Position numbers and translations under genes: made by a program
Notes under the pieces: model-generated
Told to the model about the DNA's origin: nothing
The model's input: the letters and a program-made list of their open reading frames with translations, nothing else
Database searches by the model: none
Assembly (NCBI RefSeq): GCF_005405345.1
Contig: NZ_BJDW01000018.1
Span: forward strand, 1-46,840
Source: Enterococcus viikkiensis
GTDB taxonomy: Bacteria > Bacillota > Bacilli > Lactobacillales > Enterococcaceae
Direction of reading: 5' to 3'
Length of the DNA: 46,840 nucleotides
Shown: positions 1 through 46,840 of the stretch, in pieces
How positions within the stretch are numbered: the first letter of the stretch is position 1
Layout of the letters: each line of letters starts with the position of its first letter

Positions 1-7
1 CTACAAA

Positions 8-41
8 AAAACCGCTATATATCAAGCGTTACAGCGGTTTT
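8..41 (-). terminator. Intrinsic terminator after dedA
   Basis: A 9-bp stem (AAAACCGCT pairing with AGCGGTTTT) closes a 16-nt loop just after the dedA stop codon. Runs of A on the left and T on the right give a U tract in either direction, so it can also stop transcription entering from the left edge. Confidence 0.75.
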
Positions 42-55
42 TCGAGTGATTATCG

Positions 56-691
56 TTACACAATTCGGGAATGCAGGATGTAAGGAATCATGATCGGTAC
101 TAAAGAAATGAAAACAATCATTAGCATAATCAACGAAAAATGGTCACTGACAATCGGAATATTTCCTAAGAAATAACCCGCCAAACTCACAACGCTTCCC
201 CAGACAATGGCGCCGAAAACATTGAAGCTGGAAAAAAGACCCCAGTTCATTTTACTAGAACCGGCGATAAAAGGAATAAAGGTCCGAACAAAAGGCATAA
301 AGCGTCCTAAGAAAATCGTCCATTTGCCTCGCTCATTGAAAAAGTTCTCTGCTTCACGAACCTTATCTTCTTTAATAAAACGGGAAATAGGACTATGATA
401 TAAGGCCTTAACGCCTAGCGTATGCCCAATCCAATAATTCATCATATCACCTAAGATTGCGGCAATCACACAGATCCCAATCACATACGGCAAATGCAAG
501 ACATTTCCGCCTAGCGCAGTCAAGGCTCCCGCCGCGAATAAAAAGGAATCCCCCGGCAAGAAGGGAAAAATAACCACCCCTGTTTCAATAAAAACGATCC
601 CGAATAAAATTGGATAAATCCCTACGCCATATTGGTGAACCAATGACACCATATGGGCATCAATGTGTAAAATAAAATCAATCAACGCCAT
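56..691 (-). CDS. DedA family integral membrane protein
   Basis: This 211-residue polytopic membrane protein belongs to the DedA (SNARE-associated/VTT) family. Some members act as undecaprenyl-phosphate or phospholipid flippases and affect membrane homeostasis and antimicrobial peptide resistance. Visible hallmarks are the re-entrant region with Glu36 and the PFLPGDS segment at 43-49, and the basic motif GRFMPFVRTF with Arg130 and Arg136. Hydrophobic segments lie near 25-45, 50-85, 135-170 and 180-205. Length is normal for the family. The start is set by an AAAGGAG site 8 nt upstream. It is a single-gene unit, divergent from the regulator at 887. The family is certain; the substrate cannot be read from the sequence. 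Confidence 0.92.
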   Translation of the reverse strand: MALIDFILHIDAHMVSLVHQYGVGIYPILFGIVFIETGVVIFPFLPGDSFLFAAGALTALGGNVLHLPYVIGICVIAAILGDMMNYWIGHTLGVKALYHSPISRFIKEDKVREAENFFNERGKWTIFLGRFMPFVRTFIPFIAGSSKMNWGLFSSFNVFGAIVWGSVVSLAGYFLGNIPIVSDHFSLIMLMIVFISLVPIMIPYILHSRIV

Positions 692-796
692 TTAATAAAC
701 TCCTTTAGAAAAGATTCTCTTCAATCATACGACTTTTCAAAAAAAAGGAAAGCCTAGAGGAAGTTCTTATAGAAAAAAATAATTTTCTTGATTAAA

Positions 797-805
797 TGGT
801 ATAAT
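797..805 (+). promoter_or_regulatory. Extended -10 promoter of murR
   Basis: TGGTATAAT is a perfect TGnTATAAT extended -10 element about 80 nt upstream of the regulator's ATG; no convincing -35 is present. Downstream, in the predicted 5' leader, ATATCTA (822-828) and TAGATAT (842-848) form a 7-bp inverted repeat that could be an operator or a hairpin. Confidence 0.6.
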
Positions 806-886
806 AAAGAAGAAGTCTACGATATCTATTCACTGATTTTCTAGATATTAATTAGTCGATTTTACAATAAAAAATAGGAGTAGCTT

Positions 887-1738
887 ATGAGTGTTCTTTC
901 TCACATGAAAAGTATGCAGCTGGAAATGTCCGCTGCTGAAAAAAAAATTTATTTCTTCATTCGTGAAAACAGTGAAAAAGCAGCTGGCATGACTGCTAAT
1001 GAGATTGCCGAGGCCGCAGGTACTAGCGCCCCTACTGTTGTGCGATTCTCTAAAAAAATGGGCTATCACAGCCTGACAGATCTTAAGATCGAACTTTCTG
1101 CAGAAACGATCCAAGAACGCAACAACAATACATACAGCGATGTCGATCACGATGAGCCCTTTCACAACTTAAAAAACAAATTAGCTAGCAATGCTCGCTT
1201 CACAATTGATGAAACGACCGCTCTCTTCAACGAAAAAGAGTTTATTGAAGCATGCAAATTACTAGAGGAAAAAAAATTTTGTTATGTCTTAGGCATTGGA
1301 GCCTCAAACTTAGCTGCAATGGATATTGTTCAAAAGTGGAGCCGCTTAGGAAAAAATATCATTAGCGAACCAGATTACAATACCATTTTGCCACAACTGG
1401 TTCTCCACGAAAAAGAAGCGGTCATTTGGCTGATTTCTAATTCCGGGTTAACGTCTGAACTGATTGCTTTGGCTGAAACAGCTAAAGACTTAGGTATTCC
1501 CGTCATTACCTTGACTCAATTTGGTCAAAATCCTTTAGCCAAGCTTTCTGACGTCTGTTTGCAAACTTCTCGACCGACTGAAGCGACTTATCGAAGTGCT
1601 GCGACCGATTCGATTTTAGCGCAATTTATCACTGTCGATTTATTGTTTTATGTCTATATCAGCCGTAACAAAGAAAATGCGGAAAAAATCTATAGCACTC
1701 GTGCCATCGTTCAAGAATACCGAAAAAAATATTTTTAA
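887..1738 (+). CDS. murR: MurR/RpiR family transcriptional regulator
   Basis: This is a 283-residue RpiR-type repressor. The N-terminal winged HTH (about 1-77, recognition region near 36-57, TSAPTVVRFSKKMGY) is followed by a SIS sugar-phosphate-binding domain (about 125-260, starting VLGIGASN). Family members sense phosphosugars; next to murP-murQ-mupG the likely ligand is MurNAc 6-phosphate or a related intermediate. It starts at an ATG 6-7 nt after AGGAG. The gene is convergent with the MurNAc operon rather than part of it, so control of that operon would act at the distant promoter near 5870. Assignment as MurR rests on the neighbourhood; the RpiR family assignment is firm. Confidence 0.85.
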   Translation: MSVLSHMKSMQLEMSAAEKKIYFFIRENSEKAAGMTANEIAEAAGTSAPTVVRFSKKMGYHSLTDLKIELSAETIQERNNNTYSDVDHDEPFHNLKNKLASNARFTIDETTALFNEKEFIEACKLLEEKKFCYVLGIGASNLAAMDIVQKWSRLGKNIISEPDYNTILPQLVLHEKEAVIWLISNSGLTSELIALAETAKDLGIPVITLTQFGQNPLAKLSDVCLQTSRPTEATYRSAATDSILAQFITVDLLFYVYISRNKENAEKIYSTRAIVQEYRKKYF

Positions 1739-1739
1739 G

Positions 1740-1778
1740 AAACAAAGGGTCTGACCATCACAGTCAGACCCTTTGTTT
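1740..1778 (+). terminator. Strong terminator after murR
   Basis: A perfect 16-bp stem (1740-1755 with 1763-1778) with a 7-nt loop begins two bases after the murR stop. The stem ends in TTTGTTT. Confidence 0.85.
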
Positions 1779-1786
1779 CGGTTTAT

Positions 1787-1821
1787 AAAAGAGCAATGCC
1801 AACAGGTGGCATCGCTCTTTT
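1787..1821 (-). terminator. Terminator of the mupG-murQ-murP operon
   Basis: AAAAGAGCAATGCC (1787-1800) pairs with GGCATCGCTCTTTT (1808-1821) with one mismatch. It lies a few bases after the murP stop on the minus strand, back to back with the murR terminator. Confidence 0.75.
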
Positions 1822-1827
1822 TGACTT

Positions 1828-3783
1828 CTATTTGGTTGTCGCTTTGAAAACTTCTTCAGAAGCTAAAACTGGACCCGTTTTTTCTAACACGTGAGTCGCG
1901 ATCTCATTCATATTAGTGATTAAGACCATCATCGAAGTGCCCTTTCCAGCTGCTTTAATCGCGTCTAAATCAACCTTAGCCACTTCTGTCTCCGTTGTAA
2001 CTGTCTGTCCTTCATTAACCATGATATCAAAAGGCTTGCCATCGAGCTCAACCGTATTGATTCCCATATGCAACAAGACTTCCATCCCACTCTCAGTTGT
2101 AATCCCAATCGCATGTTTCGTTGGAAAAATCGTGCTGACTTTTCCACGAACAGGCGCATAGATCGCTCCGTCAGTTGGTTCGATAAAGTAACCTTCACCC
2201 ATCATTTTTTCAGCAAAAACAGGATCCGCTGCTTCTTCCAATGGATGAACCGCACCTTTGGCAACTGCTGAAAAGACTTCGGTCGCATGCGCCGTAGTAA
2301 CTGGTTCTACTGTCGTCATAGCTGGTTCAACAACTGTTTCTTCTGCCAGTTTTTGCTCAGCTAATTTATCTTTAGGAATTCCAAAGAAATAAGTAGCCAC
2401 AAAACCACCTGCATATGCTGCAAGTAGCCCTAAAACATACCCCCACCAACGACCGTTCGCAATTAATGGAATCAATGCAGCTCCGGAAGGGCCAATCGCA
2501 ATCGCACCGACACCACCGATAGCACCGATCACAGCACCACCGATCCCGCCGCCGATACATGCGGTAATAAATGGCCGACCTAAAGGTAACGTTACGCCGT
2601 AGATCAATGGCTCGCCGATCCCTAAAATCCCAACTGGCAACGCACCTTTGATCATTTCAGTCAGTTCTTTGTCTTTACGTAATTTAATCCAAAGAGCGAA
2701 TGCCGCACCGACTTGACCCGCACCGGCCATCGCTAGGATTGGCAATAACATTGTTTTACCTGTTTCGTTAATCATTTGAATATGAATTGGGGTCAAGATC
2801 TGATGTAAACCGAACATAACCATTGGTAAGAATAATGCACCTAACACAAAACCAGAGAAGGCACCACCAACTGCTAAGACCCAGTTGATTCCTCCAACCA
2901 TACCGTTAGAGACAAAACCAGCTAATGGCATGATCAAGAAAATTTCTAGCAAACCAATCACTAATAAAGAAAGCATCGGTGTAATAATAATATCAACCGC
3001 GTCTGGTACAATTTGATGCAATTTCTTTTCAACAATTGACAATAACCAAACCGCGAAGATCACGCCAAGGATCCCACCTTGACCAGCAGCTAATGGATCC
3101 CCCGTAAATAAGTTCGTCAACGGTGCTTCCGGATTCATCCCAGTCAAGGTAACCACCGCACCGATAACCCCACCAAGGGTTGGGTTCGCACCGAATACTT
3201 GCGCAGCATTCACACCGGTAAAGATGACTAAGTAGCTAAACATCCCATTTTTCATGATGTTCATCACGTCGATAAACTGTTGCCAAGTCCCCGCATCTAG
3301 AGTGCCTGCTGTCACTAAGTTGGTTAAGATCGCTGCAATCCCTGCGATTAATCCTGATCCAACAAAAGCTGGGATCATTGGTACAAAAATATTCGAAATA
3401 TCTTTTAAGAGAGCTTTAAAGGGAGAATTTTTTTGCTTCGCTTTTTGGGCTGCTTTCATTTCTGCCGCTTTTGCATTGACTTTGTCTTTACCAGAACTGT
3501 GCGGCAGTTCTTCACCAAGGCCAACACCAGCAATATCTACCATTTCTTTTGCTACTTTATTGACTTTCCCTGGACCGATGATGACTTGTAATTGTTCATC
3601 ATCCACGACTCCTAGTACACCTGGGATCGCCTTTAATTTTGCTTGATCCACTTTTTCATCGTCACGCACACTCATCCGAACACGGGTCATACAGTGAACT
3701 ACACTTTGAACGTTGTCCATTCCACCGGCACCCTCGTAAATCTCTTTAGCAATTTGATTCAAGGTTAATTCTTCTTTTGCCAT
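1828..3783 (-). CDS. murP: MurNAc-type PTS transporter, EIIBCA
   Basis: A 651-residue phosphotransferase permease with all three cytosolic/membrane units fused. EIIB (about 5-90) has the phosphocysteine Cys31 in [12 protein letters not shown] (about 120-470) is polytopic and contains GIGEP at 388-392. EIIA of the glucose type (about 520-640) has the helper His557 (TKHAIGI) and the phosphorylated His572 ([11 protein letters not shown]). It would import and phosphorylate MurNAc or MurNAc-containing sugars at the membrane. The specificity is inferred from the adjacent murQ and mupG; the fold alone would also fit a beta-glucoside or sucrose system. It is the last gene of the operon, 94 nt after murQ, with its own GGGAGAGAG ribosome site. 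Confidence 0.88.
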
Positions 3784-3877
3784 TTTACTCTCTCCCTATC
3801 TATCATATTGTATTCGTTTTCAGTATTTATTTTTATTCAACTAACAGAGCAAATACCTCTCTTAGTTGAATACTTGT

Positions 3878-4768
3878 TTAAATTGCTTTTTTAACAAATC
3901 CATCTGCTTGGATTAGTTTTTCCGCTGCTTCGTCTTTCGTGCTATCGGTCAGAATCATCACGATCGCTAGTTTAACATTTTGTTCCGCTTCTTCAAAGTA
4001 GCGGGCCGCTGTTTCATAATCCGCTTCGGTCGCTTGCATGATAATCCGTTTTGAACGTTCCACTAGTTTTTCATTGGTCGGTTTTACATCCACCATCAAA
4101 TTGTTGTACACTTTTCCGATCCCGATCATGCTGATGGTTGAAATCATATTTAAGATTAACTTTTGCGCCGTACCAGATTTCAAACGAGTCGAGCCAGTTA
4201 AAAATTCCGGTCCACAATCTACTTCGATTGGCATTTCCGCATGCTGACTGATCACCGCACCTTTATTACAAGCAATCGTTCCTGTGGCTGCACCAATAGA
4301 ACGGGCGTAGTCTAAACCACCGATAACGTAAGGCGTCCGTCCACTAGCAGCGATTCCAATCACCATGTCATTTTCTGTTAAGTGTAAATCCTTTAAATCT
4401 TGTGCGCCAAGCTCCGCGTCATCCTCTGCGCCTTCAACAGCAACAGTCATCGCTTGTTCTCCGCCAGCGATTAAACCTACCACCATTTCTGGTTCAACTC
4501 CAAAGGTTGGTACACATTCGGCTGCATCTAAGACTCCTAAGCGCCCACTTGTACCCGCACCCATATAAATCAAGCGTCCGCCTTTTTTAAATGCCGCAAT
4601 CGTCGCTTCAATTACTTTTTCGATCTGCGGTAATTGATCCGCTACTGCATCAGGAACCTTGTGATCCTCTTGATTCATCAAGTAAACCGCTTGGGCCACA
4701 CTCATTTCATCTAAACCAAAGGTTGTTTCGTTTCGACGTTCTGTTGTTAAGTTTTCTAAATTAATCAT
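3878..4768 (-). CDS. murQ: N-acetylmuramic acid 6-phosphate etherase
   Basis: This 296-residue SIS-domain lyase cleaves the D-lactyl ether of MurNAc 6-phosphate to give GlcNAc 6-phosphate and D-lactate. The MurQ signatures [39 protein letters not shown] and [14 protein letters not shown] are all present. I start at ATG 4768, giving the family-typical [13 protein letters not shown], instead of the in-frame GTG at 4780. The ATG overlaps the end of mupG by 8 nt, which indicates translational coupling. Its position between mupG and murP completes a MurNAc recycling pathway. Confidence 0.95.
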
Positions 4769-5819
4769 TCTTTTCCACACTCTCTAAACTAAATTTTTGC
4801 CCCGCCTTGATCTGTTGAATCAATGGCAGATCTTTTTCAATTACTTGCCCGACAACATTGACTTTCGGATCAGCCTCTAATGGTCGTTTCACGACTTGGA
4901 TCTCTCCCATATAGCGTAAATAATCCGCATTATCAATAGTGACAGCTCCAACTGCCCGTTCGGTTAGCGGTAAGGGTGTGACCTGCGGGATTTTTCTGAA
5001 GCGCGCATCCGCGCTGCGAATAACATCTCGTGCTTCGTCTTGACGGTTGGTATGGTCACCAGATACAAACGCAAACTGCGAATCTAAAGGTATTACGTGT
5101 AATTTCAATATCTTCTCTTCTATATAAACAGCAAACTGTTCCAAGACTTCCGTCGATAAGCCGCTATCGCCAATGTACACGCGATCCGTATCTTGAAGTA
5201 AATCGATTGCCGCTGCCAATGGGTGAAGCCCACGATGCGCTTCTAATGTTGGTAACCCACGATAAAGTGGCCCCCGTAATTTTTCATCGCCTGGTACAAA
5301 GCCTTGAATTGTAAAACCATTCGCTTTTAACCACTGATTTTTTTTGCAATACCAATCTGCATCAAGGCCTGTTTCAGGTCGCGGATAATAATTATGCCAC
5401 GCCTCAAGCCTTCCAAACTGGGCACCTGCATCCTTCAATTCTTGAATATCTGTTTCAGTGATCGTCGAGGCATTCAATGCGATAGCGATTTCATGAGAAA
5501 GTAAAGCAATCTGCTGATTGCTGATGTGATAATCCATCCGCAATCCGGTAACGCCTAAAGCTTTCAATTCATCGATACGATCAAATGAAAACCCCGCTTG
5601 ATTTAATGCTGACCCAGAAATATCGACCATTAACTCAAGCTGATAGGCTTGCGCGATTTTTCCAAGATCAGTCAATCGTTGGCGGTATTGTTTTGCGTCA
5701 TCTTCTGGAATATGTAATGAAGTAAATATTCCAGAGAACCCATGTTGCGCCATCAGTTCAATCGCGTCCCGTGTTTCTATGGAGACATCTTCATTTAAGA
5801 AAATAGAAAATCCAAACAT
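4761..5819 (-). CDS. mupG: 6-phospho-N-acetylmuramidase (DUF871 family)
   Basis: A 352-residue protein of the DUF871/MupG family: an N-terminal TIM-barrel-like domain (about 1-235) followed by a smaller C-terminal domain (about 240-350). In Staphylococcus aureus, MupG hydrolyses the phosphorylated disaccharide MurNAc6P-GlcNAc taken up by MurP, and MurQ then acts on the product. The same three genes occur here in the order mupG-murQ-murP. It is the promoter-proximal gene and has a strong AAAGGAGGAG ribosome site. The predicted role is cytoplasmic recycling of peptidoglycan fragments. Confidence 0.92.
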
Positions 5820-5838
5820 GTGACTCCTCCTTTATCAA

Positions 5839-5852
5839 TGAAAACCATTTCA
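5839..5852. promoter_or_regulatory. cre-like/RpiR-like operator in mupG leader
   Basis: TGAAAACCATTTCA lies between the -10 box and the ribosome site of mupG. It matches the catabolite-responsive element pattern TGNAANCGNTNNCA at all fixed positions except one (C for the central G). It is also an imperfect palindrome, TGAAA-N4-TTTCA, so it could equally be the MurR operator. Its place just downstream of the -10 box fits repression by roadblock. Confidence 0.55.
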
Positions 5853-5865
5853 ACTTTATGCACCG

Positions 5866-5894
5866 ATTATAAACGCTACGAGGTGTTTTTGCAA
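5866..5894 (-). promoter_or_regulatory. Sigma-70-type promoter of mupG-murQ-murP
   Basis: On the minus strand TTGCAA (5889-5894) and TATAAT (5866-5871) are separated by exactly 17 bp, about 47 nt upstream of the mupG start codon. Confidence 0.8.
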
Positions 5895-6010
5895 CATAAT
5901 TTCATTTATTTTATTTTTTATATGAAAAATTGTTTCTTTTGCAAGCAGAATACTCTTTTTTTAAGAGGTTTTTAGCTATACTAATACGGTAGTTGAAAGG
6001 GGAAAAAAGA

Positions 6011-6952
6011 ATGAGAATTGCAATAGCTGGAGCAGGCGCGATGGGGAGTCGGATTGGCTTAATGCTTCACGAAGCCGGAAATGAAGTTCTCTTAATTGAT
6101 CGCTGGCCTGAACATATTGAAGCCATCCGTAAAAACGGATTAATTGGAGATTTTGATGATCGAAAAATCGTGGCGCAACTTCCGATTTATTCGCCGGAAG
6201 AAATCATTGAAGAACACGAAACAGTCGATTTGATCGTAGCATTGACAAAATCGATGCAGCTGGAGCAAATGTTCCATGACATTCAGCCAATTATTGGTAG
6301 CAAAACCTTTGTCTTTTGTTTATTGAATGGATTAGGACATGAAGAAACACTAGCAAAATTCGTACCGGAGGAAAATATTATTTTTGGAACAACGACTTGG
6401 ACCGCCGGCTTAGCAGGACCAGGGCACGCGAAGTTAGCCGGATCTGGCAGTATTGAAATGGAAAATTTAGCTCCAAGTGGCAAGGCCTTCACCCTAGAAG
6501 TATTAGAAGTCTTTCAAAAGGCACAACTTAATCCTATTTATAGTCAAAATGTCCGCTATTCTATTTGGAAAAAAGCCTGTATCAATGGAACTTTGAACGG
6601 CTTATGTACGATTTTAGATTGTAATATTGCAGAATTTGGTTCATTGACTGTCGCCAGAGAAATAATTGAAGCACTCGTTGCAGAATTTGTGGCCGTGGCA
6701 GAAGCAGAGAGGATCCATTTAGATCACACAGAAATGATTGATGCTATCGAAGCTACGTATGACCCAAAAACACAGGGATTGCACTTTCCTTCGATGTATC
6801 AAGATTTGATTCGCAATCAACGGAAAACGGAAATCGATTATATCAATGGGGCCGTGTGGAAAAAAGGACAACTAGCTGGAATTCATACTCCTTATTGTGC
6901 CTTCTTGACCCAATTGATCCATGGAAAGGAAGAATTACTTAAAGCAAAATAA
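6011..6952 (+). CDS. panE: Ketopantoate reductase family dehydrogenase
   Basis: A 313-residue NAD(P)-dependent reductase of the PanE/ApbA family. The N-terminal Rossmann fold has GAGAMG at 7-12; the C-terminal all-alpha domain begins near 180 and contains the conserved lysine region WKKACINGTLNGLC. Family members reduce ketopantoate; in lactic acid bacteria and enterococci several instead reduce branched or aromatic 2-keto acids to D-2-hydroxy acids. No other pantothenate gene is nearby, so the hydroxy-acid role is at least as likely. I chose ATG 6011 (AAAGGGG upstream) over an in-frame TTG at 5993 that would lie in the ribosome site. Promoter candidate: TATACT at 5977-5982. Confidence 0.85.
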   Translation: MRIAIAGAGAMGSRIGLMLHEAGNEVLLIDRWPEHIEAIRKNGLIGDFDDRKIVAQLPIYSPEEIIEEHETVDLIVALTKSMQLEQMFHDIQPIIGSKTFVFCLLNGLGHEETLAKFVPEENIIFGTTTWTAGLAGPGHAKLAGSGSIEMENLAPSGKAFTLEVLEVFQKAQLNPIYSQNVRYSIWKKACINGTLNGLCTILDCNIAEFGSLTVAREIIEALVAEFVAVAEAERIHLDHTEMIDAIEATYDPKTQGLHFPSMYQDLIRNQRKTEIDYINGAVWKKGQLAGIHTPYCAFLTQLIHGKEELLKAK

Positions 6953-6976
6953 AAAAAGCGCCTAGGCGCTTTTTTT
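6951..6976. terminator. Bidirectional terminator, panE / glsB-like gene
   Basis: AAAAAAAGCGCC-TA-GGCGCTTTTTTT is a self-complementary hairpin between two convergent genes and overlaps the panE stop. It supplies a U tract on both strands. Confidence 0.85.
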
Positions 6977-6990
6977 ATTTTTAATAATTG

Positions 6991-7233
6991 CTATTTTCTT
7001 CCAATAAAAAATGAAACGACTGCAACAACAATCACAGCACCAATAATAGAAGGAACTAGTGCCATACCAGCTAGGCTAGGCCCCCATGAGCCAAGTAATG
7101 CTTGACCAAGTGCAGAACCGACTAAACCAGCAACGATGTTAGCAATCCAGCCCATTGATCCGCCTTTTTTTGTAATTGCACCGGCAATTGCACCAATAAC
7201 TGCACCAATGATTAAACTCCATAATAAACCCAT
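6991..7233 (-). CDS. GlsB/YeaQ/YmgE family stress membrane protein
   Basis: An 80-residue, Gly/Ala-rich membrane protein of the transglycosylase-associated family, which includes enterococcal GlsB. Three hydrophobic segments are visible: 2-22, 28-50 and 56-77. The characteristic start GLLWSLIIGAVIGAIAG is present. Enterococcal GlsB proteins are linked to stress and bile survival together with Gls24, but no gls24 gene is adjacent here. The start follows an AGAGGGAG site. The molecular function of the family is unknown. Confidence 0.85.
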   Translation of the reverse strand: MGLLWSLIIGAVIGAIAGAITKKGGSMGWIANIVAGLVGSALGQALLGSWGPSLAGMALVPSIIGAVIVVAVVSFFIGRK

Positions 7234-7385
7234 TCTTTTCTCCCTCTTTCTATATAAGATAATTACATTATTATGCTACTAATGAATCGTTCTTTTTCCT
7301 ATTATTCTGCTCGAAAATGACCTCGTTATAACAAGATTACAACGAAAAAAAGCTTATTTCAGCGGTAATACAGTATTTTCAAAAC

Positions 7386-7400
7386 GATTTTCAGAAATTT
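7386..7400. promoter_or_regulatory. CodY-like box, distal
   Basis: GATTTTCAGAAATTT differs from the CodY consensus AATTTTCWGAAAATT at two of 15 positions. It lies about 200 bp upstream of the proximal boxes and nearer the divergent glsB-like gene. Confidence 0.5.
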
Positions 7401-7597
7401 CTTATCTAAAGAATTTTTTGAAAAGCAAACTTTTTGACTCAGGTTCTTTTTTTAGTCTTCTACGTTCCCATTTTACACGGATTAGATCAGCACAATCAAA
7501 TGTTCAATTATACCGGTTTTTTTAATAAAAAATAACAATCAATAGAGAATAATAACTAAACGGTGTAAATGGGATGATAAAATTTTCAGCAAGATTG

Positions 7598-7612
7598 AAT
7601 TGTCAGAATATT
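7598..7612. promoter_or_regulatory. CodY-like box 1 of permease promoter
   Basis: AATTGTCAGAATATT matches the CodY consensus with two mismatches and sits across the putative -35/spacer. A weaker copy with three mismatches (AATTTTCAGCAAGAT) lies immediately upstream at 7581-7595. Confidence 0.65.
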
Positions 7613-7630
7613 TTGGTATTATTAACAAAT

Positions 7631-7645
7631 AATTATCAGAATATT
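7631..7645. promoter_or_regulatory. CodY-like box 2 of permease promoter
   Basis: AATTATCAGAATATT matches the CodY consensus with two mismatches. It is exactly 33 bp (about three helical turns) downstream of box 1 and just past the putative -10, a geometry that fits cooperative repression. Confidence 0.65.
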
Positions 7646-7689
7646 TCAAATCTACAAACTATTCTTGCTATTTAGAAATGAGGTTCTTT

Positions 7690-9024
7690 ATGGAAAATAA
7701 ATTACAAAAACAAATGACTTCTCGGCATATTATGATGTTGGCACTAGGAGGAGCGATTGGCGCAGGCTTGTTTAAAGGCAGTGGCGAAGCGATCGGGATC
7801 GCCGGACCCTCCGTTATCCTCGCTTTCCTTTTAGGCGGTTTAGTCCTATTTATCGTTATGAATGGATTAGGTCGGTTGGTCTTAGACAGCGACAATGTTC
7901 AAGGCCTATCCGGAATCATTAAACCGTTTCTCGGTGAACGTACAGCCGATTTTATCGACTGGCTGTATTGGTCCTTATGGATGGTCAATATCATTGCTGA
8001 AGCGGTGGCAGCCGCTAGCTTTATGCAGTTGTGGTTTCCTCACGTGCCATCGTGGATCTTTGTTTTGATTCTGGCACTGCTTACTACACTGATCAACTTG
8101 TATTCGGTACGTTTATTTGCCGAAACTGAATACTGGTTAGCTTTTATCAAAATTGCCGTAATCATGATTTTAATCGCTTTTGGTGTCTATCTTGTTGGTC
8201 ATGAAATCTTTAATATTGGTTTTACCGCTACGATTTCTCGCATGAACAGTCATGGCGGCTTCACCCCTCATGGACTTAATGGATTAGTTAATTCACTATT
8301 AGTTGTAATTTATTCTTACGGTGGCTCAGAATTGATTGCCATTACTGTCAGTGAAGCAGAAGATCCTAAGACTGCGATTCCTAAAGCAATCAAAGGAGTC
8401 ATGGGCCGGATTATCTCCTTCTATATTATTCCAATGATTCTTTTACTGATTATTTACCGCTGGGACACATTAGCCAGCACCAACGTGAGCCCTTTCGTTA
8501 TGGTTTTTGAAAAAATGAACATTCCTTTTGCAACAGATATTGTAAACTTTGTTATTGTTCTAGCGCTATTTTCTTCAATTAATTCCGGTGTATACGCCTC
8601 TTCACGGACCTTGTATTTTAGAGTCAAAGAAAATACAGGATTTACTTCAAAACTAGCGGCTCTGAATAAGCATCAGGTCCCACAACGAGCCGTGCTATTT
8701 TGTACAGGTACTCTGTATCTAGGCGTCATCTTGTCTTATTTCTTAGGTAACAAACTCTTTAACTACTTAGTCGGCTCATTGTCTTACTCTGTCCTATTGA
8801 CTTGGATGCTGATTAGTATTGCAGCCTTTGTTTTAGCCTTGAAAAAAGGAAGTTTCGTCGAGCGTTTCTTCAGCGGCTTAGTGATTGTTGTCTTAGGATT
8901 AATTTTCATTGGTATTTTAATGAATAACCCTATCGGTGTCACACTCTTCACCGCAGGTATCTATTTAGTGATTTTCTTAAGCTATCGAAAGAAACAAGTC
9001 GATACAATTTCCGAACATATTTAA
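7690..9024 (+). CDS. APC family amino acid permease
   Basis: A 444-residue transporter of the amino acid-polyamine-organocation superfamily with about 12 membrane segments. The conserved first helix carries GGAIGAGLFKGSG (about 16-28), and ELIAITVSEAEDPKTAIPKAI near 210 is typical of the AAT-type branch (D-Ala/D-Ser/Gly, GABA or proline-like permeases). It imports an amino acid by proton symport; the substrate cannot be told from sequence. I start at ATG 7690, preceded by GAGG, rather than the ATG at 7678 that overlaps that site. Upstream CodY-like boxes predict repression in rich medium. It is a monocistronic unit with a strong terminator. Confidence 0.9.
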   Translation: MENKLQKQMTSRHIMMLALGGAIGAGLFKGSGEAIGIAGPSVILAFLLGGLVLFIVMNGLGRLVLDSDNVQGLSGIIKPFLGERTADFIDWLYWSLWMVNIIAEAVAAASFMQLWFPHVPSWIFVLILALLTTLINLYSVRLFAETEYWLAFIKIAVIMILIAFGVYLVGHEIFNIGFTATISRMNSHGGFTPHGLNGLVNSLLVVIYSYGGSELIAITVSEAEDPKTAIPKAIKGVMGRIISFYIIPMILLLIIYRWDTLASTNVSPFVMVFEKMNIPFATDIVNFVIVLALFSSINSGVYASSRTLYFRVKENTGFTSKLAALNKHQVPQRAVLFCTGTLYLGVILSYFLGNKLFNYLVGSLSYSVLLTWMLISIAAFVLALKKGSFVERFFSGLVIVVLGLIFIGILMNNPIGVTLFTAGIYLVIFLSYRKKQVDTISEHI

Positions 9025-9070
9025 AAAAAGGTCCATTGCAATCCTAGATTGATTGCAATGGACCTTTTTT
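9024..9070 (+). terminator. Strong terminator after permease
   Basis: A perfect 20-bp stem (9024-9043 with 9051-9070), loop CTAGATT, ending in six T residues. Confidence 0.9.
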
Positions 9071-9081
9071 AGGCAAACAAA

Positions 9082-9104
9082 AAGACGGTCTGAACGACCA
9101 TCTT
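9082..9104 (-). terminator. Terminator of the aquaporin-family gene
   Basis: On the minus strand AAGATGGTC-GTTCA-GACCGTCTT, with one G-U pair, is followed by TTTTTG. It lies just past the stop of the gene at 9115. Confidence 0.65.
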
Positions 9105-9114
9105 AAAAAGGAAC

Positions 9115-9774
9115 CTATTTTTCTTCACTACCCATGAATTTCGCAACAAAGGCTGCGATTGCTGCACCTAAAGTTGGTGCAAGCAAGTAAACCCAATAAT
9201 GAGACAACGCAGTGCCACCAGCAAAAATCGCAGGGCCTAAGCTACGTGCCGCATTCAATGATCCGCCTGTTAAGTTCAAGGTAACAATGATTAAGAAAGC
9301 TAAAGTAATACCGATAGCTACTGGAGCCATTGTCGCATTCCCATATTTAGTGCTTGTTACCATCAAGATAACAAAAACAAATAGGAAAGTGACCAATGTT
9401 TCAACACCAAAGGCTTGTGCTGCACTAATGTTAGGAAAATCATTTTGTCCAAAACCATCGCTAGGTAATTTTAATGCATGAATATAAACAGATAAAATTG
9501 CTGAAGCAACAATTGAACCTAACGCTTGAGCGATAATGTAAAAAATGCCATCCTTAACTGATAAACGTTTATTAATCATCATAGCAACTGAGACACCTGG
9601 GTTAAAGTTCCCACCAGAAATACCGCCTACGGCATAAGCCATAATCGTAATTGCCAAACCAAAGGCTAAACCAATTGTTAAAGTGCCCCCTTTAGCAATA
9701 ACTACTGTACCAGTTCCTAGAAAAACTAGCATAAAGGTACCTAGAAATTCTGCTACATATTTCTTCATTTTCAT
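9115..9774 (-). CDS. MIP family channel with altered NPA motifs
   Basis: A 219-residue major intrinsic protein with six membrane helices (near 6-26, 33-55, 80-102, 122-142, 151-170, 192-212). The two half-helix motifs that normally read NPA are NPG (58-60, GGNFNPGVS) and NAA (174-176, GGSLNAARS). The selectivity-filter Arg177 is kept. The length and lack of an expanded loop resemble AqpZ-type water channels more than GlpF, but the altered motifs make the permeant uncertain. I start at ATG 9774, which follows GAAGGAAG; an in-frame ATG at 9807 has no ribosome site. It is monocistronic. Confidence 0.85.
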   Translation of the reverse strand: MKMKKYVAEFLGTFMLVFLGTGTVVIAKGGTLTIGLAFGLAITIMAYAVGGISGGNFNPGVSVAMMINKRLSVKDGIFYIIAQALGSIVASAILSVYIHALKLPSDGFGQNDFPNISAAQAFGVETLVTFLFVFVILMVTSTKYGNATMAPVAIGITLAFLIIVTLNLTGGSLNAARSLGPAIFAGGTALSHYWVYLLAPTLGAAIAAFVAKFMGSEEK

Positions 9775-9926
9775 CCAACTTCCTTCAATAATTATTTGAA
9801 TATTCATTCTATTTAAATAGCCCTTTTTTGTAAAGTGATAGCTTATCCCTCTTATTTTTCTCTTCTTTTTATTATTTGCAAGAAATATTTTTTTAAATAA
9901 AGATCGTTATAGAAACTCAAAAAAAA

Positions 9927-9975
9927 CTCTTCTTTCATTTCTTTCCACTCCTGGTGAAAGAAAATGAAAGAAGAG
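9927..9975 (-). terminator. Terminator after ohr
   Basis: A roughly 19-bp stem with one bulged base (CTCTTCTTTCATTT arm pairing with the AAATGAAAGAAGAG arm) is followed by eight U residues on the minus strand. Confidence 0.8.
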
Positions 9976-10004
9976 CATCTATTTTATTTCAAGGGTACTA
10001 GTAA

Positions 10005-10406
10005 CTAGACCAATTCTACTTCAACATCGATATTGCCGCGAGTTGCTTTTGAATAAGGACAAAATTCGTGCGCTTCTTCAACAATCTTCTGGGCTTCTTC
10101 CTTTTCCACACCCGGTAATGATGTTTCAAGGATAACGCCGATTTGATAGCCACCGTCATCTAATTGGTATAAAGAAACACGAGCTTTGACTTCAGCATCC
10201 GACTCAATATTATGTTCTTTCAGCATATGATGCACCGCACCATTGAAACAAGAAGCATAGCCAGCCGCAAATAATTGCTCAGGATTCGTCCCCTCTGAAT
10301 GAATTGAAGGTGGCTCAATCTTCATTTTCATACTGCCATTTGGTGCCTGCACATCCCCATTACGTCCACCATGATTAATCATAGCTGTCTCATACATTTT
10401 CTTCAA
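10005..10406 (-). CDS. ohr: Organic hydroperoxide resistance protein
   Basis: A 133-residue Ohr/OsmC-family thiol peroxidase that reduces organic hydroperoxides. The peroxidatic Cys53 (AAGYASCFNGAV) and resolving Cys116 (HEFCPYSKATRGN) are present, with the conserved Arg15 (GGRNG) and Glu43. The start is a TTG codon: MKKMYETAMINHGGRNG matches the family N terminus, and a downstream ATG would be too far from GGAAAGGAATGAG. A possible -10 (TATAAT, 10434-10439 on the minus strand) lies upstream. No OhrR-type regulator is adjacent. Confidence 0.93.
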   Translation of the reverse strand: MKKMYETAMINHGGRNGDVQAPNGSMKMKIEPPSIHSEGTNPEQLFAAGYASCFNGAVHHMLKEHNIESDAEVKARVSLYQLDDGGYQIGVILETSLPGVEKEEAQKIVEEAHEFCPYSKATRGNIDVEVELV

Positions 10407-10596
10407 AAATTCTCATTCCTTTCCTACTTACTGATTATAAGTGTAGGCCGTTTCGGTGGAGATTTCAATGAAACTGCTCACAGGACCAGAATCCACAAAA
10501 AAGGACAAGCTAAAGGTGTAACAAACGATTGTGAAAATAACTACAATTATATTTTTTTGATATACTATGTATAAATGTATAAGGGAGTGATTACTC

Positions 10597-11235
10597 ATGA
10601 AAAAAATTATTTTTGCCTGCATCATGGCATCCCTTCTATTGACCGGATGCAAACAGGACTCACCTGGCCATTCAACTAATAACTCAAAACAGTCAAACTC
10701 TGTCTCCTCAACGATCGTTACGTCAGAAACTACGAGTGTAACTACTTCGGAAACATCTGATACGATCAGTCAAACAACTGCAGAAGAACCCGTTAGCACC
10801 GCCCCGTCTAGTACTAGTGATTCAAGTCAAGAGCAAGTAACTGATACGGTATCCCAAAATGAATTCGGTGGTTATGCAACCTTTTACTTTACCGGCATGA
10901 ACGTTCCCGATTCTATCAATATCAATACAAATTCCAACCAACTAACGTTCGATGGCGGAACGAGCCAAGCAACCGTCTATGCCTTCTCGATGAAAAATGT
11001 TCCCGTCAAAACAATTCGGGTATTCTCCGCTAACAACCATGACATTCGAACTGTTCAAGTAAGCACGCAGCTTGTGATCGGCAGTCAGATTTCCGGTCCG
11101 ACTATTTCGAATCACCAAACGGACGAATTGTATCTCTTCCACAATAAGCAAGGGGGACTATCCTTAGCTACGCCTAATTATGCGGGAAATGTTCCTGAGG
11201 ATCAGCAAGATGTCATGATCGAAGTCTTACAGTAA
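10597..11235 (+). CDS. Ser/Thr-rich lipoprotein of unknown function
   Basis: A 212-residue predicted lipoprotein. Residues 1-17 form a signal peptide ending in the lipobox LLTGC, so Cys18 should be lipidated and the protein anchored on the outer face of the membrane. Residues 19-88 are a low-complexity Ser/Thr linker. Residues 89-212 form a compact beta-rich domain (FGGYATFYFTGMNVPDS onward) that I do not recognise. It has a GGGAG ribosome site and an extended -10 (TGATATACT, 10558-10566). It is monocistronic with its own terminator. The repetitive linker is typical of surface-exposed sensors, adhesins or enzyme anchors, but no function can be assigned. Confidence 0.85.
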   Translation: MKKIIFACIMASLLLTGCKQDSPGHSTNNSKQSNSVSSTIVTSETTSVTTSETSDTISQTTAEEPVSTAPSSTSDSSQEQVTDTVSQNEFGGYATFYFTGMNVPDSININTNSNQLTFDGGTSQATVYAFSMKNVPVKTIRVFSANNHDIRTVQVSTQLVIGSQISGPTISNHQTDELYLFHNKQGGLSLATPNYAGNVPEDQQDVMIEVLQ

Positions 11236-11248
11236 AGATATGTATCAT

Positions 11249-11280
11249 TAAGCCAAGCAACTTGCTGTTTGGCTTTTTTA
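11249..11280 (+). terminator. Terminator after lipoprotein gene
   Basis: AAGCCAAGCA pairs with TGTTTGGCTT around a short loop and is followed by TTTTTATTTT. Confidence 0.75.
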
Positions 11281-11301
11281 TTTTGAGAATGTAAGACAAA
11301 A

Positions 11302-11331
11302 AAACGGAGATCTGAAATCAGATCTCCGTTT
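11302..11331 (-). terminator. Terminator after rplL
   Basis: A perfect 14-bp stem AAACGGAGATCTGA / TCAGATCTCCGTTT with a 2-nt nominal loop, followed on the minus strand by seven U residues. Confidence 0.85.
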
Positions 11332-11347
11332 AAATAATCAGAAATGA

Positions 11348-11716
11348 TTATTTTACTGTTACTGTTGCGCCAACTTCTTCTAAAGCAGCTTTTAATGCTT
11401 CAGCGTCGTCTTTAGACACATCTTCTTTAACTGGTGCAGGAGCGCCATCAACTACAGCTTTAGCTTCTTTCAAGCCTAAGCCAGTTGCTTCACGAACTGC
11501 TTTGATAACTTTAACTTTTTGGTCGCCGACAGCTGTTAATTCAACAGTAAATTCTGTTTGTTCTTCAGCAGCAGGTCCAGCAGCAGCACCAGCAGCAGCT
11601 ACAGGAGCAGCAGCAGTTACGCCAAATTCGTCTTCGATAGCTTTAACTAAGTCGTTTAATTCTAAGATTGTTGCGCCTTTAAGCTCTTCAACAATGTTTT
11701 CAATGTTTAATGCCAT
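11348..11716 (-). CDS. rplL: 50S ribosomal protein L7/L12
   Basis: A 122-residue stalk protein. The N-terminal dimerisation helix region (1-35, [20 protein letters not shown]) is joined by an Ala/Gly-rich hinge (36-52) to the factor-binding C-terminal domain ([31 protein letters not shown]). It recruits elongation factors to the ribosome. It lies 52 nt after rplJ with a GGAGG ribosome site, and is the last gene of the L11 cluster. Confidence 0.98.
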
Positions 11717-11768
11717 TTTAAGTTTCCTCCGTTTAGGTAAGTTTTTATTTTTTTATGTTAAGCAGCGA

Positions 11769-12269
11769 TTAAGCTACTTCGTCTTCTTTTTCTGCGACTG
11801 CTTTCACAGCGTAAGCCACGTTGCGGACTGGCGCTTGAAGAACAGATAATAGCATAGAAAGAAGTCCATCGCGGTTCGGTAGTTTTGCAAGAGCAGTAAT
11901 TTCTTCGATAGAAGCTACTTTTCCTTCAATGATACCGCCTTTGATTTCTAATTTGTCAGCTGTTTTAGCGAACTCGTCGATAATTTTAGCTGGAGCAACT
12001 ACATCCTCATTACTAAATGCAACAGCAGTAGGTCCTGAGAATACTTCTTCTAATCCGTTCAAGCCAGCTTTTTCAGCGGCACGAACCAAGATAGAATTTT
12101 TGATAACTTTCATTTCAACGTTAGCGTCACGTAATTGTTTACGTAGTTCAGTCACTTGTTCTACAGTAAGACCACGGTAGTCAACGATAACGGCTGAAGC
12201 TGCTGCGCTGAATTTTTCAGTGACTTCTTCAACAATAGCGGCTTTTTTAGCGATTGCTACTTCACTCAT
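11769..12269 (-). CDS. rplJ: 50S ribosomal protein L10
   Basis: A 166-residue L10 protein that anchors L7/L12 dimers to the ribosome and, as an L10-L12 complex, represses its own operon by binding the leader upstream. The start [16 protein letters not shown] at ATG 12269 is preferred to an in-frame GTG at 12281, because the GTG lies within the AGGAGGTG ribosome site. Confidence 0.97.
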
Positions 12270-12299
12270 TATATATTTCACCTCCTGATTTTGATGGAA

Positions 12300-12440
12300 G
12301 AGAATTTTTTCGCGCGAAGCAAAAAAATACCCTATGCCACCGTAGACATAGAGGGACTATTGAATGTTCTCAATAAACGTCCTCGGTAGGAAATTAAGAC
12401 TTGCGTCACCTACTGTCTTCGGTACAGTTAATAAATTAAC
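12300..12440 (-). ncRNA. Ribosomal protein L10 leader
   Basis: The minus-strand leader of rplJ contains the known Firmicutes L10-leader architecture. A small hairpin ACTGTACCGAAGACAGT (12416-12432) leads into the conserved stretch AGGTGACGCAAGTC and CCTACCGAGGACG. A large arm with CCCTCTATG...CATAGGG follows. It ends a few tens of bases before the rplJ ribosome site. It binds the L10-L12 complex for feedback control. Confidence 0.85.
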
Positions 12441-12441
12441 C

Positions 12442-12476
12442 TTGACTAACTTACCATAGATAAGTTAGTCAAGTCA
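12442..12476 (-). terminator. Hairpin between rplA and L10 leader
   Basis: A perfect 13-bp stem (CTTGACTAACTTA / TAAGTTAGTCAAG) with a 7-nt loop follows rplA on the minus strand. The trailing sequence GTTAATTTATTAAC is only moderately U-rich, so this could be a partial terminator, an RNA-processing site or a stability element that separates rplK-rplA from rplJ-rplL expression. Confidence 0.55.
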
Positions 12477-12496
12477 AGCACTATTCTAAAATAAAT

Positions 12497-13186
12497 TTAG
12501 ATAGCAGTTTGTTCAACATGGATACCAGGTCCAAATGTTGTAGTCATTGAAATGTTTTTGATGTATTGACCTTTAGCAGTTGCAGGTTTTGCTTTTACTA
12601 AAGTTTCGTTGATTGTGTTAAAGTTTTCAACCAATTTAGCATCGTCGAATGATACTTTACCGATTGGCACATGAACGTTACCAGCTTTATCAACACGGTA
12701 AGTTACTTTACCAGCTTTAACTTCTTCAACCGCTTTTGTAACATCCATCGTTACAGTACCAGTTTTAGGGTTAGGCATTAAACCTTTTGGTCCAAGCACA
12801 CGGCCTAATTTACCAACTGTAGCCATCATGTCAGGTGTCGCTACAACAACGTCAAAGTCGAACCATCCACCTTGGATTTTTGCAACCATGTCGTCGTCGC
12901 CAACGAAATCAGCGCCAGCAGCTTCTGCTTCTTTTGCTTTTTCGCCTTTAGCGAATACTAAAACAGTTTGTGTTTTACCAGTTCCGTTTGGAAGCACAAC
13001 TGCTCCACGGATTTGTTGGTCTGCTTTTTTAGGGTCAACGCTTAATTTGTAAGCAACTTCAACCGTTGCGTCAAATTTTGCGAAGTTAATTTCTTTTGCT
13101 AATGCTACTGCTTCCGCAACTGGGTAAGCTTTTGTTGCATCAACTTTTTTTAATGCATCTTGCATTTTTTTGCTCTTTTTAGCCAT
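12497..13186 (-). CDS. rplA: 50S ribosomal protein L1
   Basis: A 229-residue L1 protein, which binds 23S rRNA at the E-site stalk and represses translation of its own mRNA. The family signature [18 protein letters not shown] is present near 125-145. The start follows AAGGAGG. It is 103 nt downstream of rplK, and that gap carries a probable L1-binding motif (13204-13230). Confidence 0.98.
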
Positions 13187-13203
13187 TTTGTTTCCTCCTT
13201 GAT

Positions 13204-13230
13204 GTGGTTATAACGGTAGAACCTCCCACG
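13204..13230 (-). promoter_or_regulatory. Probable L1-binding mRNA motif before rplA
   Basis: The minus-strand transcript folds as GUGG-GA-GGU-loop-ACC-GUUAUAA-CCAC: two short helices separated by an asymmetric internal loop, ending 17 nt before the rplA start. The same architecture occurs before rplK, which supports a shared L1 operator. Confidence 0.6.
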
Positions 13231-13289
13231 TGTTCCGTATCTTTAGATAGGGAGCCAACTGAGAAGCTACTTTCTTGGGGTGTCGAAAC

Positions 13290-13712
13290 TTATTCGACAG
13301 TGATTCCCATGCTTCGTGCAGTTCCTTCAACCATGCGCATTGCTGACTCAACGTTAGCAGCGTTTAGGTCTTGCATTTTCAACTCAGCGATTTCTTTTAC
13401 TTGATCGCTAGTAACTTTTGCAACTTTAGTTTTGTTTGGTTCGCCTGAACCTTTTTCCACGTTAGCAGCTTTTTTCAATAATACTGCAGCTGGTGGTGTT
13501 TTTGTGATGAATGTAAATGAACGGTCTTCATATACAGAGATCACAACTGGGATGATTAAACCTGCTTGATCAGCTGTACGAGCATTGAATTCTTTAGTGA
13601 ATCCCATGATGTTGATACCGGCTTGACCTAGTGCAGGACCTACTGGGGGAGCTGGAGTTGCTTTCCCTGCAGGAATTTGCAGTTTAACTAATTTTTCTAC
13701 TTTCTTTGCCAC
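13290..13712 (-). CDS. rplK: 50S ribosomal protein L11
   Basis: A 140-residue L11 protein of the GTPase-associated centre, needed for factor binding and RelA-type activation. [43 protein letters not shown] is the classic N-terminal start region, read here in short parts: Pro-rich loop 18-26 and [20 protein letters not shown]. Translation begins at a GTG codon 8 nt after AAGGAGG; a nearby ATG is out of frame. It is the first gene of the cluster. Confidence 0.97.
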
Positions 13713-13734
13713 GAGACATACCTCCTTGGGTCCG

Positions 13735-13772
13735 TGATGTGGTTAATTGGAGATCAAAATTTCTCCTCCCAC
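13735..13772 (-). promoter_or_regulatory. Probable L1-binding mRNA motif before rplK
   Basis: The transcript folds as GUGG-GA-GGAGA-loop-UCUCC-AAUUAA-CCAC, the same two-helix design with an asymmetric internal loop seen before rplA. It lies about 25 nt upstream of the rplK start codon, where L1 binding would block initiation. Confidence 0.6.
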
Positions 13773-13802
13773 TAAAACCGTGTGAACAAAACACACTTTG
13801 GT

Positions 13803-13831
13803 ATCATATCAGAGTTTCTTTCCAAATGCAA
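13803..13831 (-). promoter_or_regulatory. Promoter of rplK-rplA
   Basis: On the minus strand TTGCAT (13826-13831) and TATGAT (13803-13808) are spaced by 17 bp, about 90 nt upstream of rplK. It leaves room for the L1 motif in the leader. Confidence 0.8.
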
Positions 13832-14009
13832 GATGAAATGATTTTCAAACTAAAAATTCTGACAATAATAAAATACTTCACAATCTCTTTAACTACTATG
13901 AGAATAACAAAATAAATTGTTAATCTTACTTTTTTCAGAAAGCGTATATGTTACACTATGATCGAATTGATGAGGATTTTCATCGGATAGATTAGGGAGG
14001 TTTAAAATA

Positions 14010-14684
14010 ATGGAAGTTTTAAAATATCGAAGTGTTTTTGACATTATTGGTCCAGTAATGGTGGGCCCAAGCAGCTCGCATACAGCGGGTGCAGCGCGAA
14101 TCGGAAAAGTTTGCCGTATGATTTTTGGTGAACGACCAGATTCAGTTGAGTTTGACTTGTTTGAATCTTTTGCTAAAACGTACCGCGGTCATGGGACCGA
14201 CATTGCTTTAGTCGGTGGTATTTTAGGGATGGACCCAGATGACCCTCGTTTATCCGATTCATTGAAAATCGCTCACGAACAAGGGATGGAAGTTTTATTT
14301 GTTCCTAAAAAAGAAATTGCCGATCACCCTAACACAGTGACCTTGCGCATGATCAAAGGCGATCTTGAGATGTCTATCACAGGTGTTTCCATCGGCGGTG
14401 GAAATATCCAAATTACAGAAATGAACGGCTACAGCATCTCATTAGGCATGGGCAATCCAACCTATATCATTATTAATAAAGACGTCCCTGGTTTACTTTC
14501 ACGTGTTTCGACTATTTTCATGAAGCATGGCTTGAACATCGGGAAAGTAACGATGACTCGCAAAACTCGGGGAGAAAACGGCATCGTACTATTAGAAATC
14601 GATGATACGCCAGACGATCCAGAAGGATTGAGACAGGAAATCAAGTGTGAAGACGATGTCTTGAGTGTGACTTATTTCAAATAG
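14010..14684 (+). CDS. sdaAB: L-serine ammonia-lyase, beta subunit
   Basis: A 224-residue beta subunit of the iron-sulfur L-serine dehydratase, which converts L-serine to pyruvate and ammonia. The catalytic domain has VMVGPSSSHTAGAARIG (17-33); a C-terminal ACT domain (about 149-224, YIIINKDVPGLLSRV onward) probably senses serine. It begins after GGGAGG and is followed 45 nt later by the alpha subunit. The leader starts close to the L11 promoter on the other strand. Confidence 0.95.
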   Translation: MEVLKYRSVFDIIGPVMVGPSSSHTAGAARIGKVCRMIFGERPDSVEFDLFESFAKTYRGHGTDIALVGGILGMDPDDPRLSDSLKIAHEQGMEVLFVPKKEIADHPNTVTLRMIKGDLEMSITGVSIGGGNIQITEMNGYSISLGMGNPTYIIINKDVPGLLSRVSTIFMKHGLNIGKVTMTRKTRGENGIVLLEIDDTPDDPEGLRQEIKCEDDVLSVTYFK

Positions 14685-14729
14685 AACGACTATGAACGTA
14701 TTTTTATATTATAGATTGGAGGAATTGTC

Positions 14730-15614
14730 ATGTTTTATACAATCCAAGAACTTGTCGAACAAGCGAAGGATTATCCAACAGTTGGCGAATTAATGATCGC
14801 GACTGAAATGGAATTAACAGATCGTACGCGGGAAGAAATTATTGCGTTGATGGAACGCAATTTAGAAGTAATGGAAAGTTCGATTGAAGAAGGCATCGAA
14901 GGCGTGACTTCGGTAACGAAGATCACTGGCGGCGACGCGAAACGAATGAACGACTACATCGAAAGCGGCAAATTTATGAGCGGCGAAACAATCTTAAAGG
15001 CTGTACGTAACGGGATCGCCGTCAACGAAGTCAATGCAAAAATGGGCTTGGTCTGCGCGACGCCAACTGCTGGTAGTGCCGGTGTTTTGCCTGGGGTCTT
15101 AATGGCGGCTCGGGAAAAATTAGAATTAAGTCATGAAGAACAACTCGATTTTCTATTTACAGCGGGTGCATTTGGTTTAGTAATGGCTAATAATGCGTCT
15201 ATCTCAGGTGCTGAAGGCGGTTGTCAAGCCGAAGTCGGTTCAGCTAGTGCAATGTCTGCGGCTGCTTTAGTCACCGCGAATGGCGGCACACCGGAGATGG
15301 CTTCAAACGCCTTAGCGATCACTTTAAAAAATGTAATGGGCTTAATCTGTGATCCAGTAGCTGGCTTAGTTGAGGTTCCTTGTGTCAAACGGAATGCGAT
15401 GGGCGCTTCTCAAGCCTTCATCTCAGCCGATATGGCGCTTGCCGGTATTCGCAGTGTCATTCCACCAGATGAAGTCGTGGAAGCTATGTACAAAGTAGGC
15501 CGCGCGATGCCTCAGATCTTTAAAGAAACCGCTGAAGGTGGCGTAGCAACAACTCCTACTGGCTTACGCTTAAAACGTCAAGTCTTTGGTGAACCAGAAA
15601 AAGCAACCGTCTAA
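14730..15614 (+). CDS. sdaAA: L-serine ammonia-lyase, alpha subunit
   Basis: A 294-residue alpha subunit carrying the [4Fe-4S] cluster. Cys165 (GGCQAEVG), Cys207 (GLICDPVAG) and Cys218 (VPCVKRN) have the same 42- and 11-residue spacing as the cluster ligands of characterised type 2 serine dehydratases. GSAGVLPG lies near 115-122. It forms the enzyme with the preceding beta subunit and probably shares its transcript. The ribosome site is GGAGG. Confidence 0.95.
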   Translation: MFYTIQELVEQAKDYPTVGELMIATEMELTDRTREEIIALMERNLEVMESSIEEGIEGVTSVTKITGGDAKRMNDYIESGKFMSGETILKAVRNGIAVNEVNAKMGLVCATPTAGSAGVLPGVLMAAREKLELSHEEQLDFLFTAGAFGLVMANNASISGAEGGCQAEVGSASAMSAAALVTANGGTPEMASNALAITLKNVMGLICDPVAGLVEVPCVKRNAMGASQAFISADMALAGIRSVIPPDEVVEAMYKVGRAMPQIFKETAEGGVATTPTGLRLKRQVFGEPEKATV

Positions 15615-15632
15615 ATAAGATAACAAACGTAA

Positions 15633-15660
15633 AAAGACAGCTGAACTTTCAGCTGTCTTT
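15633..15660. terminator. Bidirectional terminator sdaAA / efaA
   Basis: AAAGACAGCTGA / TCAGCTGTCTTT, a perfect 12-bp stem with a 4-nt loop, between two convergent genes. Confidence 0.85.
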
Positions 15661-15662
15661 GT

Positions 15663-16592
15663 TTATTCCATCAAACCCTCATGGATCTTCTCCAGATTCC
15701 ACTTCATCATCTTGTAATAACTATCCCCTGGTGCCCCTTTTTTTGCCAACGAATCAGTATACAACTCACTATAAATCGGCAGATTAACCTCTTTTGAAAG
15801 TCGTTCCATACTTCGTTTATCCACACTCGTTTCAACAAATAGTGATGGTACCTTCGACGCACGAACTTTTTCGACTACCTGTTTCATTTGTTCCGGCGTT
15901 CCTTGACTTTCTGTATTGATCTCCCAAATATAAGCAGCAGTTAAATCATAGGCCTTAGAAAAATATTTGAACGCACCTTCGCTGGTAACCAACAATTTTT
16001 TCTCATTTGGAATGTCGGCAAACGCATCCTTTGCCGTGGTATCCAGTTCTTCTAACTGTTTAATATAAGCGTCCGCATTTTTTTGATAGCTTTCTTTATT
16101 CTCTGGATCTTTTTCACTTAACACGTGCTGGATTTCTTTAACATACAAGATTCCATTGGAAATATTCAACCAAGCGTGGGGATCTTCTTGCTTCGTATTA
16201 CCGGTTAAGTGAATTGGTTCAACTTCCTTGCTGACCGCAAAGTAGTCCTCGTTTTCTTTCTTATCCGCTGTTTCCATCAATTTATTAAACCAACCGTTTC
16301 CCGTTTCTAAATTGAGCCCATTATAAAAGACAACGTCTGCTTCACTAGCCTGCTTGATGTCTTCAGGCAAAGGTTCATACTCATGAGGGTCCGTTCCAAC
16401 TGGTACAAGACTTTTGACACTGACTTGACCAGCCCCCACTTCTTTGACCATATCTGCAATGATCGAATTTGTTGCAACTACGCTTGTCTTTTTAGAATCG
16501 TCTGACGCTGAGCGTTCTTCATCCTTTGTCCCACAGCCTGCTAATAACAACAGGCTTAAAATCCCGGCAAAAATTATTTTTTTATGCTTCAT
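15663..16592 (-). CDS. efaA: Manganese ABC transporter, binding lipoprotein
   Basis: A 309-residue cluster A-I (LraI) metal-binding lipoprotein. The lipobox LLLLAGC places the lipidated cysteine at 20. Predicted metal ligands are His in GTDPHEYEP, His in EDPHAWLN, Glu in VTSEGAF and Asp in LYTDSLA, the His-His-Glu-Asp set of Mn(II) proteins such as PsaA. The sequence, including YIWEINTESQGTPEQ, closely resembles E. faecalis EfaA. The gene overlaps efaB by 11 nt. It captures Mn(II) outside the membrane for EfaB. Confidence 0.9.
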   Translation of the reverse strand: MKHKKIIFAGILSLLLLAGCGTKDEERSASDDSKKTSVVATNSIIADMVKEVGAGQVSVKSLVPVGTDPHEYEPLPEDIKQASEADVVFYNGLNLETGNGWFNKLMETADKKENEDYFAVSKEVEPIHLTGNTKQEDPHAWLNISNGILYVKEIQHVLSEKDPENKESYQKNADAYIKQLEELDTTAKDAFADIPNEKKLLVTSEGAFKYFSKAYDLTAAYIWEINTESQGTPEQMKQVVEKVRASKVPSLFVETSVDKRSMERLSKEVNLPIYSELYTDSLAKKGAPGDSYYKMMKWNLEKIHEGLME

Positions 16593-17436
16593 TTAATTGC
16601 TCCTTTCTTAGTTGTTGAATCAAGCCCTTGGTAGGCGAAAATAGGAAAGCAGCAATGAAAAAGATCGCTGCTGCCATAACAATCGTCGCACCAGAAGGCA
16701 AATTATAACTATAACTAAAATATAACCCGATGATTGCACTCAGTACCCCGAATAACGTTGATAATCCTACCATCACGGAAAGTTTATTGGTCAATTGATA
16801 GGCGGTAGCCGCCGGTGTAATCAACATGGCAATGACGAGGATTGTTCCAACAGTTTGTAAAGAAGTGACTGCGACTAATGTCAGTAAGAACATCAGTCCA
16901 TAATTAATCAAGCTAATATTCCAGCCATAAGACTGCGCCATTGTCGGAGCAAAGGAAGTTAATTTCAACTGCTTATAAAATAGTAAGACCGCTAGTACCA
17001 CAATCACCATTACAATAGCGGTTAAATACATATCCGAATCGCGAACGGCCAAAACATTCCCAAACAAAATGTGATACAAATCCGTCGCACTACGGGCAAA
17101 GGAAATCAAAATAATTCCTAACGCAAAGAAGGAACTAAAAACAATTCCGATTGCCGTATCGTTTTTCAAGCGACTATGCTTGCCAACGAATCCGATTAAC
17201 CCCGCTGAGACAATCCCAAAAAAGGTAGCTCCGATAATGTAACTGCTGCCTAGCATATACGAGATCGCAACACCAGGTAAAATCGCATGGGAGATTGCGT
17301 CGCCCATCAAGGACATTCCTCGCAAGATGATAAATGAACCGATCACTCCGGCGGAAATTCCCACCATGATTGACGTAATCAATGCATTTTGTAAAAATTG
17401 ATAATTCGTCAAGCCTTGAATAAACTCATGAAGCAC
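16582..17436 (-). CDS. efaB: Manganese ABC transporter, permease
   Basis: A 284-residue ABC-3 family permease with about eight or nine membrane helices; residues LRGMSLMGDAISHAILPGVA are the family signature. Translation should begin at GTG 17436, 8 nt after GGGAGG; the longer open frame to 17481 would overlap efaC needlessly and start before the ribosome site. The gene overlaps efaC by 11 nt and efaA by 11 nt, indicating tight coupling. Confidence 0.92.
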   Translation of the reverse strand: MLHEFIQGLTNYQFLQNALITSIMVGISAGVIGSFIILRGMSLMGDAISHAILPGVAISYMLGSSYIIGATFFGIVSAGLIGFVGKHSRLKNDTAIGIVFSSFFALGIILISFARSATDLYHILFGNVLAVRDSDMYLTAIVMVIVVLAVLLFYKQLKLTSFAPTMAQSYGWNISLINYGLMFLLTLVAVTSLQTVGTILVIAMLITPAATAYQLTNKLSVMVGLSTLFGVLSAIIGLYFSYSYNLPSGATIVMAAAIFFIAAFLFSPTKGLIQQLRKEQLNEA

Positions 17437-18175
17437 GTTCGACACCTCCCAACTGCAACATTTGGGTAATTTCAGACCCATAAGTTTTCTCCATATTTTT
17501 CGTTGTATACGTCTGATTCACTGGTCCCGAAGCAATCAGTCCTTTGTTTAGCAAGATCACCTCGTCAAAGTAATCTGTTACTTTGTGTAAATCATGATGC
17601 ACGATTACGATCGATTTCCCTTCATCCCTCAGTTCTTTCAATAGTTCGATAATGATTTTCTCGCTCGTCGCATCAATCCCCGCAAAGGGCTCATCTAACA
17701 AAATCCATTCCGCTTGCTGTGCTAATGCCCGCGCAATGAAGACACGCTGTAACTGCCCACCAGATAACTCGCTGATTTGACGCTCAGCAAATTCCGACAA
17801 GCCAACTTTTGCTAAACATTCTGAGGCGAAGGCTTTCTCCTTTTTCCCTGGTCGTTGAAATCGTTTTAAATGAGGATAGGTTCCAAATAGAACGACACCA
17901 AAAACATCAATTGGGAAACTCAGATCAATATCTTGTCTTTGTTCCACGTAAGCAATTTTTTTTCGCTGCTTTTTTAGTTTGTCCGCTCCATACAAGATCG
18001 TTCCTGATTGTATCGGAACCAACTCCAAAATACCTTTCATCAACGTTGATTTTCCCGCACCATTTGGTCCGACGATACCGGTTAATTTACCTGGCGATAA
18101 TCGGACATTGATTTTTTTTAGAGCAATTTTTCCGCGGTAGGCAACGGTCAAATCTTTTACTAGAATCGTCTCCAT
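17426..18175 (-). CDS. efaC: Manganese ABC transporter, ATPase
   Basis: A 249-residue ABC ATPase with Walker A GPNGAGKST (35-43), signature LSGGQLQRV, and Walker B WILLDEPFAGID. With efaB and efaA it forms a Mn(II) importer in the gene order ATPase-permease-binding protein, the same as enterococcal efaCBA. A DtxR-type palindrome upstream predicts manganese-dependent repression. Confidence 0.92.
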   Translation of the reverse strand: METILVKDLTVAYRGKIALKKINVRLSPGKLTGIVGPNGAGKSTLMKGILELVPIQSGTILYGADKLKKQRKKIAYVEQRQDIDLSFPIDVFGVVLFGTYPHLKRFQRPGKKEKAFASECLAKVGLSEFAERQISELSGGQLQRVFIARALAQQAEWILLDEPFAGIDATSEKIIIELLKELRDEGKSIVIVHHDLHKVTDYFDEVILLNKGLIASGPVNQTYTTKNMEKTYGSEITQMLQLGGVERAS

Positions 18176-18197
18176 TTAACATCCCACTTTTCTTTTT

Positions 18198-18211
18198 TTA
18201 GGTTTACCTAA
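18198..18211. promoter_or_regulatory. DtxR/MntR-type (EfaR) operator before efaCBA
   Basis: TTAGGTTTACCTAA has 6-bp arms (TTAGGT/ACCTAA) around TT and lies 23 nt upstream of the efaC start. It resembles the DtxR-family metalloregulator box, matching the expected EfaR control of manganese uptake. Confidence 0.75.
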
Positions 18212-18264
18212 CTTTTTTAATAATGATAAACTAAAAAGAAAGCGTGCGCAAGGAAAATGAAAAA

Positions 18265-18300
18265 AAAGCTTCCACAAGAAACATTTCTTGTGGAAGCTTT
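18265..18300 (-). terminator. Strong terminator after lox
   Basis: A perfect 17-bp stem (18265-18281 with 18284-18300) followed by a U-rich tract on the minus strand; it separates lactate oxidase from efaCBA. Confidence 0.85.
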
Positions 18301-18317
18301 ATGTTATTCGTTAAAAA

Positions 18318-19424
18318 CTATTTTGCATCATTTAATTTTGTATTTTTTACTTCTTCAATGGTTCTTGTTCCCGCAAGCTGCATCGTGATAGAAAGTTCTT
18401 TGTTCAAATGATCAAAGACTGATTTCACGCCGGCTGCGCCACCAAGATTCAATCCATAAATGACTGGACGACCAATCGCTACTAAATCTGCTCCGCTAGC
18501 TAAAGCTTTGAAGACATGTTCGCCACGACGAACGCCGCTATCAAAAATAATTGGTACACGTTTATTCACGACATCTGCAATTAACGGTAAAACATCAAAT
18601 GATGCAGGTCCGCCATCTAATTGACGACCGCCGTGATTTGAGATCCAAATCCCATCAGCACCAGCTGCAATAGCAACCTCAGCGTCTTCTGGTGATTGAA
18701 TTCCCTTAACAAGAACAGGTAAATTTGTTAAATCTTTGATCTTTTTGATATCCTCTGGAACGAGTCCTTGTTTGGCTGCTGCATAAATTTCAGCGATTCC
18801 TTTTCCTTCACCGTCACCACTTGCACTTTGTTCGCTGTAAGCAGCTAAGTTTGGCATTGGAAGTGGAAATTGGAAATTATTCACGATATCTTCTTCACGG
18901 TAACCGCCTAAGGTTGAATCAGCCGTTAAGATAATTGCTTTTGCTCCAGCTTTAACAGCTTTTTCTAGAATAAATTCGTTGAAGCCGTCATCTTTACTCA
19001 TGTAGATTTGGAAAAATTGTGGTGCTTCAGGTGCAGCGGCAGCCGCATCTTCCACAGTTGTATTTGCATAAGTACTGATTGAAAAGATTGAACCAGATTC
19101 GGCAACACCTTTTGCGGTATCTGCTTCACCTTTTTCGTGAGCCAAACCTTGAGCTGCAGATGGTGCTTGGATAATTGGTGTTGCTAATTCGATATCCCAA
19201 AGTTTTGTGCTTAGGTTCGCATGATCTACACCACGTAATACACGAGGCATAATTGTTTTATTATTAAATGAAGAAGTATTTTCTTTCATTGTCCATTCGT
19301 CTTCTGATCCGCCGCGAATATAGCCAAACGCACCTTTGTCCATACGTTCTTTAACGCGTCCTTCTAATGAGGCGATATTTACGATTTCAACTGGATGTTC
19401 TTCGTTACTTGTTTGATAAGCCAT
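18318..19424 (-). CDS. lox: L-lactate oxidase
   Basis: A 368-residue FMN-dependent alpha-hydroxy-acid oxidase of the TIM-barrel family. It aligns throughout with Aerococcus L-lactate oxidase: IQAPSAAQGLAHEKGE, FQIYMSKDDGFN, ILTADSTLGGYREED, the catalytic SNHGGRQLDGG (His and Arg), and FDSGVRRGEHVFKALASGAD. It would oxidise L-lactate with O2 to pyruvate and H2O2 in the cytoplasm. The start at ATG 19424 follows AAGGA; an upstream in-frame start at 19487 lies inside the promoter. It is a single-gene unit between terminators. Confidence 0.88.
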   Translation of the reverse strand: MAYQTSNEEHPVEIVNIASLEGRVKERMDKGAFGYIRGGSEDEWTMKENTSSFNNKTIMPRVLRGVDHANLSTKLWDIELATPIIQAPSAAQGLAHEKGEADTAKGVAESGSIFSISTYANTTVEDAAAAAPEAPQFFQIYMSKDDGFNEFILEKAVKAGAKAIILTADSTLGGYREEDIVNNFQFPLPMPNLAAYSEQSASGDGEGKGIAEIYAAAKQGLVPEDIKKIKDLTNLPVLVKGIQSPEDAEVAIAAGADGIWISNHGGRQLDGGPASFDVLPLIADVVNKRVPIIFDSGVRRGEHVFKALASGADLVAIGRPVIYGLNLGGAAGVKSVFDHLNKELSITMQLAGTRTIEEVKNTKLNDAK

Positions 19425-19458
19425 GATAAAGTCCTTCTTTCTTTCGATTACATGGGTT

Positions 19459-19487
19459 ATCATAATACTCTTACAAAAAGTAAGCAA
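19459..19487 (-). promoter_or_regulatory. Promoter of lox
   Basis: On the minus strand TTGCTT (19482-19487) and TATGAT (19459-19464) are 17 bp apart, about 35 nt before the start codon. Confidence 0.7.
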
Positions 19488-19499
19488 GTGATTTGTCTC

Positions 19500-20357
19500 C
19501 TACTTCCATAAAAAGTTAGCGACTGCTTGATCCACTTGACGATTTTCATGGAGTTGGCTGTGCTGCGCATTGGCTCCTGTAAAAATCTGATACTCGATTG
19601 GATTGCCATGGGCCTTCAATAAAGAATAGGTCGCTAAGGCGCTATTCAGTGGTACAGTTCCATCAGAAGTAGCTTGCTCCTTCAATTTTCCAGCTAACAG
19701 CAAGATCGGTACCCGACTCGGGACATTTCCAACACCATCGCGATAATCAACATAACGGCTAGCTAGTTCGCTCGGGCCATTTTGCAACAGCTCATCGACT
19801 GACTGTTCATTGGCAGTATCTGTAAAATCATTGAAAGGCGCGCCGATCGAAACAAATTTTTTGATCGTTGGCGCATCGTTTGGTTGGCCGTATGTCGTTA
19901 AGTAGCGTAATGAGCTGACTCCCCCCATTGAGTGACCAACTAGATTTACCTGATCGACTCCTTGCTGCTTCAAATACTTCAAAACACCATAGATCCATTC
20001 TGTTTGGTTCCATTCATTGTCTTTGTTGGCCACAAATAATACTTGAATACTAGGATTGTCTTTTCGCTTACTTAGTTCACCATCCACCTGCAGCGTGCCA
20101 TCAGGCTGGACTGTAATAAGCACTTCTTTTTTCGTCTTTCCGTCAGTTGTCAAACGCTGGATCATTCCACCAAAAGAATTGATCGTACCACCATAGCCAT
20201 GGATAAAGACTGTTGGCACGTCACTTTTAGGATTCGTTGGTTGTGCTTTACTCGTAGTTGTCTGTGTCTTTGTTGTATCCTCAGCTGTTTTATTTCCGCA
20301 GGCTGCGAGCGTTATTAGCGCCATGAACCCTAGTAGAAATAGAAAATTTTTTTTCAT
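19500..20357 (-). CDS. DUF915 alpha/beta hydrolase lipoprotein
   Basis: A 285-residue alpha/beta-hydrolase of the DUF915 type. The N terminus is a lipoprotein signal with lipobox ITLAAC, Cys20. The enzyme domain shows an oxyanion segment VFIHGYGGT, the nucleophile elbow GHSMGG, and later Asp and His candidates (SDGTVPLNSA, AQHSQLHEN). It is predicted to be a surface-anchored esterase or lipase-like enzyme with unknown substrate. The start at ATG 20357 follows GGAGG; the longer frame to 20435 has no ribosome site and would precede the signal peptide. No terminator separates it from the lox promoter region. Confidence 0.85.
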   Translation of the reverse strand: MKKNFLFLLGFMALITLAACGNKTAEDTTKTQTTTSKAQPTNPKSDVPTVFIHGYGGTINSFGGMIQRLTTDGKTKKEVLITVQPDGTLQVDGELSKRKDNPSIQVLFVANKDNEWNQTEWIYGVLKYLKQQGVDQVNLVGHSMGGVSSLRYLTTYGQPNDAPTIKKFVSIGAPFNDFTDTANEQSVDELLQNGPSELASRYVDYRDGVGNVPSRVPILLLAGKLKEQATSDGTVPLNSALATYSLLKAHGNPIEYQIFTGANAQHSQLHENRQVDQAVANFLWK

Positions 20358-20475
20358 CTCACTACCTCCGTTTCCATAGTAAAAATTCTCTTTTAATAGC
20401 CCATTCAGCATACTGACTCGAATCAGATAGTTCAACTAAAACGAGCTGCTTTAGAAAAACTTTTACAATAAAAAA

Positions 20476-20497
20476 AGCTGAGACAAAAGCCTCAGCT
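20476..20497 (-). terminator. Terminator after nusG
   Basis: AGCTGAG and CTCAGCT form a 7-bp stem with an 8-nt loop, followed by seven U residues on the minus strand. Confidence 0.8.
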
Positions 20498-20504
20498 AAA
20501 CATG

Positions 20505-21056
20505 TTAAATTTTGTCGATTTGATCGAAATCTAATTCCGTACTTGTTTCCCGACCAAACATATCGATGTTGGCTTTCACTTTCGCACGTTCATCATCAAT
20601 TTCAGTGATGACCCCTTCAAGACCAGCGAAAGCACCTTCGATGATTTTTACGGTTTCGCCAAGTTCAACTTCAAGATCATTTTGTCGTGTGCTCATACCG
20701 ATTGAGCGTAAAATATGATTGATTTCCTCTGGCATCAATGGCGCTGGTTTGCTTCCGGCACCGTGTGAGCCAACAAAGCCTGTTACACCTGGTGTATTAC
20801 GAACAACATACCAAGAATCATCGGTCATGACCATTTCAACTAACACATAACCTGGGAAAGTTTTGTGGACGATTTCCTTTTCCTTGCCGCCTTTAACTTC
20901 TGTTTCTGTCTCTTCAGGAACGACTACTCGGAAAATATAGTCCTCCATCCGCATACTTTGGGCACGTGATTCTAAGTTTGCCTTCACTTTGTTTTCATAG
21001 CCGGAATAAGTATGTAACACATACCATTGTTTTTCAAAAGATTCCATTTTCGCCAT
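20505..21056 (-). CDS. nusG: Transcription termination/antitermination factor NusG
   Basis: A 183-residue NusG with an N-terminal NGN domain (about 8-115; WYVLHTYSGYENKVKANLE, FPGYVLVEM, VRNTPGVTGFVG) and a C-terminal KOW domain (about 128-180; GETVKIIEGAFAGLEGVI). It binds RNA polymerase and modulates pausing and coupling. It follows secE, but an extended -10 promoter and a terminator-like hairpin lie in the 87-nt gap, so it may also be expressed and attenuated separately. Confidence 0.97.
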   Translation of the reverse strand: MAKMESFEKQWYVLHTYSGYENKVKANLESRAQSMRMEDYIFRVVVPEETETEVKGGKEKEIVHKTFPGYVLVEMVMTDDSWYVVRNTPGVTGFVGSHGAGSKPAPLMPEEINHILRSIGMSTRQNDLEVELGETVKIIEGAFAGLEGVITEIDDERAKVKANIDMFGRETSTELDFDQIDKI

Positions 21057-21076
21057 CGGCTCCTCGTTCTAAAATA

Positions 21077-21105
21077 AAAAAACCTCAGTACTCCCAAGGT
21101 TTTTT
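21077..21105 (-). terminator. Terminator-like hairpin in nusG leader
   Basis: On the minus strand AAAAAACCT (complement of 21097-21105) and AGGTTTTTT (complement of 21077-21085) form a 9-bp stem with an 11-nt loop, followed by further U/A-rich sequence. It sits between an apparent promoter (TGTTATACT, 21115-21123) and nusG, 21 nt before the start codon, so it may act as an attenuator or as the secE terminator. Confidence 0.6.
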
Positions 21106-21114
21106 CTCTCAAAT

Positions 21115-21123
21115 AGTATAACA
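21115..21123 (-). promoter_or_regulatory. Extended -10 promoter before nusG
   Basis: TGTTATACT on the minus strand is a TGnTATACT extended -10 element in the secE-nusG gap. No good -35 is visible. Confidence 0.45.
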
Positions 21124-21143
21124 TGCTTTTTTTGAATTGGCTA

Positions 21144-21314
21144 CTAGCGAATGATCAAATTAATCAATGCTTGAATGGCCGTATCCATAATGAAAAACAT
21201 TAAAGCAAAGATGATCGCCGTTTCGATAACGACTAATGAATCATGACGTAATTGTTTCTTAGAAGGCCATGAAACAAGCTTCATCTCTTCTTTCACACTG
21301 CGTAAAAAATTCAT
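21144..21314 (-). CDS. secE: Preprotein translocase subunit SecE
   Basis: A short gene of 56 codons encoding MNFLRSVKEEMKLVSWPSKK and then a single membrane helix (VVIETAIIFALMFFIMDTAI) and tail. The amphipathic KEEMKLVSWPSKKQL segment is the SecE signature. It stabilises SecY in the SecYEG translocon. The start follows AGGGG and lies 11 nt after rpmG; nusG comes next, the usual secE-nusG pairing. Confidence 0.95.
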   Translation of the reverse strand: MNFLRSVKEEMKLVSWPSKKQLRHDSLVVIETAIIFALMFFIMDTAIQALINLIIR

Positions 21315-21325
21315 CTAAAATCCCC

Positions 21326-21478
21326 CTACTTAGTTTCTTTATGCACTGTATACTGATTGCAATGCTTGCAAAATTTATTGATCTCTAAACGCTCACCGCG
21401 TTTGCCTTCACTGACTGATTTCGTGTAATTTCTTGACCCGCAAACAGTGCAGGCTAGAGCCGCTTTTTTTGTTGCCAT
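21326..21478 (-). CDS. rpmG: 50S ribosomal protein L33
   Basis: A 50-residue L33 with two CxxC zinc-ribbon pairs (Cys10/Cys13 and Cys37/Cys40), i.e. the zinc-binding C+ form. The sequence [20 protein letters not shown] is typical of the L33 encoded beside secE in Firmicutes. An AGGAG site precedes the ATG by 9 nt. Zinc-containing L33 is commonly backed up by a zinc-free paralogue elsewhere, which is not in this window. Confidence 0.95.
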
Positions 21479-21573
21479 AGCGATCTACTCCTAATTCTTG
21501 TTAATGTTTTTTTGAAAATAAGGTGGATAACCATGCGTCATAATCGCTGATATCCCCATAAAGTCACAAGCTT

Positions 21574-21602
21574 ACATTATCATCTATCGAATTTTCTGTC
21601 AA
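21574..21602 (-). promoter_or_regulatory. Promoter of rpmG-secE
   Basis: A consensus TTGACA (21597-21602, minus strand) precedes TAATGT (21574-21579) by 17 bp; the overlapping GATAAT (21576-21581) would be only 15 bp away. Confidence 0.55.
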
Positions 21603-21721
21603 TCTTCCTTTACAAGATTTATTTTTCACTGAATTCAAATGACCTCGAGAAAGAATTTCTTTATCAGATAGAATATGATAATATAATGAAAGAATGAATC
21701 GCTTTATTGGAGGGTTATTGG

Positions 21722-22363
21722 ATGTTATTAAAAAGTCTTGTTTATCCTAAAGAGAATTTGACCACCATTAATGAATCAACCACGTTGCAAGAGGCACTGG
21801 ATACTTTAGAAGGTACCGGGTTTCGTTGTGTACCGATTCTTGATGAGAGCAATCAAATTTTCCGCGGCAATATTTATAAAATGCACATTTACCGGCACAA
21901 AGCAAATGGTGGTGACATGAGTCTGCCAGTCACTCATTTGCTCAAAAATGCAACAAAATTTATTTCTTTAGACACTTCTTTTTTTAAAATCTTTTTTACG
22001 ATAAAAGAATTGCCCTATATCACTGTCTTAGACGAGAACCATCATTTTTATGGTATCTTGACTCACAGCACATTGCTGAATATGCTTTCTCAATCTTGGA
22101 ATATCCAAACAGGAAGCTATGTCTTGACGGTCGTCACTTCTGGCAAACAAGGCGATCTCGCTACCATGGCGAAAATTATCTCAAAATTCACTCCCATCGC
22201 TAGCTGTATTACACTTGACGTTGGTAAAGATTTCAAAGGCCGCAGAACCCTATTTACCTTACCAGCAGGTGTGGATGAAAATAAATTGAATCATATTATT
22301 GACTACTTAGAACGTAAACATTTTGAAATTCAAGATGTCGAAGCCTTATCTATGCATGAATAA
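21722..22363 (+). CDS. CBS-domain protein, probable c-di-AMP-binding CbpA
   Basis: A 213-residue cytoplasmic protein with two CBS motifs (about 1-60 and 70-125) and a C-terminal ACT-like region (about 130-213; YVLTVVTSGKQGDLATMAKIISKF). This CBS-CBS-ACT layout matches the family named CbpA in Listeria, which binds cyclic di-AMP. The start at ATG 21722 follows GGAGG; the in-frame TTG at 21707 lies in that site. A TATAAT box lies at 21682-21687. It is monocistronic. The ligand is inferred from the family and the domains are clear. Confidence 0.75.
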   Translation: MLLKSLVYPKENLTTINESTTLQEALDTLEGTGFRCVPILDESNQIFRGNIYKMHIYRHKANGGDMSLPVTHLLKNATKFISLDTSFFKIFFTIKELPYITVLDENHHFYGILTHSTLLNMLSQSWNIQTGSYVLTVVTSGKQGDLATMAKIISKFTPIASCITLDVGKDFKGRRTLFTLPAGVDENKLNHIIDYLERKHFEIQDVEALSMHE

Positions 22364-22364
22364 T

Positions 22365-22403
22365 AAAAATGACTGAGCCCAATCTGGGCCCAGTCATTTT
22401 TTT
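22365..22403 (+). terminator. Terminator after CBS protein
   Basis: AAAATGACTGAGCCC pairs with GGGCCCAGTCATTTT (one mismatch) and ends in seven T residues. It abuts the convergent queT stop and may serve both genes. Confidence 0.8.
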
Positions 22404-22902
22404 ATACTTGAGTGTTAAAGTGTAACCGTTTATCTAAATAAAACATAATCGGCGCAGAAATTGTCATAATGATTGCTTCACTTAAAGCTGTCCAGCCATA
22501 GGTTGGCCAAAAAGGCAATTGTGCCGTTAAATTCAACATCCAGGCAATCATAAACATACTTCCGCTAAAAAATAGAACATTCAAGGCTAAACGGACTTTA
22601 GTATTTTTAATGACATTCTGTAATAAGGCGGTTAGAGATAGTGCCAATAAGGTTTGTCCACCGCCAAAAACAACATCGAGCCAACCCATTCCAAAGATCG
22701 CATTATACACGACGACCCCACCGAAAATCCCCCATAAAAATTTACGGTTGAAAACGACTAAATGGTTCAGACTTTCTGAAATACGAAATTGGATCGCTCC
22801 TGATGCGACTGGCGAGACTAAAATCGTCAACGCTAAGTATAACGCCATGATGATTCCGTTAGTCACAACGACATTGACACGTTTCTTTTCTACTAAATTC
22901 AT
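22402..22902 (-). CDS. queT: QueT, queuosine-precursor ECF transporter subunit
   Basis: A 166-residue membrane protein of the QueT family, the substrate-binding S component for a queuosine precursor (preQ0/preQ1) that works with the shared energy-coupling module encoded elsewhere. About five or six hydrophobic segments are visible, and ISESLNHLVVFNRKFLWGIFGG is typical. Identification is supported independently by a preQ1-I riboswitch in its leader. It starts at an ATG after GAAGGA. Confidence 0.92.
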   Translation of the reverse strand: MNLVEKKRVNVVVTNGIIMALYLALTILVSPVASGAIQFRISESLNHLVVFNRKFLWGIFGGVVVYNAIFGMGWLDVVFGGGQTLLALSLTALLQNVIKNTKVRLALNVLFFSGSMFMIAWMLNLTAQLPFWPTYGWTALSEAIIMTISAPIMFYLDKRLHFNTQV

Positions 22903-22918
22903 TCTTATCCTTCTTTCT

Positions 22919-22956
22919 CCAAGTTTTTTTAAAGCGGGATGGTTGATGAACCGCTT
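22919..22956 (-). ncRNA. preQ1-I riboswitch upstream of queT
   Basis: On the minus strand AAGCGG and CCGCTT form stem P1, enclosing the loop UUCAUCAACCAUC. The A-rich tail UAAAAAAACUUGG follows, and its UUG can pair with CAA of the loop to form the pseudoknot. Size (38 nt), A-rich tail and position match the preQ1-I class. The ribosome site of queT lies a few bases downstream, so control is probably translational. Confidence 0.9.
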
Positions 22957-22961
22957 CGCGT

Positions 22962-22989
22962 ATTATAACACAACTCCACGGAAGAACAA
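22962..22989 (-). promoter_or_regulatory. Promoter of queT
   Basis: TTGTTC (22984-22989) and TATAAT (22962-22967) are 16 bp apart on the minus strand, placing the transcript start at about the first base of the riboswitch. Confidence 0.75.
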
Positions 22990-23098
22990 GTTTTCAAAAA
23001 GCTTACTTCCCAAACGAACGGCGGCAAAATTGAATCTTTCTAGCATTCGGTGATACAATTCAAATATAAGAATTTTTTATGAATGAGAGGTGTTTGCT

Positions 23099-23398
23099 TT
23101 GCTAGGAATTGATAATGAACTCGAACAATTATATGAAGAGGCACAACAAAACAAGGTTGCTATACTTAAAGCTCGCTGGACCGATGGCAATTATGGTTGC
23201 TGCAGTACGCGAGCACCCCTGGTGGAAAAATACCGGATCGAATATACACCAGAAAAAAAAGTGCTCTATCTTTGGGGAAAATTAGTGGTCACCATTGAGC
23301 AAGCAACACAACAGACAGAAATCTCACCTGAATATTCCCCTTCAAATTATGAAAAGAAAGTCATCACTTGGTTTAGCGAACGAGTGAAGCAATCCTAA
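23099..23398 (+). CDS. Small conserved-looking protein, unknown function
   Basis: A 99-residue soluble protein beginning LGIDNELEQLYEEAQQ. It has a helical start, then a central stretch DGNYGCCSTRAPLVEKYRIEYTP with a vicinal Cys-Cys, a short beta-like segment and a charged C terminus. I do not recognise a family. I favour a TTG start at 23099, placed 8 nt after AGAGG; a GTG at 23090 overlaps that site. It has its own terminator. The Cys-Cys pair could bind a metal or form a redox centre, which is speculation. Confidence 0.7.
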   Translation: MLGIDNELEQLYEEAQQNKVAILKARWTDGNYGCCSTRAPLVEKYRIEYTPEKKVLYLWGKLVVTIEQATQQTEISPEYSPSNYEKKVITWFSERVKQS

Positions 23399-23411
23399 TG
23401 GATGATGCTAC

Positions 23412-23440
23412 AAATACCTACTCTGTTGGAGCAGGTATTT
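23412..23440 (+). terminator. Terminator after small gene
   Basis: AAATACCTACTC and GAGCAGGTATTT form a 12-bp stem with one mismatch and a 5-nt loop, followed by TTTTTC. Confidence 0.75.
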
Positions 23441-23558
23441 TTCGTGTTCTTACGAATTTTTTAGCCGGATTTTACGGCTTCAGAGGAATAAAATGATTCA
23501 ATTTTATACAGTTCAGCCCTTCACTCTGTTATAATCAGTTTCTGAAAGGATCGAGAAC

Positions 23559-24548
23559 ATGAAATTTCATTATCATTTATTAATTAATCCCGCAGCTGGT
23601 AGTGGCAACGGTGGGAAAAAAGCCGAAAAAATCATCCAACTATTAGATGATGGCAACTATACATATACGCCTTATTATACAGAAAAGCCTGGCGATGAAA
23701 GGGCTTTGGTGGAACGCTTAGGTGCTCTATTAAGTCCTTGGTCTGAAACTTGTGAAGAGGACCATCTTGATAATTCTTTCCATCTGCTAGTAGTGATTGG
23801 CGGCGATGGTACTTTGCACGAAGTGGTCAATCAATTTTACACTTTGGGCCTAGAGCTGCCAGTTAGCTATATCCCAGCGGGTTCGGGAAATGATTTTGCT
23901 CGCGGCATCGGGTTGTCGCGGGATCCTGAGAAAGCCTTCGAACAGATCACTTCCGCTTTGCAGCCTCAACCAATCAACGTCTTTCACTATGAAGAAAAGA
24001 TTCGAGAAGAGTCTGGTTTAGTCTTGAATAATGTCGGGATTGGTTTAGATGCATTGATCGTTGCAACAACCAACGCTTCGACTTCAAAAAAGGTCTTGAA
24101 CAAATATCATTTAGGCTCCGCCTCCTATGCTCTTTACTTAGTCAAAGCGATCCTAACGCAAAAGACGTTTCCGATTTTAGTGGAGCTGAATGGTCAGTCC
24201 TTAAACTTTGAACGGACCTTCTTATGTACAACGACCAATATTCCGTATTTTGGCGGCGGTATCGCAATCGCACCAATGGCTGACCCGAAAAAAGATACGA
24301 TTGATCTCGTCGTGGTTGAAAAGCCCAATCTCCCTGCAATCCTACGCTTTTTAATCCAGCTGCTACGAAAAAAGCACACGGAAAATAAACACTACAAACA
24401 TTTTACCAGCAGCCGCATTCGAATCGTCTCCGTCGTTCCACAACATGGACAAGCCGACGGTGAAAATATGGGCGAGCGCTCTTTCGATATTAATTTTTCA
24501 ACCGCTACTCAATACATCTGGTATGCAGACAAAAGGACGGAGAAATAA
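23559..24548 (+). CDS. Diacylglycerol/lipid kinase family protein
   Basis: A 329-residue soluble lipid kinase of the DagK/YegS/DgkB family. The ATP site is shown by LLINPAAGSGNGGKKAE (7-23) and VVIGGDGTLHEVVNQF (about 88-103), and SYIPAGSGNDFARGIG follows. It could phosphorylate diacylglycerol to return it to phospholipid synthesis, or another lipid. It has GAAAGGA before the ATG and TATAAT preceded by TG at 23528-23535 region. The stop codon lies within a terminator shared with the convergent recD2. Confidence 0.88.
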   Translation: MKFHYHLLINPAAGSGNGGKKAEKIIQLLDDGNYTYTPYYTEKPGDERALVERLGALLSPWSETCEEDHLDNSFHLLVVIGGDGTLHEVVNQFYTLGLELPVSYIPAGSGNDFARGIGLSRDPEKAFEQITSALQPQPINVFHYEEKIREESGLVLNNVGIGLDALIVATTNASTSKKVLNKYHLGSASYALYLVKAILTQKTFPILVELNGQSLNFERTFLCTTTNIPYFGGGIAIAPMADPKKDTIDLVVVEKPNLPAILRFLIQLLRKKHTENKHYKHFTSSRIRIVSVVPQHGQADGENMGERSFDINFSTATQYIWYADKRTEK

Positions 24549-24576
24549 ATCCTCGGATTTATTTTCCGTCCTTTTT
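24531..24576. terminator. Bidirectional terminator, lipid kinase / recD2
   Basis: A stem of about 20 bp with one irregularity (AAAAGGACGG arm at 24531 with CCGTCCTTTT arm ending 24576) overlaps the stop codons of both convergent genes. Confidence 0.8.
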
Positions 24577-26974
24577 ACATAAACATCGCTGGTGTTGTGC
24601 CTTCCATTCCGATCATTGGATCGATGGTTTGTGCAGTGATTAGTTTAGGTGTCAAGATGGTCGGGTCTTTGGTATCAGATACAGGCTGTTCTGATCCTTC
24701 AAAAGGTTCTTCCTTAGGTTTTTCGGGTGCATCGGCAGTGCCTTTAGTGATTCGTTCAATCAAAGTCGTCTTTCGCACGGCCGATTCTTTATTGACACAT
24801 GCTTGAAAGGCTTCCTCTTCACCTAACAGGATCAACAAATCCTTACTACGAGTCACTGCCGTATACAATAAATTTCGTTGCAGCATGCGAGAATATTGCT
24901 TCACCATCGGCAGCAGTACCATTTTGAACTCGCTGCCTTGCGCTTTATGAATCGAGCAGCAGTAAGAAAGTTTGATCTTATTCCATTCGGAACGTTTGTA
25001 GCTGACTTCATTACTATCAAATTGGATCACTAATTCATCGACTTTGTCTTCCGATTCCTTCGCTGGAATGATCCCTACGATCATCCCCATATCACCATTG
25101 AACACATTCAGCTCCGGATTGTTGACTAACTGTAAAACTTTGTCTCCAATGCGATAAACAACATCGTTCCACTGAACTTCTTTTTTTCGTCCATCGTTAG
25201 GATTGAAAATTTCCTGCATCATCTTATTAATTGCATCAATCCCTGCTGGTCCGCGATACATTGGTGCTAAGACTTGAACATCTTGGGCAGTGTAACCTTT
25301 TTTCTTTGCTCGCTCGACGATCTGCTTAACCACTTCTTCCATTTGAAAAGCGTGGCAAGCAATGAATGAACGGTCCTTTTGATTTTGTCTAAAATCTTGC
25401 GGCAGCTTGCCGTCTTTGATTTCATGCGCCAGTGGAATAATCGAAGAGCCATCCCCTTGACGATAAATATCCGTTAGCTCCATTTTGGGAATAGCCTCAA
25501 TTTGCAGCAAGTCATGGAAAACTTGACCCGGACCGACAGAGGGCAATTGATCCTTATCTCCTACGAAGATGACTTGCATGTTATCAGGGATTGCTTTTAA
25601 TAAAGTATTTGCGAGCCATGTATCTACCATCGACATCTCGTCTACGATTAACAAGCCCCCATCTAATTCTTTGGCTTCAATATCGGGTGTCTCATTGTTG
25701 GCATTCAAACCTAATAATCGGTGGATCGTACTGGCAGGCAGACCGGTCGTTTCATTCATCCGCTTGGCTGCCCGTCCGGTGGGAGCCGCTAATAAAATCG
25801 GAAAGATCGCGTTAGTATAGTCTTTCGGGTCTAAAGATAACTCATTCAACTCAGCGAATAATGTAACAATCCCGTTAATCACCGTGGTTTTCCCTGTTCC
25901 GGGACCCCCCGTTAAGATAAACAACGGTGAACGAATCGCTTCTTTGATTGCTTGATCTTGTGAGTCACCATACGTAATCTTTAATTGCTTTTCAATGATT
26001 CGTAATTTTTTATCCACCGTCTTTTGCGGATAATTGATTTCCTTTTTACGGGCCAACAACCGTTCGATAGAAGAAGCAATTCCCCACTCACTGTAAAACA
26101 ACGTGTTCTCATAGATTTTGGTTGCTTCTTGCTGAATTTTTTCTTCTTCTACTAACTGAATAATCATCGTTGCAATTTGATCGGGAGCGATCTCAACAGG
26201 TCGTGTGGTTTCTAATAATTGCAAAACCTCGGTTAATAATTGCTGAGCTTCCACATACGTGTCGCCACTTTGGTTGGCATCTTCATTAACTTGATGAAAA
26301 ATCGCCGCCCGAATCCGCTGTGGACTATCCGCCGCGATACCAAGCTGTTCTGCCAAGCTGTCCGCCTTTTTAAAGCCGATTCCTTCGATATCCTCCACTA
26401 GCTGATATGGATTTTCCGCGATCACATCCAAAGCTTCATTACGATAGGTTTGAAAAATTGCAAAGGAGAGCTGACTGCCAAAGCCATAGCGCCCTAAACC
26501 CATGATAATTTTTTCCATTCCGTGATTTTGCCGCAGGGTTTCGACGACGACCTTTTGTTTCTTAGCATTCAAATTGGGAATCCGTGCCAGCACCGCCGGA
26601 TTTTCGATGATCTCATCGATCGCTTCTTCGCCTAATACCTCAATGATTTTTTCAGCGGTCTTTTTACCAATTCCGGGAAATTTTTCACTAGATAAATAAT
26701 TGATCAACCCATTCGCCGAAGTTGGATGCGCCTGTTCATAACTTTCCACCAAAAATTGTTTTCCATAGCGAGGATGTTCAACAAAATGCCCCAAGAAGCG
26801 ATATTCTTCATCTTCTTGCACATCGCCAAAGCTGCCCGTTATGACGATTTCCTGTTCGAGATAATCGCTGTTGGTCTCGCTAACTTTTACCAGCAGAACT
26901 TTATAAAAATTGCTGGGGTTTTGAAAGAAAATGGCTTTTAGCGTGCCCACGATGTATAACTGTTCTTCCGACAT
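24575..26974 (-). CDS. recD2: RecD2-type 5'-3' DNA helicase
   Basis: A 799-residue superfamily 1B helicase of the RecD2 group, found in bacteria where it acts apart from RecBC. An N-terminal OB-like region (1-80) and helix-hairpin-helix segments (FPGIGKKTAEKII at 99-111 and IEGIGFKKADSLAEQLG near 196-212) precede the motor. Walker A is GGPGTGKTT (356-364); LLIVDEMSMVD is motif II; the C-terminal IHKAQGSEFKMV and AVTRSKDLLIL motifs are also present. It has a GGAGG ribosome site. The downstream phosphatase gene lies upstream on this strand with only 14 nt between them, so they probably share a transcript. Confidence 0.95.
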   Translation of the reverse strand: MSEEQLYIVGTLKAIFFQNPSNFYKVLLVKVSETNSDYLEQEIVITGSFGDVQEDEEYRFLGHFVEHPRYGKQFLVESYEQAHPTSANGLINYLSSEKFPGIGKKTAEKIIEVLGEEAIDEIIENPAVLARIPNLNAKKQKVVVETLRQNHGMEKIIMGLGRYGFGSQLSFAIFQTYRNEALDVIAENPYQLVEDIEGIGFKKADSLAEQLGIAADSPQRIRAAIFHQVNEDANQSGDTYVEAQQLLTEVLQLLETTRPVEIAPDQIATMIIQLVEEEKIQQEATKIYENTLFYSEWGIASSIERLLARKKEINYPQKTVDKKLRIIEKQLKITYGDSQDQAIKEAIRSPLFILTGGPGTGKTTVINGIVTLFAELNELSLDPKDYTNAIFPILLAAPTGRAAKRMNETTGLPASTIHRLLGLNANNETPDIEAKELDGGLLIVDEMSMVDTWLANTLLKAIPDNMQVIFVGDKDQLPSVGPGQVFHDLLQIEAIPKMELTDIYRQGDGSSIIPLAHEIKDGKLPQDFRQNQKDRSFIACHAFQMEEVVKQIVERAKKKGYTAQDVQVLAPMYRGPAGIDAINKMMQEIFNPNDGRKKEVQWNDVVYRIGDKVLQLVNNPELNVFNGDMGMIVGIIPAKESEDKVDELVIQFDSNEVSYKRSEWNKIKLSYCCSIHKAQGSEFKMVLLPMVKQYSRMLQRNLLYTAVTRSKDLLILLGEEEAFQACVNKESAVRKTTLIERITKGTADAPEKPKEEPFEGSEQPVSDTKDPTILTPKLITAQTIDPMIGMEGTTPAMFM

Positions 26975-26988
26975 TTTGTCCCTCCTTC

Positions 26989-27645
26989 TTAAAGTAATGA
27001 GTCGGGTTTCGAGCCTGTTCCTGCTAAAAAGCTGACATCATTCCATTGGATCATTTCATACGGCGGCTGGCTAGATTTTGCCTCTAAAATGGTCAAACTA
27101 TTATTGTATAAACCGCCCATATCACGTAATTCTGCTAAGGGTTTGCCGTTTAAAGCTTGGATTGCCGCGGTCAATGCCGCTCCATGACCGACAAAAAGCA
27201 GCGGACCCGTTTGGGCTTCTGCCACTGCTTCTGCGACAAAATCATTAATCCGCTTCAGCATGTCTTCAATTTTCTCACCTTCAAAGGGCGTTGGATCATA
27301 CAGGTCCAAATGATTTCGCAGATTTACCATATCTTTAGGATAACGCTCCTCAATAACTGGGATCAATTGTCCTTCAAGGGTTCCTAAGCCCAGCTCACGT
27401 AACTCATCCGTTCGAATAATCTCCGTCGGTTGGGTTAATTGTTTATTGATGCCTTCTGCTGTCAAATAAGCCCGCTTCAAGCTGCTAGTATAGATTTTTT
27501 CAAAGGGAATATCCTTTAATTCCTGGCCTAATGCTTTAATTGCTTCGATACTCTCAGGCAATAAAGGCGAGTCTCCCATCATGCCTTGAAATCTTTTTTC
27601 ATCATTCCAACGGGTTTTTCCGTGGCGGGTAAAATAAATTTTCAT
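26989..27645 (-). CDS. Histidine phosphatase family protein
   Basis: A 218-residue phosphoglycerate-mutase-like phosphatase. The catalytic histidine lies in TRHGKTRWN (6-14), with Arg in SSLKRAYLTAE, Glu in ELGLGTLEG and the second His in FVGHGAALTAA. The branch is cofactor-independent of metal and acts on phosphorylated metabolites; the substrate is not evident. The start follows AAGGA. It probably forms an operon with recD2 14 nt downstream. Confidence 0.85.
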   Translation of the reverse strand: MKIYFTRHGKTRWNDEKRFQGMMGDSPLLPESIEAIKALGQELKDIPFEKIYTSSLKRAYLTAEGINKQLTQPTEIIRTDELRELGLGTLEGQLIPVIEERYPKDMVNLRNHLDLYDPTPFEGEKIEDMLKRINDFVAEAVAEAQTGPLLFVGHGAALTAAIQALNGKPLAELRDMGGLYNNSLTILEAKSSQPPYEMIQWNDVSFLAGTGSKPDSLL

Positions 27646-27702
27646 CCAATCCAGTTCCTTACTCTTTAGATTTCATTCCTAATTCGTTGACTATCCATTC
27701 AC

Positions 27703-28209
27703 TTAGTCTAACTTATCGTGGTCATAGTGATGCGTCAATTCTAGCTGCGGATAATCTTGCTGGCGCAATGCTTCGTACACCACTAACGCCACTGTGTTGG
27801 ACAGATTCAATGAGCGAACGTGTTCATCGTTCATTGGAATCCGTAAACATTTGTCCTCATTTTCCCGCATAAATTCTTCTGGCAAACCTGTAGTCTCTTT
27901 ACCAAACATGAAAAAATGATCGGCATCATCTGTGTAATCCACTTCTGAATAGGTTGCATTGGCGAATTTTGTTATTAGATGCAATTGTTGATCACCAAGA
28001 TAGTCAAGAAAAGCCGCTAAATCTTTATGATAAGTGATGTTTACATCATTCCAATAATCGAGTCCTGCTCGTTTTAAATGCTTATCGTCCGTTGAAAATC
28101 CTAATGGCTCGATCAAATGTAGCGGAGAATTTGTTGCCGCACACGTGCGGGCGATATTTCCGGTGTTTGCTGGAATTTGTGGTTCAAATAATACAATATG
28201 ATTTGTCAT
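27703..28209 (-). CDS. trmL: tRNA (cytidine/uridine-34-2'-O)-methyltransferase
   Basis: A 168-residue SPOUT methyltransferase that methylates the wobble base of tRNA-Leu. Motifs [33 protein letters not shown] and [21 protein letters not shown], forming the trefoil-knot SAM site, are all present. Length is typical. The start follows AAGGG. The 320-bp upstream region contains a candidate small RNA that could be a leader for this gene. Confidence 0.95.
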
Positions 28210-28340
28210 GCTAGTACCCTTCTTTTTCTTAATTTATGATCTTTGCTGGTTTACAGCTTGTTTTATTAGACAAATGATCTTGGGAGCTGCTGAAGCTGAA
28301 TCGACAGCGCACTCAATCATCGAGGTGATTTTTTCCAAAA
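28210..28340 (-). other. 5' region of trmL, no gene
   Basis: No gene is visible. On the minus strand, immediately after the U10 tract of the candidate small RNA, TGATTTT-TTCC-AAAATCA (28326-28343) can form a small hairpin. Further along are AGCT/CAGC-type short repeats and a weak promoter candidate. Together with 28341-28529 this is the longest untranslated gap in this part of the window. Confidence 0.4.
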
Positions 28341-28462
28341 TCAAAAAAAAAACGTACCAACTCGGTGTCTAGCACGGCGAGTCGCTACGTTAGTGAAGCA
28401 CTTTTCACTAACTTTTATCAGAACAGGAACCTGATAAAAACCAATGAAAAACAACTTGTTGC
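28341..28462 (-). ncRNA. Candidate small RNA or leader, three hairpins plus U10
   Basis: From the promoter at 28464-28492 the minus-strand transcript would contain three abutting hairpins. The first is CTGATAAAA-type (28413-28421 with 28431-28439, 9 bp). The second is GTTAGTGAA / TTCACTAAC (28389-28397 with 28404-28412, 9 bp). The third is the terminator: AACGTA / TACGTT (28351-28356 with 28386-28391) with an inner ACTCG / CGAGT helix, followed by ten U residues. The third stem shares three bases with the second, so the two may compete. No convincing reading frame is present. It matches no RNA family I recognise. Confidence 0.6.
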
Positions 28463-28463
28463 T

Positions 28464-28492
28464 ACTATAACATCACGAAGTCACAAATGCAA
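28464..28492 (-). promoter_or_regulatory. Strong promoter of the candidate small RNA
   Basis: TTGCAT (28487-28492) and TATAGT (28464-28469) are 17 bp apart on the minus strand, and the -10 is extended (TGTTATAGT). It lies 38 nt past the rlmA stop and points away from it. Confidence 0.75.
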
Positions 28493-28529
28493 CCATCTGT
28501 TTTCACAAATTCTTATGAAAGCGATTACT

Positions 28530-29357
28530 CTAATAGCCTTTTAATATCTCGACATCAATCGTTATTTTTTTTAACGGGTTCGCAGCTAAATTTGCTTTTA
28601 TTTCTGGTGAGACTTGCCATTCAAGGGGTGACATCTCTAAGAGGTCCAATCGGTTATTTTCTGGAATTTCAAATTCATAGGTGACACGTTCCCGTTGAGC
28701 CACGGTCATTTCTTCTGTGAAACGTTGAATAACTGCCTCGTTAGAATAACTTTCCCCATCAGGTCGATAGACTGCTCGCAATTCTTTTAAATAGTTTGTT
28801 TGTGGAACGATCTTGATTACACAGCCGTTAGGTTTCAATACGCGCTTGAACTCACGATACTGGGAAGGTGAAAAAATATTCAAGATTGTATCGAAGGATT
28901 GATCCGCAAAGGGCAAATTCGTCAGATCCGCTACACACCAAAATGCGTCTATGGGCTGATTGCTTGCTAAATAAATTCCTTCTTTAGCAATATCAAAGCC
29001 GATCGTCACAGGATTTTCATTCAGCCGATTAAGCTGCTGCAAGAAACTGCCCTCTCCACAACCTACATCTAATACATTCCCTGTTTGCATCAGTTCGGCG
29101 ATTTTTTCGACCACTGGCTGATACATACCGGAACGGATCATTCGGCCTCGGGGTGCAAACATTTCCTGATCATACTCACTTTTAATTTGATGATCTAAAA
29201 AATAAAGTGTGCCTTTCTTCGCTAAATCAAAGCGATGACCATTCTCACAAGTTAAACTTTTTTCCTTTTGAATCATTTCGCGGTGGCATTTTGGGCAACG
29301 AAACAGTGCTTGTTGCTTGGCCAAAAAATTAGCGCCCCGTTCAATTTTTTTTAACAT
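28530..29357 (-). CDS. rlmA: 23S rRNA (guanine-N1)-methyltransferase, RlmA type
   Basis: A 275-residue SAM-dependent methyltransferase with an N-terminal zinc ribbon (CPKCHREM, then C..GH at 21-41) that reads the loop of helix 35 in 23S rRNA. The SAM motif is VLDVGCGEGSFL (95-106). Gram-positive members modify G748 (RlmA-II/TlrB), and enterobacterial ones G745, so the exact base is an inference. The start at an ATG follows AAGG. It is divergent from cutC. Confidence 0.9.
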   Translation of the reverse strand: MLKKIERGANFLAKQQALFRCPKCHREMIQKEKSLTCENGHRFDLAKKGTLYFLDHQIKSEYDQEMFAPRGRMIRSGMYQPVVEKIAELMQTGNVLDVGCGEGSFLQQLNRLNENPVTIGFDIAKEGIYLASNQPIDAFWCVADLTNLPFADQSFDTILNIFSPSQYREFKRVLKPNGCVIKIVPQTNYLKELRAVYRPDGESYSNEAVIQRFTEEMTVAQRERVTYEFEIPENNRLDLLEMSPLEWQVSPEIKANLAANPLKKITIDVEILKGY

Positions 29358-29491
29358 TTTGCCACTTCCTTTTGGTTATCATAGCATAGTTCTTTTATTC
29401 CTACTATCGTCGAGATATGCTAAACTAGTTGCGGAACAAGAATAGAATTTTTTTAAAGAATATTTTAGATGAGAATCAAGGAGGCTATTTA

Positions 29492-30127
29492 ATGATTAAA
29501 GAATTTTGCGCTGAAAATTACACAAACATTCCTCAAGCGATCCAAGCGGGAGCTGGTCGGATCGAATTGTGTGACAATCTAGCCGTTGGCGGAACAACGC
29601 CAAGTATCGGCGTGATTGAAGAAGTCTTAGCTTATACTAGTGAAAAGCACGTACCAGTGATGACTATGATTCGTCCTCGTAGCGGAAATTTTGTCTATAA
29701 TGATATTGAATTGAAAATCATGGAAAACGATTTGATTCATGCGAAAAATGCTGGAACAGACGGGGTTGTTTTTGGCTGTTTGACACCGGATAATGAAGTT
29801 GATGAAGAAGCGTTGGAAATGCTTTTAGGCAATAGTGAAGGCTTATTGACAACCTTCCACATGGCCTTTGATGAGCTTTCTAAGGAAGAACAATTCAAAA
29901 CGATCGATTGGTTCGCTAAACTAGGCATCGACCGAATTTTGACTCACGGTGGGTCGTTAGATACCTCCATCGAAGACAACTTGCCTCATTTAAAAGAGTT
30001 AATTGATTATGCGGCGGGTCGGATCATTATTTTACCTGGCGGCGGGATTAACGCTGACAATGCGGAAAGAATCGCCGAATCCTTAGGTATCCATGAAGTT
30101 CATGGAACAAAAGTTGTGAAATTTTAA
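29492..30127 (+). CDS. cutC: CutC family protein
   Basis: A 211-residue TIM-barrel protein of the CutC family, associated with copper homeostasis in enterococci, although the biochemical activity is still uncertain. MIKEFCAENYTNIPQAIQAGAGRIELCDNLAVGG-type N terminus, MIRPRSGNFVYND and LPGGGINADNAE are present, given here in short form. I use ATG 29492 after AAGGAGG; the longer frame to 29429 has no ribosome site. Family members have about 210-250 residues, so the length is normal. Confidence 0.92.
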   Translation: MIKEFCAENYTNIPQAIQAGAGRIELCDNLAVGGTTPSIGVIEEVLAYTSEKHVPVMTMIRPRSGNFVYNDIELKIMENDLIHAKNAGTDGVVFGCLTPDNEVDEEALEMLLGNSEGLLTTFHMAFDELSKEEQFKTIDWFAKLGIDRILTHGGSLDTSIEDNLPHLKELIDYAAGRIIILPGGGINADNAERIAESLGIHEVHGTKVVKF

Positions 30128-30139
30128 AAATTGAATAAA

Positions 30140-30175
30140 ACCCCCGCAACAGTCATCCATGATGCTGTCGCGGGG
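30140..30175 (+). terminator. Terminator between cutC and GH1 gene
   Basis: CCCCGC...GCGGGG outer stem with ACAG/CTGT inner pairing. The flanks carry only short A/T runs, so termination may be modest; it lies between convergent genes. Confidence 0.6.
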
Positions 30176-30182
30176 ATATTAT

Positions 30183-31706
<1,524 letters not shown>

Positions 31707-31744
31707 GTTTCAGCTTGGCCGATCCATTTTCTTTTTCGGCACTT

Positions 31745-31764
31745 ATTTTCATAGTTATGAAAAT
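31745..31764. promoter_or_regulatory. Palindromic operator before RpiR-type regulator
   Basis: ATTTTCAT-AGTT-ATGAAAAT is a perfect inverted repeat with 8-bp arms, 27 nt upstream of the regulator's start and between the two divergent genes. It is a good candidate for an autoregulatory RpiR operator. Confidence 0.6.
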
Positions 31765-31790
31765 GAATCATCAAAAAAGGAGTATTCCCT

Positions 31791-32591
31791 ATGTTTCCTA
31801 TTTATGAGTTGTTCAATTACTTGAATCGACACCCTTCTGATAAAACTTATTCAAAAATTATTGTCTATTTGTTTACTCATCAAAAAGAGATCCAGCACTT
31901 AACTATCTCACAAATCGCGAAACGCTGTTTCGTGTCACCTGCTACGATGACCCGTTTCTGTCAGGCCTTTGGCTTTTCTTCCTTTTCACACTTGCGAGAA
32001 GCGCTGACGATCAACGAGCGGATAAAAAGCTATAACGCATTAAGGATGAGAGCGTCTGACTTTCAAAAGTTACAAGAACAGCCAGAAATCTTTCTAGCCA
32101 ATTACGCCGCTGAAATCACGTCGGCATTAAAGGATATTCTTGAGAAAATTGATTACCAAGAGATTGATCAATTACTTGAAAAAATCCAGCAAGCTGAAAA
32201 AATTATTTTGATCGGCTATACCACAACATTAGAACTGGCTCGTAATATGCAGATCGCCTTTAGCGCTTCAAATAAATTGATCCATGTCCCTGAAAACGAG
32301 GAGCTACAGAAAAAAGCGATTCAGCAAGCAGACGAACAAACTGTAATCCTTGTGCTTTCGTCTTACGGAACTATTTTAACCAGTCATGTCGATTTAATTA
32401 ACCAAATCAGTCATCGGCCAGCTCATTCCGTCTTAATCACTCAGCATACGCAGAACCTAATGACCAATCTTTTTGATCAAGTTCTCAATTTGACTAGCAC
32501 CAATTATGTCCAAATCGGAAATTATCCGCTGGAATTTTTCTGCGATTATTTTGTTCGTCGCTATGCCAGTCTAAACGAAAAAAGAAAATGA
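31791..32591 (+). CDS. RpiR/MurR family transcriptional regulator
   Basis: A 266-residue regulator with an N-terminal HTH (about 1-75; LTISQIAKRCFVSPATMTRFCQAFGFSSFSHL) and a SIS sugar-phosphate domain (about 110-240, around IILIGYTTT). It probably senses the phosphoglucoside or glucose-6-phosphate and controls the divergent GH1 gene. AAGGAG precedes the ATG. Its TGA lies inside the stem of the terminator shared with the Nudix-like gene. Confidence 0.88.
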   Translation: MFPIYELFNYLNRHPSDKTYSKIIVYLFTHQKEIQHLTISQIAKRCFVSPATMTRFCQAFGFSSFSHLREALTINERIKSYNALRMRASDFQKLQEQPEIFLANYAAEITSALKDILEKIDYQEIDQLLEKIQQAEKIILIGYTTTLELARNMQIAFSASNKLIHVPENEELQKKAIQQADEQTVILVLSSYGTILTSHVDLINQISHRPAHSVLITQHTQNLMTNLFDQVLNLTSTNYVQIGNYPLEFFCDYFVRRYASLNEKRK

Positions 32592-32621
32592 TTCGCAGGT
32601 TGTTTGCGCATCATTTTCTTT
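32581..32621. terminator. Bidirectional terminator containing two stop codons
   Basis: AAAGAAAATGAT (32581-32592) pairs with ATCATTTTCTTT (32610-32621), with an inner CGCA/TGCG helix. The left arm contains the regulator's TGA and the right arm the TGA of the convergent Nudix-like gene. Confidence 0.8.
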
Positions 32622-33051
32622 TTTCTTTGATGAAGCTTTTCAATTTAAACAGCCATTTATTTTCTTTTAGGCGCAAGCGCACAGGAAAACGGCCAGTTAA
32701 ATAATCCTTAATCTGGCGTTGACGATCCGGATAGACATTTAGCGGTAGATTATGAATATCAAAGAAGCTGAAATCTGCATAATCGTGAGACTCCATTCGA
32801 CTTTGAGAAACGGCTTCCTGCACCTTGTATATATACGTGATTTCTTCGTAATGTTCTTTGGTATAGATCCCGATCAAGTCCTCAACAGTACTATTAAAAG
32901 AAAGCAGTTCGGAGATTAATCTGCGCATACCGTCTCGCTCATTTTCATTTGGTAAAAGGTCTCCTCCTGGCAAATCCCAAATGGGCATTCCTGGACGACG
33001 AACCAATAAAATCAATCCATTTCGGATAACGATGGCATAAGCTTTTTTCAA
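32611..33051 (-). CDS. Nudix-fold protein with degenerate Nudix box
   Basis: A 146-residue protein of the Nudix fold. The box begins normally (G30, five residues, E36, then seven residues and R44) but continues RLISELLSF where REUXEEXGU is expected: the first catalytic Glu is Leu45, the second of the EE pair is Leu49, and the Gly is Ser51; Glu48 remains. Metal binding and hydrolysis may therefore be lost or altered, as in non-hydrolytic sensor Nudix proteins. The start appears to be a TTG, with an in-frame stop just upstream; the nearest Shine-Dalgarno (AAGG) is a little far. Basic C-terminal tail (130-146). Confidence 0.8.
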   Translation of the reverse strand: MKKAYAIVIRNGLILLVRRPGMPIWDLPGGDLLPNENERDGMRRLISELLSFNSTVEDLIGIYTKEHYEEITYIYKVQEAVSQSRMESHDYADFSFFDIHNLPLNVYPDRQRQIKDYLTGRFPVRLRLKENKWLFKLKSFIKEKRK

Positions 33052-33091
33052 AATTTTTCACTACCTTCAGCATATGTCTTTTGGTAATAAC

Positions 33092-34462
33092 TTAATGATT
33101 AATAAACCGCTCCATAAACAAACTCGCAATATTAAAATAAATCAGCACACTCGTTAAATCACTCAATGTAGTAATAAAAGGACCGCTGGCAACCGCCGGG
33201 TCAAAGCCCAAGCGCTCCATGATCATCGGAATCCAGCTGCCAGCCAAGTTGGCAACCGTGATCGCGGCCATCATCGCTGTGCCAATTACAAAGCCTAAGA
33301 TAAAATTATGCTTCCAAATGCCAACGATAATAAAAATCGTCACGCCCGTCACAAAACCGGTTACTAGCCCCGTTAAAATTTCTCCTAAAATCATTTTACC
33401 AAAATTTTTCTCATTATTATCAGCAATCGCCAAACGTCTGACTGCCACGGCTAGTGATTGCGTTCCAGCATTTCCGGCCGTTCCGGTGATCAAAGAAATA
33501 AACACCGCTAGAATACTCGCTTTACTTACTAGTTCTTCATAATGATTGATCAAGGTCGCTGTCGTCATCCCTAAAAATAGCAGCGTAATCAACCACGGCA
33601 ACCGCCGTGACGCTGACTTAACCGGATTTTCATCGACTTCTTCAACATTGACCCCGGCCAATCCAGAGTAGTCGCTGGCCGCTTCGTCATCGATGACATC
33701 AATGATATCATCGACTGTCACGATTCCTAATAAATGATCATCATAATCCGTTACCGGTAGTGCTAGAAAGTCATAATCCCGGAAGGTTTGAGCAACATCT
33801 TCTTGATCGTCCCCAACGTGCACCGCGATCACTCGTTCACTCATGACCTCAGAAACCATCGTATCGTCATCGTTGACAATCAAATCGCGCAAAGAAATAA
33901 CTCCGACTAATTGATTGTCGTCGTTTACTACATAAGTATAGTAGATTGTCTCGGCAATTTGAGCTTCTTTTTTTAAAACATACATGGCCGAACGCATCGT
34001 TTGATTCGCTACAATGGCCACATACTCGGTAGTCATCAAAGAACCGGCTGTGTCATCTTCATAATGAAGTAAATCGCGAATCTCATTGGCGTGTTCAGAG
34101 TCCATCAAACTTAGATATTTAGCTACCGGTTTTTTCTCTAACTCATTCAGTAAATCCACCGCGTTATCCGTGTACATTTCTGATAACATATCCGCCGCAT
34201 ACTGCGGGCGCATTTCATTTAAATACTCATCAACATGTTCATCATCTTCTTCGATCACATCAAACATATCCGCCAGTTCCTTCGGCGACAAGTACGAGTA
34301 AATCAGGTGACGCTCATTCGGGTTTAACGATTGATAAAATTGGCCTTGATCATAGAAGTGCATTTCTAAAAATTCATCGCGGAACTCCTGCAAATGATTC
34401 TGGTGCAGCTCCTCCCTTAATTGCTGGAAAAGCGCTTCTAATTCCTCCTGGTTTTCATCCAT
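33092..34462 (-). CDS. mgtE: Magnesium transporter MgtE
   Basis: A 456-residue Mg(II) channel. It has an N-terminal regulatory domain (about 1-130), a CBS pair (about 135-260; ITYTYVVNDDNQLVGVISLRDL-like and DYDDHLLGIVTVDDIIDVI) and five membrane helices (about 285-455) with the conserved GTAGNAGTQSLAVAVR pore region. The start is ATG 34462 after GAGGTGAG. It is the last gene of relQ-nadK-rlu-mgtE, but a 237-bp gap with a duplicated hairpin leader precedes it. Confidence 0.95.
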   Translation of the reverse strand: MDENQEELEALFQQLREELHQNHLQEFRDEFLEMHFYDQGQFYQSLNPNERHLIYSYLSPKELADMFDVIEEDDEHVDEYLNEMRPQYAADMLSEMYTDNAVDLLNELEKKPVAKYLSLMDSEHANEIRDLLHYEDDTAGSLMTTEYVAIVANQTMRSAMYVLKKEAQIAETIYYTYVVNDDNQLVGVISLRDLIVNDDDTMVSEVMSERVIAVHVGDDQEDVAQTFRDYDFLALPVTDYDDHLLGIVTVDDIIDVIDDEAASDYSGLAGVNVEEVDENPVKSASRRLPWLITLLFLGMTTATLINHYEELVSKASILAVFISLITGTAGNAGTQSLAVAVRRLAIADNNEKNFGKMILGEILTGLVTGFVTGVTIFIIVGIWKHNFILGFVIGTAMMAAITVANLAGSWIPMIMERLGFDPAVASGPFITTLSDLTSVLIYFNIASLFMERFINH

Positions 34463-34470
34463 CAATCTCA

Positions 34471-34514
34471 CCTCGCTCGTTTTTATGAATTATTTTTTCT
34501 TTTAGAAAAAATAG
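34471..34514 (-). repeat. Leader repeat copy A, adjacent to mgtE
   Basis: This copy carries CCTCGCTCGTTTTT on the plus strand, i.e. the mgtE ribosome site read on the minus strand, followed by an A/T hairpin (TATTTTTTCT / AGAAAAAATA). It is repeated almost exactly 150 bp upstream at 34621. Confidence 0.8.
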
Positions 34515-34620
34515 GTTGATGCTCGCTTCGGATACCATTCTGCTTGTCAAGATCGTTTAATAAGTACGACTTTCTTTGACTGCTTCACTTTCTCGTTGCT
34601 GCTAATAGCAGAACTGGCAA

Positions 34621-34666
34621 CCTCGCTCGTTTTTAATGAACTATTTTTTCTATAAAGAAAAAATAG
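34621..34666 (-). repeat. Leader repeat copy B, upstream of mgtE
   Basis: A second copy of the hairpin-plus-ribosome-site module: identical CCTCGCTCGTTTTT, then ATGAA and a perfect 11-bp hairpin CTATTTTTTCT / AGAAAAAATAG. Similarity continues about 10 nt further. No start codon of a real gene follows this copy. Confidence 0.8.
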
Positions 34667-34699
34667 TTTGCTGTTCACAACTGAGAACTTTGTTCATTC

Positions 34700-35608
34700 T
34701 TATGAATTTTTTGATTCTATTTTATCTGCTATTTTAGCCATGTCCGGTGCTAAAGGAAGCTCTAAGGCGATTCTTTCACCGCTAAACGGATGAATAAATG
34801 ATAACGCATAGCAATGCAGCGCTTGCCGTTCGATTCCTAAATTCATCGTACCACCATACAGCTCATCACCCAACAAAGGACAACCAATCGCTGAAAAATG
34901 CACACGAATTTGATGGGTTCTCCCTGTGTGGAGCTGGATATCGACTAAAGCACAATTGGCGCCTCGTTTAGCTAACCAATATTCCGTTTCCGCTTGTTGA
35001 CCAGTCTCAATCACTTGACGTTTTATCAAAGATGACATATCCCGACCAATCGGTAAAGCAATCGTGTCGTGGTCTTTTAAACTGGCAATCGTCCCTGAAA
35101 CTAACGCTTGGTACTTTTTGATAAACCGTTTTTGCTGCAGTTCTTGATCCAACTTCGCATGGGCAAAGCCATGCTTGGCAAAGAGCATCAAACCTGAAGT
35201 ATCTCGATCCAAGCGCGTCACGACATGTACGACTTGATCCGGATAATTTTGCGCAACATAATAGGCCTTGACGCGATTCGCCATGGTCCCTCGTGGATGA
35301 TACTGTGCAGGGATTGACGCGATCCCCGCCGGTTTATTGACGACCAAAACATGCTGATCTTCAAAAATGATCTCGATCGGTACGTCGTCTGCCAATAACG
35401 TTTCATGGGGCTCTTCGTCTGGAATCACAACAGTTACCATATCATGGGTATTTAAAGAAAACAAGACGTTTTGTTCTGTCTGATTGACGAAAATTTTTCC
35501 ACCTTGAAATTTAATTTTAGCTAGTAATTTTTTTGAGATGCCCTGATGACGTAAAAATGTCCGTACAAGCAATCTCTCTTGTCCTTGATAAGTCCATTCG
35601 AATCTCAT
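34700..35608 (-). CDS. RluA/RluD family pseudouridine synthase
   Basis: A 302-residue RNA pseudouridine synthase. A short N-terminal S4-like RNA-binding region (about 1-70) precedes the catalytic domain with the aspartate motif RLDRDTSGLMLF; HTGRTHQIRVHFSAIGCPLLGDELYGG is also present. The target (rRNA or tRNA) is unknown; it corresponds to B. subtilis YjbO. The start at ATG 35608 is one base after the nadK stop, with its ribosome site (GAGAGGA) inside nadK. Confidence 0.92.
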   Translation of the reverse strand: MRFEWTYQGQERLLVRTFLRHQGISKKLLAKIKFQGGKIFVNQTEQNVLFSLNTHDMVTVVIPDEEPHETLLADDVPIEIIFEDQHVLVVNKPAGIASIPAQYHPRGTMANRVKAYYVAQNYPDQVVHVVTRLDRDTSGLMLFAKHGFAHAKLDQELQQKRFIKKYQALVSGTIASLKDHDTIALPIGRDMSSLIKRQVIETGQQAETEYWLAKRGANCALVDIQLHTGRTHQIRVHFSAIGCPLLGDELYGGTMNLGIERQALHCYALSFIHPFSGERIALELPLAPDMAKIADKIESKNS

Positions 35609-35609
35609 G

Positions 35610-36413
35610 TTAGTCCTCTCGAATAAAGGCATCCTTCACGCGATGCCAAAAATGCATGTGCCGATAGGAAGCGAAGTGAATTCGTTCATCAGCAATTTTA
35701 TATTTAATTGAAACCACTTCTTTACTGTTTATATCTAATTGATCAATGGTAATCAAATGCTCTCCACTGCTTTTTAATTGAACATCGATCCATTCATGAG
35801 AGCCGATAATACTTGGCGAACCAAGCGTCCGAAAGACCCGATTGTTTAAAGAAGCGATCTCCGCCAGCTGCATCGCGTTGATACTAGGATGAACCACTGC
35901 TCCGCCGACACTTTTATTATAGGCCGTTGAGCCAGTTGGCGTAGAAATAGATAAGCCATCTCCACGGAACCGTTCAAATAATTCTTCCTTAATATAAACA
36001 TCCGCCACCATTGTACGGCTCCCTTTTCTGATCGTTGATTCATTCAGCGCTAAAAAATGCTGGTGTTGACCGTTGGCTGAGGTTACCACAATATCCAGTA
36101 ACGGATAGCTGACGCTTGTTCCTTGTTCATCGCTTAAACTATTAACCAATTCAGGCAATTCGTAATCACGCCAGTCTGTATAAAAACCGAGATGCCCTGT
36201 ATGAACTCCTAAAAAGCGCACTTCATTCAGTCGATGACTGTAGCGATGAAAAGCCGACAGCAAAGTACCATCTCCGCCGATAGTAATCACGAGCTGCGGA
36301 TCACGATCTACAATTTCTAGATCGTCTTTCATCGCCAGTAAGCCGCGTAACCGTTGGAGGACGCGAATCGATTTTTCTTCTTGATTATGGATGATCCCGA
36401 TCCGTAATACCAC
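35610..36413 (-). CDS. nadK: NAD kinase
   Basis: A 267-residue ATP-NAD kinase that makes NADP. The catalytic GGDGT motif lies in LVITIGGDGTLLSAFH, and the NAD-binding NESTIRKGS and GDGLSISTPTGSTAYNKS segments are present. It begins at GTG 36413, 9 nt after GGAAG, and overlaps the end of relQ by 29 nt, so the two genes are translationally coupled. Coupling of alarmone and NADP synthesis is also seen in the B. subtilis yjbM-yjbN pair. Confidence 0.96.
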   Translation of the reverse strand: MVLRIGIIHNQEEKSIRVLQRLRGLLAMKDDLEIVDRDPQLVITIGGDGTLLSAFHRYSHRLNEVRFLGVHTGHLGFYTDWRDYELPELVNSLSDEQGTSVSYPLLDIVVTSANGQHQHFLALNESTIRKGSRTMVADVYIKEELFERFRGDGLSISTPTGSTAYNKSVGGAVVHPSINAMQLAEIASLNNRVFRTLGSPSIIGSHEWIDVQLKSSGEHLITIDQLDINSKEVVSIKYKIADERIHFASYRHMHFWHRVKDAFIRED

Positions 36414-37050
36414 GCTGTTTCACTTCCTTTTTTTGTTCCTTACGATTAAACAAGTGTTGTGCTTCTTGGATTTCATCGCGAATGCTAGACATTTCTTCAT
36501 CTAGTTGATACGCCGCTTCTGCCGCTCGAAACAGACGCTGATCAATATCTTCAGGAATTTGTCCTTTATATTTATAATTCAATGAGTGCTCAATCGTTGC
36601 CCAAAAATTCATTGACAGCGTTCGAATTTGGATTTCCGCTAAGAGCTTCTTCTCGCCTTCTAACATCTGGACAGGGTACTCAATCACCAGATGATACGAG
36701 CGATAGCCGCTGGCTTTACGATTAGTGATGTAATCACGCTCTTGAATAATTTTCATATCATTACGTCGGCGCAAAATATCCACGACTAAATGAATGTCCT
36801 CTACAAACTGACACATAATTCGCATACCAGCCATATCAGACATTTCATCTTCCAACCGATCTAATGCAATCCCTCGCAACTCAGCTTTATTTAAAATACT
36901 TTCAACGGGTTTTACCCGACCTGTTACAAATTCAATCGGCACATGCTCACCGCTATTGCGGTACTGTTTTCGCAATCCTCGCAACTTAATTTTTAACTCA
37001 GCCACTGCTAATTCATAGGGGGCAAGAAATGTATCCCAGTCTCTCTCCAT
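36385..37050 (-). CDS. relQ: Small alarmone synthetase RelQ
   Basis: A 221-residue single-domain (p)ppGpp synthetase without a hydrolase, TGS or ACT domain. The catalytic core shows FVTGRVKPVESILNK, DMAGMRIMCQFVEDI, KASGYRSYHLVIEY and AEIQIRTLSMNFWATIEHSLNYK. It makes ppGpp/pppGpp (and possibly pGpp) in response to cell-envelope or other stress and is usually controlled at transcription. The start follows GAGGGA. It opens a relQ-nadK-rlu-mgtE operon divergent from the CYTH gene. A 16-bp palindrome (37125-37140) lies in the shared upstream region. Confidence 0.95.
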   Translation of the reverse strand: MERDWDTFLAPYELAVAELKIKLRGLRKQYRNSGEHVPIEFVTGRVKPVESILNKAELRGIALDRLEDEMSDMAGMRIMCQFVEDIHLVVDILRRRNDMKIIQERDYITNRKASGYRSYHLVIEYPVQMLEGEKKLLAEIQIRTLSMNFWATIEHSLNYKYKGQIPEDIDQRLFRAAEAAYQLDEEMSSIRDEIQEAQHLFNRKEQKKEVKQRGITDRDHP

Positions 37051-37124
37051 CGCAAATCCCTCACTTCTTTTTCCATTCCTTCCTTATCTTATCACAAACC
37101 TCTCGGAGAAAAAATTCTGACATT

Positions 37125-37140
37125 TTTGTTATTTAACAAA
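37125..37140. promoter_or_regulatory. Palindrome between relQ and CYTH gene
   Basis: TTTGTTATTTAACAAA has 7-bp arms (TTTGTTA/TAACAAA) around TT. It lies in the 200-bp divergent promoter region and is a candidate operator for the alarmone operon, the CYTH-spxH operon, or both. Confidence 0.45.
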
Positions 37141-37250
37141 TATTACAAAATACTAACATTTTCACAAACACTAGGCTGATTATTTGACTGAATATGTTAA
37201 TCTATGTAAGGTTGCCTTATGTAGGAAAAATTTAACTAGGGGTTAGTGTA

Positions 37251-37859
37251 TTGAGCGAAGAAATTGAAATCGAATTCAAATCGATGTTAACAAAGTCAGA
37301 GTATGAACATGTCTTCCGTTTCTATCAACTCTCGCTTTCTCAAACCATCCAACAAACCAATTGGTACTATGACACTGTCGATTGGCAGTTGAAAGAGAAC
37401 CATATGGGTTTAAGGATCCGTCAGTTTGATAAACATGCAGAAGCAACCTTGAAAATTCCTCAAGCCGTTGGTCTTTTAGAAGTAACCGACTCGTTAACAC
37501 CTGAACAGGTTGAAGTGGCTCTTACGAAGCATCGCTTTGCTTTTGATGCAAAAGAAATTTTGCAGCGTTTAGACTTATTAAACATCAACTTTAATGAATT
37601 AAAACTAATTGGCAAATTAACAACTCAACGTGCAGAATTGAACGTTCCTGAAGGAAAATTAGCACTGGATGAAAGTTGGTACAGTGGCCAGCATGATTTT
37701 GAACTGGAACTTGAAGTATCCAACGATCAGTTCTCCTTACAAGACTTCAAACAATTTTTGCATAAATTTGACTTCCCTTATCGCGCAACCCAAAATAAGA
37801 TCGCGCGAGCAGTTGCAGCACAACAGCAACTGGATAATAGAAAGGAGAACCCTCGGTGA
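37251..37859 (+). CDS. CYTH-domain (YjbK-type) phosphatase-like protein
   Basis: A 202-residue CYTH domain protein. The signature EIEIEFK at 4-10, WYYDTVDWQLKENHMGLRIR and the acidic/basic strand pattern of the triphosphate tunnel (AELNVPEGKLALDESWYSG, FELELEV) are visible. These enzymes hydrolyse tripolyphosphate or nucleoside triphosphates; it is the orthologue position of B. subtilis YjbK. The start is TTG, 8 nt after AGGGG. A weak promoter (TTGACT 37177 region, 17 bp, TAAGGT) lies upstream. Its stop overlaps the spxH start. Confidence 0.88.
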   Translation: MSEEIEIEFKSMLTKSEYEHVFRFYQLSLSQTIQQTNWYYDTVDWQLKENHMGLRIRQFDKHAEATLKIPQAVGLLEVTDSLTPEQVEVALTKHRFAFDAKEILQRLDLLNINFNELKLIGKLTTQRAELNVPEGKLALDESWYSGQHDFELELEVSNDQFSLQDFKQFLHKFDFPYRATQNKIARAVAAQQQLDNRKENPR

Positions 37860-38503
37860 TTGAGATTTATTTGTTTGTTAATCCGATCGGCAGAAAATGT
37901 TTAACGATCGAACGGCGTGTAATTGAACTGATTGATCAATGTGATCTCAAGATCCAATTACGTCTGGTCCCTATTATGAATCTCAAGACGATTTCTGAAT
38001 TCATGAAACGGATTGGTGGATCAGAAAAAGACCTTCACTTACGTAAAGATTTATCTCAAGAAATTTATTCTGCTGCTTTAGATGTCAAAGCGGCGCAGCT
38101 TCAAGGAAAAAAACGCGGACGCGACTTTTTGATCGCACTGCAACACGCAGTGGGTGAAGAAAACAAACCTTATTCCAAAAAATTAGCGATTCAATTATTC
38201 ACTCAAATTGGTGGCGATCTGGAAATGTTTTTAGAGGATCGTCGTTCTGAATTTACAAATGAAGCATTTTTAGCGGATCAACAGATCGCTAATGAGATGG
38301 AGATTACTTTGCATCCTTCTGCTGTCATTTACAATTATGACGGGGACTGCGATGCTGGTGTTCGAATTGAAGGCTGCGATACGATCCTTCATATCCTAAA
38401 TACATATAATACGCCAGATTTATTGGTGGCATTTTTAAAGTCTCAAAGTAAAAACACATCAATTAAACGAGTTCCACCAGAATGTCATCTATCGCTCATT
38501 TGA
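37856..38503 (+). CDS. spxH: SpxH/YjbH, adaptor for Spx proteolysis
   Basis: A 215-residue DsbA-like protein of the YjbH family. In B. subtilis and Staphylococcus it binds Spx and presents it to ClpXP. The N-terminal thioredoxin-like strand ends FVNPIGRKCL: the CxxC position has Gly12-Arg-Lys-Cys15, so only one cysteine remains. The insert helical domain is DLHLRKDLSQEIYSAALDVKAAQL. The start is GTG 37856 after AAAGGAG, overlapping the CYTH stop by 4 nt. The likely client, Spx, is encoded 8 kb away in this window. Confidence 0.85.
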   Translation: MIEIYLFVNPIGRKCLTIERRVIELIDQCDLKIQLRLVPIMNLKTISEFMKRIGGSEKDLHLRKDLSQEIYSAALDVKAAQLQGKKRGRDFLIALQHAVGEENKPYSKKLAIQLFTQIGGDLEMFLEDRRSEFTNEAFLADQQIANEMEITLHPSAVIYNYDGDCDAGVRIEGCDTILHILNTYNTPDLLVAFLKSQSKNTSIKRVPPECHLSLI

Positions 38504-38542
38504 AAAAAAGCGGTCATTGCTCTTAGCAATGACCGCTTTTTT
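38503..38542. terminator. Bidirectional terminator, spxH / sortase
   Basis: A perfect 18-bp stem (AAAAAAGCGGTCATTGCT / AGCAATGACCGCTTTTTT) with loop CTT separates convergent spxH and the second sortase, with T tracts on both strands. Confidence 0.92.
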
Positions 38543-39716
38543 ATTTTTTGATCCACACACGATTCTCTCTAGTAAAAATATATTCCTTTTGTGCTTTCAT
38601 CAAATAAAGACTAATTTTTTCTTGTCTTAATTTTTTAATTCCCACCTTAAAACTGATGCCACTAGTTTCTTTAATACAGTAGACTCCACCAGGAATATTT
38701 TCAAACCGTGCATGACCTTTTTCATTAGTCATCGCTATTAGTGGTACACCGTCTTTTTGAATTGGTCGTTTCCCATTTCTGCTATATAAAGCAAACCGTT
38801 TATCCGCCAAACCAATTCCAGTTCTATCTACTCGTGCCACATTCAAATTAAAAAATCGTTGCTTCAATAAATAACTATGGATCGCTCGATAAATGCCTAT
38901 AAGCAGCAGTAAAACCGTCAATCCTAGACCAATTAAAATCAAAAGCTGTTTCAACTTTCGAGTTTTATTCGCCTGATTGATTGTTTTCGCCATTTCCTCA
39001 GTATAAGGCACTCGATGGCCTGTCACTAATAAGCGGTGACTATTAATCATATAAGGCGTACAGGTCAACAACGTAACAATATCTCGACCCGGATCAATCT
39101 CAATAATCGAAGTATCTTTCGGATCGACCACATCGATTTTATCTACTTTATAGGCCAGCTTATCTTCAAATAAAGTAATGACGAAAACTTCACCGATCTT
39201 TACCTCTTCTAAATCAGTAAAAAGTTTTTTCTCAGGCAAGCCACTATGAGCTGAAATCACTGAGTGCGTATTGATTCCACCAGTAGGGTAAGACGTTCCT
39301 TGCAAAACCGTAGCTCCTTCTTGCAACAGTTTCTCATTCGTCCTATCAAATAATGGTAGTGTAATCTCAATACTTGGGATGCTAATGGCTCCAATTAAAT
39401 GGCTACGGATATAGTTATCCGAAACGATCCTACGTTCATTGTCATTGGTAAAAGGATCAGCTAATGGAATCAGACCATTTTTCTTCAGTTCTTCGTTGCG
39501 TTTTTTCATTTTTTCTTTTGTTTTACGAACTTGCTCTTTATTTTGTTCTTGATTTCGCCGTTGCACTTCTTCCATTCGTTTTTCATCGATAAAAGTATTC
39601 ACCGCATTGCTATAAAAGGGATAGGCCATCACTAATACCCCAGCCAAAAAGACGAAAATCATTAAAATCTTACTGATCATTTGTTTTTTGGCACCTTTGT
39701 TAGAAGTCTGACTCAT
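38541..39716 (-). CDS. Class C sortase with C-terminal prealbumin-like domain (second)
   Basis: A 391-residue transpeptidase of the pilus-polymerising (class C) type. Residues 14-34 form the N-terminal membrane helix, 45-80 a charged coiled stretch, and DPF at 87-89 the lid. The catalytic set is His157 (SAHSGLP), Cys219 (TLLTCTPY) and Arg228 (NSHRLL). A second helix (257-277) is followed by a basic segment and a 100-residue tail (290-391) with NEKGHARFENIPGGVYCIKE, which looks like a SpaA/Cna-B prealbumin domain. By topology that tail should be cytosolic, which is odd. Typical class C sortases are shorter (about 250-320 residues). The gene follows its paralogue by 1 nt. Confidence 0.85.
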   Translation of the reverse strand: MSQTSNKGAKKQMISKILMIFVFLAGVLVMAYPFYSNAVNTFIDEKRMEEVQRRNQEQNKEQVRKTKEKMKKRNEELKKNGLIPLADPFTNDNERRIVSDNYIRSHLIGAISIPSIEITLPLFDRTNEKLLQEGATVLQGTSYPTGGINTHSVISAHSGLPEKKLFTDLEEVKIGEVFVITLFEDKLAYKVDKIDVVDPKDTSIIEIDPGRDIVTLLTCTPYMINSHRLLVTGHRVPYTEEMAKTINQANKTRKLKQLLILIGLGLTVLLLLIGIYRAIHSYLLKQRFFNLNVARVDRTGIGLADKRFALYSRNGKRPIQKDGVPLIAMTNEKGHARFENIPGGVYCIKETSGISFKVGIKKLRQEKISLYLMKAQKEYIFTRENRVWIKK

Positions 39717-39717
39717 G

Positions 39718-40896
39718 CTACTTCACCTTGCTTTCGATCACGTAATGCTTAATCCGTTGTTTTATCAACGTATAGCCCCGGCGCCCTAAAATTTTGAATG
39801 TACGATCCTTCAGGCGCCAAACTTTCCCTTTCACACTCAGACCGTTTTCGGTCTCAACGCGATAAATCCCACCGGGAATTTTCTGAAATTCAATTTTTCC
39901 ATTCGCATCACTGACTGTATGAACTAGTCTGCCATCCAAACGAACCACGTTGTGTTTTTGTGTCAACAAGGCACGAACACCTGGCACCGTTTCGCCCGCT
40001 TCATAGAGATAAAAGACAAAAGTGTAATCCCGTTTCTTCGATTGATAAAGGATAATCTTGCGCCAAACAAAATAGCCAAAAATAATTAGGAAAAACAGAC
40101 AACCTGCTACTAAATAAAAGACGCGCTGTCGATGGTACTTTTCCGTTTCCTTGATTTTCTCAGCTGCTTGGACCGGGTATTTAATCCGATGGGCCGTGAC
40201 TAATAAGCGATGACTATTAACGCCATAAGGTGTGCAGGTTAATAGTGTCACTAAATCGCGATTCTTTTCAATTTTGAGTGCATTAAAGTTATCAGGTTTG
40301 ACTCTCTTAATCTTTTCTACTTGATAAGCTAATTTTTTTCCTTCTATATGTAGGTAAAACTTGTCTTGCTTCTTTAATGCTTCCAAGTCAGTAAATAGTC
40401 TTTTATCTGGCAAGCCAGAATGACCTGTGATTACTGAATGAGTACTTGACCCGCCAACAGGAAAAGAGGTTCCCTGTAAAACAGTCGCTCCCTTGTCCAA
40501 CAAAAAATCATCCGTTTGATCGTAGACGGGCAAGCTTACTTTAATTTTAGGAATAAAAATGGCTCCGATCATATGTTTTTCGTAGTATTCCTTTTTTGGG
40601 CTTTTGGTTCCTCGCAAAGAACTTTCAAAAGGATCATCAAAACTTCCTGCTCCTGGAATAATCGTTCGCAGTTTTTTATTTTCCTGTTCCAATTTATCTA
40701 AACGTTTCTTTTTATCGGCTTCAGAACGAGCTTCCATTTTATCTTGGACTTCTTCTAGCCGCTGTTGGTCAACAAAATTATTAATCGAATCAACCACGAA
40801 TGGATACATAAAGATCAAAAAACCAGTGATAAACATCATTGCAATAGACAACTTCAACAGCAGATCGATCTTATCTCGTCTCTCTGGTTTATGCAT
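39718..40896 (-). CDS. Class C sortase with C-terminal prealbumin-like domain (first)
   Basis: A 392-residue paralogue of the following gene with the same layout: N-terminal helix 17-36, coiled stretch 45-80, lid DDPF at 87-90, catalytic His159 (TGHSG), Cys221 (TLLTCTPYG) and Arg230 (NSHRLL), C-terminal helix 259-277, then a 100-residue tail (291-392) with DANGKIEFQKIPGGIYRVETENG, again prealbumin-like. No pilin or LPXTG protein is encoded in the window, so the substrate must be elsewhere or atypical. The ribosome site is AAGGGG before the ATG. A promoter candidate (TTCAAA, 16 bp, TACAAT) lies near 40960-40985. Confidence 0.85.
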   Translation of the reverse strand: MHKPERRDKIDLLLKLSIAMMFITGFLIFMYPFVVDSINNFVDQQRLEEVQDKMEARSEADKKKRLDKLEQENKKLRTIIPGAGSFDDPFESSLRGTKSPKKEYYEKHMIGAIFIPKIKVSLPVYDQTDDFLLDKGATVLQGTSFPVGGSSTHSVITGHSGLPDKRLFTDLEALKKQDKFYLHIEGKKLAYQVEKIKRVKPDNFNALKIEKNRDLVTLLTCTPYGVNSHRLLVTAHRIKYPVQAAEKIKETEKYHRQRVFYLVAGCLFFLIIFGYFVWRKIILYQSKKRDYTFVFYLYEAGETVPGVRALLTQKHNVVRLDGRLVHTVSDANGKIEFQKIPGGIYRVETENGLSVKGKVWRLKDRTFKILGRRGYTLIKQRIKHYVIESKVK

Positions 40897-41167
40897 GTGT
40901 ACCCACCCCTTTTTATGCTAATTCTCGCATACTCATTCTTAAAAGAGAAATTCCAATTGTAAATTTTCTTTCAACAATTTGAATACAAATAAATTATTTC
41001 CCACCTCACTCGAGGCCACGTAAACTCGCTCGGTTTGATACTGATAAGTTAGTTCTTTTCTATAAATTTTGCTTTGAAATGGCTTCGTAGCATAGTACAT
41101 GAAACCATCGTTCAACTGCTGGAATACGTTTTCTAACCGAAAAAAATAGTCAGTAGAAGACAAAAAA
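40897..41167 (-). other. Gap between pepF and sortases
   Basis: No clear gene. A minus-strand open frame of up to 85 codons runs from the pepF terminator to 40939, but its first codon is inside the terminator and no internal ATG has a good ribosome site. Its translation ends VASSEVGNNLFVFKLLKEN, which could be a remnant of a lost gene. The sortase promoter probably lies at its 3' end. Confidence 0.4.
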
Positions 41168-41194
41168 GAAGCTAGGAAACCTTTTCCTAGCTTC
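41168..41194 (-). terminator. Terminator after pepF
   Basis: GAAGCTAGGAAA / TTTCCTAGCTTC, a perfect 12-bp stem with a 3-nt loop, followed by six U residues on the minus strand. Confidence 0.88.
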
Positions 41195-41202
41195 ATCCAT
41201 CA

Positions 41203-43020
41203 TTATTGTTTTAATTCTGCTACTAATTCCTCTAATTCATCGAGACGTAAAGCAAAGACCTCCATCGCATCTTCGATATACGCTGGCTGAGTCATATCGA
41301 CACCGGCCCGCTTCATGACTTCGATTGGATAATCGCTGCTGCCGGATTTCAAATACGTCAAATATTTTTCTAAGGCCTCAGGCTCTCCTTCAACGATTCG
41401 TTTCGACAAAGCAATTGCAGCTGAAAAACCAGTCGCATATTGATACACATAATAATTATAGTAGAAATGCGGAATCCGTGACCATTCATCCTTGATTTCT
41501 TCATCATTGATCACGATTGGACCATAATATTTTGCGTTCAGCTCACCATAATAGTTGCTTAGATATTCACTGGTCAATGGGTCACCTGCCGCATCGGCGG
41601 TGTGAATAAAATGTTCAAATTCTGCAAACTGTGTCTGCCGGAAAATCGTACCTTTAAACCCATCAAGAAAGTGATTGATGATATAGGCCCGGACCTTCGG
41701 ATCTTTCTCGGTTTGTAGTAAATAACTCGTTAAGATATTTTCATTGGTCGTTGAAGCAATCTCTGCTAAGAAGATCGAATAATCCCCGTAAACATAGGGT
41801 TGCGTGCTGCGCGTGAAATAGCTGTGGACACTGTGACCCATTTCGTGGACTAACGTATACAATTCATCTAAACGATCATGCCAATTTAATAAAATATAAG
41901 GTTGGGTATCATAAGCACCTGAAGAATAAGCACCACTACGTTTTCCTTGATTTTCAACGACATCGATCCAACGTTCAGAGAAGGCTTTTTTCACTACACT
42001 TAAATAATCTTCTCCTAGTGGTTTCAGTGCTTCTAGTGCTTTGGCTTGGGCTTCTTCATACGTGTATTTAATCGGAGCTTCTGCTAAAAGCGGCGTATAT
42101 AGATCATACATATGCAAGTCCTCAAGTTCTAGCAATTCCTTCCGCAATTCAACATAGCGATGCAATAACGGCAAGTATTGGTTGACCACTAAAGTCAGTG
42201 TCTCGTAGACATCTTCCGGAATGTGATTCCCACTTAGAGCCGCTGCACGAGCAGATGAATATCCCCGAACTTTGGCTTTATAATTATGATTCTTCACGTG
42301 AGCGCTCAAGGTCGAAGCGAAAGTATTACGGAATTGATGATAAACTGAATACAAGGCCCTAAAAGCTTGCTCCCTGACTTTTCGGTCCGTACTTTCCAAC
42401 AGCTGACCATAAACACCATGAGTCAATTGAACATCTTCACCTGCTTCATTTTTAACAACTGGGAATTTTAAATCCGCATTGTTCATAATTGAAAACGTGT
42501 CTGAGGCACTGCCAAAAATCTCACTGGCACCAGCCAACAATGCTTCCTGCTCTGCTGGTAAAATATGCGCTCTTTCTGAAATAATCTGCTCAACAAAATG
42601 GCGATACATTTCAAGCTTCGGTTCTGCTTCAAAATAATTCCAGATCGCATCATCAGAAAGTTGCAGCATTTCCGGTTCAAACCAGCTGACTGCTTCACTG
42701 ACTTGGGCGATTAAGCTAGATGCACGAGCATAGAGCGCTTGATTCGTCGCATTCGCTGTATCCTCATCATTCTTCAAGTGAGCATATACATAGACAACTT
42801 CAGCTTTACGATAAACATCTAAGACATATTCGATTGCTTTAAGGAAATCTATGGCTCCTTGGTTTAGTGTTCCTTTAATTTCCGTAACTTTTGACAATTC
42901 AGCAGATAGAGATTGGAACTCCTTTTCAAAGGCCGCATCATCTGCAAAAATTTTCGTTAAGTCCCAGGTCAATTCAGCTGGAATCTCTTGACGTTTTGGC
43001 AATTGTTTTGCTTCACTCAT
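41203..43020 (-). CDS. pepF: Oligoendopeptidase F
   Basis: A 605-residue M3-family zinc metallopeptidase. The HExxH motif lies in LVHEMGHSVHSYF, with the third ligand in EIASTTNE. It cleaves oligopeptides in the cytoplasm; Firmicutes versions also degrade signalling peptides. I start at ATG 43020 after AGGAG; the frame to 43074 lacks a ribosome site. It lies downstream of coiA, as in the B. subtilis yjbF-yjbG pair, and is followed by a strong terminator. Confidence 0.94.
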   Translation of the reverse strand: MSEAKQLPKRQEIPAELTWDLTKIFADDAAFEKEFQSLSAELSKVTEIKGTLNQGAIDFLKAIEYVLDVYRKAEVVYVYAHLKNDEDTANATNQALYARASSLIAQVSEAVSWFEPEMLQLSDDAIWNYFEAEPKLEMYRHFVEQIISERAHILPAEQEALLAGASEIFGSASDTFSIMNNADLKFPVVKNEAGEDVQLTHGVYGQLLESTDRKVREQAFRALYSVYHQFRNTFASTLSAHVKNHNYKAKVRGYSSARAAALSGNHIPEDVYETLTLVVNQYLPLLHRYVELRKELLELEDLHMYDLYTPLLAEAPIKYTYEEAQAKALEALKPLGEDYLSVVKKAFSERWIDVVENQGKRSGAYSSGAYDTQPYILLNWHDRLDELYTLVHEMGHSVHSYFTRSTQPYVYGDYSIFLAEIASTTNENILTSYLLQTEKDPKVRAYIINHFLDGFKGTIFRQTQFAEFEHFIHTADAAGDPLTSEYLSNYYGELNAKYYGPIVINDEEIKDEWSRIPHFYYNYYVYQYATGFSAAIALSKRIVEGEPEALEKYLTYLKSGSSDYPIEVMKRAGVDMTQPAYIEDAMEVFALRLDELEELVAELKQ

Positions 43021-43201
43021 AAAAACACTCCTAACTCTTTTCAAACTATTTTTAAGGAAAAAAACAGGCTTCACAATGTCTTCTCTGCTTCAATCTACAA
43101 GATCGCAAGCTGATGCAATGGACATCCTAGCTATTTTCATCCTCAATCTTACCATAATTTCACAAAAAGTAATTTTAAAAAGAGCTGGTTGAAAATAAAC
43201 T

Positions 43202-44185
43202 TTAGCCTTTCTTTGACAAAAAAATGGCTTCAAGATACAGCCGTTCCAATATTTCTTGCTGATTGACTCGATGAAAGAGCCACTCTCGTTGGTTCGCTGC
43301 ACGATAGTCCATGAACTTTGTGAAAATTCGTGAAGCATGCTTTGCTTCCCTTTGAAATAAATAACGAAAGAGGAAGACATCCTCTTGATAAAAGAAAAAA
43401 TAGCGACTAGGAAAATAGATCCACTCCGTTAGATACAAAAGATGGCGGCGCTCTTGGTAGAAAAACTGCTGTAATTTAAGAATTCTAGGATTGCTTTGAA
43501 CCAATTTGACACTCAACGTCTGCTTATTCAAAAGAATATTTTCTCTCGAAGGAACAATTTTCAATGGTTTTTGATAGTTTGTCGAATGGAAAATTCGCTT
43601 TAAAGGAAGCGAAAAAGCCGGCCACTGTCTTTCTCTGTAGACCAATCCTTTATTATCATGAATATGGTAAAGTAAACGAATCTGCTTTTTTTCAATCAGC
43701 CAAAGGTGCAGTCCCTTCTCTTTATCAAAAGAACAAAATTGCTTTTGTAATGAAGTAAATGTTTCTTTCGGCCACAACCTTTGACCCAACAGCCACCAGT
43801 CTTGATAGTTTTTTTCCTGATAGCCAACAATCCGCTCCTTCAAACGAGAACCTTGGATACTTGAACATTGAATTTCAACGGCTAGTTGCTCATTTAGCAG
43901 ATCTGGTCTTTGAGGCAAATCGGTTAATGGCTGCTCTAGCTTCCAGTTGACTTCAAATCGGGCGCCCCATTTCAAAAAAAGTGCTTTTAGTTCTAAATGT
44001 TCTGGCGTCTCACCTTCACTTAGTCCCACACAATGACTATGATTAAAATGTGAAAAGTGGGGAATTTTTATCTTTCCTACTTTACGTATTAATCGTTCTC
44101 CACAATCTGGGCAAAAACAAATTTGGTTTTCTTTGACCATTGCCGCTTCAATCATTTTCTTTTCATCAGTATAAGCAAACAGCAT
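43202..44185 (-). CDS. coiA: CoiA-like competence nuclease
   Basis: A 327-residue CoiA family protein. It has an N-terminal zinc-finger-like CFCPDCGE (about 20-27) with HFSHFNHSHC and a restriction-endonuclease-like core (LELKALFLKW, then QRPDLLNEQLAVEIQCSS, with the Asp-Glu/Gln-Lys-type set). CoiA is needed for recombination of incoming DNA during competence. The start at ATG 44185 follows GAGGTGAGG; the longer frame to 44323 runs into the mecA terminator. It is followed by pepF, 181 nt away, the region between holding no gene. Confidence 0.85.
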   Translation of the reverse strand: MLFAYTDEKKMIEAAMVKENQICFCPDCGERLIRKVGKIKIPHFSHFNHSHCVGLSEGETPEHLELKALFLKWGARFEVNWKLEQPLTDLPQRPDLLNEQLAVEIQCSSIQGSRLKERIVGYQEKNYQDWWLLGQRLWPKETFTSLQKQFCSFDKEKGLHLWLIEKKQIRLLYHIHDNKGLVYRERQWPAFSLPLKRIFHSTNYQKPLKIVPSRENILLNKQTLSVKLVQSNPRILKLQQFFYQERRHLLYLTEWIYFPSRYFFFYQEDVFLFRYLFQREAKHASRIFTKFMDYRAANQREWLFHRVNQQEILERLYLEAIFLSKKG

Positions 44186-44245
44186 CTTCCTCACCTCATA
44201 AAAAGATACGCAAAAACCATTGACTTCTAAAACGGTGACAAAAAA

Positions 44246-44275
44246 AATACCAACGCTAAAACTAGCGATGGTATT
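44246..44275 (-). terminator. Terminator after mecA
   Basis: AATACCATCGCTA and TAGCGTTGGTATT (minus strand) form a 13-bp stem with one G-U pair and a 4-nt loop, followed by seven U residues. It separates mecA from coiA. Confidence 0.8.
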
Positions 44276-44285
44276 AAAAAACAAT

Positions 44286-44930
44286 TTAACTGAAATGAGC
44301 CCGCGTAATCTCGATCGCGTCACGCTGCATCAACAGCTTTCCGTATTCTTCTAACATTTCAGTAGAGACGGAAGAAGCTGAAGCATATTCTAAAATCTCC
44401 GCTGTCGCATTAGCTAACGCATACTCTCCATAAATTTCAGGATCGAAGTACACTTGTACATAATACGTCTCATTTAACAGATATAGATCACACCAGGCAT
44501 CATCTAAAAAATGATAGCTTGCAAGCTCGATCATATCTTCAAAACTGCTTAATTGGAAAACACGCAGATTGTTCTTATTGCTATTCTCTTCAAGACTTTC
44601 CGAATTCGTTAAAATTTGTTGCCGAATTAGTTGGTCAAAATCATTGACTTCAAATTCAGTCGAGTTATTCATTTTACTGATATCCTCAGGCGTCAAGTTC
44701 TTGCTGATAAATAGTTCCAATCCGTCATTTTTGGGAAGTACTTGAAATGTGACTGCCTCACTGCTCTTAAACTCATCTTCAATATCGACTTCTTCCAGAA
44801 TACTATAGAAGAAAGATTCGATCTCACGATGATTTCCTAAAAGATCCAAAAAAGTGATCCCTCGTTCAGCTAAATCTTCATTTTCGATAATGACTCGGAT
44901 CGTATTCTCATTGATGTGTTCCATCTCCAT
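44286..44930 (-). CDS. mecA: MecA adaptor for ClpCP
   Basis: A 214-residue adaptor with an acidic middle, an N-terminal substrate-binding domain (1-90; MEMEHINENTIRVIIENEDL) and a C-terminal ClpC-binding domain (about 120-214; RVFQLSSFEDMIELA onward). In Bacillus it targets ComK and other proteins for degradation. The start at ATG 44930 follows GAGG; the frame to 44945 does not improve the match. It is coded next to coiA and the HAD gene in an area rich in Clp substrates and adaptors. Confidence 0.93.
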   Translation of the reverse strand: MEMEHINENTIRVIIENEDLAERGITFLDLLGNHREIESFFYSILEEVDIEDEFKSSEAVTFQVLPKNDGLELFISKNLTPEDISKMNNSTEFEVNDFDQLIRQQILTNSESLEENSNKNNLRVFQLSSFEDMIELASYHFLDDAWCDLYLLNETYYVQVYFDPEIYGEYALANATAEILEYASASSVSTEMLEEYGKLLMQRDAIEITRAHFS

Positions 44931-45079
44931 CTTGGCACACCTCACTTTAAAGATAGATTATATGTTCATTGTAACTGATTCCGTTTAAAAGTAAAGAATG
45001 CCGACAGATTTTATTAAATTCCTATAAACAAAGACAAACAGTCTATTACGAATGTTTCTCTTAGTTTTTACATCCATTT

Positions 45080-45125
45080 GAACGAATCAGAAATACTTGG
45101 TTTGATCGTTCGTCTAACGTATACT
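45080..45125 (+). promoter_or_regulatory. Promoter with overlapping inverted repeat, HAD gene
   Basis: TTGGTT (45097-45102) and TATACT (45120-45125) are 17 bp apart, 22 nt before the ATG. GAACGAATCA (45080-45089) and TGATCGTTC (45103-45111) form an inverted repeat with one extra base that flanks the -35, a possible repressor site. Confidence 0.55.
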
Positions 45126-45146
45126 TTTAGTGAAGGAGGTCTTTTA

Positions 45147-45752
45147 ATGATCAAGAATATCGTATTTGATTTAGGCAATGTTTTAGTGGATTTTGATCCA
45201 ATAAGATTTATTCGAGAAAAAACCGCTGACGAAAAAAAGCAGAAACTGCTTATGAAAGAAATTTTTGGTTCCATCGACTGGCTGCGCTTTGACAAAGGAA
45301 CCCTTACTAGCCAGGAACTTTTATTATCTGTGAAAACTCGGCTACCAAAAGATTTACATGAAATCACTGAAGATTTGTTGCATACTTGGTATCACGGCCT
45401 AAACCCCCTACCACACATGGAGGAACTTCCACAAAAATTAAAGGATCAAGGCTTAAAAATTTACTTGCTATCCAATGCCCCGCAAGATTTTTATCTATTC
45501 GAAGAAACTATTCCTAGTTATAACGCTTTTGATGGTATTTTTATCTCGTCAGATTGGAAATTAGCAAAACCTGAGTATCAGATTTTTCGAACTTTTTATA
45601 GCCACTTTCAGCTAAATCCTGCCGAGTGCTACTTTATCGATGATTCTGCACCGAATATTTTAGCTGCTGAAGAAACAGGTATGCGAGGGTTCCATTTCAG
45701 AAAAGACTATTCAGATTTAATACAAGATTTTTCTCAATTTATCCAGCTATAA
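45147..45752 (+). CDS. HAD-superfamily phosphatase
   Basis: A 201-residue haloacid-dehalogenase-like hydrolase (subfamily IA, YihX type). Motif I is FDLGNVLVDFD (7-17), motif II LLSNAP, motif III the Lys in KLAKPEYQIF, motif IV FIDDSAPN. It probably removes phosphate from a sugar phosphate such as glucose 1-phosphate, by similarity to YihX. The start at ATG 45147 follows AAGGAGG; the earlier frame from 45078 has no ribosome site. It is transcribed divergently from mecA and ends before a terminator shared with spx. Confidence 0.9.
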   Translation: MIKNIVFDLGNVLVDFDPIRFIREKTADEKKQKLLMKEIFGSIDWLRFDKGTLTSQELLLSVKTRLPKDLHEITEDLLHTWYHGLNPLPHMEELPQKLKDQGLKIYLLSNAPQDFYLFEETIPSYNAFDGIFISSDWKLAKPEYQIFRTFYSHFQLNPAECYFIDDSAPNILAAEETGMRGFHFRKDYSDLIQDFSQFIQL

Positions 45753-45808
45753 AATCGTGAAATCAGCCCATCTAATGGTCCATGTTTCATTTTATGAATA
45801 TAAAATAA

Positions 45809-45834
45809 AAATGCCTCGCAACTGCGAGGCATTT
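45809..45834. terminator. Bidirectional terminator, HAD gene / spx
   Basis: AAATGCCTCGCA / TGCGAGGCATTT with a 2-nt nominal loop lies between the convergent HAD and spx genes; A and T tracts flank it. Confidence 0.85.
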
Positions 45835-45838
45835 GTTT

Positions 45839-46237
45839 CTATAATCCAGCCATTAATTGTGCTTGACGTAATTCATACTGACGAACATCTCGAGGCAAGA
45901 AGCGACGGATTTCGTCTTCATTAAATCCAACTTGTAATCTTTTTTCATCGATCATAATTGGGCGACGTAACAGACCTGGGTTTTCTTTCACCAAATCCAG
46001 TAATTCTTTTAGTGACAGTTCATCTAAATCCATATTCAACTTTTGGAAAACTTTAGAACGAGTAGAAATAATCTCTTCAGTTCCATCTTCCGTCATCTGT
46101 AAAATATCTTTCAACTCATCGATATTCAACGGCTCAGAGAAGATATTTCGTTCAACATAGGGAATCTCATGTTCCTGCAGCCAAGCACGTGCTTTCCGAC
46201 ATGATGTGCAACTAGGGGAAGTATATAGCGTCAACAT
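45839..46237 (-). CDS. spx: Transcriptional regulator Spx
   Basis: A 132-residue ArsC-like redox regulator that binds the RNA polymerase alpha C-terminal domain and activates thiol-stress genes. The redox switch Cys10-Thr-Ser-Cys13 ([11 protein letters not shown]) is present, Gly52 (EDGTEEI) corresponds to the alpha-contact residue, and [15 protein letters not shown] lies near 93-107. The start at ATG 46237 follows AAAGGAG; the frame to 46246 begins inside the site. Its proteolytic adaptor SpxH is encoded at 37856. A TATAAT (minus strand, 46309-46314 region) lies upstream. Confidence 0.95.
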
Positions 46238-46840
46238 ACATATCACTCCTTTTCTTGACTCTCTTATTTTTGTAACAGGTGTAACCTATCTCCTGCTATC
46301 TGTTTCTATTATACAAAAAAAAGGTAACAAAAAAAAGAGGTACTTCCTTTTTTTTTTACAAATATTAGTGTTATTTAATTAAAGACAACCTAACAAAAGC
46401 TATCCGAGCTAGTAGGTTGAATTAAAATGAGAATACAATGGCATAAAACTCATTTTATGCAGTGCTATAACAACGGTTAAATCTGTACTATTTAATTTAA
46501 ATTTTTTTCGATAAATTTAAACATAAATTGAAAATAAAATTTTTTTATTTATGCGTAAATTACTTAACAAGCTTTATAATTTTAAAAAAAACATGCTCAA
46601 AGCCAAATAATATAACCATCTTTCAAAATAATTTTAGGTAACCAAAACCATTCTTTTACTATTATTCTTAAATTATAGTTATTTTATTCTACTTCTTTTT
46701 TTGGGTTTCTGTATCAAAATTTTTTTAATAATTTTTCTCTTTTTATAGGTACAGTTTTCATTCATCGCCGATTGTAAAATTAAGCTAGACAACTAAAAAA
46801 GCCATTTGTGCTACACTCAAAATAGTTCTGACCAAAGAAT
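46238..46840. other. AT-rich non-coding region with hairpins
   Basis: No gene is visible in 600 bp. It begins with the spx leader. Past 46340 the composition is strongly AT-rich and contains consecutive inverted repeats: CAACCTA / TAGGTTG (46386-46392, 46413-46419) with an inner AGCT pair; GCATAAAA-CTCA-TTTTATGC (46441-46460); TTTAAATTT / AAATTTAAA (46496-46521); and CATAAAT / ATTTATG (46522-46553). Near the right end TGTGCTACACT is an extended -10-like element pointing out of the window. It may be a promoter region for a gene beyond the edge or a remnant of transferred DNA. Confidence 0.5.

Follow-up and report, generated by a model that had tools for sequence, protein, structure and literature searches.

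The window, that is, the whole stretch of 46,840 nucleotides of Enterococcus viikkiensis that was analysed, is the entire contig C18, and therefore nothing beyond its ends can be read from it. It carries on the minus strand, with 1 base between them, two open reading frames that an earlier note on this DNA had described as tandem class C sortases: P0002 (39718..40896, 392 aa), the first gene of the pair, and P0001 (38541..39716, 391 aa), the second. Both proteins are matched by Pfam Sortase and score well above the cut-off of 160 bits of the NCBIfam class C sortase model NF033745 (258.4 bits for P0001 and 264.6 bits for P0002). The residues H157, C219, and R228 of P0001 fall in invariant columns of a 28-row alignment that includes P0002, and the DPF lid is seen by eye in both sequences. 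The two-gene layout, the class C pilus sortase identity, and the intact His-Cys-Arg residues and lid reported in the earlier note were all recovered, and the sequences support the assignment of both proteins as class C (pilus) sortases, predicted to polymerise pilins.

The comparison of the window with the genome G003 gave dN/dS values of 0.06 and 0.05 for the catalytic parts of P0001 and P0002, and of 0.24 and 0.26 for their C-terminal tails, while synonymous sites were saturated in most comparisons with two more distant genomes. Judged by these ratios, purifying selection is acting on both genes, and the tails are constrained, but less so than the catalytic parts. Decay of the pair is ruled out for this genome because the frames are intact and the dN/dS values are low.

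The neighbours of the pair are pepF and a DsbA-like gene, the latter converging on the pair. A terminator-like stem-loop after pepF (41168..41194, minus strand), of 12 pairs followed by TTTTTTGT, would separate the pair from pepF, and a second one of 18 pairs lies at the junction with the DsbA-like gene (38504..38542), listed on the plus strand and two-way by eye; both are matches to a consensus only. Four terminator-like sites were observed in the region against 2.0 expected by shuffling. Promoter-like sites near the pair (4 observed) were fewer than the shuffled mean of 7.9 and are uninformative.

A pilin-type domain at the end of the sortases

The order of segments in each protein is TM1, catalytic domain, TM2, and tail. 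The hydropathy segments that flank the catalytic domain lie at residues 13-31 and 258-276 of P0001 and at residues 12-30 and 259-277 of P0002, with about 115 residues beyond the second one. In both proteins the N-terminus is net basic and the tail contains 25 K+R versus 9 or 10 D+E. From these features, the catalytic domain of each enzyme is predicted to be outside and both termini, tail included, inside, in line with the cytosolic tail proposed earlier. A natural fusion protein agrees with this topology. In G104, from another genus of the family, a 671-aa frame (L161:10330-12345) joins a P0002-like sortase and its tail region to a P0001-like sortase without a tail. Both halves match the class C model, and four membrane segments fall at approximately 9-27, 256-279, 402-428, and 639-657; the tail region is flanked by segments two and three. 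This region has to be inside if both catalytic domains are to be outside. No SpaA match was found in the fusion in Pfam at E 0.1.

The tails themselves (38544..38867, minus strand, 108 residues in P0001; 39721..40047, minus strand, 109 residues in P0002) each contain a motif of the G-x-x-x-F-x-x-I-P-G-G-x-Y type, GHARFENIPGGVY in P0001 and GKIEFQKIPGGIY in P0002, from which the earlier note had read a prealbumin-like domain. The domain search upheld this reading in Pfam for one of the two: against a cut-off of 23.1 for SpaA PF17802, the tail of P0001 passes with 24.2 bits, and that of P0002 stays below with 14.1 bits. A profile was also built from 20 SpaA domains of this genome's own surface proteins and used in a search of 23 sequences with filters off. 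All 23 tails match it (E 3e-10 to 0.015), that of P0002 with E 5e-5, in agreement with a SpaA/CnaB-like domain. Structure prediction of the P0001 tail alone with AlphaFold2 gave a pLDDT of 94.0 and a pTM of 0.83, and the PDB matches of the model share the pilin-type fold. By computation, the P0001 tail is thus modelled as a SpaA/CnaB (prealbumin-like) domain, and a chance occurrence of the motif is rejected because profile and fold agree.

The tail of P0001 differs from the CnaB/SpaA domains of pilins such as BcpA, EbpB, and CnaB2 in that it stands at the end of an enzyme, is predicted to be cytosolic, as is that of P0002, and lacks the isopeptide lysine. The column of this lysine is occupied by K in 18 of 19 pilin domains and by Arg in P0001, and none of the ten tails that have a residue there carries K (R 6, V 2, I 1, Q 1); among the 23 tails, 12 are gapped at this column, including that of P0002, and one is absent from the table. 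By its sequence, the P0001 tail therefore lacks the first-strand Lys that marks an isopeptide-forming CnaB domain. No description of a CnaB tail of sortases was found in open-licence papers, and such a tail is not mentioned in the available portions of PMC5536039 or PMC12445088.

In a scan of a genome collection, tails of this kind were found among the best 80 loci in Enterococcus, Ligilactobacillus, Leuconostoc, Lactobacillus ruminis, Lacticaseibacillus, Lactococcus, and a Streptococcaceae MAG, all of them Lactobacillales. Tailed class C sortases usually close ordinary pilin operons, and some long tails elsewhere, for example at L080, are of low complexity and look unrelated by eye. Plasmid records matching P0001 number 571, of which 80 match over at least 80% of its length. 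The suggestion that the architecture is new does not survive these results: on sequence comparison, many pilus-operon sortases of Lactobacillales already have it, and it is little noticed rather than new. Among them is srtC2 of the functional pilus cluster on plasmid pSH74 of Lactococcus lactis NCDO712, where the order is spaCB-spaA-srtC1-srtC2, the adjacent srtC genes encode proteins of 413 and 392 aa that are 38% identical, and overexpression of the cluster gave pilus-like appendages (PMC5152845, in the part available). The second sortase of pSH74 (NZ_KX138410.1), which is one of the matching plasmid records, aligns with residues 5-377 of P0001 at 41.8% identity, tail included. In pUL021A (L154), a plasmid related to pSH74, the first sortase best matches P0002 and the second P0001, and the tail of the second gave no Pfam SpaA match at E 0.1. 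Like the pair in the window, the sortases of pSH74 are adjacent and diverged class C enzymes, but they follow their own pilins, whereas the pair in the window is unlinked and this genome holds three pilin sets without a sortase.

The phylogeny of the catalytic domains, a check that the earlier note had proposed, puts P0002 in one lineage (98/92) with the sortases that come first in the pairs of Leuconostoc and Lactococcus, and leaves P0001 outside this lineage. P0001 is placed less firmly, also relative to the second-of-pair sortases of other genera; the four Enterococcus rows of its group cluster with two Lacticaseibacillus rows at 94/92, which is under the starred level. A recent tandem duplication is ruled out because P0002 groups with the Leuconostoc and Lactococcus sortases to the exclusion of P0001. 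Sortases without a tail, some of Enterococcus among them, are interspersed with tailed ones, so that class C sortases as a whole do not depend on the tail. The presence of the tail requires 7 changes on the tree, 2 of them forced by starred branches, and the intermingling makes loss of the tail in some sortases likely on this tree, taken without a fixed root.

Two further arrangements were seen in the scans. In the Streptococcaceae MAG, a tailed pair (L062:914-6260) lies beside genes that look by eye like MgtE and NAD kinase; such genes are also found near the pair in the window, through old common synteny or by chance. Single frames at L164:3096-4841 (581 aa) and L165:5184-6938 (584 aa) join a class C-like sortase to a second sortase-like domain and adjoin LPXTG-like genes, the class C model matching two stretches in L164. 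Several genomes of the genus have frames of this sort of length (about 590-624 aa) that contain a sortase match, and G012 has six.

Pilin genes in this genome and across the genus

None of the 18 Gram_pos_anchor matches of a genome-wide search (E up to 1) lies on contig C18, in agreement with the earlier remark that the window holds no LPXTG protein, and there are no pilin genes beside the pair. The description of the pair as being without pilins is accurate for the window and contig C18. It does not hold for the genome, in which the search for pilin genes lacking a local sortase recovered three pilin sets on other contigs, each with a tip, a basal, and a backbone gene: two on C13, at about 12.0-20.3 kb, where a 497-aa gene splits the tip from the other two, and at about 20.7-26.9 kb, and one on C11, at about 57.7-63.3 kb. 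The backbones of all three carry YPKN, the E-box, and LPSTGG, and were not picked up in the search with GramPos_pilinBB. Genes of 497-508 aa that begin almost identically (MDFRE.LGTSS) lie beside orphan pilin genes in four genomes (L125:6942-8435, L147:4315-5808, L149:11645-13171, and L151:15814-17307), and their products may be regulators of these pilins.

Six Pfam Sortase matches are found in the genome, and four are above the class C cut-off: the pair, one of 392 aa on C12, and one of 406 aa on C26. All four carry the tail, and those of C12 and C26 each lie directly 3' of pilin genes. The sortase of C24 reaches 82 bits against the cut-off of 160, and on C11 a short sortase-like frame (L137, C11:7541-7861) is separated from the pilin set by about 50 kb. 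Near the contig end on C26, a backbone pilin beside the sortase consists of two overlapping frames (L132:6169-7223), either real or an assembly error. The low end of L130 (C21) and the high end of L133 (C20) have sequence in common inside a SpaA-repeat protein, so that the assembly has probably broken one large surface protein in two.

In phmmer comparisons, the orphan-set tips are nearest to each other and then to those of L048, L049, L050, and L059; the backbones rank in the same way, except that the C11 backbone places L051 and L052 above L059. A tandem pair of tailed sortases is present in L049, L050, and L059, and a single tailed sortase in L048. Both tips and backbones score higher against the tandem-sortase operons than against C12. 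The basal pilins of the orphan sets, with FPSTN or YPSTN as sorting signals, are short (229-252 aa), as are those of L059 (243 aa) and L048 (271 aa), compared with 486-523 aa in C12, L047, L051, L056, L064, and L072. Their sequences gave no phmmer match to L049, L050, or L059 and one weak match to L048, which counts against the explanation favoured below.

The survey of the genus comprised 20 genomes of an Enterococcus group, that of the window included; identical match coordinates tie G015 to E. pseudoavium, G012 to sp. MJM16, G008 to E. hermanniensis, G018 to Enterococcus sp. CSURQ0835, and G016 to E. raffinosus. Relatives of P0001 (at least 53% identity) and of P0002 (at least 57%) occur in the same 14 genomes. 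They are adjacent in 13, and in G018 they lie on different contigs with both kept, P0001 alone adjoining pepF at a contig end. The pair sits between pepF and the DsbA-like gene in all eight adjacent-pair genomes that were inspected (the window, L045, L046, L053/L153, L142, L143, L144, and L152). In G010, a 439-aa frame that looks transposase-like by eye lies between P0002 and pepF (L142:10702-12021).

A search for orphan-type backbones (E up to 1e-100) found 30, spread over 12 of these 14 genomes and no others, in one to four cassettes per genome. By computation they are unlinked from sortases: for all 30, the contig shows no class C sortase match (P0001, E up to 1e-20) closer than 10 kb. In at least two (G017:C24 and G009:C11), the 3' side of the gene lies within 250 bases of a contig end, which counts against a firm absence of linked sortases. 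No sortase frame appeared at E 1e-5 when eight orphan-pilin loci from six genomes, not all of them full sets (L148 shows no tip, and that of L149 is set apart), were translated in six frames, while three positive-control loci gave sortase matches in the same search. Such pilins co-occur with the unlinked sortases, in 12 of 14 genomes that have them versus none of the four that do not, G001, G005, G013, and G019 (p = 0.005 in a Fisher test that ignores kinship). The two remaining genomes with sortases count against a role in trans: G010 has both sortases and no such pilin, and G011 has P0001, a P0002 relative with an in-frame stop, and likewise no such pilin.

In G004 and G014 (74 and 78% complete), the sortases do stand beside pilin genes, in a five-gene operon with the order tip, basal, backbone, P0002-like, and P0001-like, the P0001 relatives being at 47% identity. 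Seven loci of other genera in the family were compared. Four of them (G053, G073, G074, and G076) have the same order; it is also present in G069 with a short last frame and in G104 with the sortases fused, and in G055 the pair has LPXTG genes about 4.7 kb upstream and no recognised backbone. These linked operons point to a linked five-gene ancestor, from which the sortases would later have split from the pilins. A self-sufficient, stand-alone assembly module, as suggested earlier, is not supported by these findings, given that linked relatives of the pair exist and that the pilins are present as three sortase-less sets in the genome.

Proposed polymerisation in trans and a possible role of the tail

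The genome evidence lends good support to action in trans as the most likely explanation: a split-off two-sortase pilus polymerase beside pepF probably serves several dispersed pilus operons. The pair would descend from an old pilus operon of five genes, namely tip, basal, backbone, and a first and a second sortase; in this Enterococcus lineage the two sortase genes would have parted from the pilins and stayed at pepF as a two-gene unit. P0001 and P0002 would then polymerise in trans the pilins of several sortase-less operons, including the three sets of this genome. The three sortase-less sets, and the fact that both sortases are kept apart in G018, support this explanation, while the tailed sortases of C12 and C26, which could act on the orphan pilins, count against it. 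It is quite improbable that the pair is instead a leftover of a lost pilus operon, without substrate, with the C12 and C26 sortases handling the orphan pilins. Such a leftover would be consistent with G010 and G011, which keep the sortases in the absence of such pilins, and with the in-frame stop of G011, but not with a catalytic dN/dS of about 0.05, the retention of both genes in 14 of the 20 genomes, or the higher scores of orphan tips and backbones against tandem-sortase operons than against C12.

For the two enzymes of the proposed polymerase, a division of labour may be drawn by analogy with pilus island PI-1 of group B Streptococcus (GBS), in which the two class C sortases are interchangeable for the backbone and differ in the minor pilin that requires them (PMC3166054, in the part available). 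Likewise, either P0001 or P0002 may polymerise the backbone, each adding a different minor pilin, and the housekeeping sortase would anchor the fibre. Both systems would use two class C sortases for one pilus; the PI-1 genes lie within one island, whereas the pair in the window is apart from its presumed pilins.

The basic cytosolic CnaB-fold tail would, in the proposed mechanism, keep the two sortases close to each other or in place where export occurs. E. faecalis sortases that have lost their basic C-terminal domain are reported to be distributed differently, and the cells to bear no pili (PMC4829219, citing earlier work, in the part available). The tails of the window resemble that localisation element in having basic residues after the last membrane helix, and differ from it in that the tail of P0001, about 108 residues long, is predicted to fold as a domain. 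Its assignment to docking or retention inside the cell, as an enlarged retention element, is tentative, and the result that the place of polymerised pili in E. faecalis is independent of sortase localisation, as given in the available part of PMC10107303, speaks against it. Somewhat more doubtful is that the tail, as an inward-turned pilin module, is what lets one sortase pair serve many pilin operons in trans.

Two other roles are unlikely, to a similar degree. The tail could be a chaperone-like domain that binds pilin precursors by their CnaB domains while they are still in the cytosol, as its fold is that of the pilins and it is predicted to face the side where the precursors are made. However, pilins are exported through Sec in unfolded form, which leaves little folded CnaB inside, and tail-less sortases also follow pilin genes. 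It could otherwise be a relic, left when part of a pilin gene became joined to a sortase gene and tolerated without a role, given that the tails diverge faster than the catalytic parts (dN/dS of about 0.25 versus 0.05), that tail-less sortases stand among tailed ones, and that the second half of the G104 fusion has none. Against such a relic, the ratio of 0.24-0.26 in both tails is far below 1, and a tail of like length is maintained across several genera.

Sortase-assembled pili are commonly taken as self-contained operons with their own polymerase. This group of enterococci appears to have set the polymerase apart from the pilins, with one to four cassettes per genome, and an operon-by-operon annotation would therefore overlook the functional link. 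If true, a shared pilus polymerase with interchangeable pilin cassettes would exist across this enterococcal group, and the tail opens the meeting of sortases, substrates, and export site to a direct test by truncation.
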